This document shows positions 1 to 64,000 of a stretch of DNA of 64,000 nucleotides, piece after piece. The stretch comes from Methanosarcina sp. (lineage in GTDB: Archaea; Halobacteriota; Methanosarcinia; Methanosarcinales; Methanosarcinaceae). A program made the translations under genes and the position numbers. The notes under the pieces were generated by a model. It was not told where the DNA came from. It searched no databases and saw nothing but the letters and a program-made list of their open reading frames with translations. The DNA is taken from the NCBI RefSeq assembly GCF_028693135.1, contig NZ_JAQUVZ010000014.1, forward strand, positions 1 through 64,000. Reading direction: 5' to 3'. The number at the start of each line of letters is the position of its first letter. Positions within the stretch are counted from its first letter, which is position 1.

Positions 1-263
1 CTTTTAATACTGGTTTTGTGATGGATTTGAGCAAGCCCAATTACTTTAGAACCATTTAAGATAGCTAAACCTGTGTGTCGGCTTCCATAGTCTATTTTTA
101 ATCGGAATTCAGCTTTATTTTCGGAATATTTCAACTCTTTTAGTCTAATTGTGAATGGATATTTTTTATGTATAATAGCCTTTCCTGTTTTCAGCAATTT
201 TCTGGCAACTGCTGAATGACAGGGGCTTAACGGTTGTTTATTTTTGTTTAATACAAAGATCAT
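1..263 (-). CDS. iscB: IscB RNA-guided nuclease, N-terminal part (runs off left edge)
   Basis: Translating the minus strand from the ATG at 263 gives 87 residues with no stop before the window edge. The start MIFVLNKNKQPLSPCH and the following ARKLLKTGKA stretch match the N-terminal PLMP domain of IscB. LKIDYGSRHTGLAIL near residues 60-74 is the RuvC-I motif with its catalytic Asp. IscB is the IS200/IS605-linked nuclease ancestral to Cas9: it uses an omega-RNA encoded just upstream of its gene to cut a guide-matched target. The HNH and later RuvC motifs lie outside the window, so intactness cannot be judged. The 260 bases upstream fit an omega-RNA. Confidence 0.9.
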   Translation of the reverse strand, partial: MIFVLNKNKQPLSPCHSAVARKLLKTGKAIIHKKYPFTIRLKELKYSENKAEFRLKIDYGSRHTGLAILNGSKVIGLAQIHHKTSIK

Positions 264-289
264 AATTGAATTTCTCCGATCTCAGAAGT

Positions 290-526
290 AAGATAAATCC
301 TGCTTCCGGTAACGCACTTTCGTGTCTCCTCTCGCTAATGTTGGAAATGCTTGTTAAGCATAATACACCGTTCCTACCCTACAGAACTTTTAATATTATA
401 CAACAGAGCTACAAGCTGAGGAAGCACCTGCAGGTGTTATGACAAATCCAACGTAGTCAATTAAGACTTAAGCTGGTCAACCAAAGCACTATTACATGCC
501 TGCCAATTTATTGGCGGGTAGTTGAC
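290..526 (-). ncRNA. Presumed IscB omega-RNA and element left end
   Basis: This non-coding stretch lies directly upstream of iscB on the same strand, where omega-RNAs of IscB loci are encoded. Read on the minus strand it opens with GTCAACTACC, has an inner hairpin (gccaat/attggc), then TGGTTGACCAG, so GTCAAC can pair with GTTGAC. It later contains GTAGGAACGGTG and CATTAGCGAGAGGAG. The same ordered blocks occur at 17840-18077, which supports a conserved RNA. If the scaffold starts at 526, the guide would be read from flanking DNA at about 527-542. The ends are estimated, not mapped. Confidence 0.6.
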
Positions 527-542
527 ACTGGTAGCAGAACAT

Positions 543-795
543 TTTGTCACCCCTTTATGTAGATATTATGTGCAGGGATATCTATTTACTTTTTATGCCC
601 TCCCATCTTCAATCTCTCATTCACGTGCGAATTGAGGGTAAAAGGCTTCTCACTCCTGGTATTTTGCTTTATTTAATGAAGAGTAACTTTGCGGAATTTC
701 ATTTCATTCCAATCTTTAACAACCCTAACTTAAATCAGTAAAATAGTTTTACAAAGTATTACTCTCATTTTAGAGCCTATCCGAAAAATCAGAAG
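543..795. other. Spacer between the IscB element and the island; no gene seen
   Basis: AT-rich DNA between the presumed left end of the IscB element and the tRNA-Val fragment. A 65-codon frame from a TTG at 544 has no ribosome binding site and no recognisable domain, so I do not call it. Nothing else is supported. Confidence 0.5.
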
Positions 796-848
796 AAAAG
801 TGGGCCCGCTGAGATTCGAACTCAGGACCTCCGCCGTGTGAAAGCGAC
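796..848 (-). repeat. Attachment-site copy: 3' fragment of tRNA-Val
   Basis: Bases 796-848 match 5488-5540 at 52 of 53 positions (A at 843, G at 5535), in the same orientation. The matched part covers the 3' end of tRNA-Val(CAC): T arm, variable region and 3' side of the anticodon stem-loop. The remaining 5' half of the tRNA is absent here. An intact tRNA at one end and a detached 3' fragment at the other is the standard footprint of a tyrosine-recombinase-integrated element, so this is the distal attachment site. Confidence 0.85.
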
Positions 849-1261
849 TTTAAGCCCGTATCTTTCGAAAAAGAGCCAGTATCGGGCGAATATTATATTT
901 TTAATCTCTCGAAACCGGGGATTCCTCAAAAATTTACTATCGTAATAACCATGCAAGTGTCCAGAAAATAGGTCGTTCTCACAGGGCATGGCACAGTTTT
1001 TCGCACAGTTTTTCTTGCTTCGTATCTTCTATCTTTTTTTCGGGGTGGTCGCACGCAATTTGATTTTTCTGTATTCTCCGGAAGCAGCTTGATGTTTAAC
1101 CTGCTATTCTCCTAGATCAAGGTTTGAATATGGATCGCTTGTTTGTGCCTGGCTTCATTTAGTTTTTCGATCTGTTCCTCCTTTGCGTATAAATGATAAT
1201 GTTTATGTTAGTTTACAGTCGATTATGGACAATTTAATATTTCAAATAAAGGACATAGGTT
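849..1261. other. Island left margin; no gene seen
   Basis: Between the attachment-site fragment and the first island gene I find only short frames on both strands, none with a convincing start or domain. An integrase would be expected beside an attachment site, but none is recognisable here. The last 60 bases are AT-rich and probably hold the promoter of the next gene. Confidence 0.45.
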
Positions 1262-2410
1262 ATGGCACTACGGGAAACATATGAAAAGGCAAGACAACAT
1301 AAATTATTGATATGGGTTACTATTGTTTTTGCTGTTTCTTTTGTACTTATTGCCTTATTCCTTAGTTATTTAGTATTCACATATCCTGTAAATCAAGTAT
1401 CTCAATATGGAATAACAAATGCAACAGAAAAAGCTAATTTAATTAATCAATATCGTACAACTTCAATTCAATTCATTGCTACATTAGCCCAAATATTAGG
1501 TGGCATTGCTGTCGGGATTGGAATTTATTTCGCTTGGAAAAATCTTAAAATTGCTCAAGAAGGTCAGATAACTGAACGTTTCACTAGAGCTATCGACCAG
1601 TTAGGAAATGATAAATTAGAAATTCGTTTAGGTGGAATATATGCACTTGAGAGAATCGCAAATGAATCTGAGAAAGATTACTGGCCAATTATGGAAATTT
1701 TAACGGCCTATATTAGGGAAAATTCATCCCTCGAAAGTGATAATATCAAACATGAAGACATTAAAAACCAAAATAAGATCTCTTTAGATATTCAAGCAAT
1801 TCTCACTGTTATAAGAAGACGCAAGCATTTCTTTGAATTTGGAGAACCCGATCGTTTAGATCTACACAGAACTAATCTACAAGAGGCTAATCTCCGAGGA
1901 GCTACCCTTAAAGGAGCTGATCTTCGAGGAGCTAATCTTCAAGGAGCTGATCTTCGAGATACTGACTTTTCAAATACTGATCTCATAATGGGTAAAGAAG
2001 CTGATCTTCAAGGGGCCAATCTTCGAGGGGCTAACCTTCGAATGGCGGATTTTCAAGGAGCTAACCTTATAAATGCTGACCTTCGAAAGGCTTTCCTTTT
2101 AGGAACTTACCTGTTAGGGGCTGACCTTCAAGGAGCTAAGCTTCAAGAGGCTGACCTTATGGCAGCTTATTTTAGAGGTGCTGATCTTATGGCAGCTAAC
2201 TTTCAAGGGGCTGATCTTCGAGGGGCTAACTTTCAAGGAGCTCGCAATTTGTTACTTGACCAGCTTTCTAGAGTGAGAACACTTAAGGACACAAAGTTTG
2301 ACGAAGAGATCCTCATATCATTAAAAGAAAAGTACTCTGACCTTTTAGAAGCGCCATCAGAGCTAGAGCAATCATTCAAAGATCTCCAAAAATACGAGGA
2401 GCAGGAATAA
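1262..2410 (+). CDS. Membrane-anchored pentapeptide-repeat protein
   Basis: The 382-residue product has two likely membrane segments (about residues 18-40 and 71-92). A conserved linker (about 98-190, with ERFTRAIDQLG, IRLGGIYALERIA and DYWPIMEILTAYIR) follows. Residues about 200-325 are pentapeptide repeats of the A(D/N)L(R/Q)(G/E) type, which fold as a right-handed quadrilateral beta-helix. The start ATG follows AAAGGA at a reasonable distance. From the linker onward the protein closely matches the C-terminal third of the KAP NTPase at 2680-5232, at DNA level too, so the two arose by duplication. The gene lies in the tRNA-bounded island and is AT-rich compared with the core genes. Function is unknown. 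Confidence 0.85.
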   Translation: MALRETYEKARQHKLLIWVTIVFAVSFVLIALFLSYLVFTYPVNQVSQYGITNATEKANLINQYRTTSIQFIATLAQILGGIAVGIGIYFAWKNLKIAQEGQITERFTRAIDQLGNDKLEIRLGGIYALERIANESEKDYWPIMEILTAYIRENSSLESDNIKHEDIKNQNKISLDIQAILTVIRRRKHFFEFGEPDRLDLHRTNLQEANLRGATLKGADLRGANLQGADLRDTDFSNTDLIMGKEADLQGANLRGANLRMADFQGANLINADLRKAFLLGTYLLGADLQGAKLQEADLMAAYFRGADLMAANFQGADLRGANFQGARNLLLDQLSRVRTLKDTKFDEEILISLKEKYSDLLEAPSELEQSFKDLQKYEEQE

Positions 2411-2679
2411 AAACAATATTTTAGGTCAACACGTTGCTATTCTTCCGATTGCGATAGTGTGTTAAATTTACTATATGATAATTCTTGAATTTATGGTTTT
2501 AAGGAGCTTCAAATAGAAATCCTCTTATAGATTTTATATTGAATATTGAAGAAGGATACTATTTTTCCGGAACTTAGGTATAGAAAGCTTAGACCCTAGG
2601 AAATTTACCCATTACTTATCATGAATTCAAATTAGCAATTAAGCTGAATTCTCTTGATAGTCTATAAATCAAAACGAGT

Positions 2680-5232
2680 ATGGACATGTCTGAAAGCTTA
2701 TGTTGTGATACTCCAACAAATAAGGATTTGCTCGGATTCAAACCATATGTTGAGGCTATCGCAGATTTTCTTACCCATGAGGATACTGAAGCTCCAATCA
2801 CTCTTTCTATTGAGGGCCAGTGGGGATGTGGTAAATCATCTTTCATGAAACAATTGAAAGAAGAAATAGAAAAACGAAATGAATCCAAGAAAAGGAAGAA
2901 GTATTTCACTGTATGGTTCAATAGCTGGAGATATGAAAAAGAGGACGAGTTGTGGGCTGCTTTTGCACTCAGTTTAATGGATCAGTTGTCAGAGCAACTT
3001 TCCCCACTGCATCTACTGTTGGCGCAATTTAAATTGAGATATCTTAGACTTGGGTTTAAGAGGAAAGGTAAAAATTCAATTTATTTTACCATTCCTTTAT
3101 TTATTTCTGCTTTGTATGTTTTATTCGTTTATTCTGTTCCAAAAGTTCGGGAAATATTATCTTCAAACCCTGATATAATGTCATATTCTGTAGTTGGATC
3201 ATTATTTAGTGCTTTATTAGCACTGACAGGAGTTCTACTCACTATAACTCCAACATTGCGCATTGTAAAAGACATTAAAGACGCGATTGTGAATCCTTTC
3301 GATTTCAGTAAATTTGTATCCAATCCAGATTACACGGAACACATATCTTTCATAGAGAATTTTCATACAGATTTCGGTAAGATTATAAAATCCTATGCCG
3401 AAAATTCAAGAGTTTATGTTTTTGTCGATGACCTGGACCGCTGTGAAATACCAAAAGCTGCGGAACTCATGCAGGCTATAAACCTGATGATCTCTGATGA
3501 AGCAAATATTTATTTTTGCATAGGTATGGACAGAAGAGTCATTTCTGCGGGAATCGCTTCAAAGCATGAAAACTCTTTTAAATATCTAGCTAACAGCGGA
3601 CTGGAATATGGGTATGAGTTTATTGAAAAATTCATCCAGCTCCCTTTTAAAGTACCCAGCCCTAAAAATGAGAATTTTAAGGATTTTATAACCACTCCTT
3701 GTGACGAAATGAGACGTTTCTCGAAAACTCCAAGGTCATATGTTAATCTAAGTAAGATATTAGATAAACTAAGACTTCCTCGGCCTAGTCAATTACCCGA
3801 TAATAAAAATGTCCAATCTGGACATAATCCAGATATTGTACAAGATGAAAAGATTTATGAGGAAGTCGTAAAGGAAAAATCAAACGAAGAGAAGAAAATC
3901 CTGAACTATCAAGATTGTAGTGAGTCACCAGAAACTTTGAAATATATTCTTGAATTGGTTGCTTCTGCCCTTGATCGAAACCCTCGACGTATAAAACAAT
4001 TCTTGAATATATTTCGTTTTCAGAGGACAATCGGATTTAAGATCGGACTTTTTTCTTATACGGAAGGAACAAATCCTTCCGAAATGTGGAACTGTAAAAA
4101 ACTTGCAAAATTTGTGGCAATAAGCATAAAGTGGCCTTATCTGATTTCTGCTTTGAGTTCAAACACAAATCTTCTCGACCAATTACAAAAACACGCATTG
4201 ACAGATCTGAAAAATGAGGCTAAGGAACTAGGACTAGATCTGAATCAAGGATATCAAGAAAAATGGATGAAAGATGAAAGGCTGATTGAACTTTTGAAGA
4301 TCGGGTGTATGGAGGATGAAAATATTCTGCCAAATATAGATGAATATAGCCTTTCAAACCTTGATTTTACAAAATTATTACAGATTTCACCTGTAGTCAT
4401 CCCCACTTTTCCATCCTTTACTCGTGATAATCTAAAAGTTGCTCAAGAAGGCCAGATCACCGAACGCTTCACTAGGGCTATTGACCAGTTAGGAGCTATT
4501 GATAAATTAGGAAATCCAGCAATAGAGATTCGATTAGGTGGAATATATGCCCTTGAAAGAATTGCAAATGAGTCTGATAAAGACTATTGGCCAATTATGG
4601 AAATTTTAACTGCTTATATTAGGAATAACTCCCCCAGCAAAAGCGAGAATATAAATGCTAAAGATTTTAAAAGCCAAAACAAAGTATTTTTGGATATTCA
4701 AGCAATTCTTACCGTCATCGGAAGACGCAAGTATTACTATAACGCTGGAGAATTCAATTGTTTAGAGCTGCAAAGGACTTATCTACGAGAGGCTGATCTT
4801 CGAGAAGCTAACCTGAAGAGGGCTGATCTTCGAGGAGCTGACCTGAAGGGGACTGATCTTCAAGGGGCTGACTTAACAGGGGCTAACCTTAGAGATACTA
4901 ACCTTCAAATATCTTATCTTCGAGTAGCTGACCTGAAGGGGGCTAACCTTGAAGAATCTAACCTTCAAGGGGCTGATCTTCAAGGGGCTAACCTTGAAGA
5001 GGCTAACATGGGGAGGACTAACCTTAGAGGAGCTAACCTTAAAGGGGTAGACTTTGAAAAGGCTAACCTTGAGGGAGCTGATCTTGAGGGAGCTGATCTT
5101 GAAGGGGCTAAGAATTTAACAGTTGACCAGCTTTCTAAAGTGAAGACACTTTATAATGCAATATTAGACAAAGAGCTCGAAATACCATTAAGAGAGAAGT
5201 ACCCCGCTCTTTTTGAAAAACCTGATGAATAA
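2680..5232 (+). CDS. KAP family P-loop NTPase fused to a pentapeptide-repeat module
   Basis: 850 residues. Walker A is GQWGCGKSS (46-54); Walker B is VYVFVDDLDRCE (245-256). Two membrane segments (about 135-152 and 168-190) lie between them, the hallmark of KAP NTPases. DRNPRRIKQFLNIFRF (431-446) is the family's C-terminal NTPase motif. Residues 582-690 repeat the linker of the upstream gene (AQEGQITERFTRAIDQLG) and about 696-815 are pentapeptide repeats. KAP proteins are membrane ATPases facing the cytoplasm; PifA, which excludes phage T7, belongs to the family. An antiviral role here is inference from the family and the island setting. ATG at 2680 is chosen because the Walker region follows at the usual distance; the ribosome binding site is weak. 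Confidence 0.9.
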   Translation: MDMSESLCCDTPTNKDLLGFKPYVEAIADFLTHEDTEAPITLSIEGQWGCGKSSFMKQLKEEIEKRNESKKRKKYFTVWFNSWRYEKEDELWAAFALSLMDQLSEQLSPLHLLLAQFKLRYLRLGFKRKGKNSIYFTIPLFISALYVLFVYSVPKVREILSSNPDIMSYSVVGSLFSALLALTGVLLTITPTLRIVKDIKDAIVNPFDFSKFVSNPDYTEHISFIENFHTDFGKIIKSYAENSRVYVFVDDLDRCEIPKAAELMQAINLMISDEANIYFCIGMDRRVISAGIASKHENSFKYLANSGLEYGYEFIEKFIQLPFKVPSPKNENFKDFITTPCDEMRRFSKTPRSYVNLSKILDKLRLPRPSQLPDNKNVQSGHNPDIVQDEKIYEEVVKEKSNEEKKILNYQDCSESPETLKYILELVASALDRNPRRIKQFLNIFRFQRTIGFKIGLFSYTEGTNPSEMWNCKKLAKFVAISIKWPYLISALSSNTNLLDQLQKHALTDLKNEAKELGLDLNQGYQEKWMKDERLIELLKIGCMEDENILPNIDEYSLSNLDFTKLLQISPVVIPTFPSFTRDNLKVAQEGQITERFTRAIDQLGAIDKLGNPAIEIRLGGIYALERIANESDKDYWPIMEILTAYIRNNSPSKSENINAKDFKSQNKVFLDIQAILTVIGRRKYYYNAGEFNCLELQRTYLREADLREANLKRADLRGADLKGTDLQGADLTGANLRDTNLQISYLRVADLKGANLEESNLQGADLQGANLEEANMGRTNLRGANLKGVDFEKANLEGADLEGADLEGAKNLTVDQLSKVKTLYNAILDKELEIPLREKYPALFEKPDE

Positions 5233-5391
5233 TTGAGTATTACCAGAACTTTCACCAATATTTCCTTATTCCGGGTGCTTCTAAAGATTTCAGATTGATT
5301 AATGGGAAATTATCATCGAGATAACTTTTTCAGTGAAATAACTTGGTCCACGGTATTTATAAAAATTTATGATTTTGAAAGTGCACATTAA

Positions 5392-5547
5392 AGTTACACA
5401 ACTCGAAGAAAATCTGACCTCAAAGCAAGAATAGAAGCACTAGAAAAGAAGCTCAATACGCTTTTAGAATCCGAAAAACAATTAATAAAAAGTGGGCCCG
5501 CTGAGATTCGAACTCAGGACCTCCGCCGTGTGAAGGCGACGTCATAA
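5392..5547 (+). pseudogene. Possible integrase C-terminal remnant reading into the tRNA gene
   Basis: An open frame of 51 codons with no start codon begins after a TAA at 5389-5391. It encodes a charged coiled-coil stretch (DLKARIEALEKKLNTLLESE) and then runs antisense through the tRNA-Val gene as SGPAEIRTQDLRRVKATS before TAA at 5545-5547. Proteins ending in such tRNA-derived tails are often integrases whose genes overlap the attachment site. No catalytic residues of a tyrosine recombinase are present, so this is a weak call. It could also be chance openness of the antisense tRNA. Confidence 0.3.
5488..5540 (-). repeat. Attachment-site copy inside intact tRNA-Val
   Basis: This is the partner of the repeat at 796-848 (52 of 53 bases identical, direct orientation). 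Here the sequence is continuous with the 5' half of the tRNA, so the gene is functional. The two copies delimit a segment of about 4.7 kb. Confidence 0.85.
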
Positions 5548-5566
5548 CCGGCTAGACCACGAGCCC
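5493..5566 (-). tRNA. tRNA-Val (anticodon CAC)
   Basis: The minus strand folds as a cloverleaf. The acceptor stem is GGGCTCG/CGGGCCC, the anticodon stem TCGCC/GGCGG closes loop TTCACAC with anticodon CAC, and the T arm is CTGAG-TTCGAAT-CTCAG. The discriminator is A and no CCA is encoded. It decodes the valine codon GUG. Its 3' half is the attachment site of the island to its left. Confidence 0.93.
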
Positions 5567-5812
5567 ATGGATTGCATTTGAAAATTAATAGGGTTAAGCA
5601 ACCATAAAATAGAACTTCTTATGTATAAGCTTATCGCTTGCGGGCTGATTTTGGGCTTGACCGGACCTGTTATGTGAGTACATTTTCATCTTTTTGGCCA
5701 GGGGTTTTCAGTTCCTTTGTATATTTCAAGGGTTTCAATCAGGCGATAAAGTAAAGAAGTAAAGAAGTAATAATGTAAATAACTATAGAAATAATTTAAT
5801 TGCCTGGTTCGT

Positions 5813-6577
5813 ATGATAGAAATCCTGAAAATCCTCTTCACCATGCCGTTTTTGCTCTACTCGTGCTATACCGACCTGAAGGAACGCAGAGTCTCAAACA
5901 GGTTATGGAAGTACATGCTTGCATCGGGTTCGGTATTTGTAATCTATGACTTTTATACTGGAGGGATTCCCTACCTTAAATCTCTTATTCTTTCTGGAGT
6001 TGTTGTTTTCATTTCGATTTACATCCTTTTCCAGCTTGGAGCCTTCGGGGGCGGGGATGCAAAGGGGCTGATAGTGCTTTCCATCTTATTTCCACTCTAT
6101 CCGGTTTTCCTGTTCTCGGGAGAGCTTTATCCTCTGTTCGGGCTGCCTCCTGTAGGGCTCTTTGCCTTCACGGTGCTGGAAAATGCTCTTCTGGTAACGA
6201 TATTCGTGCCTCTCGGGATGTTCTGCTACAACCTTCTCCATTTCTCGCCTGGTATGCTCAAAAAGCCCTTCTACATGTTTCTCGGGTACAGGACTGAGGT
6301 ATCCTCTCTGAAAAATAAGGAACATCTGAGTCTGCTTGAAAAGTTCGAACTTGACGAAAATGGAACTGTCAGCAGGAGGTTTGCACGGGCAGGGCTCAAT
6401 TTTGATGCGAACCTGAAGCCAGAACTTGAGGAATACTTAAAAAAAGGGCTCATTGAAAAGGAAGTCTGGGTTACTCCGGGCCTGCCTTTCATGCTCTCAA
6501 TTACAGCAGGCTTTATAACCGCAGTCATTTACGGGGATTTAATCTTTTACGCGGTCTTTAGCTTTATCATGGGCTGA
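5813..6577 (+). CDS. Archaeal prepilin/prearchaellin peptidase (A24 aspartic membrane protease)
   Basis: 254 residues, multi-pass membrane protein. CYTDLKERRVSN places the first catalytic Asp at D21, and FGGGDAKG places the second at D82 in the GxGD motif. This is the pair used by type IV prepilin peptidases and FlaK/PibD to cleave the class III signal peptides of pilins and archaellins at the membrane. A less conserved cytoplasmic insert (about residues 155-225) lies before the last membrane helices. No pilin or archaellin genes adjoin it, so the specific substrate is unknown. Confidence 0.88.
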   Translation: MIEILKILFTMPFLLYSCYTDLKERRVSNRLWKYMLASGSVFVIYDFYTGGIPYLKSLILSGVVVFISIYILFQLGAFGGGDAKGLIVLSILFPLYPVFLFSGELYPLFGLPPVGLFAFTVLENALLVTIFVPLGMFCYNLLHFSPGMLKKPFYMFLGYRTEVSSLKNKEHLSLLEKFELDENGTVSRRFARAGLNFDANLKPELEEYLKKGLIEKEVWVTPGLPFMLSITAGFITAVIYGDLIFYAVFSFIMG

Positions 6578-6663
6578 ACCGAACGTCTACGGAAATTTCC
6601 GGACGCTGAACCGGAAGTTTTCGCCTTTTCTCTCTTTCCTTTTTCCCCCTCTTTCCCCTGTTT

Positions 6664-7251
6664 TCATCTTTTCTGTACGATCAGCAAGCCGTAGAGAATG
6701 GTTTCTGCAATTGGGGGGTTATCAGGAGTGCCTTTTGCGATCCTTTCTTCAGGGTAGCCGAGGTTTTCGCAGGTATAAAGCTCGGCTTCCAGTCCAAGGT
6801 CTTTAAGGATTTCCGCAACTTCGCGGGAGCCGAAGGTCTCTTCCGGCAGCAGGAATATATTTCTTCCGTTCTTCAATTCCTGGATCAGCTCGGCTTTTGC
6901 AGGCTCAAAGTCCCTGCCGTGGGCTGTTATTGCACAGAGGTTCGTCAGGTTTACTCTTGTACGCGCACAGGCTGCCTGCATTGAAGATATTCCGGGAATC
7001 ACGGTATCCTTTTCCCCTGCAAATTTCCCGAGCCCGGAAAACATGGGATCTCCTGTGGACAGGACAACGGCATCTGCGGGCAGGAGATGGAGCGACTTAT
7101 AATCTTTAATCGTTTTTGCTTCGCAGGTAATATATTCCTGGGCGATCTCAAGGGCTCTTTTTGCCCCGTAAACCACGGATGCCTTTCTTATCGCCCTTAT
7201 TCCTTCTTCCGTAAGCATGCCGGGTCCGACCCCGACTCCTACCACAATCAT
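6664..7251 (-). CDS. cbiE: Cobalt-precorrin-7 (C5)-methyltransferase CbiE
   Basis: 195 residues of the tetrapyrrole methylase fold. The N-terminus MIVVGVGVGPGMLTEEG carries the glycine-rich GVGPG loop that binds S-adenosylmethionine. STGDPMFSG (about 66-74) is the second conserved methylase motif. CbiE methylates C5 of the corrin macrocycle in anaerobic cobamide synthesis. The length fits stand-alone CbiE without a fused CbiT. It lies downstream of cbiD on the same strand, probably co-transcribed. Corrinoid production suits a genome that uses corrinoid methyltransferases for methanogenesis. Confidence 0.9.
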   Translation of the reverse strand: MIVVGVGVGPGMLTEEGIRAIRKASVVYGAKRALEIAQEYITCEAKTIKDYKSLHLLPADAVVLSTGDPMFSGLGKFAGEKDTVIPGISSMQAACARTRVNLTNLCAITAHGRDFEPAKAELIQELKNGRNIFLLPEETFGSREVAEILKDLGLEAELYTCENLGYPEERIAKGTPDNPPIAETILYGLLIVQKR

Positions 7252-7362
7252 AGTTTTTCTTCCCCTCTGTCCGGTTCAAGTTTCTTAAATTTCAATGCTT
7301 GAATTTTACTTTTAGTCTGTTTCTTCAGTTTAATTTTCACTTTTGCTTCTCACTTTTGCTTC
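7252..7362. repeat. Short tandem repeat between cbiD and cbiE
   Basis: Around 7337-7385 the block CTTTTGCTTCTCA occurs three to four times in tandem and runs into the 3' end of cbiD. There it encodes the lysine- and serine-rich last residues (SKSEKQK). It looks like replication slippage, with no sign of a protein or structured RNA. Confidence 0.6.
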
Positions 7363-8388
7363 TCACTTTTGCTTCTCACTCTTGCTGTCCATCAGGACAG
7401 ACCCGTCCCTGTCAATTACAACGATTCTTGCGCCCTTTCCTTTATCAACCGCCATCTCAAAGGCTTCTTTCAGGCGCTCGTGTTCCGGAGCCATTTCAAG
7501 CATCTCAACAACGGTTACATACCCGCTGTCCTCAAGCATCTTAGGGTTTCCCCATTTCAGGACAAGCCCCGGAAGCCCGCAGATAATAACATTGCCTGAA
7601 GCATTATCAAGCCCTTCCGAAATCCTGCTTCCTACCATAACAACGGTGTAGTCAGGGAAGAGCATGTGAGAATAACGCATGCCTATTCGGCCCGTAGTCA
7701 GAACCACCCTGTCCGTGCAGCGGATAAGGTCTCCTTTCGTCTCTCCAAGGTGGTCGTTCCAGGGCTCAACAAAACCTGTGCTCCCAAGGACAGAAATTCC
7801 GCCTTCGACTCCTATCCTGCTGTTCAGAGTCTCTTTTCCTATCCTTTCCCCTTCAGGGATCGAAATCGTGACCTCAGCTCCCTGCAAACCCAGTTCCTCT
7901 ACAGCTTCCTGCACTGCAGCCCGGATCTGTTCCATGGGTTTTGGGTTGATGGCTGGCTTGCCTTTCGAGACCTGGAGCCCGTCCCTTCTTACAACCCCTA
8001 TGCCCTTTCCGCCGAAGATGGTGATTCCCTTGGCTTCCCTGGCTTCGCCAACAAATTCAAGCCCCCGGGTAATATCGGATTCGTGGTCGTTAAGGATCTT
8101 CTTTACAACTGCACGCCCTGGGGAGGACTCGCTGACTTCAAGGTAGGCTCTCAGTCCGACCGGGGTGGGAACGGATACGCTGTCCACTGTTTTTCTGAGG
8201 GAAAGGACAGCGGCTTTTGCAGCGGCACTGGCTGTAGTTCCTGTGGTATATCCTCTCTTGAGTACGGACCCGTCACTCAGGACCACAATCATCCCGGATG
8301 CCACGTTTTTTTCAAGCTCTTCCCTGGGCAGCCCTGTGCGGACAATCCATTCTTCAGGAATCTTGAAATTGTTAACAGGATCTATCAT
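7363..8388 (-). CDS. cbiD: Cobalt-precorrin-5B (C1)-methyltransferase CbiD
   Basis: 341 residues. The region [19 protein letters not shown] (about 63-81) is the CbiD signature. Further conserved stretches are [18 protein letters not shown] and [10 protein letters not shown]. CbiD methylates C1 during ring contraction in the anaerobic cobamide pathway. The ATG at 8388 gives a normal N-terminus. It precedes cbiE with a gap of about 110 bases, so the two likely form a small cobamide operon. The C-terminus is lengthened by the tandem repeat described above. Confidence 0.92.
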
Positions 8389-9120
8389 GGAAGAATACTC
8401 GGAGGTTTTTTATTATAAATGTATTGACCTGAAAACCTACCTGAAAACCGGAAACGAATTAGAAGAGAAGAGCCTCAACAAAACACAACTGATTCTTATG
8501 AAATACCTGCAAGGCTCCTGCGCAAACCCGAGCAAAAAGACTGGCTTCTGGAAGAAGGTTGCTGGATTATAGAAAACAGTCAGTAGATTCTCATAATAGG
8601 TTGCTGGACTCCGGATAAAAGGTTACTGGATTATAGAATACAGTCAGTAGATTATAGGATACAGTCAGTAGATTATAGAATACAGTCAGTGGATTCTCAA
8701 AAAGATCCATGAACAGTGTACAAATCGTAGAACAATAATAGAAAAGAGTGGCATCATTCCAGGAGTGGGGATTTTTTCGTTTTTCTGGAAGTTGGGGTTT
8801 GTTGGGGTTTGAATGGGGGGTACCATTCGTTGTTGGGGTTTGGGGTTGGTGTGTGAAAAATAGCCTTGTGGAATGATGCCTTTTCAGATGTCAATACTCG
8901 CCTGACATCGACCCTACAACATCAGTTATATTATATAAATCTATAGGAATAATGGTAACATATTCCAGTGGAAATCATCCTGAAATCTCCATAGCTAATT
9001 ACCAGTATTCTTTCTATACGCTTTATCGAAAGATAATGTTTTCACAGGAGCCCTACATTTCCTGAACAATCCATTTTCCCGGAGTTTTTTCAATTCCTTT
9101 CTTTTTCCCGGCAAAACTGT
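8389..9120. other. Intergenic region with tandem repeats and a G-rich palindrome-bounded block
   Basis: Bases about 8569-8700 hold imperfect tandem copies of a unit like TTATAGAATACAGTCAGTAGA. Further right, a 12-base inverted repeat encloses a G-rich segment (separate entry). I see no coding frame with a start and ribosome binding site and no tRNA. The region separates the cbi genes from mutL, whose genes also point left. Confidence 0.55.
8750..8880. repeat. Perfect 12-base inverted repeat enclosing a G-rich block
   Basis: GGCATCATTCCA at 8750-8761 is exactly complementary to TGGAATGATGCC at 8869-8880. Between them, 8783-8852 contains five G runs of four to six bases (GGGGTTTGTTGGGGTTTG, GGGGGG, GGGGTTTGGGG), enough for a G-quadruplex on the plus strand. 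The layout resembles a miniature inverted-repeat element or a long hairpin. No target-site duplication was checked rigorously. Confidence 0.6.
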
Positions 9121-11283
9121 TTACGGAATTCTCGCAAACATGCGGTCAAGTTCACTTTTTGTAAAGGTTATCACTGTTGGCCTCCCGTGCGGGCAGGAGT
9201 AGGGATTTTCAGCTTCTTTGAGCTGTTCTATCAGCTCTTCCATCTGCCTTGAGTTGCAGGCTGCCCCTCCTTTGATTGCTGCCCTGCAGGCAAGGGTTTT
9301 GCTCACTTTTTCCGAGATTCCTGTGTCCTTTTTTATCTTTCCTTCAGCCAGCAGGTCGGATATCACGTCATGGATTACGCTGGTGTCCTCGAGTCGTCCG
9401 AAAACCTCGGGCACAAAGGTAACGACATAGGTATTGTCCCCGAATTCCGAGATCCCGAAGCCATACTCCTCCAGGTAAGGGATGTATTCTTCCATGAGCA
9501 CCTTTTCTTTCGGGGTAAGTTCTATCACCACAGGGGCTATCAGTTCCTGTACCCTGGACTTTTTCGTCCTCAGGACCTGCTCGTAAAGGACACGCTCATG
9601 GGCTGCATGCTGGTCAATGAGCACAAGACCCTCTTCTTTTTCGGCAAGGATATACATTTTAGAGACCTGACCTATAATCCGCAGGTCTTCGAGAAGGTCG
9701 GTGTTTGCTTTTTTCTTTGGCTTCTGGCTTTGCCTCTCTCCTGAATTTATTCTTTCATTTGCTTTTTCCCCTGTTTTCTCATTGATCAGTTCTCTTTCCT
9801 TCTCTCCTACCTTCTTCTCTTCTCTTTCTCCTGCTTTCTCCCCTTCCTTTTCCCCTGCTTTTTCCTCTCCCTTTTTACTGCCCTGGTCTCCTTCCCTCAG
9901 GACTTCCCGGACTCCTGCCCTCTCTGCATCCAGGAGACGCTCGGATTTCTTCAGCCTCCTCTCCGTATCTTTTATCGGATAAGTGTAAGCTTCGGATTTT
10001 TCTCTCAGGAGTCTACTGCCGCTTTCAGGAACCCTGGCTTCCTCTTGAACCTCTGCTTCCTTTCCAGTACCCCTTTCAGTTTCCTTTCCAGTTTCTCTTC
10101 CGGCTGCTTTCCCTATTTCCTCTGTCGCTCCCTTTTCCGACAGAGTTACAGGGGTTTCCAGGGCCTGAATTTTTCCTGAGGACCCTGAACCCTCGAAGGT
10201 TTTCTGAAACCTTTTTCCTTCCTTTTCCCTGATCTCGGGTGCAAGCCCGTGTTCCGAGAGGACCTTTTCAACTGCCCGAATGACTGCATTCCCGACCTCC
10301 TTTTCCCGGCTGAACCGGACTTCGGCTTTGCGGGGGTGTACGTTTACATCCACCTCTCCCGGATCGAGGGTTAGAGCAAGCACTGCCACAGGATAGCGGC
10401 CTTTAGGGATCTTTGTGTAATATCCTTCGCGGACAGATGTGCTGATAGCTCTTGAAGTAACAGGGCGCGTGTTTACGAAAACATAAAGCTGGTCGCTTCC
10501 TCCCCTGTTGGTTTCGGGTTTTGAAATATATCCCCGGATTTCAAAGTCTTCTGTCCTGTACTCAAGGGGCAGCATTGAACGTGCAGTATCAGGTCCCAGC
10601 AGGTTGACCAGGCTTTTGAAAAGGTCGTTTGAGCCCGTATTTCTTATGATTTGCTTTCCTTCGCTGAGCAGGGTAAAGGAAATTCCCGGATTTGCCAGGG
10701 CAAGTCTCATGACGGTATCTGTGATATGGGCAAGTTCATTGCGATCGCTTTTCAGGTACTTGCGCCTTGCAGGCGTGTTATAAAAAAGATCTTTTATGTG
10801 TATCGAGGTCCCCGGAGCCGTGCCTGCATCAGATGTTTCCTGCACCTTTCCTCCGTGGATGACCATTTTTGTGCCGGTAATCTCTTCTCTGGGGCGGGTA
10901 AGGATTTCGACCTTTGCAATGGCGGTAATTGAAGCAAGAGCTTCTCCCCTGAACCCCATTGTTGAGACCGTATCAAGGTCTTCGATCCGCGTGAGTTTGC
11001 TTGTTGCGTGTTTTTTATATGAAAGGAGGGTATCGGCTCTGCTCATCCCGCAGCCGTTGTCCCTGATAAGGATGGAATGTTTTCCCCCCTTTTCTACCTC
11101 GATGCGGATCTCCGTTGCTCCGGCATCGATTGAGTTGTCCACAAGTTCCTTTACCACGGATGCCGGGCGTTCTATTACTTCTCCGGCTGCGATTTTATTT
11201 ATCGTGTCCCTGTCAAGAATCCGGATTTTATCTCCCTGCTCTTCCATCTTTTCGTCCATCTTTTTTTCAACCTGCCCCGTCAC
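9121..11283 (-). CDS. mutL: DNA mismatch repair protein MutL
   Basis: 720 residues. The N-terminal GHKL ATPase shows KELVDNSIDAGA (E46, N50), DNGCGM (75-80) and GFRGEAL (110-116). Residues about 345-530 form a low-complexity linker of repeating E-K-G units. The C-terminal dimer and nuclease domain has DQHAAHERVLYEQ (557-569), ACRAAIKGG (666-674) and CPHGRP (697-702), the metal-binding endonuclease motifs of MutL proteins that nick DNA. It acts with MutS in mismatch repair. The start is a GTG at 11283; Met codons at residues 9 and 13 are alternatives because similarity begins near residue 19. mutS lies upstream on the same strand. Confidence 0.95.
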   Translation of the reverse strand: MTGQVEKKMDEKMEEQGDKIRILDRDTINKIAAGEVIERPASVVKELVDNSIDAGATEIRIEVEKGGKHSILIRDNGCGMSRADTLLSYKKHATSKLTRIEDLDTVSTMGFRGEALASITAIAKVEILTRPREEITGTKMVIHGGKVQETSDAGTAPGTSIHIKDLFYNTPARRKYLKSDRNELAHITDTVMRLALANPGISFTLLSEGKQIIRNTGSNDLFKSLVNLLGPDTARSMLPLEYRTEDFEIRGYISKPETNRGGSDQLYVFVNTRPVTSRAISTSVREGYYTKIPKGRYPVAVLALTLDPGEVDVNVHPRKAEVRFSREKEVGNAVIRAVEKVLSEHGLAPEIREKEGKRFQKTFEGSGSSGKIQALETPVTLSEKGATEEIGKAAGRETGKETERGTGKEAEVQEEARVPESGSRLLREKSEAYTYPIKDTERRLKKSERLLDAERAGVREVLREGDQGSKKGEEKAGEKEGEKAGEREEKKVGEKERELINEKTGEKANERINSGERQSQKPKKKANTDLLEDLRIIGQVSKMYILAEKEEGLVLIDQHAAHERVLYEQVLRTKKSRVQELIAPVVIELTPKEKVLMEEYIPYLEEYGFGISEFGDNTYVVTFVPEVFGRLEDTSVIHDVISDLLAEGKIKKDTGISEKVSKTLACRAAIKGGAACNSRQMEELIEQLKEAENPYSCPHGRPTVITFTKSELDRMFARIP

Positions 11284-11350
11284 CTGTTTTTCACTTTTCC
11301 TTCCATTCGCCCTTCATCTGTTTTTTATCTACTTTTTATCGTCCTTTCAT

Positions 11351-11405
11351 CTGCCCTTTTACTGCCCTTTTACTGCCCTTTTACTGCCCTTTTACTGCCC
11401 TTCTA
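11351..11405. repeat. Five tandem copies of an 11-base unit between mutS and mutL
   Basis: The unit CTGCCCTTTTA is repeated exactly four times (11351-11394) and a fifth copy ends CTGCCCTTCTA (11395-11405). It sits in the 206-base gap upstream of mutL. No role is apparent beyond slippage. Confidence 0.9.
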
Positions 11406-11489
11406 TCTGTTCTTCCCTAATCCGTTATTCTCTGATCCCTTGATCCCTTGCTTTATCAAGCTGGGCAATTCTTTTGTCCATTTCTCTTT

Positions 11490-14201
11490 TTAACCAAGCA
11501 GCTTTTTCAGCTCATGGAGTTTATTCATGGCTTCTATTGGCGTCATCTCATCCACGTTAATCTTTTTCAGGGCTGCTTCCACAGGGCTCAACCCTTTTGT
11601 CCTTTCCGAATTCCCACTTCCGCTTCCGGGGTCGAAAAGCATCATCTGGGTATAGCGTGCACTTGCTTTGCTTTTCCTCTTTTTCCCGGTTTCGTCGTCT
11701 TCGGCTTCTTCAAACACGTTTTCCCTTTCAAGCTCTTTAAGAATCTCGTTTGCCCTTTCGATCACTTTTTCCGGGACTCCGGCAAGCCTTGCGACCTGGA
11801 TCCCGTAACTTTTGTCTGTTGCTCCGGGAACGATTTTCCGTAGGAAAACTAACTCGTGGCCGTCTTCTTTTACTGCAATGTGGTAGTTTTTGACCCGCTT
11901 TAATTTCTCTTCAAGGGCTGTGAGCTGGTGATAATGGGTCGCAAAAAGAGCCCTGATGCCAACCTTTCCCCTGTTGTGCAGAAACTCCACAACTGCTTTT
12001 GCGATGCTGTACCCGTCATATGTGCTCGTCCCCCTGCCGATTTCGTCAAGCAGTACAAGACTTCGGGGACTTGCGTTATTAAGGATATTTGCAAGCTCCA
12101 CCATCTCAACCATAAAAGTGCTCTGCCCGCTTGCAAGGTCATCAAAAGCCCCTATCCTTGTAAAAACCTGGTCAATCATTCCTATGGATGTATGGGATGC
12201 CGGAACAAAGGAGCCTGCCTGAGCCATAATTGCGATAAGGGCGGTCTGGCGCATGTAGGTGGACTTTCCTGCCATGTTCGGGCCTGTAACAAGCAAAAAC
12301 TGGTTCTCCTTGCAGTCCATTTCGGTATCATTGGGTACAAAGCCTCCTGATACGGTACTTTCAACGACTGGATGTCGTCCGTCCCTGATAAGGATCTTGC
12401 AGTCTTCGGTGATCTGCGGCCTTGTATAGTTGTTGTTTTCAGCAGCCTCAGCAAGGTCTGCAAGGACATCAAGGGTTCCCAGTCTTCCTGCTGTTTCCTG
12501 GAGTTCCCTTGAATGGGCTGAAAGGGCCTGTGTGAGTTCAGTGAAGATCTCGTATTCCAGAGCCACTGCCTTTTCGTTTGCTGTCAGGATCAGGCTTTCT
12601 TTTTCTTTAAGTTCCGGCGTAAAGAAACGCTCGGCATTTGACATTGTCTGTTTTCTTATATAGTCTTCAGGCACCTGGCTGCTGTTTGCATGGGTAACTT
12701 CGATATAATAACCAAATACCTTATTATATCCGACTTTCAGGGACTTGATTCCGCTTCTCTCTCTCTCTTTCTGCTGAAAAATCGCAATCCACTTTTTGCT
12801 GTTGCTTGCAATATCCCGGAGCTCATCAAGCTCCGGATTGTACCCGGGCTTTATCATCCCCCCATCCCGAACGGTTACAGGAGGCTCATCAACAATTGCT
12901 TTTTCAATCATTTCCTCCAGGTTTTCCAGTTCCGAAAAAGCTGCAAGCCCTTCTGCAATCTCTTTTAAGATTTCTGACCCGGCTTTTTCCAGCAGGCAGT
13001 CCCGGATAGAAGGTACGACGTCCATGGACTTTTTCAGGGCTACAAGGTCCCTTGCGCTGGCATTTCCGTATACTATTCTTCCTACCAGGCGTTCGATGTC
13101 TCTTACGTCTGAGAGCCAGTCTCTTATATCATAGCGGAGCAGAGGGGTTTTTGCCAGCTCTTCGACTGCATCCAGCCTGAGGTTGATCTTTTCTACGGAA
13201 AGGAGGGGTTTTAAAAGCCATTTTTTCAGGATACGGCTCCCCATAGGGGTCTGTGTGAAGTTCAGGGTCCGATAAAGGGAGTTTTCGTCTCCTCCTTCCC
13301 TCACATTTTTCACGATTTCGAGGTTGCGCAGGGTAATCGAATCCAGGACCATGAACTCGGTGTTTGAGTAGGTCCTGAGGGTATTGATATGGGCAAGGTC
13401 CCTCATCTGGGTAGTTTTTGCATACTCAAGGGCAGCCCAGGCGGAGTAAACTGCAAACTCGAGCTTTTCACAGCCCATGCCCTCGAGGGTTGCGACCCCA
13501 AAATGGGATTTCAGGTGTTCTCCGGCTTCCTCAGGTCCGAAAATCTCGGGGGCAAATTCCTGCACAATTGTCTGGTCCCTTAACCTGGCTACAAGCTCCG
13601 AATTCCCGTACAGGGAAGGAGGCAGGATGCATTCTGCAGGGTGCATGCGGGCAAGTTCGCTGAGGAGCTTTTCAAAGCTTTCCGAGTCTGTAAACTGGGT
13701 TGTAAGGAATTCCCCTGTCGAAATATCGAGGAAGGAGATTCCGAATTCCATTCCTTTTTCTCTGCTTTCTCCGCTTTTTCCGGATTTTCCTATCTCCCTT
13801 CCTGCAACTGCCATGAGGTAATTGTTTGAGGCATCCGAAAACATGGAAGAATCTATTGCTGTTCCCGGGGTCACCACCCTGACAACTCCCCGCTTCACAA
13901 CCCCTTTTGCCTGCTTCGGGTTTTCGAGCTGTTCGCAGATGGCTACCTTGTACCCTTTATTTATTAACCTGGGTAGGTAGGTGTCAATGGCATGGTAGGG
14001 AATTCCTGCAAGCGGCATTTTCTCCCCTGTTTTGTCTTTCCCCCTTGCAGTCAGGGTAATTTCAAGTTCTTTCGCAATGGTTTTTGCGTCTTCCCCAAAG
14101 GACTCGTAGAAGTCTCCCATCCTGAAGAAGATAAGGGCATCAGGGTATGCCTGCTTGGCTTCGTAAAACTGGCGCATTGCAGGGGTCATCATTTCTGTCA
14201 T
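11490..14201 (-). CDS. mutS: DNA mismatch recognition ATPase MutS
   Basis: 903 residues. The N-terminal mismatch-binding domain has FRMGDFYESF with the Phe-x-Glu motif at F31/E33. The C-terminal ABC ATPase has Walker A TGPNMAGKST (639-648), Walker B LVLLDEIGRGTSTYDG (about 715-730) and the H-loop ATHYH (about 754-758). MutS1 binds mismatches and recruits MutL. Length and domain order match bacterial MutS1, which Methanosarcina shares with bacteria and most archaea lack. The start ATG follows a GTGAG stretch. mutL is downstream on the same strand. Confidence 0.96.
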   Translation of the reverse strand: MTEMMTPAMRQFYEAKQAYPDALIFFRMGDFYESFGEDAKTIAKELEITLTARGKDKTGEKMPLAGIPYHAIDTYLPRLINKGYKVAICEQLENPKQAKGVVKRGVVRVVTPGTAIDSSMFSDASNNYLMAVAGREIGKSGKSGESREKGMEFGISFLDISTGEFLTTQFTDSESFEKLLSELARMHPAECILPPSLYGNSELVARLRDQTIVQEFAPEIFGPEEAGEHLKSHFGVATLEGMGCEKLEFAVYSAWAALEYAKTTQMRDLAHINTLRTYSNTEFMVLDSITLRNLEIVKNVREGGDENSLYRTLNFTQTPMGSRILKKWLLKPLLSVEKINLRLDAVEELAKTPLLRYDIRDWLSDVRDIERLVGRIVYGNASARDLVALKKSMDVVPSIRDCLLEKAGSEILKEIAEGLAAFSELENLEEMIEKAIVDEPPVTVRDGGMIKPGYNPELDELRDIASNSKKWIAIFQQKERERSGIKSLKVGYNKVFGYYIEVTHANSSQVPEDYIRKQTMSNAERFFTPELKEKESLILTANEKAVALEYEIFTELTQALSAHSRELQETAGRLGTLDVLADLAEAAENNNYTRPQITEDCKILIRDGRHPVVESTVSGGFVPNDTEMDCKENQFLLVTGPNMAGKSTYMRQTALIAIMAQAGSFVPASHTSIGMIDQVFTRIGAFDDLASGQSTFMVEMVELANILNNASPRSLVLLDEIGRGTSTYDGYSIAKAVVEFLHNRGKVGIRALFATHYHQLTALEEKLKRVKNYHIAVKEDGHELVFLRKIVPGATDKSYGIQVARLAGVPEKVIERANEILKELERENVFEEAEDDETGKKRKSKASARYTQMMLFDPGSGSGNSERTKGLSPVEAALKKINVDEMTPIEAMNKLHELKKLLG

Positions 14202-14417
14202 TTTTCAACTCACTGTAAGCTTGAATCGTTAATATCTAAAGTTAATATCTAAATCTGGAACGGGGAAATAGAATAAACGGCTGGTTATTTCAGTTAAGCA
14301 GCATGGTTTCTTTCCGCATGTCAGTTTGAGTCATTGTGAATTTCATTCTAAATGTAATTTTGAACATCAGTTTGAATATCAGGTTAAAATACTATGTATT
14401 TATCTTGAATCATGCTT

Positions 14418-14430
14418 CTTATATATAATT
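14418..14430 (+). promoter_or_regulatory. TATA box ahead of the zinc-ribbon gene
   Basis: CTTATATATAATT is a strong archaeal TATA-like element about 45 bases upstream of the proposed start at 14474. It fits a short leader carrying the ribosome binding site at 14460-14466. Confidence 0.5.
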
Positions 14431-14473
14431 TAATAATTCGGGATTGTAAGCCTTATCAAAGGAGGGAATTTCT

Positions 14474-14680
14474 CTGAATCGGGAAAAATTAGTCGAAGTC
14501 TGTCCTGTCTGCGGGAATGCAGATATCTACTATGAGGTTGGCGGATATGCAGGAGCAGTCTATCACTGTAAAGAATGTGGGTATATTGGAGCTTTCGTTG
14601 TTGAGGCTAATGAGGAAATGATTGCGAAAATTAAGGAGAAATATACCCGAGAAAAGGAAAAGGAAGAAGAATCGAACTGA
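14474..14680 (+). CDS. Zinc-ribbon microprotein with apparent CUG start
   Basis: 68 residues. Two cysteine pairs, CPVCGN (about 9-14) and CKECGY (about 32-37), form a zinc ribbon, followed by a charged helical tail (KIKEKYTREKEKEEESN). A strong ribosome binding site (AGGAGGG) ends about 8 bases before CTG at 14474. Between the upstream in-frame TAA and the first cysteines there is no ATG, GTG or TTG. Only CTG, or ATT two codons earlier, can start the frame without losing the zinc ribbon. The first later ATG would remove it. Function is unknown; such ribbons often bind RNA or act as transcription accessory factors. Confidence 0.72.
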   Translation: MNREKLVEVCPVCGNADIYYEVGGYAGAVYHCKECGYIGAFVVEANEEMIAKIKEKYTREKEKEEESN

Positions 14681-15291
14681 TTCTCTTCTTTTTGGGGCGT
14701 GGTTAATCGGCAGATATTGTTCCGGGGTAACCTTATTCGCATCTTCATGTCTGTCTTATCCCGCGCTCCGGCGCGGCTGGAACCGGTGGGCTTCAAGTAA
14801 ATAACTGCGTAAATCTCAATCGCACGGAAAAAATAGAGTCTCTAAATATTTCGTAGTGAACGACCAGTCCGTCTAATTTACTGAGTAAATATGTATAAAA
14901 ACTGGATTGGGTAACTAAGAATCTTTTGACATTGCTATGTGTTTCTTATACTTTTTTACTTTTGATCTGGGAAATGCATGTCTTTTAGCTTCCATATCCT
15001 TTCGTCCTTTGTATACAGAAGATCATAACAGAAGATCAATAAATTGCCTGTATCCTAATTTTCAAGTCTTCTTTTCTGTTTTGGAAAGGCCGCCTGCTTC
15101 GCAGTCGTTGAGGACTCGGGGCCCAAAAAACAAATTCAAAAACGTGGCCACAGCCTTTTAAAAATTATCTTAAAAACGATGAAAGGGCTGAAAATAGGAA
15201 TTATGCAGTAAATCAGATATGTAAAAACGTGTAATGAAAAATCTAATAAAATAAGATATGTAAAAACATCAAAAAGCTGAATGAAGTTTGG
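14681..15291. other. Intergenic region, no gene recognised
   Basis: About 610 bases between the zinc-ribbon gene and tRNA-Pro. It includes a GC-rich hairpin (CCGCGCTCCGGCGCGG near 14760) and AT-rich DNA. A 74-codon frame at 14937 lacks a ribosome binding site and any domain. I see no further tRNA. Confidence 0.45.
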
Positions 15292-15366
15292 TGGGGCCGC
15301 TGAGATTCGAACTCAGGTCGCAAGACCCCCAGCCTTGCAGGATGGACCAAGCTACCCTACGGCCCC
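15292..15366 (-). tRNA. tRNA-Pro (anticodon GGG)
   Basis: The minus strand folds with acceptor stem GGGGCCG/CGGCCCC. The anticodon stem CAAGG/TCTTG encloses loop CTGGGGG with anticodon GGG. The T arm contains TTCGAAT. The discriminator is A and no CCA is encoded. It decodes proline CCC/CCU. Confidence 0.93.
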
Positions 15367-15525
15367 GCAGAGTATTTACGTTTATCAGACGGCAACGGTC
15401 CTATTCTTACTTGCCATCGTCCAACTATTGTAATCAAACATGTAGTATAAATGTATATCGGTAGGGGGGAGCCGGCAGGGTATATTCTTTAATTTTTTTA
15501 TTCTTCGGATCTCCGGATTTTAACT

Positions 15526-16110
15526 TCAGGGTTTCTGGAATTCGGATTCGGATAGCTTACTCAGGATACTTTTTGCCCGCAGAACCCTCTGGATGATGGT
15601 GATGTGGGAGAAGATGGCTATCAGCACAAGAGCCCAGCCAAGGAATCCTGAGAGGGCGCCTAAAGCAAGGATAAGCATCCTTTCCGTGCGTTCGGCAATT
15701 CCTATAGACAACTTCCGGCAGCCAGCAGACTCTGCCCGGGCGCGGGTGTAGCTTACCAGAAAAGAGCCGATAAGGGCAAAGCCAGCCCAGAGCCAGCCAT
15801 CAATTCCGAGGACGGGGGTAAAGCTGAGCCTTCCGTTTATCGCTCCTGCCATTATTCCAAGAAACATCAGCCCGTCGGAATAGCGGTCGCAGACCGAGTC
15901 AAGCACGCCTCCGAAAGGAGTGATTCTGCCTTTTGCTCTTGCAACTCCTCCGTCAAGGGCATCAAAAACTCCGCTAAAGAGAATCAGGAGCCCTCCTTCA
16001 AAAGATTTGCCCAGGGCGAATGCAGCTCCGGCAGCCACGCTTACCGCAAAACCCATCAAGGTAAGGGTATTTGGGGAGAGGGGTATTGAACGGGCAAACG
16101 GAATTACCAT
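15526..16110 (-). CDS. CDP-alcohol phosphotransferase, archaetidylinositol-phosphate-synthase type
   Basis: 194 residues with several membrane helices. The family motif D-x2-DG-x2-AR-x8-G-x3-D-x3-D is complete (D50, D53, R58, G67, D71, D75). These enzymes transfer a phosphoalcohol onto CDP-archaeol to make polar membrane lipids; the inositol-phosphate specificity is inferred from archaeal relatives. The Met at 16110 starts just before the conserved PFARSIPLSPNTLTLMG region. The frame stays open for 16 more codons upstream (GIEIFEDLKNSARK) that look like family sequence but contain no ATG, GTG or TTG. The true start may therefore be a rare codon near 16150. Confidence 0.83.
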   Translation of the reverse strand: MVIPFARSIPLSPNTLTLMGFAVSVAAGAAFALGKSFEGGLLILFSGVFDALDGGVARAKGRITPFGGVLDSVCDRYSDGLMFLGIMAGAINGRLSFTPVLGIDGWLWAGFALIGSFLVSYTRARAESAGCRKLSIGIAERTERMLILALGALSGFLGWALVLIAIFSHITIIQRVLRAKSILSKLSESEFQKP

Positions 16111-16416
16111 CTTTCTTGCGCTGTTTTTCAGGTCTTCGAATATTTCAATCCCTTCCTTTTATCTGGCTATTAATAGTGCATATCTGGATATTAGTCTTAT
16201 CTTTTTTCTAAAGATGTTGGGCTTAGGATTTCTGAGTAGCCCTTTGAAAGGTCCCTTTACAATTTTGAAAAGTAGGCTTTCCTGATTTAATGGTCTGCAG
16301 GGATGGAATAATCCAAAAAGATGTTTTAAGGATCGTTAGGTTTTAAGGATCGCCAGGTTTTAATTATCACTATAAGAATGAAGTTACATGAGTTTAAAAT
16401 GATGCGGAGTTAAAAT

Positions 16417-17565
16417 ATGAATCTGGTGGAAAAACACAGTGAAAAATGTACGCAATGCGGGCAGTGTCTCGAGGTCTGCCCTCGATACGATGACATCGGT
16501 TTGATTGACCTGCTTTACGGGTATCTGGATGGGACTTCCGGAATTGATCCTGCTTCCCTGATGAACTGCCTTACCTGCGGGCTTTGCGCTGAAGCCTGTC
16601 CCGAGGACCTGGGTATCAAGATGCTTATTTCTCCTGCCCGGCAGAAATGGGTAAGTGAAAATGGCCTTACGGACAGGCAGACTATGGTGGACCCTGAGGC
16701 TGAAAATAATATCTTCAAAAAGATTGAGGAAATGGATGAGATTCCTGCGTACATAGAAAGTCCTGGTTCGGTCGTGTATTTTCCGGGCTGCGCCGGTACC
16801 TATATTAACAAAAATATGCCCCGGGCTGTTGTCGCCCTTCTGGAAAAGGCGGGGGTCGATTACACTGTCCTGAGCGGGCTTGAATATTGTTGCGGGGCAG
16901 TATCTGCAGGTGCCGGAAATCCGGGCCCTATCCGCAGGCACGGACAGCAAAATATCGACGAAGTCAGGAAAAGAGGGGCAAAAATTCTAATCACTTCCTG
17001 CCCTGGCTGTTTCAAAGCTTTTAAGGAAATCTATCCCAAAATGTTCGGGGAACTGGACTTTGAGGTGCTGCAGGTCTCGCAATATCTGGAACTCCTTTTA
17101 AGGGAAGGCAAACTTACTCCGGAAACTACCCTCAAAAACAGGGTCTTTTACCACGATCCCTGCCATCTTACGCGGAGTATGGGCGTCTATATGGAAGCAA
17201 GAAATGTGCTTGAAAACATTCCCGGAACCGAGCTTGCAAATAAAACTCCCGAAGGTTCGGCTTGCTGTGGCTTTGGTGGAGGCGTAAGGGTCAATTATCC
17301 TGCTGAGTCAATTTCTGTAGCTTCTGACCGTTTTCGGGCTGCCGAAAAACAGGGCTGCGGTATAATCATAACCAACTGCGGGGGCTGTATGCAGAACCTT
17401 GTCGAAGCCGGAAAGGATGAGAAAATAAAGATATTTGACCTTGCCGAATACCTTTCCCTTGCTTGCGGAGTAAAAATTCCGCGGGAAGATCAGAAAATGC
17501 TTGAGCTTGTAAACAGAGCTTACAGCTTATGTATTTCGGGGTATAAAGAACCAGATTTGTCATAA
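16417..17565 (+). CDS. HdrD-like iron-sulfur protein (two [4Fe-4S] motifs, two CCG domains)
   Basis: 382 residues. CTQCGQCLEVCP (C11, C14, C17, C21) and CLTCGLCAEACP (about 50-61) are ferredoxin-type [4Fe-4S] motifs. Two CCG domains follow: GLEYCCGAVSAG and CPGCF, then ACCGFGGG and CGGC. These bind the noncubane clusters that reduce the CoM-S-S-CoB heterodisulfide in HdrD/HdrB. The order matches HdrD, but no cytochrome subunit hdrE adjoins it, so it is probably a stand-alone paralogue. Its position ahead of the methylamine operon suggests a link to methylotrophic electron flow, which is inference. It starts at the ATG at 16417. Confidence 0.85.
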   Translation: MNLVEKHSEKCTQCGQCLEVCPRYDDIGLIDLLYGYLDGTSGIDPASLMNCLTCGLCAEACPEDLGIKMLISPARQKWVSENGLTDRQTMVDPEAENNIFKKIEEMDEIPAYIESPGSVVYFPGCAGTYINKNMPRAVVALLEKAGVDYTVLSGLEYCCGAVSAGAGNPGPIRRHGQQNIDEVRKRGAKILITSCPGCFKAFKEIYPKMFGELDFEVLQVSQYLELLLREGKLTPETTLKNRVFYHDPCHLTRSMGVYMEARNVLENIPGTELANKTPEGSACCGFGGGVRVNYPAESISVASDRFRAAEKQGCGIIITNCGGCMQNLVEAGKDEKIKIFDLAEYLSLACGVKIPREDQKMLELVNRAYSLCISGYKEPDLS

Positions 17566-17649
17566 ATTCTCTTGCGATTCCCTCTATAACTCTCCACTTT
17601 CTATTTTTTCCCTTCACCTCTATTTTTCCTCTTCATAGAACCTCAGCAG

Positions 17650-18077
17650 GAAACCCCTGAGTCTTTAGCTCAGGGGAGGAATGCGTAAACTTCCCGTGTC
17701 CTGCTCTGTTGAATTCGTTTTTTATTAATGTAATGAGGGCGAATAAATCACCCTCCACCTACATACGTAGGGTAATGCGTATCCGAATTGTGGACTTCAA
17801 CTTCGTGAAGTTGGAGTGTTACAGCGTAGATGGAACCAGTCAATTCAGGAATCCGACCTCCTCTCGATCTGATATGGAAAGGTTTAACGATGCAAGCACT
17901 GTCCCTACCTCTCAGGACTGTTTAACTTGCATCCTTAGAGCCTTAAACTGAGGCGACATTCAAGGGTAACTATTTCTTTCCTATCGTTTACCGATTTTCC
18001 AAAGCTCCTAATCGGGGATCTGGTCAACCAGGGCTTGTTAGACAAGCCCCTGAGTCTTTATTTCAGGGGTAGTTGAC
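17650..18077 (-). mobile_element. Relic IscB-type IS element with omega-RNA-like sequence but no nuclease gene
   Basis: Hairpins CCCCTGAGTCTTTAGCTCAGGGG (near 17655) and CCCCTGAGTCTTTATTTCAGGGG (near 18047) lie at the two ends in the same orientation, as in IS200/IS605 elements. On the minus strand from 18077 it begins GTCAACTACC, forms the hairpin, then TGGTTGACCAG, as does the region upstream of iscB (473-526). Further on, GTAGGGACAGTG and GATCGAGAGGAGG match that region's GTAGGAACGGTG and TAGCGAGAGGAG. No IscB or TnpB frame survives in the remaining 430 bases, so this is a deleted derivative. Confidence 0.7.
17840..18077 (-). ncRNA. Orphan omega-RNA-like segment
   Basis: This is the part of the relic that aligns block by block with the presumed omega-RNA of iscB at 290-526. 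Shared features are the 5' GTCAAC/GTTGAC pairing around a hairpin, the GTAGG(G/A)AC-GTG block and the CGAGAGGAG block in the same order. If still transcribed, its guide would be read from flanking DNA at about 18078-18093. Expression is unknown. Confidence 0.5.
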
Positions 18078-18105
18078 TTTGTGGAGAGCCCTAAAGTACT
18101 TCTGA

Positions 18106-18162
18106 GGTACGTTTAAGGTACGTTTAAGGTACGTTTAAGGTACGTTGGTACGTTTAAGGTAT
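18106..18162. repeat. Tandem 11-base repeat GGTACGTTTAA
   Basis: Three full copies of GGTACGTTTAA run from 18106, followed by a partial and one more copy, ending in GGTATGCCTGAGG. It lies just outside the relic IS element and has no coding frame. Confidence 0.8.
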
Positions 18163-18660
18163 GCCTGAGGTCATACTTTCTCCCATCTTTTCATTTTCTT
18201 CGATCTCTTCTTTTATATTTGAAATGTTTCTCCCCTGGCCTGCTGACGTTTTAAATTTCTATTTTTCCCATGGGCACGAAATTGTATGAATAATCTGGCT
18301 CAGTAAAATATTTAGTATATATAGTTTCCTCTTTTTTTCTGTTTTTTGACCTGAATTCTGTTCCGACTCATGGAAAGAGGAAAAACAATATTCTAAAAAA
18401 GGAATAATTGATCGGCAATCAAATACATATCTTAAGTTTCTGATACAAAACAGTTTCAGTAGCTTTAATATTTCATTTTACAGGGCATACTTAAATATTG
18501 TACTTTACTAATATTTTTCCTAAATATTCACGATGTTAACTTTACTTTTCATCTTTAAAGTACCTGTAAATGTCAATTTTTACTATTTGATATTTATATT
18601 TTTCGTTCGATCCTCTCTTATTCTCTCCCAAAAACTCCCTTTAAAATGTTCCATCCAAAA
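18163..18660. other. Non-coding region upstream of the methylamine promoter
   Basis: AT-rich DNA with no credible gene. TTTAGTATATATAGTTTCC near 18311-18329 is a TATA-like element that could be a second, distal promoter of the methylamine operon. Confidence 0.4.
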
Positions 18661-18700
18661 AGTATTTATATAACTCCCATTTTTGGGATGTATTTTCTAA
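18660..18700 (+). promoter_or_regulatory. Probable mtbC operon promoter with palindrome next to the TATA box
   Basis: AAGTATTTATATAAC near 18660-18674 is a good archaeal TATA box. Immediately after it is the perfect palindrome TCCCATTTTTGGGA (18675-18688), placed where a repressor would block polymerase or where an activator could sit. Transcription would start near 18697, leaving a leader of about 325 bases before mtbC. The site assignment is inferred from sequence only. Confidence 0.5.
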
Positions 18701-18807
18701 CAAAATATTTATACCAGTAAATCGAATCTAAATTTGGAGACATCTATAAAGATGAGTAACCAGACGGGATTTAAAATGGCACCAAAAACACTCCCTCTGC
18801 TAAATGC

Positions 18808-18960
18808 TCATGAACCCCAATCAGGACAATCATGAATCTTTCATGATTTCGTAGTTTTGCTTGTGGTAATCATGGTTTCCCACCCATGGTAATCATGAGT
18901 TACTTCTCGTGCATCTCATGACTCATAGAGCGTGAGCTTGCAGCCAAAATGTTCATGATT
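18808..18960 (+). promoter_or_regulatory. Leader segment with six TCATGA palindromes
   Basis: TCATGA occurs at 18808, 18830, 18841, 18893, 18916 and 18953, with near copies TCATGG (18870) and TCATGT (18963). Six exact copies of a 6-base palindrome in 151 bases is far above chance. They lie between the promoter and mtbC, so they would be in the mRNA leader. They could be protein-binding sites on DNA or pairing segments of a structured leader RNA. Confidence 0.5.
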
Positions 18961-19022
18961 ATTCATGTTCATCTTGGGTCGAGTCGTCTCCATTGTTCAA
19001 AAACTAAAACGGAGGATGCAAC

Positions 19023-19664
19023 ATTAGCCAAGAAGAATTACTTCAGGAACTTGCAGGCGCTGTAATTTCCTGTAAAAAGGATGCGGTACTCGCTGCCGTT
19101 GAAAAGGCAAAAGGAGAACTGGACCCCGCATTAATTATCGAAAAAGGGCTTGCCGCAGGCATGAATGAAGTGGGTGTTCTCTTTGAGAGAGGCAAACTTT
19201 TCTTACCCCACGTGATGATGGCTGCCGACGCAATGACTGCCGGAGTTGCAGCTCTTAAGGACCTTATGCCTGAAGGCGCTTCCAGCGCAAAAGTAGCCGT
19301 CATTGTGAACGGTACTGTAGAAGGCGATGTCCATGACATCGGTAAATCAATCGTGTCCACAATGCTCCAGTCTGCTGGTTTTGAAGTGCATGACATCGGC
19401 CGTGATGTCCCAATCAAGAACTTCATCCAGAAGGCAAAGGAAGTCAATGCTGATATGATCGGGCTTTCCGCTCTTATGACCACAACTCTTCCCGGACAGA
19501 AAGGGGTTATCGAACTCCTCAAGGAAGAAGGTATGAGGGAAAAAGTAAAGGTCATGATCGGGGGCGCACCAGCAACCCAGGCATGGGCTGACAAGATCGG
19601 CGCAGACTGTTACGCAGAAAACGCAAGTGAAGCCGTTGCAAAGGCAAAAGAACTGCTCGTTTAA
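19023..19664 (+). CDS. mtbC: Dimethylamine corrinoid protein MtbC (apparent AUU start)
   Basis: 213 residues. The N-terminal helical cap domain is followed by a B12-binding domain with GDVHDIGKS (axial-ligand His104), SALMTTT and a C-terminal [16 protein letters not shown]. MtbC receives the methyl group from dimethylamine via MtbB and passes it toward coenzyme M. The ribosome binding site GGAGG (19011-19015) stands 7 bases before ATT (19023). [10 protein letters not shown] from that ATT matches the usual MtbC N-terminus, where Met replaces Ile. The next in-frame ATG (19161) would remove 46 residues of the cap domain and there is no GTG or TTG before it. It is the first gene of the operon. 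Confidence 0.88.
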
Positions 19665-19689
19665 ATTATTTTTATTCGGAGGTTACAAA

Positions 19690-21177
19690 ATGGCAAAATG
19701 TAATGCAGTTGCAGGATTCAACGCACTTAACGGTGTGGAATTAAACCTTTTTACTAACGACGAACTTAAGGCAATTCACTACGCCTCAATGGAAGTTCTG
19801 ATGGACCCCGGTGTCCAGGTCTCCGACCCGGAAGCCAGGCAGATCTTCAAGGAAAACGGCTGTGAAGTTGACGAAAAGACTCAGATTGTAAAGATCCCTG
19901 AATATCTTGTAAGAAGAGCTCTTCAGCTCGCTCCATCCAGATTTGTCCTCTGGGGCCGCGACAAGAAATTCAACACTGTGCAAGAAGCCGGCGGTAAGGT
20001 TCACTGGACCTGTTTCGGTACTGGCGTTAAGATGTGCAAGTACCAGGACGGGAAGTACGTAACCGTTGACTCCGTAGAACAGGACATTGCAGACATCGCA
20101 AAACTCTGTGACTGGGCAGAAAACATCGACTACTTCTCTCTCCCGGTTTCTGCAAGAGATATTGCAGGCCAGGGTGCCCAGGATGTCCACGAAACCTTTA
20201 CTCCTCTTACCAACACCGCAAAACACTTCCATCACATTGATCCAGTCGGCGAAAACGTCGAATACTACTGGGACATCGCAAAAGCTTACTACGGCGGTGA
20301 CGGAGAAGAAGCCAGGAAGAAGCCAATTTTCTCAATGCTCCTCTGCCCAACCAGCCCTCTCGAGCTCAGTGTCAACGCCTGCCAGGTCATCATTAAGGGT
20401 GCCCGCCTCGGCGTCCCCGTAAACGTCCTGAGTATGGCAATGTCCGGTGGTTCTTCCCCTGTATACCTTGCAGGAACCCTGGTTACTCACAACGCCGAAG
20501 TACTCTCAGGTATCACTCTCGCTCAACTCACAGTACCCGGAACCAAAGTCTGGTACGGAAGTTCCACAACCACCTTCGACCTGAAGAAGGGTACTGCTCC
20601 TGTCGGATCTCCCGAACTCGGCCTGATCAGCGCATCTGTCGCAAAGCTCGCCCAGTTCTATGGCCTCCCCGCATTCGTGGCAGGCACCTAGTCTGATGCA
20701 AAGATCCCTGACAACCAAGCTGGACACGAGAAGACCATGACCTGCCTCCTTCCCGCCCTCGCAGGGGCAAACACCCTCTACGGCGCCGGGATGCTTGAGC
20801 TTGGTATGACTTTCTCTATGGAACAGCTAGTTATTGACAACGATATCATCAAGATGACCAAGAAGGTCCTGCAGGGAGTCCCTGTCAATGAGGAAACCCT
20901 CGCAGTCGAGTCTATCCAGAAAGTAGGCATAGGAAACAACTTCCTCGCCCTCAAACAGACCAGGCAGCTTGTGAACTACCCCTCCGACCCTATGCTCATC
21001 GACAGGCGCATGTTCGGTGACTGGGCAGCAGCAGGCTCCAAGGACCTTGCAGCCGCTGCACACGAAAAGGTTGTAGACGTTCTCAAGAACCACGTAGTTA
21101 AACCAATCGACTCAGACATCCTCAAGGACATGAAGGCAGTTGTCGACAGAGCTGACAAAGCCTTCAGAGGCATGTAA
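19690..21177 (+). CDS. mttB: Trimethylamine methyltransferase MttB with in-frame UAG (pyrrolysine)
   Basis: 495 residues if the amber codon at 20689-20691 is read through; the codon is residue 334, the known pyrrolysine position of MttB. The frame continues without interruption to TAA at 21175, with clear MttB sequence on both sides (LPAFVAGT before, [16 protein letters not shown] after). MttB is a TIM-barrel enzyme that moves a methyl group from trimethylamine to MttC; pyrrolysine is thought to activate the amine. ATG at 19690 follows CGGAGG. It lies 25 bases after mtbC and before mttC. An annotation without UAG readthrough would split it in two. Confidence 0.97.
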
Positions 21178-21209
21178 TTACAATATCAGGATATTCAGGA
21201 GATCTAAAA

Positions 21210-21860
21210 ATGGCAAGTGTAGAAGCAATCATTGCAAAAGCAAAAAACGCAATCACCGATTTTGACGACGAACTCGCAGCAGAAGTTGCAGCAGAAGCTC
21301 TTGCAGCAGGTGTTGACCCTGTAGAAATCATTGAGAAGGGCTTTACCGCAGGCATGATGGAAGTAGGAGAACAGTTCGAACAGGGCACTCTCTTCCTCCC
21401 CCATGTGCTTGCAGCCGCTGAGGCAATGAAGGCAGGTATTGAAGTCATGAAGCCGGAAATGGAGAGGCGCAAATCTCAGACCAAGAACCTTGGAACCGTT
21501 GTCATCGGGACCATCGAAGGTGACATCCACTCCATCGGAAAGGATATCGTTGCCTCCATGCTCAACATTGCAGGCTTCAATGTTGTGGACCTCGGAAGAG
21601 ACGTCCCAGTCAGCTCCTTTATTGAAAAAGTAAAGGAACTCAAACCCCAGATTGTTGCATCCTCTGCTCTTATGACCACCACCATGATCAACCAGATCCA
21701 GATCGAAGAACAGCTCAAAGAAGCAGGTGTTCGCGACCAGGTAAAGACCATGGTCGGTGGGGCTCCATGCACCCAGGACTGGGCAGACAAGATTGGCGCA
21801 GACATCTACGGTGAAAGTGCCACCGATGTCGTCAGTAAGGTAAAAGCAGCCTTACTCTAA
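21210..21860 (+). CDS. mttC: Trimethylamine corrinoid protein MttC
   Basis: 216 residues. A helical cap (EAIIAKAKNAITDFDDELAAEVAAEAL) precedes the cobamide-binding domain with GDIHSIGKD (His107 as axial ligand), SSALMTTTMINQ and [16 protein letters not shown]. It is the methyl acceptor of MttB and donor to the CoM methyltransferase MtbA, which is not in this window. Sequence is close to other MttC and clearly distinct from MtbC at 19023. Start ATG follows AGGAG. It is separated from mttB by 32 bases and followed by a hairpin. Confidence 0.95.
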   Translation: MASVEAIIAKAKNAITDFDDELAAEVAAEALAAGVDPVEIIEKGFTAGMMEVGEQFEQGTLFLPHVLAAAEAMKAGIEVMKPEMERRKSQTKNLGTVVIGTIEGDIHSIGKDIVASMLNIAGFNVVDLGRDVPVSSFIEKVKELKPQIVASSALMTTTMINQIQIEEQLKEAGVRDQVKTMVGGAPCTQDWADKIGADIYGESATDVVSKVKAALL

Positions 21861-21872
21861 AAAGTTCAATAC

Positions 21873-21911
21873 GCAGAAAATGCAGAAGATCTAATCAAAT
21901 GCATTTTCTGC
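21873..21911 (+). terminator. Perfect 12-base-pair hairpin after mttC
   Basis: GCAGAAAATGCA (21873-21884) pairs exactly with TGCATTTTCTGC (21900-21911) across a 15-base loop, 12 bases after the mttC stop, and is followed by T-rich DNA. It could end transcription or stabilise the 3' end of the mtbC-mttB-mttC transcript. Confidence 0.6.
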
Positions 21912-22411
21912 CCAATTATATTTTGTACAGTTTTTGCGAAACCGAGAGCTGAGGGTATCTACAAAAAATTTCTTGCATATCTGGTCATATTCACGGGATA
22001 CAGTAACCATAGAACAGACTTTGCAGAAGCTGCTCAGTATTATGCTATACTATGGCAATACTAAGGCAATATTACGACACCACGGTAATACTAATGCAAA
22101 TTTCAAAGAATGCAAATTTCAAAGCTGCTGATAATTGTTTGAAAATGGTAACTTAAAGCAATTGTCAAAAAGCCTGAAAACTGCAGTTAAAACGGGATAA
22201 AAATGGCAATTACAACTGTGGTAAAATATATGTATAGTATGCCAAAAACGGTAATTTCTAACTTAATTATTAAAGTGTATATAGTTCCCTGAGATGTAAC
22301 TGCCCTTAGAGAGGGTTCGCAAGCTGTACTTTCGGGCTGTGGAATAGGGCTGAGACGGACTCATGCCCCGAGGGAATTCCATAGCGCTTCTGAAAAATGG
22401 AGGGATGTTCC
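21912..22411. promoter_or_regulatory. Intergenic region with probable mttP promoter
   Basis: About 500 bases without a gene; short repeated words (CAAATTTCAAAG, GGTAATACTAA) occur near 22040-22120. TTAAAGTGTATATAGTTCCC at 22270-22289 is a TATA box about 130 bases before mttP. This suggests the downstream half of the cluster can be transcribed separately. Confidence 0.5.
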
Positions 22412-23458
22412 GTGGATTTAAAATCTCTAAAAAAACAGGAAAGTAAACGAAAAATCAGTAAAGGGTACATGTGGGCCCTTTTCTGTGCTGTATTCTGGGG
22501 TATTTGGTATCTTCCAGGAACCGTTGTGTGGGTGCTTAACCCGTTCGATGAGATGTACAGCGCTATTGCTGAGACCGGAGGAGACGGTACAGCTCTTATT
22601 ATAACTGCCGTGCTGATTACGGCCTTTAATGCACTTACGGTCATGCTAGCGCTTATGCTCTGGAACGGAGTGCTTGGTAAATACAAGGAACTCGGTAGGA
22701 CCCTTAAGGAATTCCACCCGTGTTCCAAGTGGTTCTTCCTTGCCTCGATTTTCGGAGGCCCTATGGCAATTCTCGGTTCATTCATTGCTATGGGCTTTAT
22801 AGGCGGAGCATTTGCAGCTGTTGCAGCTCTTCTTTACCCTGTGGTGGGCTCGATTCTTGCTTACTACTGGTACGGGGAAAAGATTTCCAAGAGAGCGGCA
22901 ATCGGTATCGGTGTCATCATTGTAGGAGGCATCACGATCTTCGGAGGCGGGCTTCTGACTGAGCTTTCCTCAGGCAATGTCCAGTGGATCGGATACCTTG
23001 GAGGTTTGATGGCTGCTGCCGGCTGGGGCATTGAAGGTGCAATCGCAGGCAAAGGTCTCGATATTTCCGAGCCTGACGTTGGGCTGACTCTCAGGTTCCT
23101 GGGAGAAAACATTATCTGGTGGATCATTGTTGTTCCGGTGCTTGCACTTCTCGGTTACCCGATGTATTCCTTTGCACTCCAGGCCTTTGAACCCATGACC
23201 ATGCTGGTCCTGATTTTCGCAGGGATTACTTTTGGTTTCTGTTATGTCTGCTGGTACAAGTCCTTCCCGCTTATTGGAGTCGGAAGAGGCCAGGGTATCG
23301 GAAACCTCTACGGGTTGTTTGCTATCATCTTCATTTTCCTCTTCTTCGGAGATGTCCCGGAGTGGTCTATCATTGTCGGAGGCACTCTCTGCGTGATTGG
23401 CAGTTTCGTTATGTTTACGGAAGACACAAGCGCACTTGAAACTCTGAGAGGTGAGTGA
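22412..23458 (+). CDS. mttP: Methylamine permease MttP (EamA/DMT-like, ten membrane helices)
   Basis: 348 residues and about ten hydrophobic segments in two EamA-like halves (for example GYMWALFCAVFWGIWYL near the N-terminus and VGGTLCVIGSFVMF near the end). The position between mttC and mtbB is that of the predicted methylamine permease of Methanosarcina. I choose GTG at 22412 because GGAGGG (22399-22404) sits 7 bases before it. The in-frame ATG at 22397 overlaps that ribosome binding site and would add five residues. Substrate specificity is inferred from context. Confidence 0.85.
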   Translation: MDLKSLKKQESKRKISKGYMWALFCAVFWGIWYLPGTVVWVLNPFDEMYSAIAETGGDGTALIITAVLITAFNALTVMLALMLWNGVLGKYKELGRTLKEFHPCSKWFFLASIFGGPMAILGSFIAMGFIGGAFAAVAALLYPVVGSILAYYWYGEKISKRAAIGIGVIIVGGITIFGGGLLTELSSGNVQWIGYLGGLMAAAGWGIEGAIAGKGLDISEPDVGLTLRFLGENIIWWIIVVPVLALLGYPMYSFALQAFEPMTMLVLIFAGITFGFCYVCWYKSFPLIGVGRGQGIGNLYGLFAIIFIFLFFGDVPEWSIIVGGTLCVIGSFVMFTEDTSALETLRGE

Positions 23459-23459
23459 A

Positions 23460-23756
23460 ATGAGCGGAAACCGTCCTATCAAATTCAGGATTCTGGAGAT
23501 TTTACTGGATGGGAAAGAACGATGGAACTATGAAATCGTTTCAAAGATCCAGGAAGAGTACGACATGCAGGGGAATTACAACAGGGACAGCATCAACTTC
23601 GATATCATCGAACTGGCATCCGGAGGGATGCTGAAGGATGTAGAGCAGAAAGTCGATGAGGATGGAATCTACAAAAAAAGTTTCCTCCTGCACAAATACG
23701 TTATCACCGACTTCGGAAAAGCTCGCGGCTCTGATGCCTGCCTGAGATATGTGTAA
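23460..23756 (+). CDS. Small winged-helix-like protein of the methylamine operon
   Basis: 98 residues starting at ATG 23460, one base after the mttP stop. FRILEILLDGKERWNYEIVSKIQEEY and DSINFDIIELASGGMLKDVEQKVDEDG followed by a basic beta hairpin (KKSFLLHKYVITDFGKAR) fit a winged-helix DNA-binding domain, perhaps PadR-like. Near-overlap with mttP implies translational coupling. It may sense methylamine state or control the operon. That is inference; I do not recognise a named family member. Confidence 0.7.
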   Translation: MSGNRPIKFRILEILLDGKERWNYEIVSKIQEEYDMQGNYNRDSINFDIIELASGGMLKDVEQKVDEDGIYKKSFLLHKYVITDFGKARGSDACLRYV

Positions 23757-23776
23757 CCATCAATGGAGGATTAAAA

Positions 23777-23926
23777 ATGACACAAACAGTAGCGGCTATG
23801 GAAGCTTACAATGCGTACTGGGCAAATTCCTTCATCCCCTCCGCAGAGATAATGTGGATGGTCCTCATCCTGGTCCTGGCGGTAATTGCCCTCTGGCAGG
23901 CAAGGACTTTCGTGTCCAAGTTCTGA
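23777..23926 (+). CDS. 49-residue single-span membrane microprotein
   Basis: The frame MTQTVAAMEAYNAYWANSF... ends TFVSKF at TGA 23924-23926. Residues about 24-43 (EIMWMVLILVLAVIALWQAR) form one membrane helix with a basic residue after it. A clean ribosome binding site, GGAGG, precedes the ATG by 8 bases, and the gene lies 20 bases after the winged-helix gene. It is small enough to be missed by gene callers. A partner role for the MttP permease is plausible but unproven. Confidence 0.72.
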   Translation: MTQTVAAMEAYNAYWANSFIPSAEIMWMVLILVLAVIALWQARTFVSKF

Positions 23927-23985
23927 ATCCCATAGAATACAGCTTTCCATGTATAATATTGAATACACAAAAAATGGTGATATAA

Positions 23986-25389
23986 ATGGCAACTGAATAT
24001 GCTTTGAGGATGGGAGACGGGAAACGTATCTTCCTTACCAAAGAAAAGATTGTTGAGGAGATTGAGGCAGGTACGGCTAACGCCGCTGACCTCGGTGAGA
24101 TTCCTGTCCTCAGTGGTAATGAACTTGAAAAGCTTGCAGAAATTCTGATGATGCCCGGAAAGGCAGTCAGTGTTGAGCAGGGCATGGAAGTTCCTGTTAC
24201 CCACGATATCGGTACCCTTCGGCTTGATGGGGACCAGGGCAACAGTGGTGTTGGTATTCCTTCCAGTAGGCTTGTCGGCTGCATGATGCACGAGAGAGCC
24301 TTTGGCGCTGACACCATGGAGCTCGGGCACATTGACTACAGCTACAAACCTGTAAAACCTGTTATCTCAAACGAGTGTCAGACCATGGAAACCTGCCAGC
24401 AGAACATGGTCATCCCTCTCTTTTATGGCGCAATGCCGAACATGGGGCTGTACTACACCCCCGACGGACCCTTCGAAAACCCCGGGGATCTTATGAAGGC
24501 TTTCAAGATTCAGGAAGCCTGGGACTCCATGGAACATGCCGCAGAACACCTCACCAGGGACACCGTATGGGTTATGCAGAAACTCTTTGCCTCCGGGGCA
24601 GACGGGATCAACTTTGACACAACCGCTGCTGCCGGGGATGCAGACATGTACGGGACCCTCCACGCTATCGAGGCTCTCAGGAAAGAATTCCCGAACATGT
24701 ATATCGAAGCCGGGATGGCAGGAGAAATGGTTCTCGGGATGCACGGCAATCTGCAGTATGACGGCGTAACCCTTGCCGGGCTCTGGCCACACCAGCAGGC
24801 TCCTCTTATCGCAAAGGCAGGCGCAAACGTCTTCGGTCCGGTGTGCAACACTAACACCAGCAAGACCTCAGCCTGGAACCTTGCCAGAGCTGTCACCTTC
24901 ATGAAGGCAGCTGTTGAAGTCTCCACTATTCCCTGTCACGTTGACATGGGTATGGGTGTCGGCGGAATTCCGATGCTTGAGACTCCTCCAATAGATGCTG
25001 TTACAAGGGCAAGCAAGGCAATGGTCGAAATTGCCGGCGTAGACGGCATATAGATCGGGGTCGGCGACCCTCTGGGTATGCCGATCTCCCACATTATGGC
25101 TTCCGGTATGACCGGGATCAGGGCCGCAGGCGACCTTGTCGCAAGGATGCAGTTCTCAAAGAACATGAGGATAAAAGACGCAAAAGAGTACGTCGCAAAG
25201 AAGCTCAATGTCGAGACAATGGATCTCTCAGACGAATATGTTATGAGAGAACTCCGTGAAGAGCTTGACATCGGTGTCATCACCTCAGTGCCCGGCGCAG
25301 CCAAGGGCCTTGCCGCAAAGATGAACATCGAGAAGCTGCTCGATGTCAAGATCAACTCCTGCGATCTCTTCAGAAGACAGATTGCTTAA
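23986..25389 (+). CDS. mtbB: Dimethylamine methyltransferase MtbB with in-frame UAG (pyrrolysine)
   Basis: 467 residues with readthrough of the amber codon at 25051-25053, which is residue 356, the pyrrolysine position of MtbB. Before it the frame reads IAGVDGI and after it [19 protein letters not shown], both MtbB sequence, to TAA at 25387. MtbB transfers a methyl group from dimethylamine to MtbC, encoded by the first gene of this cluster. ATG at 23986 follows GGTGAT. Without readthrough the product would lack the last 112 residues, including part of the barrel. Confidence 0.97.
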
Positions 25390-25402
25390 GATGGACTGGG
25401 TT

Positions 25403-25416
25403 CAGGCTTCGGCCTG
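25403..25416 (+). terminator. CAGGC-UUCG-GCCTG hairpin after mtbB
   Basis: CAGGC (25403-25407) and GCCTG (25412-25416) pair around a TTCG loop, 13 bases after the mtbB stop codon. It is followed further on by long T-rich stretches (25555-25690) of the kind archaeal RNA polymerase terminates at. Confidence 0.5.
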
Positions 25417-26205
25417 TGCCTTCCCCCATGCAATGGAAAATCGGCAGGAAGCAAAAAACGCGACCACCAATCAAAAATGCTTCAATATCTCTGGAAGACC
25501 GCTCTGGAAAATTCCTTCCTGATCCGTGTTCCGGGGATAAATCCCTGCCACCTTTTCCATTTTGTTTTTTGGAATTTTATTATAATCTCTGTTTTTCTTT
25601 TGTTCAATTCTTAATCTTTCTATTGTCGGGTATTCTTTTTTATTTTTGTACAGTCATTTTTCTTTGTTTTTCCAATCTGCAGTTTTTCTTTCAGGGTTGA
25701 ACAGTTTCAATTCCGGATTTCCTTTTAGGTTGTTTTCAATCAGGTTGTTCTACTATTTTTATTTTTTTAAGAACGTGATCTACTTAATGCGATAAATTTA
25801 TATATTTATACGTGCTTTTATTTATTGGTAAATCAAATTTGCTTGATTTGCTTCTTAAAGTGCCATTTTAAATCTCCGTAATTCTGCAGACTCCTGAAAC
25901 AATTTGCCTTTGAACCTCCATTCTTTTTTTCCTTTTTTTGTTTCCCTGAGTTGATCCTATCTTTCTTCATCCCTTCTCTTTTTCTGGTTTCCGTTCTTTT
26001 TCCATTTTTTTCCTTTTTTGATTCCCGGCGCCTTAAAACGGAAATAAATGGAGTACCTTCAGGGGTTTTTATTGCCAGCCCAAAGTTTATCAGTTGATAC
26101 GATAATTATGCAGGAAATCCAAACCTGCAGGTAAATCATGAACATATCCTCATTTCTTGTTTTTATACCTGATTCTACGGTTTATCTAATATTCTGGTGA
26201 GAACC
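25417..26205. other. Intergenic region between mtbB and lysS; no gene seen
   Basis: Very T-rich DNA (25555-25690 and 25920-26015). GATAAATTTATATATTTATACG at 25791-25812 is a TATA-like element. It would leave a leader near 370 bases if used for lysS; a nearer promoter around 26160-26190 is equally possible. No tRNA or coding frame is supported. Confidence 0.4.
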
Positions 26206-27819
26206 ATGGCTGACACAATTCACTGGGCGGACTTCATAGCCGAAGACGTGTTAAATAAGAGTGGCAAGCACCTTGTTGCCACAGGAATCACCCCCTCTGG
26301 ACATATCCATATAGGCAATATGAGGGAAGTTGTGACTGCTGATGCTGCTTACAGGGCTCTCCTTGACAGGGGCGCAGATGCCCGCTTAATCTATATTGCC
26401 GACAACTATGACCCTCTGCGCAAGGTCTACCCTTTCCTTCCTGAAAGTTATGCCGAGCACGTGGGAAAACCTATTTCCGAGGTTCCCTGCCCATGCGGGG
26501 AATGCGCAAACTATGCCGAGCATTTCCTGAAACCTTTCCTTGAAGCCTTGAGGCGCCTTGGCATAAACCCTGAGGTCTACAGAGCGGATGAAATGTACAG
26601 GGCAGGCATGTATACCGAATCGATAAAGTCCGCCCTCGTGAAAAGGGATGAAATTGCAAAGATCCTTGAAGAGGTTTCGGGAAAAACAGTTGCAGAAGAA
26701 TGGAGCCCTTTCAATCCTCGCTGTAATGAATGCGGGAAAATCACGACCACGAAGGTTACGGGTTTTGACCTGGAAGCCGAAACTGTGGACTATGTATGTG
26801 CTTGCGGACACTCCGGGACGGTGCCGATGGCAGGAGGAGGAAAGCTTACCTGGAGAGTGGACTGGCCTGCCCGTTGGGGTGTTCTTGGGGTAACTGTGGA
26901 ACCTTTCGGAAAAGACCACGCCTCAAGAGGCGGTTCCTATGATACCGGAAAGCGAATTGCAAGAGAAATCTACGGGCACGAGCCGCCCTACCCTATAGTC
27001 TACGAGTGGATAATGCTTGGAAAGCAGGGGGCAATGTCTTCTTCTACGGGAGTGGTTGTCTCGATTTCGGATATGCTTGAGGTAGTGCCTCCGGAAGTCC
27101 TTCGCTACCTTATCATCCGTACAAAACCCGATAAACATATCAAGTTCGACCCCGGGCAGCCTCTCCTTACCATGGTGGATGAATACGAGCGGCTCAGGGA
27201 CAAATTCCGGGAAAATGATCCCTCCCTCGGGAACTTTGAAAAGAAGATTTACGAACTCTCCCGAGCAACCGGTATCTGCCATCCGGAAATTCCTTTCAAG
27301 CAAATGGTAACAATTTTCCAGGTTGCCAGGGGAGATTTCGAGCAGGTGCTGAAGATCGTAAAGCGTTCAGGCTTTTCAATTGAAGATGAAAAGTGTATTC
27401 GGGAACTTACAGATAATGTCTCCAGATGGCTTGAACTGTACGCCCCGCCTTTTGCGAAGTTCAGTGTAAAAGAGAATGTGCCTGTGCAGGTAGCAACCCT
27501 TTCGGAGCTCCAGAAAGCCTTCCTTGGGGCGTTTGCAGACCTTATCGAAGCAAGAGGGAAGATCAGCGGAGAGGAATACCATATGCTGGTCTATTCCGCA
27601 AAAGATGAAGGTTCTGAATTGAACAGGCTGATTTCGAAACAGTTAAATGAACCGGTCCCGCAGGTTGACCCAAAAGACCTTTTCAAAGCGATTTACACCT
27701 CAATTCTCGGGCAGAGCTCGGGCCCTAAAGCCGGCTGGTTCTTATCTTCTTTTGAGAGGGATTTCCTTATAACCCGGTTCAGGGAAGCTTCAACGTACAT
27801 CCCCGAAAAACGCATGTGA
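26206..27819 (+). CDS. lysS: Class I lysyl-tRNA synthetase
   Basis: 537 residues. GHIHIGN (about 32-38) is the HIGH motif and MSSST (about 277-281) the KMSKS-equivalent loop of the Rossmann-fold class I LysRS. A zinc-binding insert has CPCGEC and CNECG with CACG. This archaeal enzyme charges tRNA-Lys and is unrelated to the class II LysRS and PylRS. ATG at 26206 is chosen because GGTGAG ends just before it; GTG at 26197 is part of that ribosome binding site. It follows the pyrrolysine-dependent mtbB gene and is coupled to a methyltransferase gene downstream. Confidence 0.95.
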
Positions 27820-28601
27820 ATAAATACCGATTAATCTGGAAAAAACCGATGAATATAGAAACCGACAATGGGCGAGTTATAACGGATATGGGCTTCACGG
27901 ACACAGAGAGCCCTGGCAAGGTAAAAATAAAGGATACGGATGTACCGGTGAAAAAACCTGCATGTTCTTCAAAAGAGCACTTCCTTGCCTGGGATAAAGA
28001 ATACACCCACCTCAAATGGGGAGGTCCTGCGTCTATCCGGGGGCTACAGGCTTATCTTGCGCCGGAGGCGAGAGTCCTTGATGCCGGCTCAGGGAACGGA
28101 AGGTACCTTGGGGAGCTTTCAAGGCACTACGCTGCTGTAGGGGCTGATATCTCTTTAAATGCCCTTGGAAGTTCCCGCACGCAGCTTGCCAGAAGCGGCA
28201 GGTTTGCAGAACACCTCGGGGCAAGTGTGCATGCTCTTCCTTTCAAAGCCGGGTCATTTGACGGAATTCTCTGTTACGGTGTGCTCCAGCATCTTTTTAA
28301 AGAAGAGCGGGAAGCTGCTGTCGGGGAATTCTTCCGCCTGCTCTGCAGTGGCGGTTTTATTTTTTTCGAGGCTTTCGGCTGTGAAGATATGCGCTGCGGA
28401 GGAGAGCCTTCAAGCCCATTTGAAGAAAAAACTTTTGTCCGGCAAAACGGGATAATTTATCATTATTTTTCTGAAAAAGAAGTAAAGAAACTTTTTTGCG
28501 AGTTTGAAGTTCTTGAACTGGAAAATGTAACAAAAGAGAAAACTTTTAGAGGGGAATCTTATAAACGGCACATGGTTAGGGGAGTTTTCCGGAAACTTTG
28601 A
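27816..28601 (+). CDS. Class I SAM-dependent methyltransferase, substrate unknown
   Basis: 261 residues from a GTG overlapping the lysS stop by 4 bases; ATG at 27849 is an alternative. [17 protein letters not shown] (about 89-105) is motif I for S-adenosylmethionine, GADIS is motif II and [13 protein letters not shown] is motif IV/post-IV of UbiE-like enzymes. The first 50 residues are poorly conserved-looking. Coupling to lysS suggests a role in tRNA modification or translation, but that is inference from position only. Confidence 0.8.
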
Positions 28602-28706
28602 ACTAAATTCATACTTTTTCTGAATCGGTGCATTCTTTTATTTTTTTTGTGTCGGTCCATGCCCTCTATATAAATATAACAATAATCTAATGTTTTATTT
28701 TTATTT

Positions 28707-28964
28707 TTATAAAAAAGCTATCTTAAGGTAATTAAGCACGATTATTACAAGGGCTCCGAAAATACCTCCTATTGCGCAGACAAGGACTGCTACCCAGGTG
28801 ATTGCGATTTCAAGGCCTAACAAAAATTTTGCTATGAGCAGGGCAAAGATCCCAAGCGCTGCATTTATTGCAAGGCTGGTGGCAGTCTTGAGAACTTTGT
28901 ACAGCACAAATGCTGCTACTGCTGCCAGAATTAATACTGAAATTTCGGGAACTCCAACTACCAT
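28707..28964 (-). CDS. BofA-like small membrane protein
   Basis: 85 residues, almost entirely hydrophobic, with about three membrane segments. The pattern of a short N-terminal helix, a central ATSLAINAALGIFALLIAKFLLGLEI segment and a final IGGIFGALVIIVLNYL helix matches archaeal members of the BofA (pro-sigma-K processing inhibitor) family. The archaeal function is unknown, since archaea have no sigma-K. It stands alone between oppositely oriented genes. Confidence 0.72.
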   Translation of the reverse strand: MVVGVPEISVLILAAVAAFVLYKVLKTATSLAINAALGIFALLIAKFLLGLEIAITWVAVLVCAIGGIFGALVIIVLNYLKIAFL

Positions 28965-29115
28965 AGATTCTACATAGTGTTCAAATTATTTATATCTATC
29001 ACTGAGTTTTATGAACAATTTGTGGCTTTTTGGGAATTTATGCAAGATATGCTTGGAAATGCCCCGCAGTATCTTTTAATTGAGAACGAACTACGATTTT
29101 ACAGCCTTTTTTTCC

Positions 29116-29565
29116 TCAGAGAGCCTGAACAAATTTTACAATAATTTCATTAAGTGCTGCCTCGTTTGAATAAGTCCGTACCTCCAGTGAAGGATCCGGA
29201 TTCCCGAGCACCATTGCAGAAACTGCCGCACCAGTCCTGTGCAGGCAGAGCACAGGAATTTTCCGGTCAAGCGCCCTGCAGATTTCATAGCCCACGCCTG
29301 TGGACGGTACTGTCACCTCTGCAATCAGCGCATCGCTTTTTGCAAGCAGACCCATATCTCGATCATAGATCTCCTGTTCAGTCATTTTTGATTCGTTTTC
29401 TTCCAGATCGGGATCTGCAACATGCCAGCTGAGCACTTCTGTCCCTGCTTCTTCGAGGGCGTCGTACATAAACCGGTATGTCTCAAGAAGCTGTCTTCCT
29501 CCCCGGATCGAACCTGACAGGAAAATTTTCGGGTCCTGTTTTTCTATGACTTTCTTTTCTTCCAT
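29116..29565 (-). CDS. Nucleoside 2-deoxyribosyltransferase / nucleotide N-hydrolase-like protein
   Basis: 149 residues. [27 protein letters not shown] near the N-terminus is the substrate loop of the family. [32 protein letters not shown] (about 69-100) contains the catalytic Asp and Glu region of nucleoside 2-deoxyribosyltransferases and of the 5'-deoxynucleotide hydrolase DNPH1/Rcl. It likely cleaves the glycosidic bond of a (deoxy)nucleotide in salvage or clean-up. ATG at 29565 follows GGATGG. It may be co-transcribed with neither neighbour; the U32 gene lies upstream on the same strand side. Confidence 0.82.
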
Positions 29566-29656
29566 TATCCTACCATCCTTTTTTAGCTGCTATCTCTTTC
29601 CGCTCTTTTTTGTCCGGTTTTTGTCTCTTTCCACTTTTTTTTCTATTTCGGTTCTC

Positions 29657-32371
29657 TTACTGCACGCCTCTGAAGTAATGCCCTGTGGTAAAACCTTTCC
29701 CGAGGTCCTCACATTTTTCCTTTGCCCTCTCTCCGGTCTCATAAAATGTGTCAATTGCTTTCCTGTATTTCCCTGTAATTCTCCTGATTTCTTCTACATT
29801 GTCCATTCCGAGAGTCTCGATTCTCAGGCTTGAAATGCCACTTTCGACAAATGCAGGGACATATTCAAGCATGCAGAGGGACCTTGAGTTCAGGAGGTGA
29901 GTCCTGCACTGGTAGTCCATGAGTAGGGGAAATTCGTAATTCTTCTCGTCTACCAGCGTAAAATTCCCTGAGGTACAGGGGGCACTGCACTGCTCTCCAT
30001 CTTTCCCGAGTAGCCCTCCTGCAAGGCAGTGTTCGGATTCCATCAGTTCGAGGCGGCCGTGGACAATGCATTCGGCAGGCCCGTAAGAAGCTACTTCTTT
30101 GAGTTCTTCAAGCGTTAATTCGGGAGAAATTACAGCCATTTCTGCCCCTTTCTGCAAAAGGAGCGCAAAGGTATAGCCGTTATAGATATTCAGGGGACTG
30201 TCTGCAATACACGGAACCTTTTTTTCTTTTGCGAGGTTAAAAGTTCCGAGGTTTGAAACAAGGACTCCGTCAGCTCCGAACTTTTCTACACGGGAGAGAA
30301 GTTCTTCTACCTGTTTCATCTCGGTGTCCTTTACTATTTTAGGAGTATTAAAATAGATTTTTCTGCCTACAGCTCTGGCTTTCAAAACCGCGCTTTCAAA
30401 AATAGAATCAGGGTCCCTGCCGGAAGTTTCCTCTCCATTGGATTTATTATCTTTACCGGATGTGTTTCCGGCTGTATTCGGCCTTCTAAAAAGTCCCTCT
30501 CCAAAGTAAATACAGTCTGCTCCTCCTGCAAGGGCCCCTTCAAGTCCTTCAGGGGAGTACACGGAAACTGAAAGCAGGGGCTTTCCCGGAAGTTTTTGGG
30601 GTTTTATTTCCTTTATTTCCCCTATTTCCCCTATTTTCCCTGTTTCGTCTGTTTTCTCTATTTTCCCTGTTTCGTCTGTTTCCCCTGTTTCGTCTGTTTC
30701 CCCTGTTTCGTCTGTTTCCCCTGTTTCGTCTGTTTCCCTTATTTTCCCCGCTTCTTCTATTTCCGTTGCCTTTTTTTCTCCGAATGCAGGGAACTGCAGA
30801 TTTTTGAGAGGTGAACGCTTCCACTTTGATACGCGCAGATTTTCAAGCTGAAAGACCGCTTTCGTCCTCAGGTCGTTCAGTTGCCTTACGGGAATAAAAA
30901 TATCCTCTGCTACACTCACGTTAATTTCGGCTGCCTCAAAAAGAGTATTTCCAAGCTTGGTGAGCTGTTTTTCTATCTGGGCTTTTGAGGTTGGCACTTT
31001 TTCTGCCTTTTCTACCAGATATTCGGATTCAACTGCCACTACATTTGAATCGCTGTCTTTTATTTCGAGCCTGGCAGGTTTTCCCGGGGCAATGGTTGCT
31101 GTGAGAAGTAAGGGGATCTTAGGTCTCAGGGTTCCGACTTCGCTTTCTTTTTTAAGGGAATCCATAAGCTTCTTATCATGTGTCCTGTAAACCGTGCTTC
31201 CTGGGGGCGTCCTTGAATCAAAGGGGATCTCTATGGTTTCCCCTTTTCCTGCACTGTATACAGGGCCCCTTTCAGTATACATCGAGGATATGATTTTTCC
31301 TTTATCTTCAGGCCTGGTTTCGGCATTTTCGACCATTATCCCGTCTCCCAGGCGGAGGGAGTTTGAAAGTTTTACACGGATGCGCTTTGTGCGCCTGTCA
31401 TAATTGACAACCGTGCCTGCGGGAATCCCACGGTTGTGGGGGTTTTCCCGGCTCATAAGTTTTCCACGCGGGTTTCCAAAAAAGTAGCCTGAGGTAAAGC
31501 CGCGGTTAAAAAGCTGGGTCAGGGTCTCCTGCTCTTCTTCGGAAACCGAATACCCGGCAGGATTTTTCAGGTACCTGTCAATCAGGCGGCGGTAGATCCT
31601 GACAACACCTGCAACATACTCCGGCCTTTTCATTCTGCCTTCAATTTTGAAAGACTCTATCCCGGCTTCTATAAGGGCTCCAAGGCCTGAGGTCGTGTTA
31701 AGATCTTTCGGGCTTAAAAGATAACTGCCGCTGGTTTTAATCTGCTTTCCTTCACAGTACAGCCTGTACTGTTTGCGGCACGGCTGGGCGCAGTATCCTC
31801 TGTTTCCGCTTCTTCCCCCTATAAGACTGCTCAGAAGGCACTGGCCTGAATAGGACATGCAGAGGGCTCCATGTACGAAAACCTCTATTTCCATATCATT
31901 TTTTTCTTTCATCTTGCTTATATCTTCAAGGGAAACTTCCCGCGAGAGCACGACTCTTTCGATTCCCAGTTCCTTTTCAAAAGCAACTCCTTCACTGTTG
32001 TGCAGAGTCATCTGCGTGCTTGCATGCAGGGGTAGGTCGGGCAGGTATTTTCGGGAAAGGGAAATAAGCCCAAGGTCCTGAATGATAATTGCATCTGTTC
32101 CCATTTCTCTCAAGCGGGAGAGTAAGATAAGAGCACTTTCGATTTCCCCTTCCTTGAGCAGGGTGTTTACGGTTACGTATATTTTTACGCCTCTTAGATG
32201 GGCATAATCAATAGCTTTCTCAAGCTCTTCTTCTGAAAAATTAGATGCATATCCCCGGGCACTAAAAGCCCTGGCTCCGAGATACACAGCATCGGCTCCG
32301 TTTTCTACGGCTGCCATAAGGGCTTCCATGCCGCCGGCTGGAGCCAACAGTTCAGGTTTTGCAGGCTTCAT
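29657..32371 (-). CDS. Long peptidase U32 / RlhA-type protein with duplicated domain
   Basis: 904 residues. The first half has PELLAPAGGMEALMAAVENGADAVYLG at the N-terminus and EVFVHGALCMSYSGQC with NRGYCAQPCRKQYRLY, the U32 signature with iron-sulfur-type cysteines. A second, diverged U32-like half follows residue 600 (LAGGADCIYFGEGLF, ECIVHGRLELMESEHC, CSAPCTSG). Between them a low-complexity stretch repeats GETDET. U32 proteins take part in rRNA and tRNA hydroxylation (RlhA, TrhP) or were called collagenase-like proteases; the archaeal substrate is unknown. Confidence 0.87.
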   Translation of the reverse strand: MKPAKPELLAPAGGMEALMAAVENGADAVYLGARAFSARGYASNFSEEELEKAIDYAHLRGVKIYVTVNTLLKEGEIESALILLSRLREMGTDAIIIQDLGLISLSRKYLPDLPLHASTQMTLHNSEGVAFEKELGIERVVLSREVSLEDISKMKEKNDMEIEVFVHGALCMSYSGQCLLSSLIGGRSGNRGYCAQPCRKQYRLYCEGKQIKTSGSYLLSPKDLNTTSGLGALIEAGIESFKIEGRMKRPEYVAGVVRIYRRLIDRYLKNPAGYSVSEEEQETLTQLFNRGFTSGYFFGNPRGKLMSRENPHNRGIPAGTVVNYDRRTKRIRVKLSNSLRLGDGIMVENAETRPEDKGKIISSMYTERGPVYSAGKGETIEIPFDSRTPPGSTVYRTHDKKLMDSLKKESEVGTLRPKIPLLLTATIAPGKPARLEIKDSDSNVVAVESEYLVEKAEKVPTSKAQIEKQLTKLGNTLFEAAEINVSVAEDIFIPVRQLNDLRTKAVFQLENLRVSKWKRSPLKNLQFPAFGEKKATEIEEAGKIRETDETGETDETGETDETGETDETGKIEKTDETGKIGEIGEIKEIKPQKLPGKPLLSVSVYSPEGLEGALAGGADCIYFGEGLFRRPNTAGNTSGKDNKSNGEETSGRDPDSIFESAVLKARAVGRKIYFNTPKIVKDTEMKQVEELLSRVEKFGADGVLVSNLGTFNLAKEKKVPCIADSPLNIYNGYTFALLLQKGAEMAVISPELTLEELKEVASYGPAECIVHGRLELMESEHCLAGGLLGKDGEQCSAPCTSGNFTLVDEKNYEFPLLMDYQCRTHLLNSRSLCMLEYVPAFVESGISSLRIETLGMDNVEEIRRITGKYRKAIDTFYETGERAKEKCEDLGKGFTTGHYFRGVQ
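30641..30745. repeat. In-frame 18-base repeats in the U32 gene
   Basis: The unit GTTTCGTCTGTTTCCCCT is repeated several times (clearest at 30669-30739). Read on the minus strand it encodes GETDET repeats in the linker between the two halves of the U32 protein. Flanking stretches are degenerate versions. Confidence 0.85.
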
Positions 32372-32654
32372 CAGATGGGATTAGAGAGTATGCTCTTAAT
32401 TAAGCTTTGGCATCCTTTTTGGATATCCTAAAAGTCAACTGTCCGCTAAATCTAAAAATTTAACGGGTTTCCTGCTGAGGTATTATGAAATCTAAAAATG
32501 CGGAAATATTCCTTTCTGTAAGCTGATAACTGCTCAGGACGCAATTCCTCTAAAAAAACCTTCAAATCAATCAGTAACGTTTTTAAAAAAATAATAAAAG
32601 TGGGAGTAGGTTATTAAAGAATTTACGGGAAATCCAATAGCATGTTTTTTCGGG

Positions 32655-33056
32655 TTATGCTTTTGGTCCGATTGTACAGGTTATAATCCTATCGTTTTTC
32701 TTATCTTTTGAGGTTTCGCAGAGCATTTTTCCATCATGCATATGGGCTTCGCAGGAATAGCTGATTTTGTTTTCCTTTCCCATGTGCTTGAAGTGCATCT
32801 TGAAGTATCCCTCTGAGCACCCTATCCCGTATTTAACCCAGCCTTCAATATCCGCTCCACCTGCACAGCTTCCTTCGCATGCAATGAGCTCAAAGATCTT
32901 TTCCTCATAAGACCCGATTTTTTCTGGAGCTTGGTGGCCTTTTTTGTATTTTCCTTTCTCAATTTTCTGAGCCTGAAGCACAAAGTCCTCATCGGTGGTG
33001 TTCAGGATCTTCAACTGCAAACCTTCAAGAATTTCCATTGTTTCTTTTTCTGACAT
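32655..33056 (-). CDS. Hypothetical cysteine-rich protein, 133 residues
   Basis: No family recognised. The product has no signal peptide or membrane segment. The C-terminal half carries six cysteines (CEGSC, GCSEG, SCEAH, LCETS, ITCTIG) in a beta-rich-looking sequence. The N-terminus MSEKETMEILEGLQLKILNTTDEDFVLQAQKI is polar. It stands alone between a leftward U32 gene and leftward hisF with gaps of several hundred bases, so context says little. The ATG follows no strong ribosome binding site. Confidence 0.65.
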   Translation of the reverse strand: MSEKETMEILEGLQLKILNTTDEDFVLQAQKIEKGKYKKGHQAPEKIGSYEEKIFELIACEGSCAGGADIEGWVKYGIGCSEGYFKMHFKHMGKENKISYSCEAHMHDGKMLCETSKDKKNDRIITCTIGPKA

Positions 33057-33478
33057 CTTCGATTACCCCGAGAAAATAACGAATCCAGATAATATTCCGA
33101 ACAAGATATTGCCTCTAATAAATAAAAAAGTATCTCAAATTATATATAAGTAAATATATAATACAAAGAAGAATATCTGGACAAATAAAGGCTCAGGATA
33201 CGCTAAGCCCCGGAAAATATACCTCATGGGAAAGTAGAGACCCTGAAATGTTGTGATCATGAGGATTACCACTTTTGAAGAGAGGGGCTCCAATTCTCAG
33301 TTTCTTCTAATTCTCAGTTTCTTCTGCTTGACCAAAACACCATTCTGCACTTATGCATTCTCAGTCAGTGCAGATGCCGGGCTTTCGCCTGCAGGTAGGA
33401 CTGACCCCGGGGTACTTTTTAATCCAGGCTGAAAACGGTATGCCTGGAAAGAACATCATCCTTAATTTTTTTCCGCAT
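33057..33478. other. Intergenic region, nothing recognised
   Basis: About 420 bases with a small direct repeat (AATTCTCAGTTTCTTCT, twice near 33293-33326) and AT-rich promoter-like DNA on the left side, which could serve the hypothetical gene reading left. No RNA gene is apparent. Confidence 0.4.
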
Positions 33479-34300
33479 TCAGAGCCTTACAGGGATTTCC
33501 CGCTCTCTCAGGTACTCTTTTACTTCCCGTATTGAATATTCACTGAAGTGAAAAATGCTTGCTGCAAGGGCTGCGTCGGCTTTTCCTTTGGAAAACCCTT
33601 CGTAGATATGCTGCGGGTTTCCGACTCCGCCAGAGGCGATGATGGGGACATCCAGTTCTTCGGAGAGCTTTCTTGTAATGGGGAGATCGTAGCCAGCGTA
33701 GGTCCCGTCCCGGTCCATACTTGTAAGCAGGATCTCTCCTGAACCCAGTTCTTCTGCTCTTCTTGCCCACTGCACGGCATCAATCCCTGTAGTTTCCCTG
33801 CCTCCGTAAATTACCACTTCATACCAGGCGGGGGTCCCGTCTTCAAGTTCCAGGATGGTTTTGCCGGGATTGTTCTTTATGTCTGTATTTCGCCTGCAGT
33901 CAATAGCAGTAACAATACACTGGGCTCCGAATATGTCAGAGGATTCTTTGATAAAATCAGGGTTTTTTACTGCTGAGGTATTGACTGAAACCTTATCAGC
34001 CCCAGCCCGGAGGATCTGGCGGATAGCGTTAATTGAATTTATCCCGCCTCCCACTGTGAGAGGGATAAAAACCTCATCTGCAGTCCTTTCGATCACATCG
34101 ATCATGGTTCCCCTGCCGTGAGCTGAAGCTGTGATATCCAGGAAAACAAGTTCATCTGCGCCTTCTTCATTATAGCGCTTGGCGAGTTCCACAGGGTCTC
34201 CAGCCTCTTTCAGGTCAACAAACTCCACGCCCTTGACTACACAGCCGCCTGCCCTGTCAAGGGTCACATCAAGGCATGGTATGATTCTTTTGGTGAGCAT
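33479..34300 (-). CDS. hisF: Imidazole glycerol phosphate synthase cyclase subunit HisF
   Basis: 273 residues. [12 protein letters not shown] places the catalytic Asp at D11, and IVTAIDCRR holds the second near residue 130. LTVGGGI and [13 protein letters not shown] are the phosphate-binding loops of the (beta/alpha)8 barrel. HisF takes ammonia from HisH and closes the imidazole ring in histidine synthesis, also releasing AICAR for purines. No other his genes adjoin it. Confidence 0.96.
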
Positions 34301-34826
34301 CTAAGGGATAATGAAGTTAACTGTTATTAAAAGCTTATTGAAATTAAGCGATAGAAGTCTTGAGGGCAGCAGGCTGTTAGAATCAGCAGAGATGGAATAA
34401 GCCAGTGGTCCCTCATTAACTGGTTGACCTATCCCATACCTCGGGGAGGAGATCTTTCGTTTTTCTCTCCCTGCGCCGCAATAGGCATGGGCCTGCCGTC
34501 AACCAGATAAAAAGTGATACAAAAGCCGGCACCGCAATTAATAGATCTGGATTTTGAAGAAAGTAGCCCCGAGACCGAGCGAATACATTCCTTTACCCTT
34601 AAAATGCTTTTCCAATTCATGTGGAATATAAGTGTCTCCATCAGTCTGTCTGGCAGCCATTCAAAAAAAGCAGAAAAAACAGATTTGAAATGCCAAAACC
34701 CATCAAGTAGTCCTCTTGAGCGCAGCGAAAAGGACCGCGTACTGTTGCACTTACAGTGCAACTCCCAGAAAATCTTCGATTTCCTGAGATCCCAAAGCGC
34801 AATTCGGGAGGCGCAACTCGGGCGAT
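34301..34826. other. Intergenic region with a possible decayed frame
   Basis: A 110-codon frame on the minus strand (34429-34761) reads through here but has no clear start signal or domain. Its tail (FCITFYLVDGRPMPIAAQGE) has the feel of a decayed mobile-element gene, without proof. GTTGCACT-TAC-AGTGCAAC near 34743-34761 is a perfect hairpin. I do not call a gene. Confidence 0.35.
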
Positions 34827-35291
34827 TCAGCCAAAAATATTCATCACACGGGCGCCTTCAAGTCTGGACATCTCTATTTCGGAACATTCCAGCACTTTCT
34901 TTCTAATTCTTATCGGGGCTCCCACTCTGAGGGCGAGGGCAATGCAGTCGCTTGGTCTTGCGTCGAACTGCATTATGTTATTGTCCTTTCTTATCAGGAG
35001 GCGGGCATAATAGACTTTGTCTACCTTATCATCTATCATTACACCCTCTACCTTTATTTCCATGCGGTCAAAAATATTAACCATGAGGTCATGAGCCATC
35101 GGGCGAGGTGGGGAGATATTTTTAAGCACGTTTCCTATTGAAAGGGCTTCCAGATGCCCAATATATATAGGAAGCATCTCGCCTTTTAAATTTTCAAGAA
35201 GTACGACCGGGGTAGGGTCACTGAAAACATCGACTATATAGACATCTTTGACATGAATTTCTTCAAAATCCTCGTAATTCTCGATGTCCAT
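34827..35291 (-). CDS. Bifunctional nuclease (BFN/DUF151) family protein
   Basis: 154 residues. The sequence PTPVVLLENLKGEMLPIYIGHLEALSIGN and FDARPSDCIALALRVGAPI are the two conserved blocks of the BFN domain, in order and at the normal spacing. Plant and bacterial members have been described as nucleases or as wound-induced proteins; the archaeal role is undefined. It starts at the ATG at 35291. Confidence 0.88.
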   Translation of the reverse strand: MDIENYEDFEEIHVKDVYIVDVFSDPTPVVLLENLKGEMLPIYIGHLEALSIGNVLKNISPPRPMAHDLMVNIFDRMEIKVEGVMIDDKVDKVYYARLLIRKDNNIMQFDARPSDCIALALRVGAPIRIRKKVLECSEIEMSRLEGARVMNIFG

Positions 35292-35502
35292 ATCAAATAG
35301 TTAATTTAACATGTATTAATACCTTATTTAATTCTTTTAAGATTATTAAAAGAGATCGATTCTTTACGTTTTTGGTCCAGACTTTTTACTTCAACAGCTG
35401 GAAGAATCGATTATAACAAGCTTATTCAAATATAAACGGCTGATTAAAATCTACACTTTTTATATCCGGGTCTTTTCTATCTTCGTTGCGCTCTCAGTTC
35501 TT

Positions 35503-36123
35503 TTAAAACCCGTATTTGCCTATCAAAGGTACGAAAACAACTCCCCCTCTTTTCTCTTTGTGTATATTGCCTTCGTTATCTTTTTTAATTCTGATAAGCT
35601 CCTGGATATATTCCCCCACAGGAATTACCATTATTCCTCCGGGTTTCAACTGCTCCAGCAGAGGCTCAGGGATCTTGGGAGCTGCGCATGTTACAACTAT
35701 CCTGTCATAAGGAGCATAACTGGAATAGCCCACGGACCCGTCATCAAGCAGTACGGTAACGTTTTCGTAACCGGCTTTTTTAAGGTTCTCCCTTGCAAAA
35801 TTCACAAGGGGTTCAAGGCGTTCAACAGTGTATACATGCCCACTTTTCCCTACAAGTTCCCCCATTACTGCTGCATTATATCCTGACCCCGCCCCTATTT
35901 CCAGGACTTTTAGTCCTTCCGAAAGCTCAAGGAGATCACACATGATAGCAACCATATGGGGGGCAGAGATAGTTTGCCCGCAGCCGATATCCAGAGGCGT
36001 GTCAATGTAAGCCCCCTTTTTCGCGTATTCCGGGACAAACATATGCCTGGGGATTTTGAGCATGGCTTTAAGGACTTTTTTATCCGTTCCATGGATCTCA
36101 AGCCCTCTTATGAGGCGCTCTTG
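35503..36123 (-). CDS. pcm: Protein-L-isoaspartate O-methyltransferase
   Basis: From the ATG at 36123 the product is 206 residues, the usual size. [30 protein letters not shown] is the substrate-binding region, [18 protein letters not shown] the SAM motif I and [24 protein letters not shown] the later motifs. Pcm methylates isoaspartyl residues so that they can revert to aspartate, repairing aged proteins. The frame is open to a TTG at 36261, which would add 46 highly charged residues and overlap the neighbouring gene by 62 bases. I prefer the shorter start, with moderate certainty. Confidence 0.9.
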
Positions 36124-36199
36124 CATCTCTTCGAGTTTATGCAGTTCTTCCTGATCTTCTTCCTGTTTTTTTACTCCCTTTTTTTCGGTGTGGTTTTCT

Positions 36200-36838
36200 T
36201 TACCACGGGCCTCTTCTGCTCTCACCCTGACCGAACCCTTCTCTTCTTCCCTTTTTGGCAAATATGCGTTTTACATATTTTGCAAGTACAACATCGCCCT
36301 TCCTTGACCTGAAAAGCCCGTCCCTGACCTTTATTTTAGTGATATAAAGCCTGGTATTTCCAACTCTCTCTTCTGCTCCCACAACAAATTCATAGTCTCC
36401 GGGAACGCGTTTTTCTACGACGTCTGTTTTTTCAGTTCCTTCCTGTGCGGAGAATTTCACAGTTATCTCATCAATTGCCCTTCCCCACACTGTTTCGATT
36501 TCTTCTGCAATGCCTGCATTGACACGTTTTCCTCCAGCTTCAAGGGAGGTAATCAGGATAGGGCACACCATTCCCGTCTCTTCATCGTCAACAACCAGTT
36601 CATCATCCACCTGAATAACAGTCTCGGAATCCAGATCGGTTTTGAAGGTATTTGAGGTGTCCATCTTGCTGACAATAACCCTTACGCTGACGTTTTTCGG
36701 GGTTTTTATCTTTACCGGATGTACATGGCCGCATTTCATACAGCGGACAAGCGGGCTCTGTCCTTCTTTCAGAACTTCATGCCCGACTTCCTCGCGCGGA
36801 GAACAGGAGGGGCACTCAATATCAATTTCTCTTATCAT
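36200..36838 (-). CDS. Archaeal HVO_0476-type zinc finger protein
   Basis: 212 residues from ATG 36838; an ATG eight codons upstream is the alternative. Two cysteine pairs, CPSCSP and RCMKCGHVH, form an N-terminal zinc ribbon, followed by an all-beta domain ([33 protein letters not shown]). This layout is that of a conserved euryarchaeal family of unknown function. It is upstream of pcm on the same strand, probably co-transcribed. A remnant of a second copy of its N-terminus lies at 36999-37094. Confidence 0.78.
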
Positions 36839-36998
36839 GGTCTTACCAGTACATGGATTCAAAATACTAAATACTTAACTTCTCCGGTGATGTTTTCTTC
36901 TGACAGTATTTGTAGGAGAAGGCTGAACACAAAAAGCTCCATTGAAATGAAATTCGAGAGCAATATAAAAGAATTTTAGAAATACACGGTTCCTGAAT

Positions 36999-37094
36999 TT
37001 AAGCTTTGGGTCTGGGATGTTGTTGTCCTTTTATGTGCGAGACTTTCTCCTCATGCGAATATAAGGGGCATTCGATATTGATCTGCTGTATCAT
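36999..37094 (-). pseudogene. Decayed duplicate of the zinc-finger gene's 5' end
   Basis: From an ATG at 37094 the minus strand reads MIQQINIECPLYSHEEKVSH before stopping at 31 codons. It aligns with [20 protein letters not shown] at the start of the adjacent zinc-finger protein. The first zinc-ribbon cysteine is kept and the second has become Tyr. Upstream and downstream similarity fades, so this is a partial tandem-duplication remnant. Confidence 0.55.
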
Positions 37095-37287
37095 AACAGG
37101 TCTGTTTTCTAATTCCTTTTATTCTACTTACTTGTTTTGTAAAACTTTTTATATTTTTATTAGGGACACTGCTTCCTTTTTTCTTATATCCCTGCTTAAT
37201 ATCAAAAGTTTTATTATAATGAAATGCGTAGTCTTACATCTCATTATTGAGATGCATCTCAAAATTAAGGCAATAAGGGTGCCAACA

Positions 37288-37965
37288 GTGCCGGACATTG
37301 AATATCTGAAGAAACTTGCTCTCAGAGGAGCAGTAAACAAAACTGTTAAGGTCTCTTCGAGTGAGTTTCACAAGCATACGGGGGACAGCTCTAAAACCGC
37401 AGCAAGAAAGCTAAAGCAGATGGAAGAAGAGCGTTTAATTGAAAGAAAGATAGTTCCCGGTGGCCAGTTGATAAAAATGACAGAAAAAGGGATTGAAATC
37501 CTAAAGAACGAATACGTTGAATACAACAGGATCTTTTCCTCAGAGCCTTATACTCTGGAACTGGAAGGAAATCTGGTTAAAGGCCTTGGCGAAGGCCAGT
37601 ATTATATAAACATTCCAGGATACAGGAAGCAATTTGAAGATAAACTACATTTTGTACCTTTCCCGGGTACTCTGAATGTGCAGCTTTCAGAAAACAGCTC
37701 GGCTCTTCGCAACATGTTGCTAGAAATGCCCGCTGTCCGGATAGAAGGTTTCAATGATGGAGAACGCACTTTCGGAGGCGGGAATTGTTATCCTATTAGA
37801 GTAGAGGGCATAGAGGCGGCTGTGATCGTCCCTGAAAGGACACACTACCCATCGGATTTAATTGAGATTATTGCACCGGTAAAACTCAGAGATGCCCTGA
37901 AATTGAAAGATGGAGATAGAATTGTGACACAGGTAACAAAGCAGGGTACGGAGGGACAGGAATGA
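37288..37965 (+). CDS. ribK: CTP-dependent riboflavin kinase with N-terminal winged helix
   Basis: About 225 residues from GTG 37288. The first 90 residues form a winged helix (VSSSEFHKHTGDSSKTAARKLKQMEEERLIERK). The rest is the archaeal RibK kinase: GLGEGQYYINIPGYRKQFEDKLHFVPFPGTLNVQL, then GGNCYPIRVEGIEAAVIVPERTHYP. The enzyme makes FMN from riboflavin using CTP. The frame is open further upstream to 37006, but similarity starts at this GTG, which follows AAGGGTG. The fused winged helix suggests it regulates riboflavin genes. Its end overlaps ribB by 4 bases. Confidence 0.9.
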   Translation: MPDIEYLKKLALRGAVNKTVKVSSSEFHKHTGDSSKTAARKLKQMEEERLIERKIVPGGQLIKMTEKGIEILKNEYVEYNRIFSSEPYTLELEGNLVKGLGEGQYYINIPGYRKQFEDKLHFVPFPGTLNVQLSENSSALRNMLLEMPAVRIEGFNDGERTFGGGNCYPIRVEGIEAAVIVPERTHYPSDLIEIIAPVKLRDALKLKDGDRIVTQVTKQGTEGQE

Positions 37966-38705
37966 GAGAGAGCACAGCATACGAATGCCTGAAGTATGGT
38001 AACGAGAGCATTAACAGGGCACTGGAAGCCCTACGTGATGGAAAAATGATTCAGATCTATGACTCTGACTCCCGGGAAGGAGAAACAGATCTTGTGATCC
38101 CTGCAAAGGCTATTACTTACAAAGACGTTAAGTGGATGCGGAAAGACGCAGGAGGGCTTATCTGTGTGGCAGTAGATCCTGTGGCATCAAAACAGCTCAG
38201 GCTTCCTTTTATGGCAGACATTGTCCGAGAAGCCAGTAAAACAAGTGAATCCCTTGGAGAAGTTGTTGAAAAAGACGGGGACCTTAAGTACGATTCACAT
38301 TCCTCTTTTTCCATCTGGGTCAACCACAGGGATACAAGAACAGGAATCCCTGATAGTGAAAGAGCCCTTACAATCCGGAAAATAGGGGAAATCACGGAAA
38401 ACTCCCTTTCAGGAAACGGAGTCCGTTTTGGAAACGAGTTCCGGACTCCAGGGCACGTGGCTCTCCTCAGGGCGGCCGAAGGGCTCCTCGATGAGCGCAT
38501 GGGCCAGACCGAGCTTTCAGTTGCACTTGCCCGGATGGCAGGAATCACCCCTGCAATGGTTGTCTGTGAGATGCTGGATGACGAGAATGGGAAAGCCCTT
38601 TCAAAAGAAAACTCAAAAGAGTACGGCAAAGAACACGGGCTTGTCTTCCTTGAAGGGCAGGAAATAGTTGAAGCCTATCTGCAGTGGACAGGCGCAGGGT
38701 GCTAA
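37962..38705 (+). CDS. ribB: 3,4-dihydroxy-2-butanone 4-phosphate synthase
   Basis: 247 residues. DGKMIQIYDSDSREGETDLVIPAKAIT (about 26-52) contains the acidic metal-binding loop that follows D-S-R-E-G-E-x-D. Further blocks are GGLICVAVD, the FSIWVNH loop and LARMAGITPAMVVCEMLDD with the second metal ligand region. It converts ribulose 5-phosphate into the four-carbon unit of riboflavin. The ATG overlaps the ribK stop codon (ATGA), so both are translated from one message. Confidence 0.95.
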   Translation: MRESTAYECLKYGNESINRALEALRDGKMIQIYDSDSREGETDLVIPAKAITYKDVKWMRKDAGGLICVAVDPVASKQLRLPFMADIVREASKTSESLGEVVEKDGDLKYDSHSSFSIWVNHRDTRTGIPDSERALTIRKIGEITENSLSGNGVRFGNEFRTPGHVALLRAAEGLLDERMGQTELSVALARMAGITPAMVVCEMLDDENGKALSKENSKEYGKEHGLVFLEGQEIVEAYLQWTGAGC

Positions 38706-38954
38706 AACACCTTTTCTTTTTCTTCCTTTTTTGTCCTCTTTTCCATGTTTGGTTTCTTTTTCGCGTTTGGTTTCTTATTTACCTCTTTAATTTCTTGTTT
38801 GCTAGGGGGGACAGCAGAATATTATAATATAAAACGTAAATTACTGCAAATATTATAGTAACAACAGTATCTTCCGGTTATACCCAACATTTGTTTCTGA
38901 CGTTCCGTATTCCTGTGTTTTGCAGTTCATATTCATATTTGGAGGTGCCATCTG

Positions 38955-39845
38955 ATGATGCATAGGTTCAAAAAAGTCCAGCAAGTTCTTGTTCTTGTAC
39001 TGTTCCTGAACCTTGCCGTAGCTTTTGCTAAGATCATTTATGGGACCTTAACCAGCACTTTAAGCATGACTGCGGACGGATATCATTCCCTTTTTGACGG
39101 GATATCCAATATTGTGGGTCTTGTGGGAATTTTTATTGCATCCCGTCCCCCTGACAGGGAACATCCTTATGGGCACCAGAAGTACGAGACCGTTGCTTCG
39201 ATTTTTATAGCTGTCTTGCTTCTGTTTGTCAGTTTTGAGATCTTCCAGAATGCACTTCACCGTTTTCTTTTACAGAGCACTCCCGGGGTAACTCCCCTGA
39301 GCTTTATCATTATGCTCGGGACAATGGGCGTGAACTACATGGTCACACGCTACGAACAGGGAAAAGGGGTAGCCTTGAGAAGTCAGGTCCTGATTGCAGA
39401 CTCCATGCACACTAAAAGTGATATCTATGTATCTTTCTCGGTTATAGTAAGTCTGTTTGCCATAAAGTTCGGTTTTCCCCTGCTCGACCCTTTAATAGCC
39501 CTTTTCATATCTATTATTATCTTCAGGGCCGGATTCAGGATTATGAAAGAGAACTCAAGAGTCCTTCTTGACATGTCCAGGCTTGAAGAAGATGAGATCT
39601 GCCGCCTTGTCATGGGAGTTGATGGAGTTCTCGACTGCCACAAGATCCGGACTCGTGGAGGCATGGGCGATATCCGGATAGATCTGCATGTGCTTGTGCA
39701 GCCTGATATGCCCCTTGAAGATGCACACATTATTGCCCACAGGGTAAGCAAAATGCTGAAGGCTGAATATGAAGACGTCTCAGATGTGGTTGTGCACCTC
39801 GAACCTGCCTCACCCCAAGGATCAAATAGCAAAAAAACCAGTTAA
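38955..39845 (+). CDS. Cation diffusion facilitator (Zn/Mn/Fe efflux) transporter
   Basis: 296 residues. Six membrane segments; metal-site motifs are [12 protein letters not shown] in helix 2 (D41, H44 or D48) and SMHTKSD in helix 5. The cytoplasmic C-terminal domain ([30 protein letters not shown]) has the family's ferredoxin-like fold. These antiporters export divalent metals in exchange for protons. GGAGG lies 10 bases before the ATG at 38955. The specific metal cannot be read from sequence alone. Confidence 0.92.
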
Positions 39846-39850
39846 GATGC

Positions 39851-40948
39851 ATGGCTGGAAACGTTTTCGGGCAGATGTTTCAAATCACGACCTGGGGCGA
39901 GTCCCACGGCAGGGCTGTAGGTGTCGTGGTTGACGGGCTGCCCGCAGGTCTTCCTTTTTCCGAAGCCGACATCCAGAAAGAACTGGACCGTCGGCGTCCT
40001 GGGCAGAGTGAAGTTTCCACTCCCAGAAGCGAAGCTGACAGGGTGGAGATACTTTCAGGAATTTTTGAAGGCATGAGTACAGGCACCCCCATCTCCATGC
40101 TGGTCTGGAATTCTGACGCCAGGTCTTCTTCTTATGATGCCATTAAAGACACTCCTCGCCCCGGACATGCCGATTTTACATACATGGCCCGCTACGGAAT
40201 GAGAGACCACCGTGGGGGAGGCAGGTCTTCAGCCCGCGAAACAATAGGCAGGGTTGCAGGCGGGGCTCTTGCAAAGCTCTTACTTTCCCATTACGGAATC
40301 CGGATTGCCGGGCATGTGCTCGAACTTGGCGGGATCAGGGCAAAAACACTTTCTTTTGATGAAATCCTTGAAAACGTGGAAAAAACCCCTGTGCGCTGTG
40401 CCGATCTTGAAGCTGCTGAAAAAATGCTTGAAAAAGTCGCAGCCCTGCGGCAGGAAGGAGACAGTGTCGGCGGAATTGTCGAGCTTATTGTAAAAGGCGT
40501 GCCTTCCGGGCTCGGAGAACCTGTATTTGACAGGCTGGATGCGGACCTTGCAAAAGCCCTTGTGAGCATCCCTGCAGTCAAGGGCTTTGAAATCGGAGCA
40601 GGGTTTGAGGCTGCCCGAATGTGCGGAAGTGAAATGAACGATTCCTTCTGCATGGAGGGGGAAAAAATAACCTGTTCGAGCAATAACGCAGGCGGCATCC
40701 TCGGAGGGATTTCATCGGGCCTGGACATCGTCTGCCGTGTAGCAGTAAAGCCCACCCCTTCCATAAGTAAACTTCAGCAAACCGTTGACCTCATAACTCT
40801 GGAAAACACCGAAATCGCAATCAAAGGTCGGCACGATCCCACGATTCCTCCGCGCATGGTGCCGGTTGCCGAAGCCATGGTTGCCCTCGTGCTTGCCGAC
40901 CATATGCTCAGGAGTGGCTTTATCAATCCCAGGACTTTGCTGGAGTAA
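39851..40948 (+). CDS. aroC: Chorismate synthase
   Basis: 365 residues. [20 protein letters not shown] carries the first signature with the catalytic His. [29 protein letters not shown] is the second, and [10 protein letters not shown] with KPTPSI completes the FMN and substrate site. It performs the last step of the shikimate pathway with reduced FMN. It begins 5 bases after the CDF gene and is probably co-transcribed with it. Other aro genes are not in the window. Confidence 0.96.
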
Positions 40949-41481
40949 AGGAAAGTACAACGACAAAGTGAAATTGCGGCTTCTCTCCCCCAAAATCCAT
41001 TCCAATTTATAACACCCCACAGCCTCAAATTACTTCTTTTTCAATTTTTATTAAAGATAATCGGCATGTAGCCATCTGGATTTCAGATAAACTGGCTTGA
41101 ATGTCGACGTAGATAACCGTAGAGTTGTGTAGATTCTTTTTTTGTATATCAGTGAAAAACGTTTGCATTAACTGTTATTTTATAAGTTTTCTGTGCAAAG
41201 TCTCAAACAATCTAAGACCCGGAAATAATTACAGACTCGAAAAGAGTATGAAACCTGTCAGTTTGACGATCTGGCTAGAAAACTTATATAGAGATAATTA
41301 AAAGTAGTTTATGGAGTTCAAATGTACTTTCCAGGATTCTCTGGACTCCATGTTCCCAAAGGCATGATTACGTTAGTTTTGAGAGTCATCAGGGTTTGCC
41401 TGGTTCTGTCTCCCGGGAAACTTTAATTTTTTTAATTTTTCCTTAATTTGTCTTCTTAAATCAAAATATGAGGGATTTGAC
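40949..41481 (+). promoter_or_regulatory. Intergenic region with a TATA box
   Basis: About 530 bases with no gene. GAAAACTTATATAGAG at 41278-41293 is a good archaeal TATA box. It would drive the lipoprotein gene that starts at 41482, leaving a leader of about 160 bases. An additional weaker AT-rich site lies near 41190-41200. Confidence 0.45.
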
Positions 41482-43770
41482 TTGAAAATAAGGGCATTGA
41501 TAGTTATCTTCCTGCTGGCGATTACACTTATTTCTGGTTCCGGCTGCATTGACAGCAGCAGTAAACCAGTCAAAGAAACCGGCCTGGAAGAAATGACAGA
41601 TAATCAAACAGATGATCAGAGCGATTCATTTAATTATTCCATAAAAACCGCTCCTGCAGAGAATTTCTCTGACAAGAGCAATACTCTTGAACTTGAAAAG
41701 GAAAGCTCCTTTTCCGGATATTACAGGAAAGAAAACTTGCAGTTCGAGGCCGAAGTTCCCACTTATTCTTTACCTCTACAGGCTTCAGAAATTGTAAATT
41801 ATGACGATTTCATCCAAAAAATTCCCCTGAAGAACGAAAGCAGGGATTTACTGTACCGAAATGGGTTTGTTGTGATTGAAAATGGAACCATTGAAAATCA
41901 GTTTACAGTAGAACAGATACGGGTAAATGATACTTACAGAGTCCTGAAAGTAGCTGACGTTCCTATCTTCATCACGTCGGATTCTCTTCTTCACCTTTAT
42001 CACATCCAGTTCGACGAGACGCTAAAAAGGGTCGAATCTGAGGAATTTTACGACGAGCTCTGGAAACTTGACAAAGCTCTTCTTGAAGCCTCCATAAATG
42101 ATTATGACAGCGCTTCAGGTCGAGAACAGGAAGCTGCAAGAAGAAATGCAGCCTACTTTGCAGTTGCATTGAGCCTGCTCCAGCCGAAACCCTCACAGGT
42201 TCAGGCAGCAGAAGACTCTTACGACTTTGATGAAGCTTTCCCGGCAGGTTCGACAAAACAATATCATTTTGAGGTCCCATCGTTTGTAAAAAAAGAGGTT
42301 GAAGCCGAACTGGCTCTTATCGAAGCTCACGAAGGTTTTGCGACCTCTCCTATTTTCAAGTACGAAGAAGATTATTCCCAGTATGTACCAAGAGGCCACT
42401 ATACCCGCTCCGAGAAGCTGCAAAACTATTTTAAGGCCATGATGTGGCACGGTAGAATAAGTATGTTCCTTCAGTCGGACATGATTATTGCAGAAGACCC
42501 GGAAAAGGAAGCAAAAATTCAGACTATTCAGGCCTTTTTAATTTCTGACCATTTTGATAGGGATAAAGAGCTCAGGGACAGGTGGGACAGGATTTACAAA
42601 GTGACGGCTTTTTATGTCGGCTATTCCGACGACCTCGGGCCCTATGAATATGCAAAAGCTCTGGATACTGTTTTTGGGAATGATAGATACGGAGTGAGTT
42701 TCGACAACGAAAGCCTTACAGCACTGAACACCGAACTGGAAATATATGAAAGTCCGAAAATCTACGGCGGAACAGGTGGAATTATTCAGACAGGCTCCGA
42801 AACTGAAAAAGAAACTCTTGAGGCCACAAAAGGTTTCAGGTTCATGGGTCAGAGATATACGCCAGACTCGTATATCCTCCAGAAACTCCATCCTCCTGCC
42901 CTGAATATAATGGATCTACTTGGTTCTGGAAGAGCCAAAGAACACCTGAAAAATCAGGGTATTTCTGAAAACGAAGAATACAAAAAAGCTCACATATCTC
43001 TGGAAAATGAATTTAAAGCTTTTGACGAAGAAGACTGGAATAAAAACCTCTACTGGGCACAGCTATACGCCTTAAAGCCTCTTCTTGTAAGCTGTCCCGA
43101 GGGTTATCCTACCTTTATGCAAACCGAAGCCTGGGAAGATAAGCAGCTTAACACGGCCCTTGCTTCCTGGACTGAGCTCAGGCATGATACTATCCTCTAT
43201 ACAAAGCAGGAGTACTTTACAGGTCCTCCTCCCCCGAAAGAAAAACGTGTTCAAGGATATGTGGAACCAGTTCCAGAATTTTATGCAAGGATGCTTGCCC
43301 TTACAAAAATGGCACACCGCGGGCTGGAGGAAATGGAAGTGTTTGATGATCAGTCGGATGAAGATTTCACAGCCCTTGAAAACACCCTTGAAAAGGTGCT
43401 GGAAATCTCAATTAAAGAGCTTAATAACAAAGAACTGACAGACGCAGAGTACAAATTCATCAGGAATTTCGGACAAAACATAGCTCCAATGCTTGAGAAT
43501 GTGGATATAAAGTCTCAGAGGTCCACTCTAATTGCGGATGTTCATACTTCTCCTGCTGGAGTTTTGGAAGAAGGAACCGGAAAACTGGATCTGATAGTAG
43601 TGGCCTATAAACAGCCTGACGGCAGGATAGTGCTTGGAGCAGGTCCTGTAATGAGTTATTATGAGTTCTGGCAGCCCTCGGGAGAAAGGTTGACGGATGA
43701 AGAGTGGAGAGAAATGTTAGAGAATAACCCTCCTGAAAGGCCGGAATGGGTTGAGTCTTTTAAGGTGTAA
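41482..43770 (+). CDS. DUF3160 lipoprotein
   Basis: 762 residues from a TTG preceded by GAGGGATTT. A signal sequence ends in LISGSGC, with the lipobox Cys at about C22, so the protein is lipid-anchored outside the cell. After a Ser/Thr-rich spacer the body shows the DUF3160 pattern: VPIFITSDSLLHLYHIQFDETLKRVE near residue 168, RFMGQRYTPDSYILQKL, and DVHTSPAGVLEEGTG near the end. Function is unknown. It begins an AT-rich group of exported proteins. Confidence 0.88.
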   Translation: MKIRALIVIFLLAITLISGSGCIDSSSKPVKETGLEEMTDNQTDDQSDSFNYSIKTAPAENFSDKSNTLELEKESSFSGYYRKENLQFEAEVPTYSLPLQASEIVNYDDFIQKIPLKNESRDLLYRNGFVVIENGTIENQFTVEQIRVNDTYRVLKVADVPIFITSDSLLHLYHIQFDETLKRVESEEFYDELWKLDKALLEASINDYDSASGREQEAARRNAAYFAVALSLLQPKPSQVQAAEDSYDFDEAFPAGSTKQYHFEVPSFVKKEVEAELALIEAHEGFATSPIFKYEEDYSQYVPRGHYTRSEKLQNYFKAMMWHGRISMFLQSDMIIAEDPEKEAKIQTIQAFLISDHFDRDKELRDRWDRIYKVTAFYVGYSDDLGPYEYAKALDTVFGNDRYGVSFDNESLTALNTELEIYESPKIYGGTGGIIQTGSETEKETLEATKGFRFMGQRYTPDSYILQKLHPPALNIMDLLGSGRAKEHLKNQGISENEEYKKAHISLENEFKAFDEEDWNKNLYWAQLYALKPLLVSCPEGYPTFMQTEAWEDKQLNTALASWTELRHDTILYTKQEYFTGPPPPKEKRVQGYVEPVPEFYARMLALTKMAHRGLEEMEVFDDQSDEDFTALENTLEKVLEISIKELNNKELTDAEYKFIRNFGQNIAPMLENVDIKSQRSTLIADVHTSPAGVLEEGTGKLDLIVVAYKQPDGRIVLGAGPVMSYYEFWQPSGERLTDEEWREMLENNPPERPEWVESFKV

Positions 43771-44075
43771 AAGATGTTATCCTGGATAGCTGATCTTTTC
43801 ACCCATTTTTTTTCTTTTTAAGAATCTGTTGATTATAATACAAACAAAGATGAGGAATCTATCTTCTGATGCGTATAATTATAAGGTCTGGTTTTTAAAA
43901 TGGACACCATCTGCATAATTTGTCATATTTTTATCGATCTGCCATAACTGGATTTACATGATACATGGAGTACAACCGCTACAAGCTACCTGGCTTTTGG
44001 GAGCTGGACTGGAGCTATGGCAACAAGGGTGAAACCTTAATCACCCATTATATTTTTATTGAAGGGGGAATGTAA
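43771..44075. other. Intergenic region, nothing recognised
   Basis: About 300 bases of AT-rich DNA. GAAGGGGG near 44059-44066 is the ribosome binding site of the next gene. No RNA gene or short frame is supported. Confidence 0.4.
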
Positions 44076-44741
44076 ATGTTTTATAAGAAAGTGAATAAAA
44101 AGATAATATTTTTTATCTTTTTGGTAGTTGCTGTTGTTGGAGTGTGGTTTTTACTTAATTTCATTCAAATTGGTCCCGGCTTACCTCCTTCTGAATCCAT
44201 GCCAAAATGGTACATCCCCGGATCCTGGCAAAAACATGAACAGAGCTGTACATCACTTTTTCCGGAAATCTCTTCTTACTGTGATAAGAGGAATTTTTCC
44301 GGAGGAAAATTTATAAATGTTTGGTATTTTGATGATGAATCTAAATTTTTAAAAGGAGAATATCTGCTTTATCGCTATCTGGAAGAAAACGGTAATGCGT
44401 TCCATCAGGAACTGAATATTAGTACAGAACTTCAAGACGAAATTGAAATACGTGAAGTTGAAAATTTCCCTGATTTCACCTTTTTTAACTCGACCGGGTA
44501 TGAAAGCCCTGAAACGTCGGGATACTTTCTAGTGTATAAGAGACCTTTCCTTAAAGGGAGAGAAGATTATTTCATAGCTTATTACGGAATCCTGGGTACA
44601 ACAAATCTCACTGAAGAAACCCCAGCGCTGAAAAAATTGATTGCAGAATCCTATTATATGTCTAATGAAGAAGGAAAAGTTGATGGTTTAAAGATGGGGA
44701 ATAAAATAGGAACGAGCAATTCGTTACTTCCATGGTTTTAA
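44076..44741 (+). CDS. Hypothetical membrane-anchored protein, 221 residues
   Basis: One N-terminal membrane segment (about residues 9-29, IIFFIFLVVAVVGVWFLLNFI) follows basic residues, so the rest is probably outside the cell. The external part is rich in aromatic and acidic residues, with two possible N-glycosylation sites (NISTE, NLTEE). No known domain is seen. Base composition is more AT-rich than the metabolic genes. Ribosome binding site GAAGGGGG precedes the ATG. Confidence 0.68.
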   Translation: MFYKKVNKKIIFFIFLVVAVVGVWFLLNFIQIGPGLPPSESMPKWYIPGSWQKHEQSCTSLFPEISSYCDKRNFSGGKFINVWYFDDESKFLKGEYLLYRYLEENGNAFHQELNISTELQDEIEIREVENFPDFTFFNSTGYESPETSGYFLVYKRPFLKGREDYFIAYYGILGTTNLTEETPALKKLIAESYYMSNEEGKVDGLKMGNKIGTSNSLLPWF

Positions 44742-45062
44742 CAAAAAGGTTAGCTCTTATTTGTATTTTTTTATGAGCATATCCAAAAATTCAATATGTG
44801 ACTCAAAACATCTACTTCCAAAAAATAATTTGAGTTCCTCATATTGGAAATGGTTCTAAAATTCTTATTGGGATAGGAACAAAATTGGTTTTGGGATAAT
44901 CTCGGTATAAAATTGCTGATTGATCGTATTCCAAATTTGCCGATCAATGGTATCCGAGAAATCAACAGGAATATATTCGCAGAGTAACAAGAATTATCCA
45001 CAAAACGAATACTGGCTAAGAAGGAGATTTACTAATCTCCTCCTATTATAGAGGAATTTCAA
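44742..45062. other. Intergenic region, nothing recognised
   Basis: About 320 AT-rich bases. Frames are broken by stops on both strands. AAGGAGATTTACTAATCTCC near 45019-45038 forms a short hairpin upstream of the next gene. Confidence 0.4.
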
Positions 45063-45473
45063 ATGCAAAATATCAGAAAAATACTTCTCATCTTGCTGAT
45101 CATACCCATAGTTGCAATTGTGGGTTATTATGCATTGATATTTCTTCTGGGCGGTCCGGCTTTACCGAATTTTTTTGAAATCAGAAATAATGATGCGGGG
45201 ACCCATGAAATCACTGTAGAAATATTGGACTCGCACAACAGTTCAATATTTAAAGAATCATACAAGCTTTATCCAGATGAAAGGGCTTCAGAAGCAAAAC
45301 CGTTTGATCTTCTATATTCTACCGGAATGAAAAATTATACATTCAGGATTACACTGGATAATGGGGTTCTAGAAGAAACTATTCCAGTATCTTTGCATCG
45401 TTGGAGCACACCTATTATAGTAATAGATTGGGATAACGAGGCTCCAATAATGATAATGATAGAAACTGTTTGA
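45063..45473 (+). CDS. Hypothetical membrane-anchored protein, 136 residues
   Basis: The N-terminus (about residues 7-29, ILLILLIIPIVAIVGYYALIFLL) is one membrane anchor. The external part looks like a small beta-sandwich: NNDAGTHEITVEILDSHN, SYKLYPDERASE and NYTFRITLDNGVLEETIPV. No family recognised. The last 18 bases, stop codon included, are part of a 32-base duplication that continues past the gene end. Confidence 0.65.
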   Translation: MQNIRKILLILLIIPIVAIVGYYALIFLLGGPALPNFFEIRNNDAGTHEITVEILDSHNSSIFKESYKLYPDERASEAKPFDLLYSTGMKNYTFRITLDNGVLEETIPVSLHRWSTPIIVIDWDNEAPIMIMIETV

Positions 45474-45519
45474 GGAGGCCTGTCCAGATGATAGAAACTG
45501 TTTGAGGAGGCCTGTCCAG
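45456..45519. repeat. Tandem duplication of 32 bases over a stop codon
   Basis: 45456-45487 and 45488-45519 are identical. The first copy contains the last codons and TGA of the preceding gene; the second lies just downstream. It is a recent slippage-type duplication. Confidence 0.95.
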
Positions 45520-45762
45520 ATTTTTCTCTAACAAATTTCCGCATCACTGAAATTTTGTGAAGTCTGCTTTCCCTTTACAATACCAGAAAAGTCTCTCTCT
45601 CCACCCAGTGGCTTTCAAGTCAGAACTGAACAATAACTCACGGACAAGACCAATCAAAGATCTATTAATCAAATAATGCAGGTAAAAAATTGTCTCATTA
45701 TCTTTTATATTTTATTGTTATGCTCCTATAAAATTAAAGAATAAAGTAGACAAAAAAGATAT

Positions 45763-46248
45763 ATGGAGGAAAAGAACTTGTTCGCAGACTCTTTTTGTAT
45801 TAAAAATAATAAATTTAAAGTTATTTTCCTGACTATTTTTTTGCTTATCTGTAGCTTCGCTGGATGTATAGGCCAAGAATCGATTGAGAATTCTTCTCAG
45901 ACATCAGATAGTACTAATACATCTGTAAGCGAAGGAGTAGATAATTTAGATATTAATTACTCTGTGATTGAAGTACTTCCACCTTATGACGAATCGGAGT
46001 CAGAATGGCTCAAAACAGATGCTTCTAATATAGCTAAAATCGCACTCAAAGACAACCGTACGAGACAGTTAATTCAGGAAGGAGGGACAATAATGGGAGT
46101 GACTTATTCCTGTCATCCAACGTCTGAGAATTATGATGGCCCAGGATGTGCTCCCGCTTTGAGAATTCAGTCCGGAAACAGGATAGTAGATTTCCTGGTC
46201 GATGAAGAAAAAGGAGTAGTCGTTGAGACGGTTACAGAAATAAGGTGA
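45763..46248 (+). CDS. Hypothetical lipoprotein, 161 residues
   Basis: A signal sequence (KFKVIFLTIFLLICSFAGC) ends in a lipobox with Cys at about residue 35. A Ser/Thr-rich spacer and a compact domain follow (EWLKTDASNIAKIALKDNRTRQLI, GVTYSCHPTSENYDGPGCAPALRIQ, VDFLVDEEKGVVVETVTEI). The two later cysteines could form a disulfide. No named family recognised, but the shape suggests a PepSY-like small domain, which I cannot confirm. Confidence 0.68.
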   Translation: MEEKNLFADSFCIKNNKFKVIFLTIFLLICSFAGCIGQESIENSSQTSDSTNTSVSEGVDNLDINYSVIEVLPPYDESESEWLKTDASNIAKIALKDNRTRQLIQEGGTIMGVTYSCHPTSENYDGPGCAPALRIQSGNRIVDFLVDEEKGVVVETVTEIR

Positions 46249-46249
46249 A

Positions 46250-46308
46250 ACACTTATAAGGTAAAAAACTTATAAGGTAAAAAACTTATAAGGTAAAACA
46301 CTTATTAA
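46250..46308. repeat. Three tandem copies of a 17-base unit
   Basis: ACTTATAAGGTAAAA(A/C) recurs three times downstream of the lipoprotein gene, then decays into CACTTATTAAA. It contains no coding or structural signal. Confidence 0.8.
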
Positions 46309-46371
46309 ATTATTTTTTCCAGAGTTTAATCCTGCACTTTATTTTTATGGTATGTTTGGAGTGAATGCTAT

Positions 46372-46710
46372 ATGAAACCAAGAACAACAGCCTTAATGAT
46401 TATTTCTTTTGCTGTTTTAGCATTACTTCTAGTGTTCTTTTTAGTGATTTACCAGCCTGGAGCTGGTATGTATATTAGAGCAGATAAACTTCAGAATCCA
46501 CCTGAGGAATATATTGAATTTAGTTTAGCAGATCTTGAGAAGTACTCTTATGTTAAAGAAGCAGTAATGAACCCTGGGAAAAACATTAAGGTTCCTTCCG
46601 ATTATCATGAAAGTGTATCAGAATTCGGCGAAATAACTTCCAGTAACGGAACTAATTATATAAAAGTTAATAATGACTACTATGATATTCATTACGAGTC
46701 TGCTGATTAA
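46372..46710 (+). CDS. Hypothetical membrane-anchored protein, 112 residues
   Basis: One N-terminal membrane anchor (about residues 7-27) precedes an external domain of about 80 residues (YIEFSLADLEKYSYVKEAVMNPGKNIKVP). It starts at the ATG at 46372. No family recognised. It resembles its neighbours in layout: a short anchored protein with an exposed domain. Confidence 0.62.
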   Translation: MKPRTTALMIISFAVLALLLVFFLVIYQPGAGMYIRADKLQNPPEEYIEFSLADLEKYSYVKEAVMNPGKNIKVPSDYHESVSEFGEITSSNGTNYIKVNNDYYDIHYESAD

Positions 46711-46788
46711 TTAAGTGGTGAAGAGCTGCTAAAATAGAGAAGCCCAACTCATTTATTATTTTTGTCCATAAATAGATCAGGTTATAGT

Positions 46789-48432
46789 ATGAGACTCAAA
46801 AATTTATTTACTACATTGCTGATTATTTTTACTATCAACTGTGCATCTGCTACTACAATTACTGTAGATATTAATAATGAAAATAGCAGTAATTTCTCTT
46901 CTATACAGGAAGCAATAAACTTTGCACAGGAAAATGACTCAATCCTGATCTACAAAGGAAACTATTCGGAAACTCTCACCATCGATAAACAGTTAAAAAT
47001 CAGTTCTATTTCTCGCAACCCGGAAGATGTAATTATAAACCCTGAAGTCTCTTCTCTACCGATAATCCATGTCACATCAGACAATGTAGAAATAACCGAC
47101 CTGACAATTTCTGGGAACAGCAGTGAAAATCAAATCTCAGGAATCTTTTTAGACAACGTCAGTAACTCTTTTATTCAAAATAATATTATTTCAAATTTTC
47201 AGGATAGCCTTGTTCTAAATGCCTCTTCCGGCTGCAGTATTGAAAATAATACTCTATTTTCAAACACTTTGCATGGAATCTATCTAATTAATTCGACGGA
47301 CAACGATTTGAGGAACAATCTCATCACTGAAAATAAACGTGGTCTTTACTTGAACCTATCAAATCAAAATACTTTAGTTAATAACAATGCCAGTAATAAT
47401 GAAAACTATGGAATTGCTCTCAGGAAATCAAATGCCAATAATTTAATTAATAACCAATTTTTCATGAACAAATATGGGCTTTGTCTAACTGTCTCTCATG
47501 AAAATGTAATAGCAGATAACGTTGCCGGTAACAACAAACAATCCGGCTTTCTTTTATGGATCTCCGAGTCAAATAACTTAAAAGATGACATTTTCATAGA
47601 GAATGGAAACTCTGGCATCTATCTCCTGGCTTCTGATAAAAATACTTTAATTAGAAACATTTTATCTAACAATTCCAATGGCATTTCAATCGGAGATTCC
47701 AGCAATAACCTTGTTACTAACAACACTTTTAGTTCTAATAAAGAGTACGGCATATTCTACTTCTACTCTAATTTAAACAAAAATAACACTATCAAGGAGA
47801 ATATTTTTTTAGATAATAAAAAAGGAGATGATAATCTAACCTCTTCCTCCATGCCAATTTATACTATCCTTATTCTTCTAACAGGAATCGGTCTTGCATT
47901 TTACTTAATTAGAAAACCTTTGTCGAAAAAAGCCCTTAAAAGCTTAGGCATTTTAATAGTAATATTTTTGATTGCAATTATTGCCTGGTACTTCCCGTTT
48001 GAATCGGGTCTTCCCGGGAACAATGTAGAGATTACTAATTTCAGTTGGTATAATTCCTCCAAAATTAATGAAACGCGCACACAGGTTACTCTATCAATGG
48101 ATATTAATTACAGGAATAAACAAGCATACGATTACAGTTTTGCCGAAGATTCACAAACTGATGTTATCCCTACAAGGATCCAGATATTCTCAAGGGAATA
48201 TAATCCAGACGAAGGCGAAGAAATACCTTATACGCTGCTTTCTGAAGAAGATATTACTTTAACATACCGAAAACCATTCAAGTACGAAACTACTCTCAAT
48301 TTAGAAAACGACATGGAATACGACGTTCAGACGATAATTGTGTTCAAACGAGAATTTGATTATCCGAACCCATATGGAGAAGAAACAAGGTGGGAACTAC
48401 TTGGAGGGTGGCAGCAGCTGATATCAACCTGA
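46789..48432 (+). CDS. NosD-like right-handed beta-helix surface protein with membrane anchor
   Basis: 547 residues. A signal peptide (FTTLLIIFTINCASA) is followed by the NosD/pectate-lyase entry motif (ITVDINNENSSNFSSIQEAINFAQENDSILIYKGNYSE). Many N-rich coils follow (NNIISNF, NNLITEN, NNTFSSN), forming a parallel beta-helix to about residue 360. Two hydrophobic helices lie near residues 365-405, then a C-terminal beta domain. Such proteins are part of Methanosarcina surface layers. ATG at 46789 is chosen because the signal peptide begins there. Confidence 0.8.
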   Translation: MRLKNLFTTLLIIFTINCASATTITVDINNENSSNFSSIQEAINFAQENDSILIYKGNYSETLTIDKQLKISSISRNPEDVIINPEVSSLPIIHVTSDNVEITDLTISGNSSENQISGIFLDNVSNSFIQNNIISNFQDSLVLNASSGCSIENNTLFSNTLHGIYLINSTDNDLRNNLITENKRGLYLNLSNQNTLVNNNASNNENYGIALRKSNANNLINNQFFMNKYGLCLTVSHENVIADNVAGNNKQSGFLLWISESNNLKDDIFIENGNSGIYLLASDKNTLIRNILSNNSNGISIGDSSNNLVTNNTFSSNKEYGIFYFYSNLNKNNTIKENIFLDNKKGDDNLTSSSMPIYTILILLTGIGLAFYLIRKPLSKKALKSLGILIVIFLIAIIAWYFPFESGLPGNNVEITNFSWYNSSKINETRTQVTLSMDINYRNKQAYDYSFAEDSQTDVIPTRIQIFSREYNPDEGEEIPYTLLSEEDITLTYRKPFKYETTLNLENDMEYDVQTIIVFKREFDYPNPYGEETRWELLGGWQQLIST

Positions 48433-48775
48433 ACAACTTCTCATTTTATTTTTTTCTCCCTGTTCGGGCAGACATTTAACTGTTTAACTATTTAAATCAT
48501 AAATCTTCAGCCCACCATTCGGATGAATACATGACTTCCTCTTCTCTTTTCACCGGTCACTGTTTGAAATGGCAGAATATTAATATTACTTTATTAATAT
48601 GACCTCTCAAGTTTTAATTATACTAACTTTAAGTAGTATTGGTTCTGACCTCTATTCAATCTTTAAAATATGACGCTACTTTCGGTTATCGTTAATTTGT
48701 AAATCTTATTTCCCTCTGACTTCCATTAAAATCTCTGAATTTAATTAAAAAAGAAACCCTTAATCTCTGATTACC
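48433..48775. other. Intergenic region upstream of the heme cluster
   Basis: About 340 bases without a gene. The palindrome-like AATATTAATATTACTTTATTAATATG near 48577-48602 and AT-rich stretches at 48610-48700 are promoter-like for the rightward ahb genes. No clear ribosome binding site precedes the ATG at 48776. Confidence 0.4.
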
Positions 48776-50839
<2,064 letters not shown>

Positions 50840-50892
50840 GTGCAGACTAATTAATTCATCTAATTCATCTTTATACTTCGAGGTCCCTGAAA

Positions 50893-51555
50893 ATGGCTGA
50901 AACAAATAATTTTCTCCCCCTCATGCTTGACCTTTCAGGCAGGAAAATCGTTATTTTCGGAGGCGGCTCTGTTGGGGAGCGCAAGGCTGAACTTTTCTGT
51001 GGCTGCGCGGATACTGTTGTTGTCAGCCTCGACTTTTCCGAAAGGCTGCGGGAACTTGAGGCTTCAGGGCAGGTAAAGCTGCTCCGACTTGATCTTTCGG
51101 CAGCAGCGGACTCTGAGTTAAATGAAATTATTTCAGGGGCTTTTCTTGTTATCCCTGCAACCAGCAGTTCCGAACTTAATCGGAAAATCACTGATATTGC
51201 AGGGGAAAGCGATATTTTGATTAATCAGGTGGATGCTTTAGGTAATGTTGTAATCCCCTCGGTCATCAAAAGAGGAGACCTTGTGATCGGGATCTCTACC
51301 CTTGGGCACAGTCCTGCGGTCTCAAAATATACTCGCAGGCAGATCGAAGGTGTGATAACTCCTGCATATTCCGATATGATCCGGCTTCAGGACGAACTGA
51401 GAACTTACCTCAAACTGCACGTAAAGGAGCAGAGGAAAAGGAAAGTACTTCTCTGGAAAGTCCTTGAAAGTGAAAGTGTCTGGAATGGATTTTCCGAATC
51501 ATATGAAAAGGCAGCAGAAATTGCATACTCAATAATCTCCGATAATCTCGGGTAA
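50893..51555 (+). CDS. Precorrin-2 dehydrogenase (siroheme synthase N-terminal type)
   Basis: 220 residues. LDLSGRKIVIFGGGSVGERKAELF is the NAD-binding Rossmann loop, and SDILINQVDALGNVVIPSVIKRGDLVIGISTLGHSPAVSKYTRR is the conserved dehydrogenase/ferrochelatase region of CysG and Met8. It oxidises precorrin-2 to sirohydrochlorin and may insert iron, feeding AhbA/B. No methyltransferase domain is fused. The stop codon lies inside a 20-base tandem repeat. Confidence 0.9.
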   Translation: MAETNNFLPLMLDLSGRKIVIFGGGSVGERKAELFCGCADTVVVSLDFSERLRELEASGQVKLLRLDLSAAADSELNEIISGAFLVIPATSSSELNRKITDIAGESDILINQVDALGNVVIPSVIKRGDLVIGISTLGHSPAVSKYTRRQIEGVITPAYSDMIRLQDELRTYLKLHVKEQRKRKVLLWKVLESESVWNGFSESYEKAAEIAYSIISDNLG

Positions 51556-51607
51556 TCTCCGATAATCTCGGGTAATCTCCGATAATCTCGGGTAATCTCC
51601 GATAATC
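51541..51607. repeat. Tandem 20-base repeat at the end of the dehydrogenase gene
   Basis: GATAATCTCGGGTAATCTCC is repeated three times exactly (51541-51600) plus a partial copy. The TAA stop is within the first unit. Confidence 0.95.
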
Positions 51608-51860
51608 GCAGAGATTCAGGCAAGTAAAATCAGACTGGAAAAGCGCAGGACACATTGAAAGGAAAAGGACTACTTTGAGAAAGAAAACGCTCTGTGAATG
51701 AAAAAGCTTTTAATTATTATCCTTTTAATTACCCTCTAATAACCCTTTAAATAGAAACCCTTTGGTGAAAAATGGCTGAGGATTTCTGGACAAAGTTTAA
51801 TTTACAACTCCTTATATTATTCATTTTATTTCCTGTATTCATTCTATCCGGAGGCTCTCT

Positions 51861-53183
51861 GTGACAGAAATCTCAAGTATGGTTATATCCCATAAAAAAG
51901 CGAAGGTTGAGGAAATGGAGTCCGCCTGGCACGGAGATCTGGACGGGCTGCTCCATAACCTGTACAATCATGAGTATGTGTACGAGTGCGTCGTCTTAAA
52001 AACCTGCAACCGTGTTGAAATCTATGTAGTTTCCCCCAAAAGCAGCAGTATACTTTTCTCTTTTGCAAAGGAAATGGGAGCTTCCACCCATATAATCGAC
52101 TTTTACGGGCATGACGAGTCTCTGGAACACCTGCTAAGGCTTTCAGGGGGGCTTGAGTCCATGATTGTAGGAGAAGACCAGATCCTGGGGCAAATAAAGG
52201 ATCTCTATGCCTATTCCAAGAAAGCGGGAACAACTGGAAAGATCCTTGATACGGCTTTTGAAAAAGCTATCCAGGTAGGTAAGAGAATTCGGAACGAAAC
52301 CCGGATCAATAAAGGTTCGGTTTCCATAGGTTCGGCAGCTGTAGATCTTGCTGAAGATATCTTCGGAGGGCTCACAGGAAAATCCGTGCTTGTAATCGGA
52401 GCCGGGGAAATAGGGGTTCTGGTTGCAAAGGCTCTTGCCGAAAAGGATATTCAGGCTATTTACATTGCAAACCGTACCTTTAAAAAAGCCGAAGAAATCG
52501 CCTACGAGCTCGGAGGGCACGCGGTCAAGCTTGATGATATAAGGGGCTATCTTCCGGGCGCAGATGTTGTGATTAGTGGAACTGGTGCTCCCCATTATAT
52601 CCTTACGCGGGAAATAATTGAAGAAGCCGTGAAGGGCAGGGACAGAAAACTCCTTCTTATCGATATCGCAAATCCCAGGGATATTGAGGAATCCGTTGTG
52701 GAGCTTGAAAATGTTGAGCTCTGTAATATCGACAACCTAAGAGTCATCAGTGAAAAGACCCTGAAGATGCGAAAAGAAGAAGCAAAAAAGGCTGAAGAGA
52801 TTATTCTGGAAGAAATCAGGCTTTTAAATCTCCAGTACAAACGTCAGAAAGCTGACCGTTTGATTTCCGAGCTTTACCGGCAGGTCTATGATGTCCGCTT
52901 AAGGGAACGGGAAAAAGCAGTCAATCGGCTCAGTGCCTATCATACTATCGGGGAGATCGAAACCGAGGTGCTTGACGATCTTACTCATTCAATTGTCAAC
53001 AAGATCCTTGCCGAGCCTACCAAAGTCCTCCGCCAGGCTGCCGAACTTGGAAATGAAGAGTTCCTGGATGTGGTGTCAAGGGTCTTCTGCCTCGATAAAG
53101 ACAGGGCGAGGCTTGAAACCGTGAAGCCCGGCTGCACAAAAGAACAGGTACGGGTTAAAGAGCAATATGCTGTAAAAGATTAA
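51861..53183 (+). CDS. hemA: Glutamyl-tRNA reductase HemA
   Basis: 440 residues from GTG at 51861, preceded by GGAGG. LKTCNRVEIY contains the catalytic Cys (C49) that forms the thioester with glutamate. GGLESMIVGEDQILGQIK and GAGEIGVLVAKALAEK (NADPH site, about 175-190) follow. The C-terminal dimerisation domain is helical. It reduces glutamyl-tRNA to glutamate-1-semialdehyde, the first step of tetrapyrrole synthesis. HemL, which uses its product, is encoded downstream. Confidence 0.96.
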   Translation: MTEISSMVISHKKAKVEEMESAWHGDLDGLLHNLYNHEYVYECVVLKTCNRVEIYVVSPKSSSILFSFAKEMGASTHIIDFYGHDESLEHLLRLSGGLESMIVGEDQILGQIKDLYAYSKKAGTTGKILDTAFEKAIQVGKRIRNETRINKGSVSIGSAAVDLAEDIFGGLTGKSVLVIGAGEIGVLVAKALAEKDIQAIYIANRTFKKAEEIAYELGGHAVKLDDIRGYLPGADVVISGTGAPHYILTREIIEEAVKGRDRKLLLIDIANPRDIEESVVELENVELCNIDNLRVISEKTLKMRKEEAKKAEEIILEEIRLLNLQYKRQKADRLISELYRQVYDVRLREREKAVNRLSAYHTIGEIETEVLDDLTHSIVNKILAEPTKVLRQAAELGNEEFLDVVSRVFCLDKDRARLETVKPGCTKEQVRVKEQYAVKD

Positions 53184-53318
53184 GGCAGAAACGTACAGGA
53201 AAGCAGAAGCAACTCACAGGCAGAAATAATTTTCAAATTAAAGTAATTTACAGGTAAAGCAGTTCATATTTCAGAAAGCAATTAACAGGTAAAACAATTC
53301 AATTTCAGGAGTGATCAC

Positions 53319-54293
53319 ATGTTTCCAGAAGTCAGGTTAAGAAGGTTGAGGACGGGTAAAATCAGGGATCTTATACGTGAAACCACGTTGTCAGTGAATG
53401 ACCTGGTCCAGCCTATTTTTGTGAATGAGACTATTGATTCCCCCGTTGAGATTTCTTCCATGCCCGGAATATACAATATTCCGCTCTCCGGAGTCGTAAA
53501 AGAGGCAAAAGAGATTGCAGAGCTCGGGATTCCTGCAGTGATCCTTTTCGGAGTGCCTGCATTCAAGGACGCAGAGGGCAGCTCTTCCTGCGGGGAAACT
53601 GACGTCATTCAGGAAGCGGTCAGAAGAATCAAAGCTGTACTCGGAGACAAACTTGTGGTGATCACGGATATCTGTATGTGTGAGTATACGAGCCACGGGC
53701 ACTGCGGGATAATCGACTTTGAAACTAAAGAAGTCCTTAATGATCCTACTCTCGAAGTCCTCGGAAGAATTGCTATCAGCCATGCAAAAGCCGGAGCTGA
53801 TATGGTAGCTCCTTCGGGAATGATGGACGGGATGGTAACCGCAATCCGGCAGGCCCTTGACTTCAGCGGCTTTGAGAATATTCCCATTATGTCCTATGCT
53901 GCAAAATATCAATCTGCTTTCTACGGACCTTTCAGGGAAGCTGCCGGATCGGGTTATTCCTTCGGGGACCGTTCGACCTACCAGATGGACCCTGCAAACA
54001 GCGACGAGGCCCTCAGGGAAGTTACCCTTGATGTGGCAGAAGGGGCAGACATCCTGATGGTAAAGCCTGCGCTTCCCTACCTGGATGTCATATACAGAGT
54101 TAAGAGCGAGTTAGGTATGCCAACAGCTGCATACAACGTAAGTGGGGAATATGCCATGATCAAGGCAGCCGCAGCCAACGGGTGGATTGATGAGAAAAAA
54201 GTCATGTACGAGTCCCTTATTTCGATCAAGAGGGCAGGAGCGGATTTCATCATTACTTACTTTGCAAAGGATGCTGCCCGAATGCTGAGGTAA
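53319..54293 (+). CDS. hemB: Delta-aminolevulinic acid dehydratase (porphobilinogen synthase)
   Basis: 324 residues. [14 protein letters not shown] holds the zinc cysteines (C119, C121, C129). [23 protein letters not shown] and [12 protein letters not shown] carry the two Schiff-base lysines. It joins two 5-aminolevulinates into porphobilinogen. Cysteine ligands point to the zinc-dependent form. The ATG follows AGGAGTGATCAC. It is in the hemA-hemB-hemL-hemC order. Confidence 0.96.
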
Positions 54294-54760
54294 CAGCTCC
54301 TTTTTCAGGCATTCTTGTTTTTAGGAGGTTTCTGCCAGGGTTTTCTTTCCCTCCTCCTTTTCTTACCTTTTGTTTTTAAGCCTGTCTTTTGCCTGTATGC
54401 TATAATCAATGGTTTCATCAATAACTGCTTAATAGGTGAAGGCTCTGTTATAAAGATAAATACAGAGCACAGAATAGAGCATTAGCTTAATCCGGAAGCT
54501 CAGTTCTGGAAGCCCACTCGAAAAAGAAAGCCTGATTCACTTAAAGATTAACTTTAAGCCAGGAGTTCATTTCAGTCCGGGAATTGACCTTTATTTAAGG
54601 TCTTTTTAGCTCTAAAGTCCCCTTAATTTACCCCCTTTAATCCAGTCACTTTGATTCAGTCCCTTTAATTTACTCCCTTTAATCCAGCCACTTTAATTTA
54701 CTCCCTTAAATCTATTTACAGTCCTTTATCGAACATTTAAGTTCATCCGGTGAGATTTAT
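54294..54760. repeat. Intergenic region with direct repeats upstream of hemL
   Basis: At 54605-54715 a unit like CTTTAATTTACTCCCTTTAATCCAGCCA recurs three to four times with small changes. The rest is AT-rich with no gene. The repeats end about 45 bases before hemL and may overlap its promoter. Confidence 0.55.
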
Positions 54761-56035
54761 ATGACGTTTGAGGTAACACTTGATAAGTCCAGACAGATGT
54801 ATGAGAAAGCAAAGACCTTCATCCCGGGCGGGGTTAGCAGTCCGGTGCGTGCAATCAAACCCTATCCTTTTTATACCGATTCTGCGGACGGTTCGAAGAT
54901 AAGGGACCTTGACGGAAACGAATATATTGACTACTGCCTTGCCTATGGTCCTGCTATCCTCGGGCACAATCATCCGGTAATAAAGGAGGCAATCAAACAG
55001 CAGCTTGATAAGGGCTGGCTCTATGGGACTCCCACCGAGCTTGAGGTAACCCTTGCAGAAAAGATTGCAGGTTATTATCCCAGCATTGATATGCTCCGTT
55101 TCGTTTCTACCGGCACGGAATCCACCATGAGTGCCCTCCGCCTTGCGCGTGGCTTTACACGTAAAAATAAATTCATTAAGATCGAAGGCGGGTTTCATGG
55201 CGCTCATGATGCAGTGCTCGTTAAGGCAGGTTCGGGAGCTACTACCCTTGGAGAGCCTGATTCCCTCGGCATTCCTGCAGATTTCACCAAACACACCCTG
55301 CAGGCTCCATATAACGATATTGAAACAATGACCGAGCTTGTGGAGAAGAATCGGGACGATCTTGCAGCAGTGATTATAGAGCCTGTAATGGGGAATATAG
55401 GTCCTGTTCTCCCGTTACCCGGATACCTGGAAGACCTCCGAAAACTCACGCTGGAAAATGATGTCCTGCTCATTTTCGATGAGGTTATTACCGGGTTCAG
55501 GCTCGCAATGGGCGGGGCGCAGGAATACTTCGGGGTCGTGCCTGACATGACCACCCTCGGAAAGATCGTAGGTGGAGGCCTGCCAATAGGGGTCTTTGGC
55601 GGCCGCCGGGACATTATGGAAATGATCTCTCCTTCCGGGCCTGTCTATCAGGCAGGGACCTTCAGCGGAAGCCCCTGTTCGGTGGCTGCGGGCATTGCCA
55701 TGCTTGATTACCTGAAAAAGGAAAATATTCATGCAAAACTGAATGCAACCGGAGATTATATGCGCACTGTGCTTTCGGAAATCGTTGAGGACGAAGGACT
55801 TGACTATAATGTGTGCGGAATTGCCTCCATGTTCAAGATTTTCTTCGGGGCAGAGCCTCATAACTATCAGGAGGTCCTGAAGTGTGACAAGGATGGCTAC
55901 TTTGCTTTCTTCCACAGGATGCTTGCAAGCGGGGTTTTCCTGCCTCCATCCCAGTTTGAGACCAACTTCATATCTGCAGCCCACAGCAAAGAAGACCTTG
56001 AAAAGACCCTCGAAGCTTATATGGAAAATCTCTGA
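54761..56035 (+). CDS. hemL: Glutamate-1-semialdehyde 2,1-aminomutase HemL
   Basis: 424 residues. [12 protein letters not shown] near the N-terminus, [27 protein letters not shown] and [10 protein letters not shown] are family motifs. [12 protein letters not shown] places the PLP lysine at K268. It isomerises glutamate-1-semialdehyde to 5-aminolevulinate. The start ATG lies 7 codons before the conserved region. It is followed 34 bases later by hemC. Confidence 0.97.
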
Positions 56036-56069
56036 AGATTTTATCTTTTAAAACGTTTGAGGATTCCAA

Positions 56070-57023
56070 ATGATAATAGGTACCCGGGGCAGCCAGCTTG
56101 CGCTTGCCCAGACCGAGAATGTTGCGCGCCTTCTTAAGGAGCAGGGCGTTGAAACCAGTATTAAGATTATAAAAACCAACGGAGACCGGTTTACTGACCG
56201 TCCCCTGCATGCGATATCCGGAGGAGTCGGGGCTTTTGTCCGGGAACTTGACGATGTCATGCTTGCAGGAGAGATCGATATTGCTGTCCATTCGATGAAG
56301 GACATGCCAACAGTCCGCCCCCCAGAGATTCCTACTGTTGCAGTTCTGGAGCGTGACACTCCATTTGATTTCCTGCTCACGTACGACGGGACTCCTCTTG
56401 ACGAACTGCCTGAACAGTCCATTATAGGCACCAGCTCCCTGAGAAGGGCTGCCCAGATCAGGCGTTACAGGCCTGACCTTATTACTCAGGAGCTCAGAGG
56501 CAATATCGACACCAGGCTCAGGAAGCTTAAAGAAGGGCAGTATGACGGGATCCTGCTCGCGAAAGCAGGGCTCGAGCGCATGGGCTGGGACCTTGAAGGA
56601 GAAATCCTTTCCCCTGGTTTTTTCTGCCCTTCCCCGAATCAGGGCACGGTTGCAGTGGTAACAAGGGCAGGCACTGAGGCTGAAGCTGCGGTTTCCAAAC
56701 TTGACCATACCGAGAGTCGGATTGTTACTGAACTAGAACGCATCCTTATCTCCGAACTCGGAGGAGGCTGTACAACTCCTATTGGTTCCTATGCCGAGCT
56801 TAAACCTGATAAGAAAGAAATTAAGGTTCTGGCTGAAGTCCTTTCCCTGGATGGTAGAGAAGTTGTTCGGGTCGAGGAGGTTATCCCGATGCTTGGGGGT
56901 ATTGAGAGAGCCAGGAAACTGGGGCACAGGCTTGTGGAGATGGGAGGCAGAAGGCTGGCTGATGAAGCGCTTCTTCAGATCTCCAAAGAGGCATGCGGTA
57001 CGGAGAATTTATCCGATTATTGA
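56070..57023 (+). CDS. hemC: Hydroxymethylbilane synthase (porphobilinogen deaminase)
   Basis: 317 residues. GTRGSQLALAQT, DIAVHSMKDMP and GTSSLRRAAQ are the substrate and cofactor loops. SELGGGCTTPIGSY contains the cysteine (C234) that carries the dipyrromethane cofactor. It polymerises four porphobilinogens into hydroxymethylbilane. With hemA, hemB and hemL upstream it completes the common trunk except for uroporphyrinogen-III synthase and its methylase, which are not seen here. Confidence 0.96.
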   Translation: MIIGTRGSQLALAQTENVARLLKEQGVETSIKIIKTNGDRFTDRPLHAISGGVGAFVRELDDVMLAGEIDIAVHSMKDMPTVRPPEIPTVAVLERDTPFDFLLTYDGTPLDELPEQSIIGTSSLRRAAQIRRYRPDLITQELRGNIDTRLRKLKEGQYDGILLAKAGLERMGWDLEGEILSPGFFCPSPNQGTVAVVTRAGTEAEAAVSKLDHTESRIVTELERILISELGGGCTTPIGSYAELKPDKKEIKVLAEVLSLDGREVVRVEEVIPMLGGIERARKLGHRLVEMGGRRLADEALLQISKEACGTENLSDY

Positions 57024-57061
57024 TACAGAGACTGCCTGCGGGCAGGAAATGGAGTTATTTA

Positions 57062-57967
57062 ATGTATACTCTCACCGGACTTAAATTAAAAAACCCGACC
57101 ATTCTTGCAGCCGGGGTGCTTGGGACAACCGGCGCTTCCCTCTGCAGGGTTGCGCGTGAAGGGGGAGCAGGCGCTGTTGTGACCAAATCCATAGGTCCCG
57201 CTCCAAAAACCGGACACTCCAACCCCAGCATGGTCAGGCTGGACTGCGGCTTTTTAAATGCCATGGGGCTTCCGAACCCTTCCTATCCCGGCTTCCTGCA
57301 GGAGCTCGTATTTGCAAAAAAGAACTCCTCAGTTCCGGTAATTGCAAGCATCTTCGGCGGAAATCCGGCTGAGTTTGCTGAAGTTGCAGAGGGCCTGCTT
57401 CCTTCAAATCCAGATGCTTTCGAGCTGAATGTGAGCTGTCCTCATGCCGAAGGCTACGGGGCTGCAGTCGGTTCAAACCCCTGCCTGGTAGAAGCAGTTA
57501 CAGCGGCGGTGAAGGATGTTGTTAACGTTCCTGTCTGGGTCAAGCTGACTCCCAATGTTGCAGACATTACGTCCATTGGAACTGCAGCCGAATCCGGGGG
57601 GGCGGACGCTGTTGTTGCGATCAATACTGTAAAAGGAATGGTTATTGACATTGAATCTGGATATCCTGTGCTTGGAAACCGTTCAGGAGGGCTTTCCGGA
57701 AAGGCTGTCAAGCCCGTAGCCGTCAAATGCGTTTATGACCTCTACACTGCCCTGGAAATTCCGGTGATCGGCGTAGGAGGAGTTTCTTCCTGGGAAGATG
57801 CCGTGGAAATGATGATGGCAGGAGCAGCCGCTGTTCAGGTTGGGTCTGCGGTATATGACAGGGTGGATATATTCTCTGAAATCGGGGCAGGAATAGAAAC
57901 CTTCCTAGAGAGAAAAGGTTATTCAAATATAAAGAAAATTATAGGGCTCGCCCACGAGATGGTCTGA
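57062..57967 (+). CDS. pyrD: Dihydroorotate dehydrogenase catalytic subunit
   Basis: About 301 residues from ATG 57062, preceded by [29 protein letters not shown] and ELNVSCPH (catalytic Cys region) followed by KLTPNV are class 1B motifs. [30 protein letters not shown] is the FMN-phosphate loop. It oxidises dihydroorotate to orotate. A longer frame from 56993 overlaps hemC and is not supported. It overlaps pyrK by one base, so they are coupled. Confidence 0.94.
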
Positions 57968-58746
57968 TGCTTCCTCTTAATGCTAAAATAACACAGATAA
58001 CTGAAGAATCTCCTGCTGTCAGGACTTTTTTCTTTGACCCCAGGTTTGAGGATCTGGAGCCAGGCCAGTTTGTAATGGTCTGGATCAGGGGTGTGGACGA
58101 GATTCCTATGGGCCTTTCCAGAAACAATTCCATAACTGTCCAGAATGTCGGAGAGGCAACTTCAAAGCTTTTTGAGTTAAAAGAAGGGGATTCTTTCGGG
58201 CTCAGGGGTCCTTTCGGAAAAGGCTTTACTCTTCCTGTTAAAGGCGATAAAATACTTATTATAGCTGGCGGGGTCGGAGCTGCTCCCCTATCTCCTTATG
58301 CCGAGGCAGCCTTTGCTGCAGGCGCTGAGGTGCATACTATTCTTGGGGCACGGAGTGCCGGAGACCTGCTTTTTGAAGGGCGGTTCGAAGCTCTCGGAAA
58401 TATTTACGTTTCTACTGACGACGGTTCAAAAGGAGTTAAAGGGTTTGTGACTGATGTCCTCAAAGGTCTTGATGTCGCAGCCTATGACCGAATTGCAGTC
58501 TGCGGCCCTGAAATAATGATGTCTTCGGTTTTCAGGCTCCTTGAAGAGAGAAAGGCTCTGGAAAAGGCAGAGTTCAGCCTCCACCGCTATTTTAAATGTG
58601 GCATCGGAGTCTGCGGGGCATGCTGCATAGACCAGTCCGGGCTTAGGGTCTGTAAGGACGGGCCTGTGTTTTCCGGGGTTCAGCTCATTGGTTCCGAACT
58701 CGGAAAATATTCACGGGACGCCAGTGGGCGAAGAGTTAAAATTTAA
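57967..58746 (+). CDS. pyrK: Dihydroorotate dehydrogenase electron-transfer subunit
   Basis: 259 residues. The N-terminal half is an FAD-binding barrel, and [19 protein letters not shown] begins the NAD-binding half. [23 protein letters not shown] near residue 215 is the [2Fe-2S] cluster motif. PyrK passes electrons from PyrD to a pyridine nucleotide or other acceptor. It starts at the ATG inside TGATG with pyrD and is followed after 76 bases by an FAH gene. Confidence 0.94.
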
Positions 58747-58822
58747 GTTTTGACATATCCTTTTAAAAAATGAAAGAGAGCAGGTAAAAAGATCCGCTAA
58801 ACAGGATTAGGAAGGTAAAGCT

Positions 58823-59557
58823 ATGATTGGAAGGTTCAGGTCAGGAGATAATGTTTTTTATGGAGAAATCGAAGATGGGCGGGTGTATCCCAATGGAGGG
58901 ATCTCTGCCGGGGCATTTGAACTTTCGGAACTTCGCGTTCTACCACCTTCTTTCCCCTCTAAAATCGTCTGTGTTGGCCTGAACTATAAGGACCATGCCG
59001 AAGAACTTTACATGGAAGTCCCTGAAACCCCTGTTCTCTTTTTAAAGCCTCCCTCTGCGGTTATTGGGCATGGAGACAAGATCATTTACCCTGCATCCAG
59101 TTTGAGGGTGGACTATGAAGCTGAACTCGCAGTCGTTATCGGAAAGCGCTGCAAGAATATTTCCGCCGAAAAGGCCGAGGACGTGATTGCAGGCTATACC
59201 TGTTTTAATGATGTGACCGCCCGTGATCTCCAGCAAAAGGACGGGCAGTGGACAAGGGCAAAGAGTTTTGATACCTTTGCAGCATTCGGGCCCTATATCG
59301 TCTCTACGGAAGAAATTGATGTTACTGATGCAAAGATTGCCTGCAGGGTAAACGGGGAAACCAGACAGGAATCAAACACTTCAAACCTGATTTTTGATAT
59401 TCCTTATCTTATTGAATTCATTACCGAGATTATGACCCTGGAAGTTGGGGACGTAATCGCTACCGGTACACCTCCTGGTGTTGGAGAACTGCATAGAGGG
59501 GATACCGTGGAAGTTGAAATTCAGGGAATCGGAAAACTTAGAAACGAGGTTGTCTGA
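58823..59557 (+). CDS. Fumarylacetoacetate hydrolase (FAH) family protein
   Basis: 244 residues. KIVCVGLNYKDHAEEL and PVLFLKPPSAVIGHGDKIIYP open the domain; DYEAELAVVIGKRCKNIS holds metal-binding acidic residues. GYTCFNDVTARDLQ and VIATGTPPGVG are further FAH motifs. Members act as hydrolases, isomerases or decarboxylases on oxo-acids such as oxaloacetate and acylpyruvates; specificity cannot be told. It overlaps the winged-helix gene at TGATG. Confidence 0.88.
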   Translation: MIGRFRSGDNVFYGEIEDGRVYPNGGISAGAFELSELRVLPPSFPSKIVCVGLNYKDHAEELYMEVPETPVLFLKPPSAVIGHGDKIIYPASSLRVDYEAELAVVIGKRCKNISAEKAEDVIAGYTCFNDVTARDLQQKDGQWTRAKSFDTFAAFGPYIVSTEEIDVTDAKIACRVNGETRQESNTSNLIFDIPYLIEFITEIMTLEVGDVIATGTPPGVGELHRGDTVEVEIQGIGKLRNEVV

Positions 59558-59862
59558 TGCTTTTTGAGCATATTGGAACTGAACTTGACCTTACAGAGCG
59601 CCACCTTATTGTGCTCAAAAAAGTAATTGAAGAAGGTCCCATAGGAATCCTTAAACTTGCAGAAGTTACCGGAATGCAGAACCATAAGGTGCGTTATTCC
59701 CTTAGAGTCCTTGAGCAGGCAAATCTTATCAAGCCTTCAGCTCAGGGGGCTGTTCCAGGGGACGCCGTCCCTAAATTCCTGCAGGATTTTGAACGGGATC
59801 TGGGTAAAATCAATGAGAAAGTGTCTCGCATCTGGGAAATTGAAGCTTCCATTCCTAAGTAA
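59557..59862 (+). CDS. Winged-helix protein, about 100 residues
   Basis: 101 residues. LTERHLIVLKKVIEEGPIGILKLAEVTGMQNHKVRYSLRVLEQANLIKPS forms a winged helix. The remainder is a short helix (VPKFLQDFERDLGKINEKVSRIWEIEAS). The ATG overlaps the FAH stop, so the two are coupled. It may be a regulator of this pair or of the following gltX, which is inference. Confidence 0.78.
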   Translation: MLFEHIGTELDLTERHLIVLKKVIEEGPIGILKLAEVTGMQNHKVRYSLRVLEQANLIKPSAQGAVPGDAVPKFLQDFERDLGKINEKVSRIWEIEASIPK

Positions 59863-60100
59863 AAGCTTTCGTCTTTGAAAACACTTTAGGGGTTTACTTG
59901 TTTGTTGTCCGGTTTTTTCCGGAGTTCCGGGCTTCGGTGACTTTTTATAATCCTATTTACATGTTTTTTCCTCAATCATCGGATTCAGCGCATTTTATGT
60001 TTTCTCCCTTTTTGGGGGTTATCCATTCGGTTGAATTTGTGTGATATTCTCATTTCATCCAATCAAGATTTAATCCATGTTTATTTTTGGAGAAGCTCCT

Positions 60101-61816
60101 ATGACCTTAAGTCCTGAAGACCTTAAATCAATAGAAAAATATGCCCTTCAAAATGCTGTTAAATACGGAAAAGCTCCCCAGCCCAAAGCTGTAATGGGCA
60201 AGGTAATGGGGGAGTATCCTCAGCTAAGGGCCGATCCCAATGCCGTCTCTGAGGCACTTGTAACTATTGTTTCTGAAATTGCTAATGGAAACCCGGACAC
60301 CTGGGAAGCCCGGCTGTCGGAAATTGCTCCGGAGCTCATAGAAGCCCTGAGTGTAAAGAAAGAGCCTGACAAGGGGTTAAAACCTCTCGAGGGGGCCGAG
60401 ACCGGGAAAGTCGTAATGCGCTTTGCTCCGAACCCCAACGGGCCCGCGACCCTGGGAAGTTCAAGGGGCATGGTAGTCAATTCCGAGTACGTAAAGATCT
60501 ATCAAGGCAAGTTTATCCTGCGTTTTGACGATACCGACCCTGATATAAAGCGCCCTATGCTTGAAGCCTACACCTGGTATCTGGACGACTTCAAATGGCT
60601 CGGAGTTGTGCCTGACCAGGTTGTCTATGCCTCTGACCATTTCCCTATGTATTATGATTATGCAAAAAAGCTAATTGAGATGGGCAAAGCCTATGTCTGT
60701 TTCTGTACCGGGGGAGACTTCAAACAGTTTAAGGATGCCAAACAGGCCTGCCCGCACAGGGACACCAGCCCGGAAGAAAACCTTATGCATTGGGAAAAGA
60801 TGCTTGCCGGGGAATATGAAGACCAGCAGGCTGTGCTGCGGATCAAGACCGATATAGAACATAAGGACCCGGCTTTGAGGGACTGGGGGGCATTCAGGAT
60901 TAGAAAAATGTCCCATCCCCGCCCTGAAATCGGAAATAAATATATTGTCTGGCCCCTCCTGGACTTTGCAGGCGCTATCGAAGACCACGAGCTCGGCATG
61001 ACCCACATCATCCGGGGCAAAGACCTTATAGACAGCGAAAAGCGGCAGGGTTACATCTACAACTACTTCGGCTGGACATACCCTAAAACCACCCACTGGG
61101 GCAGGGTCAAGATCCACGAGTTCGGCAAGTTCAGCACGAGCACCCTGCGTAAATCCATTGAATCCGGAGAATACAGCGGCTGGGACGATCCCCGCCTGCC
61201 AACAATCCGGGCAATCCGCCGTCGTGGGATAAGGGCTGAAGCCCTCAAAAAGTTCATGATAGAAATGGGAGTCGGGATGACTGACGTGAGTATCAGCATG
61301 GAGTCTCTTTACGCCGAAAACCGTAAAATTGTAGACCCTATTGCAAACAGGTACTTCTTTGTCTGGGACCCGGTAGAACTGGAAATTGCAGGTATGGAAC
61401 CTTCAGTTGCTAAACTTCCGCTCCACCCCACTGATCATGCAAGAGGGGTAAGGGAAATTACCGTAGGAAATAAGGTGCTTGTCTGTAAGGATGATGTCGA
61501 AAAGCTGGAAGTAGGCTCCATCCTCCGCTTAAAAGATTTCTGTAATATCGAAATCACTTCTCTTTCCCCGCTACAGGCAAACCACTCTGAGGTTTCGCTT
61601 GAAGCCCTTAAAAAAGCAAAAGCAAAAATCCTCCACTGGGCTCCTGTTGACGGAATCCCGGTTAAAGTGCGCGGCCCTGAAGGCGATATTGAAGGAATCG
61701 GAGAACACGGGATTGCAGCCGAACTTGACAAAATCGTCCAGTTCGAACGTTTCGGATTCTGTAGAATTGATGCCGTAAGCGAAGAAAACGTAGTGGCTTA
61801 TTTTGCCCACAAGTGA
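60101..61816 (+). CDS. gltX: Glutamyl-tRNA synthetase (archaeal type)
   Basis: About 571 residues from ATG 60101, which follows GGAG. Residues 1-95 form the helical N-terminal extension of archaeal/eukaryotic GluRS. RFAPNPNGPATLGSSRG (about 107-123) is a variant of the HIGH motif, and KFSTSTLRKS near residue 348 the KMSKS loop. The C-terminus is the beta-barrel anticodon-binding domain of the archaeal subclass. Besides protein synthesis its product glutamyl-tRNA is the substrate of HemA in this same cluster. Confidence 0.95.
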   Translation: MTLSPEDLKSIEKYALQNAVKYGKAPQPKAVMGKVMGEYPQLRADPNAVSEALVTIVSEIANGNPDTWEARLSEIAPELIEALSVKKEPDKGLKPLEGAETGKVVMRFAPNPNGPATLGSSRGMVVNSEYVKIYQGKFILRFDDTDPDIKRPMLEAYTWYLDDFKWLGVVPDQVVYASDHFPMYYDYAKKLIEMGKAYVCFCTGGDFKQFKDAKQACPHRDTSPEENLMHWEKMLAGEYEDQQAVLRIKTDIEHKDPALRDWGAFRIRKMSHPRPEIGNKYIVWPLLDFAGAIEDHELGMTHIIRGKDLIDSEKRQGYIYNYFGWTYPKTTHWGRVKIHEFGKFSTSTLRKSIESGEYSGWDDPRLPTIRAIRRRGIRAEALKKFMIEMGVGMTDVSISMESLYAENRKIVDPIANRYFFVWDPVELEIAGMEPSVAKLPLHPTDHARGVREITVGNKVLVCKDDVEKLEVGSILRLKDFCNIEITSLSPLQANHSEVSLEALKKAKAKILHWAPVDGIPVKVRGPEGDIEGIGEHGIAAELDKIVQFERFGFCRIDAVSEENVVAYFAHK

Positions 61817-61873
61817 TTCAAGTGATTCAGAGAAATGAGAAGGACAGGGAAAGGAAAAAGGACAAAAACTGTC

Positions 61874-61905
61874 CCTTCTTCTTCTTCTTCTTCTTCTTCT
61901 GCTTC
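61874..61905. repeat. CTT triplet repeat
   Basis: TTCTTCTTCTTCTTC runs for about eight units between gltX and the surface-protein gene. The region is otherwise empty. Confidence 0.9.
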
Positions 61906-61927
61906 CTCTCCCTTTTTTACATATTAG

Positions 61928-63049
61928 TTATCTTTTCCGCTTCAGGATATAAGCAGTTCCTGCCGCCAGAACTGTAAGTCCCAGACCCGGCCCGGGAGCT
62001 CCGTTTTCTTCTGCAGCTTCGGTTTCGGTTGTCCCCTCTTCCTCACCTGCGGTTTCGGTTACTTCTCCGGTCTCTCCCTCTGTCGCTTCTACCAGAGGGT
62101 TTTCAGTCTCATTTCCTGCCCCTTCCATGTCTGTCAGACCCTGTTCATAAGCTTCAGCGTCCAGCTTGCTTTCAAGGGTTGTGACAGCAGATGGGATTCT
62201 CGGGAAAAGCGGGGAGTTATCGGACCCGCCTCCAGCTACCGGGTATGCGGAATCACATATTCCATTGCTGTTCTCATCCACACAGGTTTCACTGTAGCCG
62301 GTACCTTCAGGGTCTGCCCAGAAATTTCCGCCAATATAGGGACCCCGGACAAGATTACTTCTGGTTGAGAGGGTACTCTGCCAGGTGTTGTCTGCGTTTA
62401 CGGTGTTTTCTTCTACATTTTCTGCGTTTTTGAAGTAGTTATTAAATATAATGTTCCCTTTGCTCTCTTCAAGGGAAACCCCGAAACCGTAGTTATAAGC
62501 AACGAGGTTGTTCTGGATCGTGTTTGAGTCCGAACCTTCGAGCTTTATCCCTATTTCGTTCAGGGTCATGGTGTTCCCGTTTATGTTATTACTTTTCGCA
62601 TCCTGCAAAAGAACCCCATATTCTGTGTTTCGGGCTCTGATATTGTTGATATAGCAGTTACTGGCTCCTGTCAGCAAGATCCCTGCTTTATCCGAATCCT
62701 CCACCCCAAACCCGCTGAAAGTTACCCTGTCCGCAGTTATTTCTACGGTACTTTCCACAGGGTCGGCTGCCCTGACAACCGTATTTTCAGGGTTTCTCGA
62801 GTCAGACCAGATTTTCACCTGCTTATCTATTTTGAGGTTTTCATCATAAGTCCCGGGGCTTACAAAAATAGTATCTCCGGCTTTTGCAGCGTCTACTGCA
62901 GCCTGTATTGTGGTATAGCCCCCTTCTGCTTCAGGATCCACTTTTAAGTTTGCTGCAGAAACGGCAGAGCATGTGCATATGACTGCCAGAATAAATGCAA
63001 CTGCTACTATTTTTAATACCTGTATATTCCGTTCTTCTATTCTTTCCAT
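61928..63049 (-). CDS. NosD-like beta-helix surface protein with C-terminal sorting-type tail
   Basis: 373 residues. A signal peptide (IVAVAFILAVICTCSAVSAA) precedes LKVDPEAEGGYTTIQAAVDAAKAGDTIFVSPGTYDENLKI, the NosD-type entry motif. Beta-helix coils rich in N and G follow (NNIRARNTEYGVLLQDAKSNNINGN). Residues about 290-350 are a Thr/Glu-rich stalk, and the end has APGPGLGLTVLAAGTAYILKRKR, a hydrophobic helix plus basic tail resembling archaeal PGF-CTERM signals. It is probably cell-surface bound. Its N-terminal module matches that of the protein at 46789. Confidence 0.82.
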   Translation of the reverse strand: MERIEERNIQVLKIVAVAFILAVICTCSAVSAANLKVDPEAEGGYTTIQAAVDAAKAGDTIFVSPGTYDENLKIDKQVKIWSDSRNPENTVVRAADPVESTVEITADRVTFSGFGVEDSDKAGILLTGASNCYINNIRARNTEYGVLLQDAKSNNINGNTMTLNEIGIKLEGSDSNTIQNNLVAYNYGFGVSLEESKGNIIFNNYFKNAENVEENTVNADNTWQSTLSTRSNLVRGPYIGGNFWADPEGTGYSETCVDENSNGICDSAYPVAGGGSDNSPLFPRIPSAVTTLESKLDAEAYEQGLTDMEGAGNETENPLVEATEGETGEVTETAGEEEGTTETEAAEENGAPGPGLGLTVLAAGTAYILKRKR

Positions 63050-63529
63050 CTTTAGTTCCCCTTTTACTCTTCCATTTCTTTATGGTTTTTCATTCGTTTT
63101 TATCGTTTTAGAAACCGTTAATTTCCTCTTTCCTGAATTTCATATGGTTTTCAGGAATGAATCTTATCTCTTTTTCATGAATGAATCTTATTCGTTTTTC
63201 AGATATAATTCTTTCAATATTTTGTCAGGAAAATAATTTTATCCTGATAAGATATATCTTTGGAATCATAAGTTCTGAACAATCCTTCTTGAAAAGTAGG
63301 ATCTAAAAGATTATAGAAGCGAAATTTGTTTATACTAACCGTTAAGGATTTCCCAAAATTATCTTTATGATTAACTGAGTATCCGTACTTATCAGGTACC
63401 GAAAATCTAAAGTCCTGAAACCCGACTATCTATAAATGTGCGCAGTTGTAAATGACTGCAGTCATAATAGTAAAACCTGAAATCCTTATATCTGAATTGT
63501 TTTATTCTTGTCTCGAATGGAGGCTTAAA
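63050..63529. other. Intergenic region between divergent genes
   Basis: About 480 bases, AT-rich, with direct repeats ATGAATCTTAT near 63156 and 63180. CCTTATATCTG (63484-63494) and ATCTATAAATG (63428-63438) are TATA-like elements for the rightward gene. No gene is seen. Confidence 0.4.
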
Positions 63530-64000
63530 ATGGATGAAAATATTGCGCCCCAACTTGAAGAGCTAACCAGGGCGCTTGGAGATCTTGAAAAGACTGGTAT
63601 CCGGGCAGAATTCGATAAACTTCTTGCTTTTCGCGTACCTCCGGAGGTTGCAAAAGAAAGTATCCTCCGAAAGTTTGGTGGAAAAAGAAAAGTTCTGAAA
63701 GTAAAAGACCTTTCAGCTTCCCTGAAGAATTTTGAAATAACAGGCAGAATCCTGGACATAGGGGAAAAGGCAATCCGCCCTCAGGAAGGAGCTCAGCAGG
63801 GGCCTTCCAGGCTGTATACAGGGGTTCTTGCAGACGAAACGGGTTCAGTCATGTTTTCCTCATGGAGGGAGTTGCCGGGTTCGGTTGGAGATGTTCTTAA
63901 TATCAGAAATGTCTATACCCGCCTCTGGCAGAACAGAGTCAGGCTTTCTATAGGGGAACAATCTCTGGTATCTAAAGTTTCTGACTCTTCACTTCCTCAG
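63530..64000 (+). CDS. RPA-like OB-fold single-strand DNA-binding protein, N-terminal part (runs off right edge)
   Basis: The frame is open from ATG 63530, after GGAGG, to the window edge: 157 residues. VLKVKDLSASLKNFEITGRILDIGEKAIRPQ... LYTGVLADETGSVMFSSWRELPGSVGDVLNIRNVYTRLWQNRVRLSIGEQS is an OB-fold of the replication protein A type. Archaeal RPAs bind single-stranded DNA in replication and repair. The later OB-folds or zinc finger that would separate the RPA subtypes lie outside the window. Confidence 0.85.
   Translation, partial: MDENIAPQLEELTRALGDLEKTGIRAEFDKLLAFRVPPEVAKESILRKFGGKRKVLKVKDLSASLKNFEITGRILDIGEKAIRPQEGAQQGPSRLYTGVLADETGSVMFSSWRELPGSVGDVLNIRNVYTRLWQNRVRLSIGEQSLVSKVSDSSLPQ

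What the first reader, a model, noticed from the sequence alone, without database searches (positions are those of the whole stretch)
1262..5232. Candidate two-protein membrane system: the same pentapeptide module on a two-helix anchor and on a KAP NTPase
Seen: residues from about 98 onward of the first protein and from about 582 onward of the second are near-identical in their linker and both end in pentapeptide beta-helices. They differ in what precedes: two membrane helices versus a full KAP NTPase with two membrane helices between Walker A and B. Known: KAP NTPases include the phage-exclusion protein PifA, and pentapeptide proteins can mimic DNA or bind proteins. Inference: the two could heteropolymerise through the beta-helix modules at the membrane, one as sensor or anchor and one as ATPase, in antiviral defence.
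Basis: partly seen in the sequence, partly recalled or inferred. Interest (0 to 1): 0.78.

Follow-up and report, generated by a model that had tools for sequence, protein, structure and literature searches.

The report
KAP ATPase with swapped sensor-slot domain
In a methane-producing archaeon, a membrane ATPase of a family linked to virus defence has lost the lectin-like end domain its relatives carry and has gained instead the pentapeptide module of the gene next to it, within a small mobile island at a tRNA gene; it looks like an exchange of a sensing domain, and its function is untested.

Summary
ORF1 (1262-2410) is a two-helix membrane anchor plus linker plus pentapeptide beta-helix. ORF2 (2680-5232) is an intact KAP NTPase carrying the same linker (74% identity) and a pentapeptide beta-helix.

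The interpretation changes. ORF1-type proteins are common (19 of 31 genomes of the genus, 34 of 339 cyanobacteria), but the KAP-linker fusion was found nowhere else. ORF2's KAP relatives end at the same residue in other domains: an FGE/C-type-lectin domain (9 Methanosarcina-type, 5 cyanobacterial) or GUN4 (2 cyanobacterial). Papers treat NTPase-FGE proteins as putative immune sensors, often diversified by retroelements; I found that signature in archaeal relatives. So the pentapeptide module fills a proposed sensor slot.

Both genes lie in a low-GC 4.6-kb segment between copies of the tRNA-Val 3' end. Related genomes have up to eight such segments in a row. At this site G008 and G011 hold a single ORF1-type gene, whose 5' flank matches ORF1's and whose 3' flank matches ORF2's.

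An obligatory two-protein machine is not supported. Defence by sensor-controlled KAP activation is the best inference, unproven. New variant of a known kind.

The parts
797..848 (.). left direct repeat: displaced copy of the tRNA-Val 3' end (att-like)
   Evidence: 779-848 aligns to 5469-5540 at 90% over 72 nt; last 49 nt of the tRNA 98% identical
1262..2410 (+). ORF1, 382 aa: two-helix membrane anchor + linker + pentapeptide beta-helix + helical cap
   Evidence: N-terminal part 98% identical to the ORF1-type gene at the same site in G008
1304..1528 (+). ORF1 membrane hairpin (residues 15-33 and 71-89)
   Evidence: hydropathy
1541..1855 (+). ORF1 linker domain (residues 94-198), helical, no Pfam model
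1856..2248 (+). ORF1 pentapeptide beta-helix (residues 199-329)
   Evidence: Pfam; AlphaFold2 pLDDT mostly 93-98
2680..5232 (+). ORF2, 850 aa: KAP NTPase + linker + pentapeptide beta-helix
2680..4395 (+). KAP part (residues 1-572); homology to the KAP-FGE family ends at about residue 573-578
2815..2838 (+). Walker A GQWGCGKS (residues 46-53)
   Evidence: invariant in alignment A2
3076..3246 (+). two membrane helices inserted between Walker A and Walker B (residues 133-151 and 171-189)
   Evidence: hydropathy
3415..3441 (+). Walker B YVFVDDLDR (residues 246-254)
   Evidence: conserved in A2
4429..4761 (+). ORF2 linker domain (residues 584-694), replacing the FGE domain of relatives
4762..5229 (+). 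ORF2 pentapeptide beta-helix and C-terminal helical cap (residues 695-850)
   Evidence: cap 81% identical to the ORF1-type genes at the same site in G008 and G011
5492..5566 (-). tRNA-Val(CAC); its 3' end is the right direct repeat (5489-5540)
   Evidence: ARAGORN

Best explanation
ORF2 is a membrane-anchored KAP NTPase whose C-terminal sensor slot has been swapped. Shown: its relatives carry there an FGE/C-type-lectin domain or a GUN4 domain; in ORF2 there is no FGE domain and the linker plus pentapeptide beta-helix of the local two-helix pentapeptide family sits there, joined in frame at the domain boundary. This happened in a low-GC island bounded by copies of the tRNA-Val 3' end, at a site where related genomes hold one ORF1-type gene. 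Inferred: the module docks on a ligand (viral, plasmid or cellular protein) on the cytoplasmic face; binding releases ATP-driven oligomerisation of the KAP domain, which acts on the membrane through the inserted helix pair, in anti-virus or anti-plasmid defence. ORF1 is a separate member of the pentapeptide family that may share a ligand with ORF2 but is not an obligate subunit. The domain swap and island are about 85-90% likely, the sensor role about 50%, defence about 45%; the stated confidence is for the whole chain.
For: KAP homology covers residues 1-576 in relatives and stops there; those relatives end in FGE-sulfatase (2.2e-54, 3.6e-57) or GUN4, also in cyanobacteria. The DGR signature on the FGE domain supports a ligand-binding slot. 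Published: a KAP ATPase may replace the STAND NTPase in NTPase-FGS conflict systems, with FGS proposed as the invader-binding domain (PMC8195603); DGR targets include KAP NTPase-CLec proteins (PMC10907252). Tmn, a KAP NTPase with two TM domains, is an antiphage system (PMC11846954). Island: direct repeats, GC 0.29-0.41 against 0.46-0.48 in flanking genes, comparative arrays. Both linkers are under purifying selection. Longest exact match of the ORF2 module elsewhere in the window is 23 nt, which argues against an assembly chimera.
Against: No activity data. The fusion is known from one genome, so it could be a young, non-functional chimera. No recognised effector domain beyond the KAP NTPase. 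No defence-model match in ten other large ORFs of the window. NCBIfam QatA score is 107 bits against a cut-off of 600. The region beyond the left repeat is cut by the contig start. The ORF2 model is weak at the KAP-linker junction (pLDDT below 50).
Confidence: 0.42

Rival explanations
1. One reading: ORF1 and ORF2 are two obligate subunits that co-assemble through their matching modules at the membrane, one anchor or sensor and one ATPase.
For: Same module, adjacent genes, same predicted cytoplasmic face. In cyanobacteria two linker-bearing genes of different length also often stand in tandem: 10 of 11 regions inspected. The conserved C-terminal helical cap resembles the dimerisation cap of Qnr and MfpA (own knowledge).
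Against: The fusion and the pair were found only here; KAP-FGE loci have no ORF1-type neighbour. A 269-nt gap separates the genes. ORF1-type genes do without a KAP partner. The two modules' caps are only 50% identical and the linkers are not sisters in the tree, with weak support.
Confidence: 0.13
2. No special function: homologous recombination inside a tRNA-Val island shuffled domains of resident and incoming genes; the chimera is nearly neutral or has a general membrane role.
For: ORF1 itself is a mosaic (N-terminal part 98% to G008, C-terminal cap 80% to G025); fragmentary KAP copies exist in other genomes; tandem islands favour module exchange (PMC8371274).
Against: All KAP motifs are intact, both long frames are open, and the linker shows dN/dS of about 0.12-0.15. 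The junction falls exactly at the domain boundary.
Confidence: 0.27
3. Integrated decoy: ORF1-type proteins are targets of an invader factor, and ORF2 is a KAP alarm that carries a copy of that target as bait, as proposed for plant NLR receptors.
For: The fused module is a copy of the local family's module and sits in the slot that relatives use for an FGE domain.
Against: No invader factor known; no second case of the fusion; the linkers of ORF1 and ORF2 are 26% diverged.
Confidence: 0.1

Closest known systems
NTPase-FGS (FGE/C-type lectin) conflict proteins with a KAP ATPase core (PMC8195603, PMC10907252)
   Same: KAP core with C-terminal variable domain; ORF2's nearest relatives have exactly this architecture
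   Different: ORF2 has no FGE domain; linker and pentapeptide beta-helix in its place
Tmn (KAP NTPase with two transmembrane domains; PMC11846954)
   Same: single KAP NTPase with an inserted membrane helix pair
   Different: no Tmn model among ORF2's PADLOC hits; pentapeptide C-terminus
QatA of the QatABCD antiphage system
   Same: KAP NTPase region matches (3.7e-27; 7.8e-31)
   Different: score far below the curated cut-off; no recognisable QatB, QatC or QatD next to it
PifA of plasmid F
   Same: N-terminal KAP region matches (5.4e-20)
   Different: best stretch covers only about 90 of 720 profile positions; different C-terminus
Pentapeptide DNA mimics MfpA and Qnr
   Same: beta-helix fold; Foldseek hits
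   Different: global TM-scores are low; ORF1 and ORF2 are membrane proteins with an extra linker; gyrase binding untested
Tandem integrated elements at archaeal tRNA genes (PMC8371274)
   Same: tRNA 3'-end direct repeats; tandem insertion at one locus; elements without integrase
   Different: here 0.8-16 kb segments, up to eight in a row, recurrent across a genus; no integrase recognised by eye

Membership tests
KAP NTPase family (PF07693) | KAP P-loop domain above the curated cut-off | tested here: met
   127.8 bits against 20
KAP NTPase family (PF07693) | membrane segments inserted between Walker A and Walker B | tested here: met
   hydropathy peaks 133-151 and 171-189; Walker A 46-53, Walker B 246-254
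NTPase-FGS conflict proteins | NTPase core homologous to FGE-bearing members | tested here: met
   47-63% identity in the genus
NTPase-FGS conflict proteins | C-terminal FGE/FGS domain | tested here: not met
   no PF03781 in ORF2; present in relatives
NTPase-FGS conflict proteins | DGR diversification of the FGE domain in relatives | tested here: met
   TR/VR pair in G408: 17/32 A against 0/88 non-A mismatches; KAP-FGE of the same genome 20/32 against 12/88. No template repeat found in the window's own genome
Qat system | QatA above the curated cut-off | tested here: not met
   107.4 bits against 600
Qat system | adjacent QatB, QatC, QatD | tested here: inconclusive
   none recognised downstream; upstream only 1.26 kb before the contig start
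PifA | full-length PifA profile match | tested here: not met
   best stretch 14-103 of 720 positions
Two-protein co-occurring system | the gene pair conserved in other genomes | tested here: not met
   fusion only in this genome among the sets searched: genus 31, phylum 393, cyanobacteria 339, phylum of G409 398
Two-protein co-occurring system | physical interaction of the modules | not testable with these tools
   no multimer prediction offered
tRNA-integrated island | direct repeats of the tRNA 3' end at both ends | tested here: met
tRNA-integrated island | integrase in the element | tested here: not met
   only two long ORFs between the repeats

The most novel reading that the evidence does not exclude
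A KAP immune NTPase has exchanged a retroelement-diversified lectin sensor for a copy of a host membrane protein's pentapeptide module, an archaeal counterpart of the plant 'integrated decoy': the ATPase senses attack on ORF1-type proteins through its own copy of their module. The exchange happened in a tRNA-Val-anchored, integron-like cassette array that reshuffles such genes across Methanosarcina.
Probability: 0.1. Interest if true: 0.85.

Novelty: new variant of a known kind. Interest (0 to 1): 0.5.

Why it matters
It gives a concrete archaeal example, with identifiable parents, of sensor exchange on a KAP NTPase: the same core carries FGE/lectin, GUN4 or pentapeptide ends. That makes the question 'what is the C-terminal domain of these NTPases for?' testable by swapping ends. 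It also brings evidence of retroelement-type diversification of KAP-FGE proteins in Methanosarcina-type archaea and shows a genus-wide tandem island array at tRNA-Val that carries such genes.

Tried and rejected
Recent duplication of ORF1 as source of ORF2's module: rejected, dS about 0.7 and not sisters (weak tree support). Assembly chimera: unlikely, longest shared exact word 23 nt. Viral origin of the linker: no relatives in viral contigs; phage records gave pentapeptide-only matches in the rows listed. KAP-linker fusions on plasmids: linker hits are annotated as pentapeptide proteins and KAP hits as QatA or P-loop NTPases. Known structure of the linker or of this KAP subfamily: none by sequence. 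Foldseek of ORF1 and ORF2: the best hits listed are all pentapeptide-type folds, uninformative for linker and KAP. Two-helix effectors for the ORF1 anchor: only weak hits (2TM_IV 0.014, retron Ec48 2TM effector 0.005), not used. DGR template near the KAP-FGE genes: none within the stretches held; found elsewhere in G408. Reverse transcriptase near that template: none by motif search. The founding KAP paper (Genome Biol 2004) is not in the library, so whether it already lists KAP-pentapeptide fusions could not be checked; a text search for both terms found no relevant paper.

Full report
OBSERVATION. ORF1 (1262-2410, 382 aa) and ORF2 (2680-5232, 850 aa) are present as described. Pfam finds pentapeptide repeats in both and a KAP_NTPase domain at residues 20-446 of ORF2. 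ORF1 has hydrophobic helices at residues 15-33 and 71-89; ORF2 has two at 133-151 and 171-189, between Walker A (46-53) and Walker B (246-254). The shared module starts at residue 94 of ORF1 and 584 of ORF2. The linker is 74% identical, the pentapeptide parts about 50-55% and the C-terminal caps 50%, so 'near-identical' is too strong, but chance is excluded (BLASTP 7e-96). The linker is found only at these two places in the genome. In the first 64 aligned codons dN is about 0.10 and dS 0.65-0.78, so the two copies are old and under purifying selection.

THE MODULE. The AlphaFold2 model of ORF1 (mean pLDDT 83) shows a membrane helix pair, a helical linker and a pentapeptide beta-helix with a helical cap. 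The linker has no Pfam model and no solved relative. ORF1-type proteins occur in 19 of 31 genomes of the genus; in a sample of 393 genomes of the phylum they occur only in the same family (15 genomes); they also occur in 34 of 339 cyanobacteria, in 6 of 398 genomes of the phylum of G409, and on Streptomyces and cyanobacterial plasmids under the name 'pentapeptide repeat-containing protein'. In all these genome searches the only KAP-length frame with the linker is ORF2.

THE KAP PROTEIN. ORF2's residues 1-576 match KAP proteins of 824-903 aa in the same genus at 47-63% identity, one of them in this very genome (contig C79); the match ends at the same point each time. Reading on, those proteins end in an FGE-sulfatase (C-type lectin fold) domain, confirmed by Pfam on a sample. 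The related cyanobacterial KAP proteins end in FGE (five) or GUN4 (two, one of them from the genome-contig scan). ORF2 has no FGE domain: after ...LLQISPVV and about eleven further residues comes the linker. The Methanosarcina KAP-FGE gene sits in a conserved chromosomal neighbourhood next to ribosomal protein genes, usually with a membrane HEAT-repeat gene, and no ORF1-type sequence is nearby.

THE SLOT IS PROBABLY A SENSOR. The FGE ends vary most in their last 40 residues. In the MAG G408 (source of KAP-FGE locus L083, 'Euryarchaeota archaeon BM5_bin.6') a template repeat lies about 200 bp beyond an FGE gene; template and variable repeat differ at 17 of 32 adenines and 0 of 88 other bases, the mark of a diversity-generating retroelement. 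The KAP-FGE protein of that genome differs from the same template at 20 of 32 adenines and 12 of 88 other bases (p = 3.7e-7); the other KAP-FGE proteins show the same bias more weakly, p from 1e-4 to 0.03. No template was found in the window's own genome and no reverse transcriptase was recognised near the G408 template, so active diversification is not shown. Published work places a KAP ATPase among the NTPases of NTPase-FGS conflict systems and proposes that FGS binds invader molecules (PMC8195603), and lists KAP NTPases among DGR targets (PMC10907252). GUN4 is likewise described as a sensor-type domain (PMC7159879). That the pentapeptide module does the same job in ORF2 is inference.

THE LOCUS. 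Window 800-848 is a 98% copy of the last 49 nt of tRNA-Val(CAC) (5492-5566); with flanking bases the match is 90% over 72 nt. The two ORFs are the only long ones between these repeats. GC is 0.375 (ORF1), 0.29 (gap), 0.353 (KAP part) and 0.407 (ORF2 module) against 0.456-0.48 in the genes beyond the tRNA. At the same chromosomal site G008 and G011 have one ORF1-type gene whose 5' flank matches that of ORF1 and whose 3' end and flank match those of ORF2. ORF1's N-terminal part is 98% identical to the G008 gene, its cap 80% to a G025 gene, while ORF2's cap is 81% identical to the G008 and G011 genes. The simplest history is that a KAP gene arrived in this island and recombined with a resident or incoming pentapeptide gene, losing its FGE end. 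The order of events is not resolved.

HOW IT MAY WORK. Topology puts both modules in the cytoplasm, close to the membrane (inferred from hydropathy and charge). I favour ligand binding by the module controlling ATP-dependent assembly of the KAP domain and, through the inserted helices, a membrane effect. Tmn shows that a KAP NTPase with two membrane domains can be an antiphage system (PMC11846954), and PADLOC's QatA and PifA models match ORF2's KAP part, but ORF2 does not reach NCBIfam's QatA cut-off, and ten other large ORFs of the window give no defence hit. Defence is therefore an inference from family.

THE PAIR. Nothing shows that ORF1 and ORF2 work only together. The cyanobacterial regions, where a short linker gene precedes a longer one in 10 of 11 inspected (these regions were chosen because the search showed neighbouring hits), are the best hint that linker proteins can work in pairs; tandem duplication explains that equally well.

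LIMITS. One genome holds the fusion, one genome per species was searched, the contig begins 1.26 kb upstream of ORF1, and the ORF2 model is poor at the junction.

Noticed in passing
genus-wide; e.g. L213-L230, L063-L065, window 797-5566: tRNA-Val(CAC) is followed by tandem arrays of 1-8 segments (0.8-16 kb), each bounded by a 30-50 nt copy of the tRNA 3' end and holding whole ORFs; ORF1-type genes are cargo in six or seven genomes. Integron-like in layout; no integrase recognised by eye.
   Followed up: partly
L202:4222-6489 (G408:C63): Diversity-generating retroelement template/variable repeat pair on an FGE-domain protein in a Methanosarcina-type MAG: 17/32 adenine and 0/88 other mismatches; reverse transcriptase not located.
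   Followed up: partly
L165/L166 C-termini: Two closely related cyanobacterial KAP-FGE proteins, highly similar otherwise, differ strongly in the last 40 residues, as DGR targets do.
   Followed up: no
L154-L164: Cyanobacterial linker-pentapeptide genes often stand as a tandem pair, a short (about 205-300 aa) gene before a 490-507 aa two-helix gene.
   Followed up: partly
window 3-526: Start of an ORF on the minus strand that reads like an RRXRR/IscB-type protein, cut by the contig end; the stretch 308-526 upstream of it is 84% conserved at C79 and in G008, possibly its guide RNA region.
   Followed up: no
window 19627-20691 and 23986-25053: Trimethylamine and dimethylamine methyltransferase ORFs stop early relative to their profiles (to 337 of 500 and 353 of 463), as expected for in-frame TAG read as pyrrolysine.
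   Followed up: no
L215/L216 (G007) and L224 (G027): The largest segment of the tRNA-Val array in these two genomes holds genes that read like type I restriction-modification subunits; not checked by profile.
   Followed up: no
L073-L080, L083: The KAP-FGE locus is syntenic across Methanosarcina and usually has a membrane protein with HEAT repeats upstream, a possible partner.
   Followed up: partly
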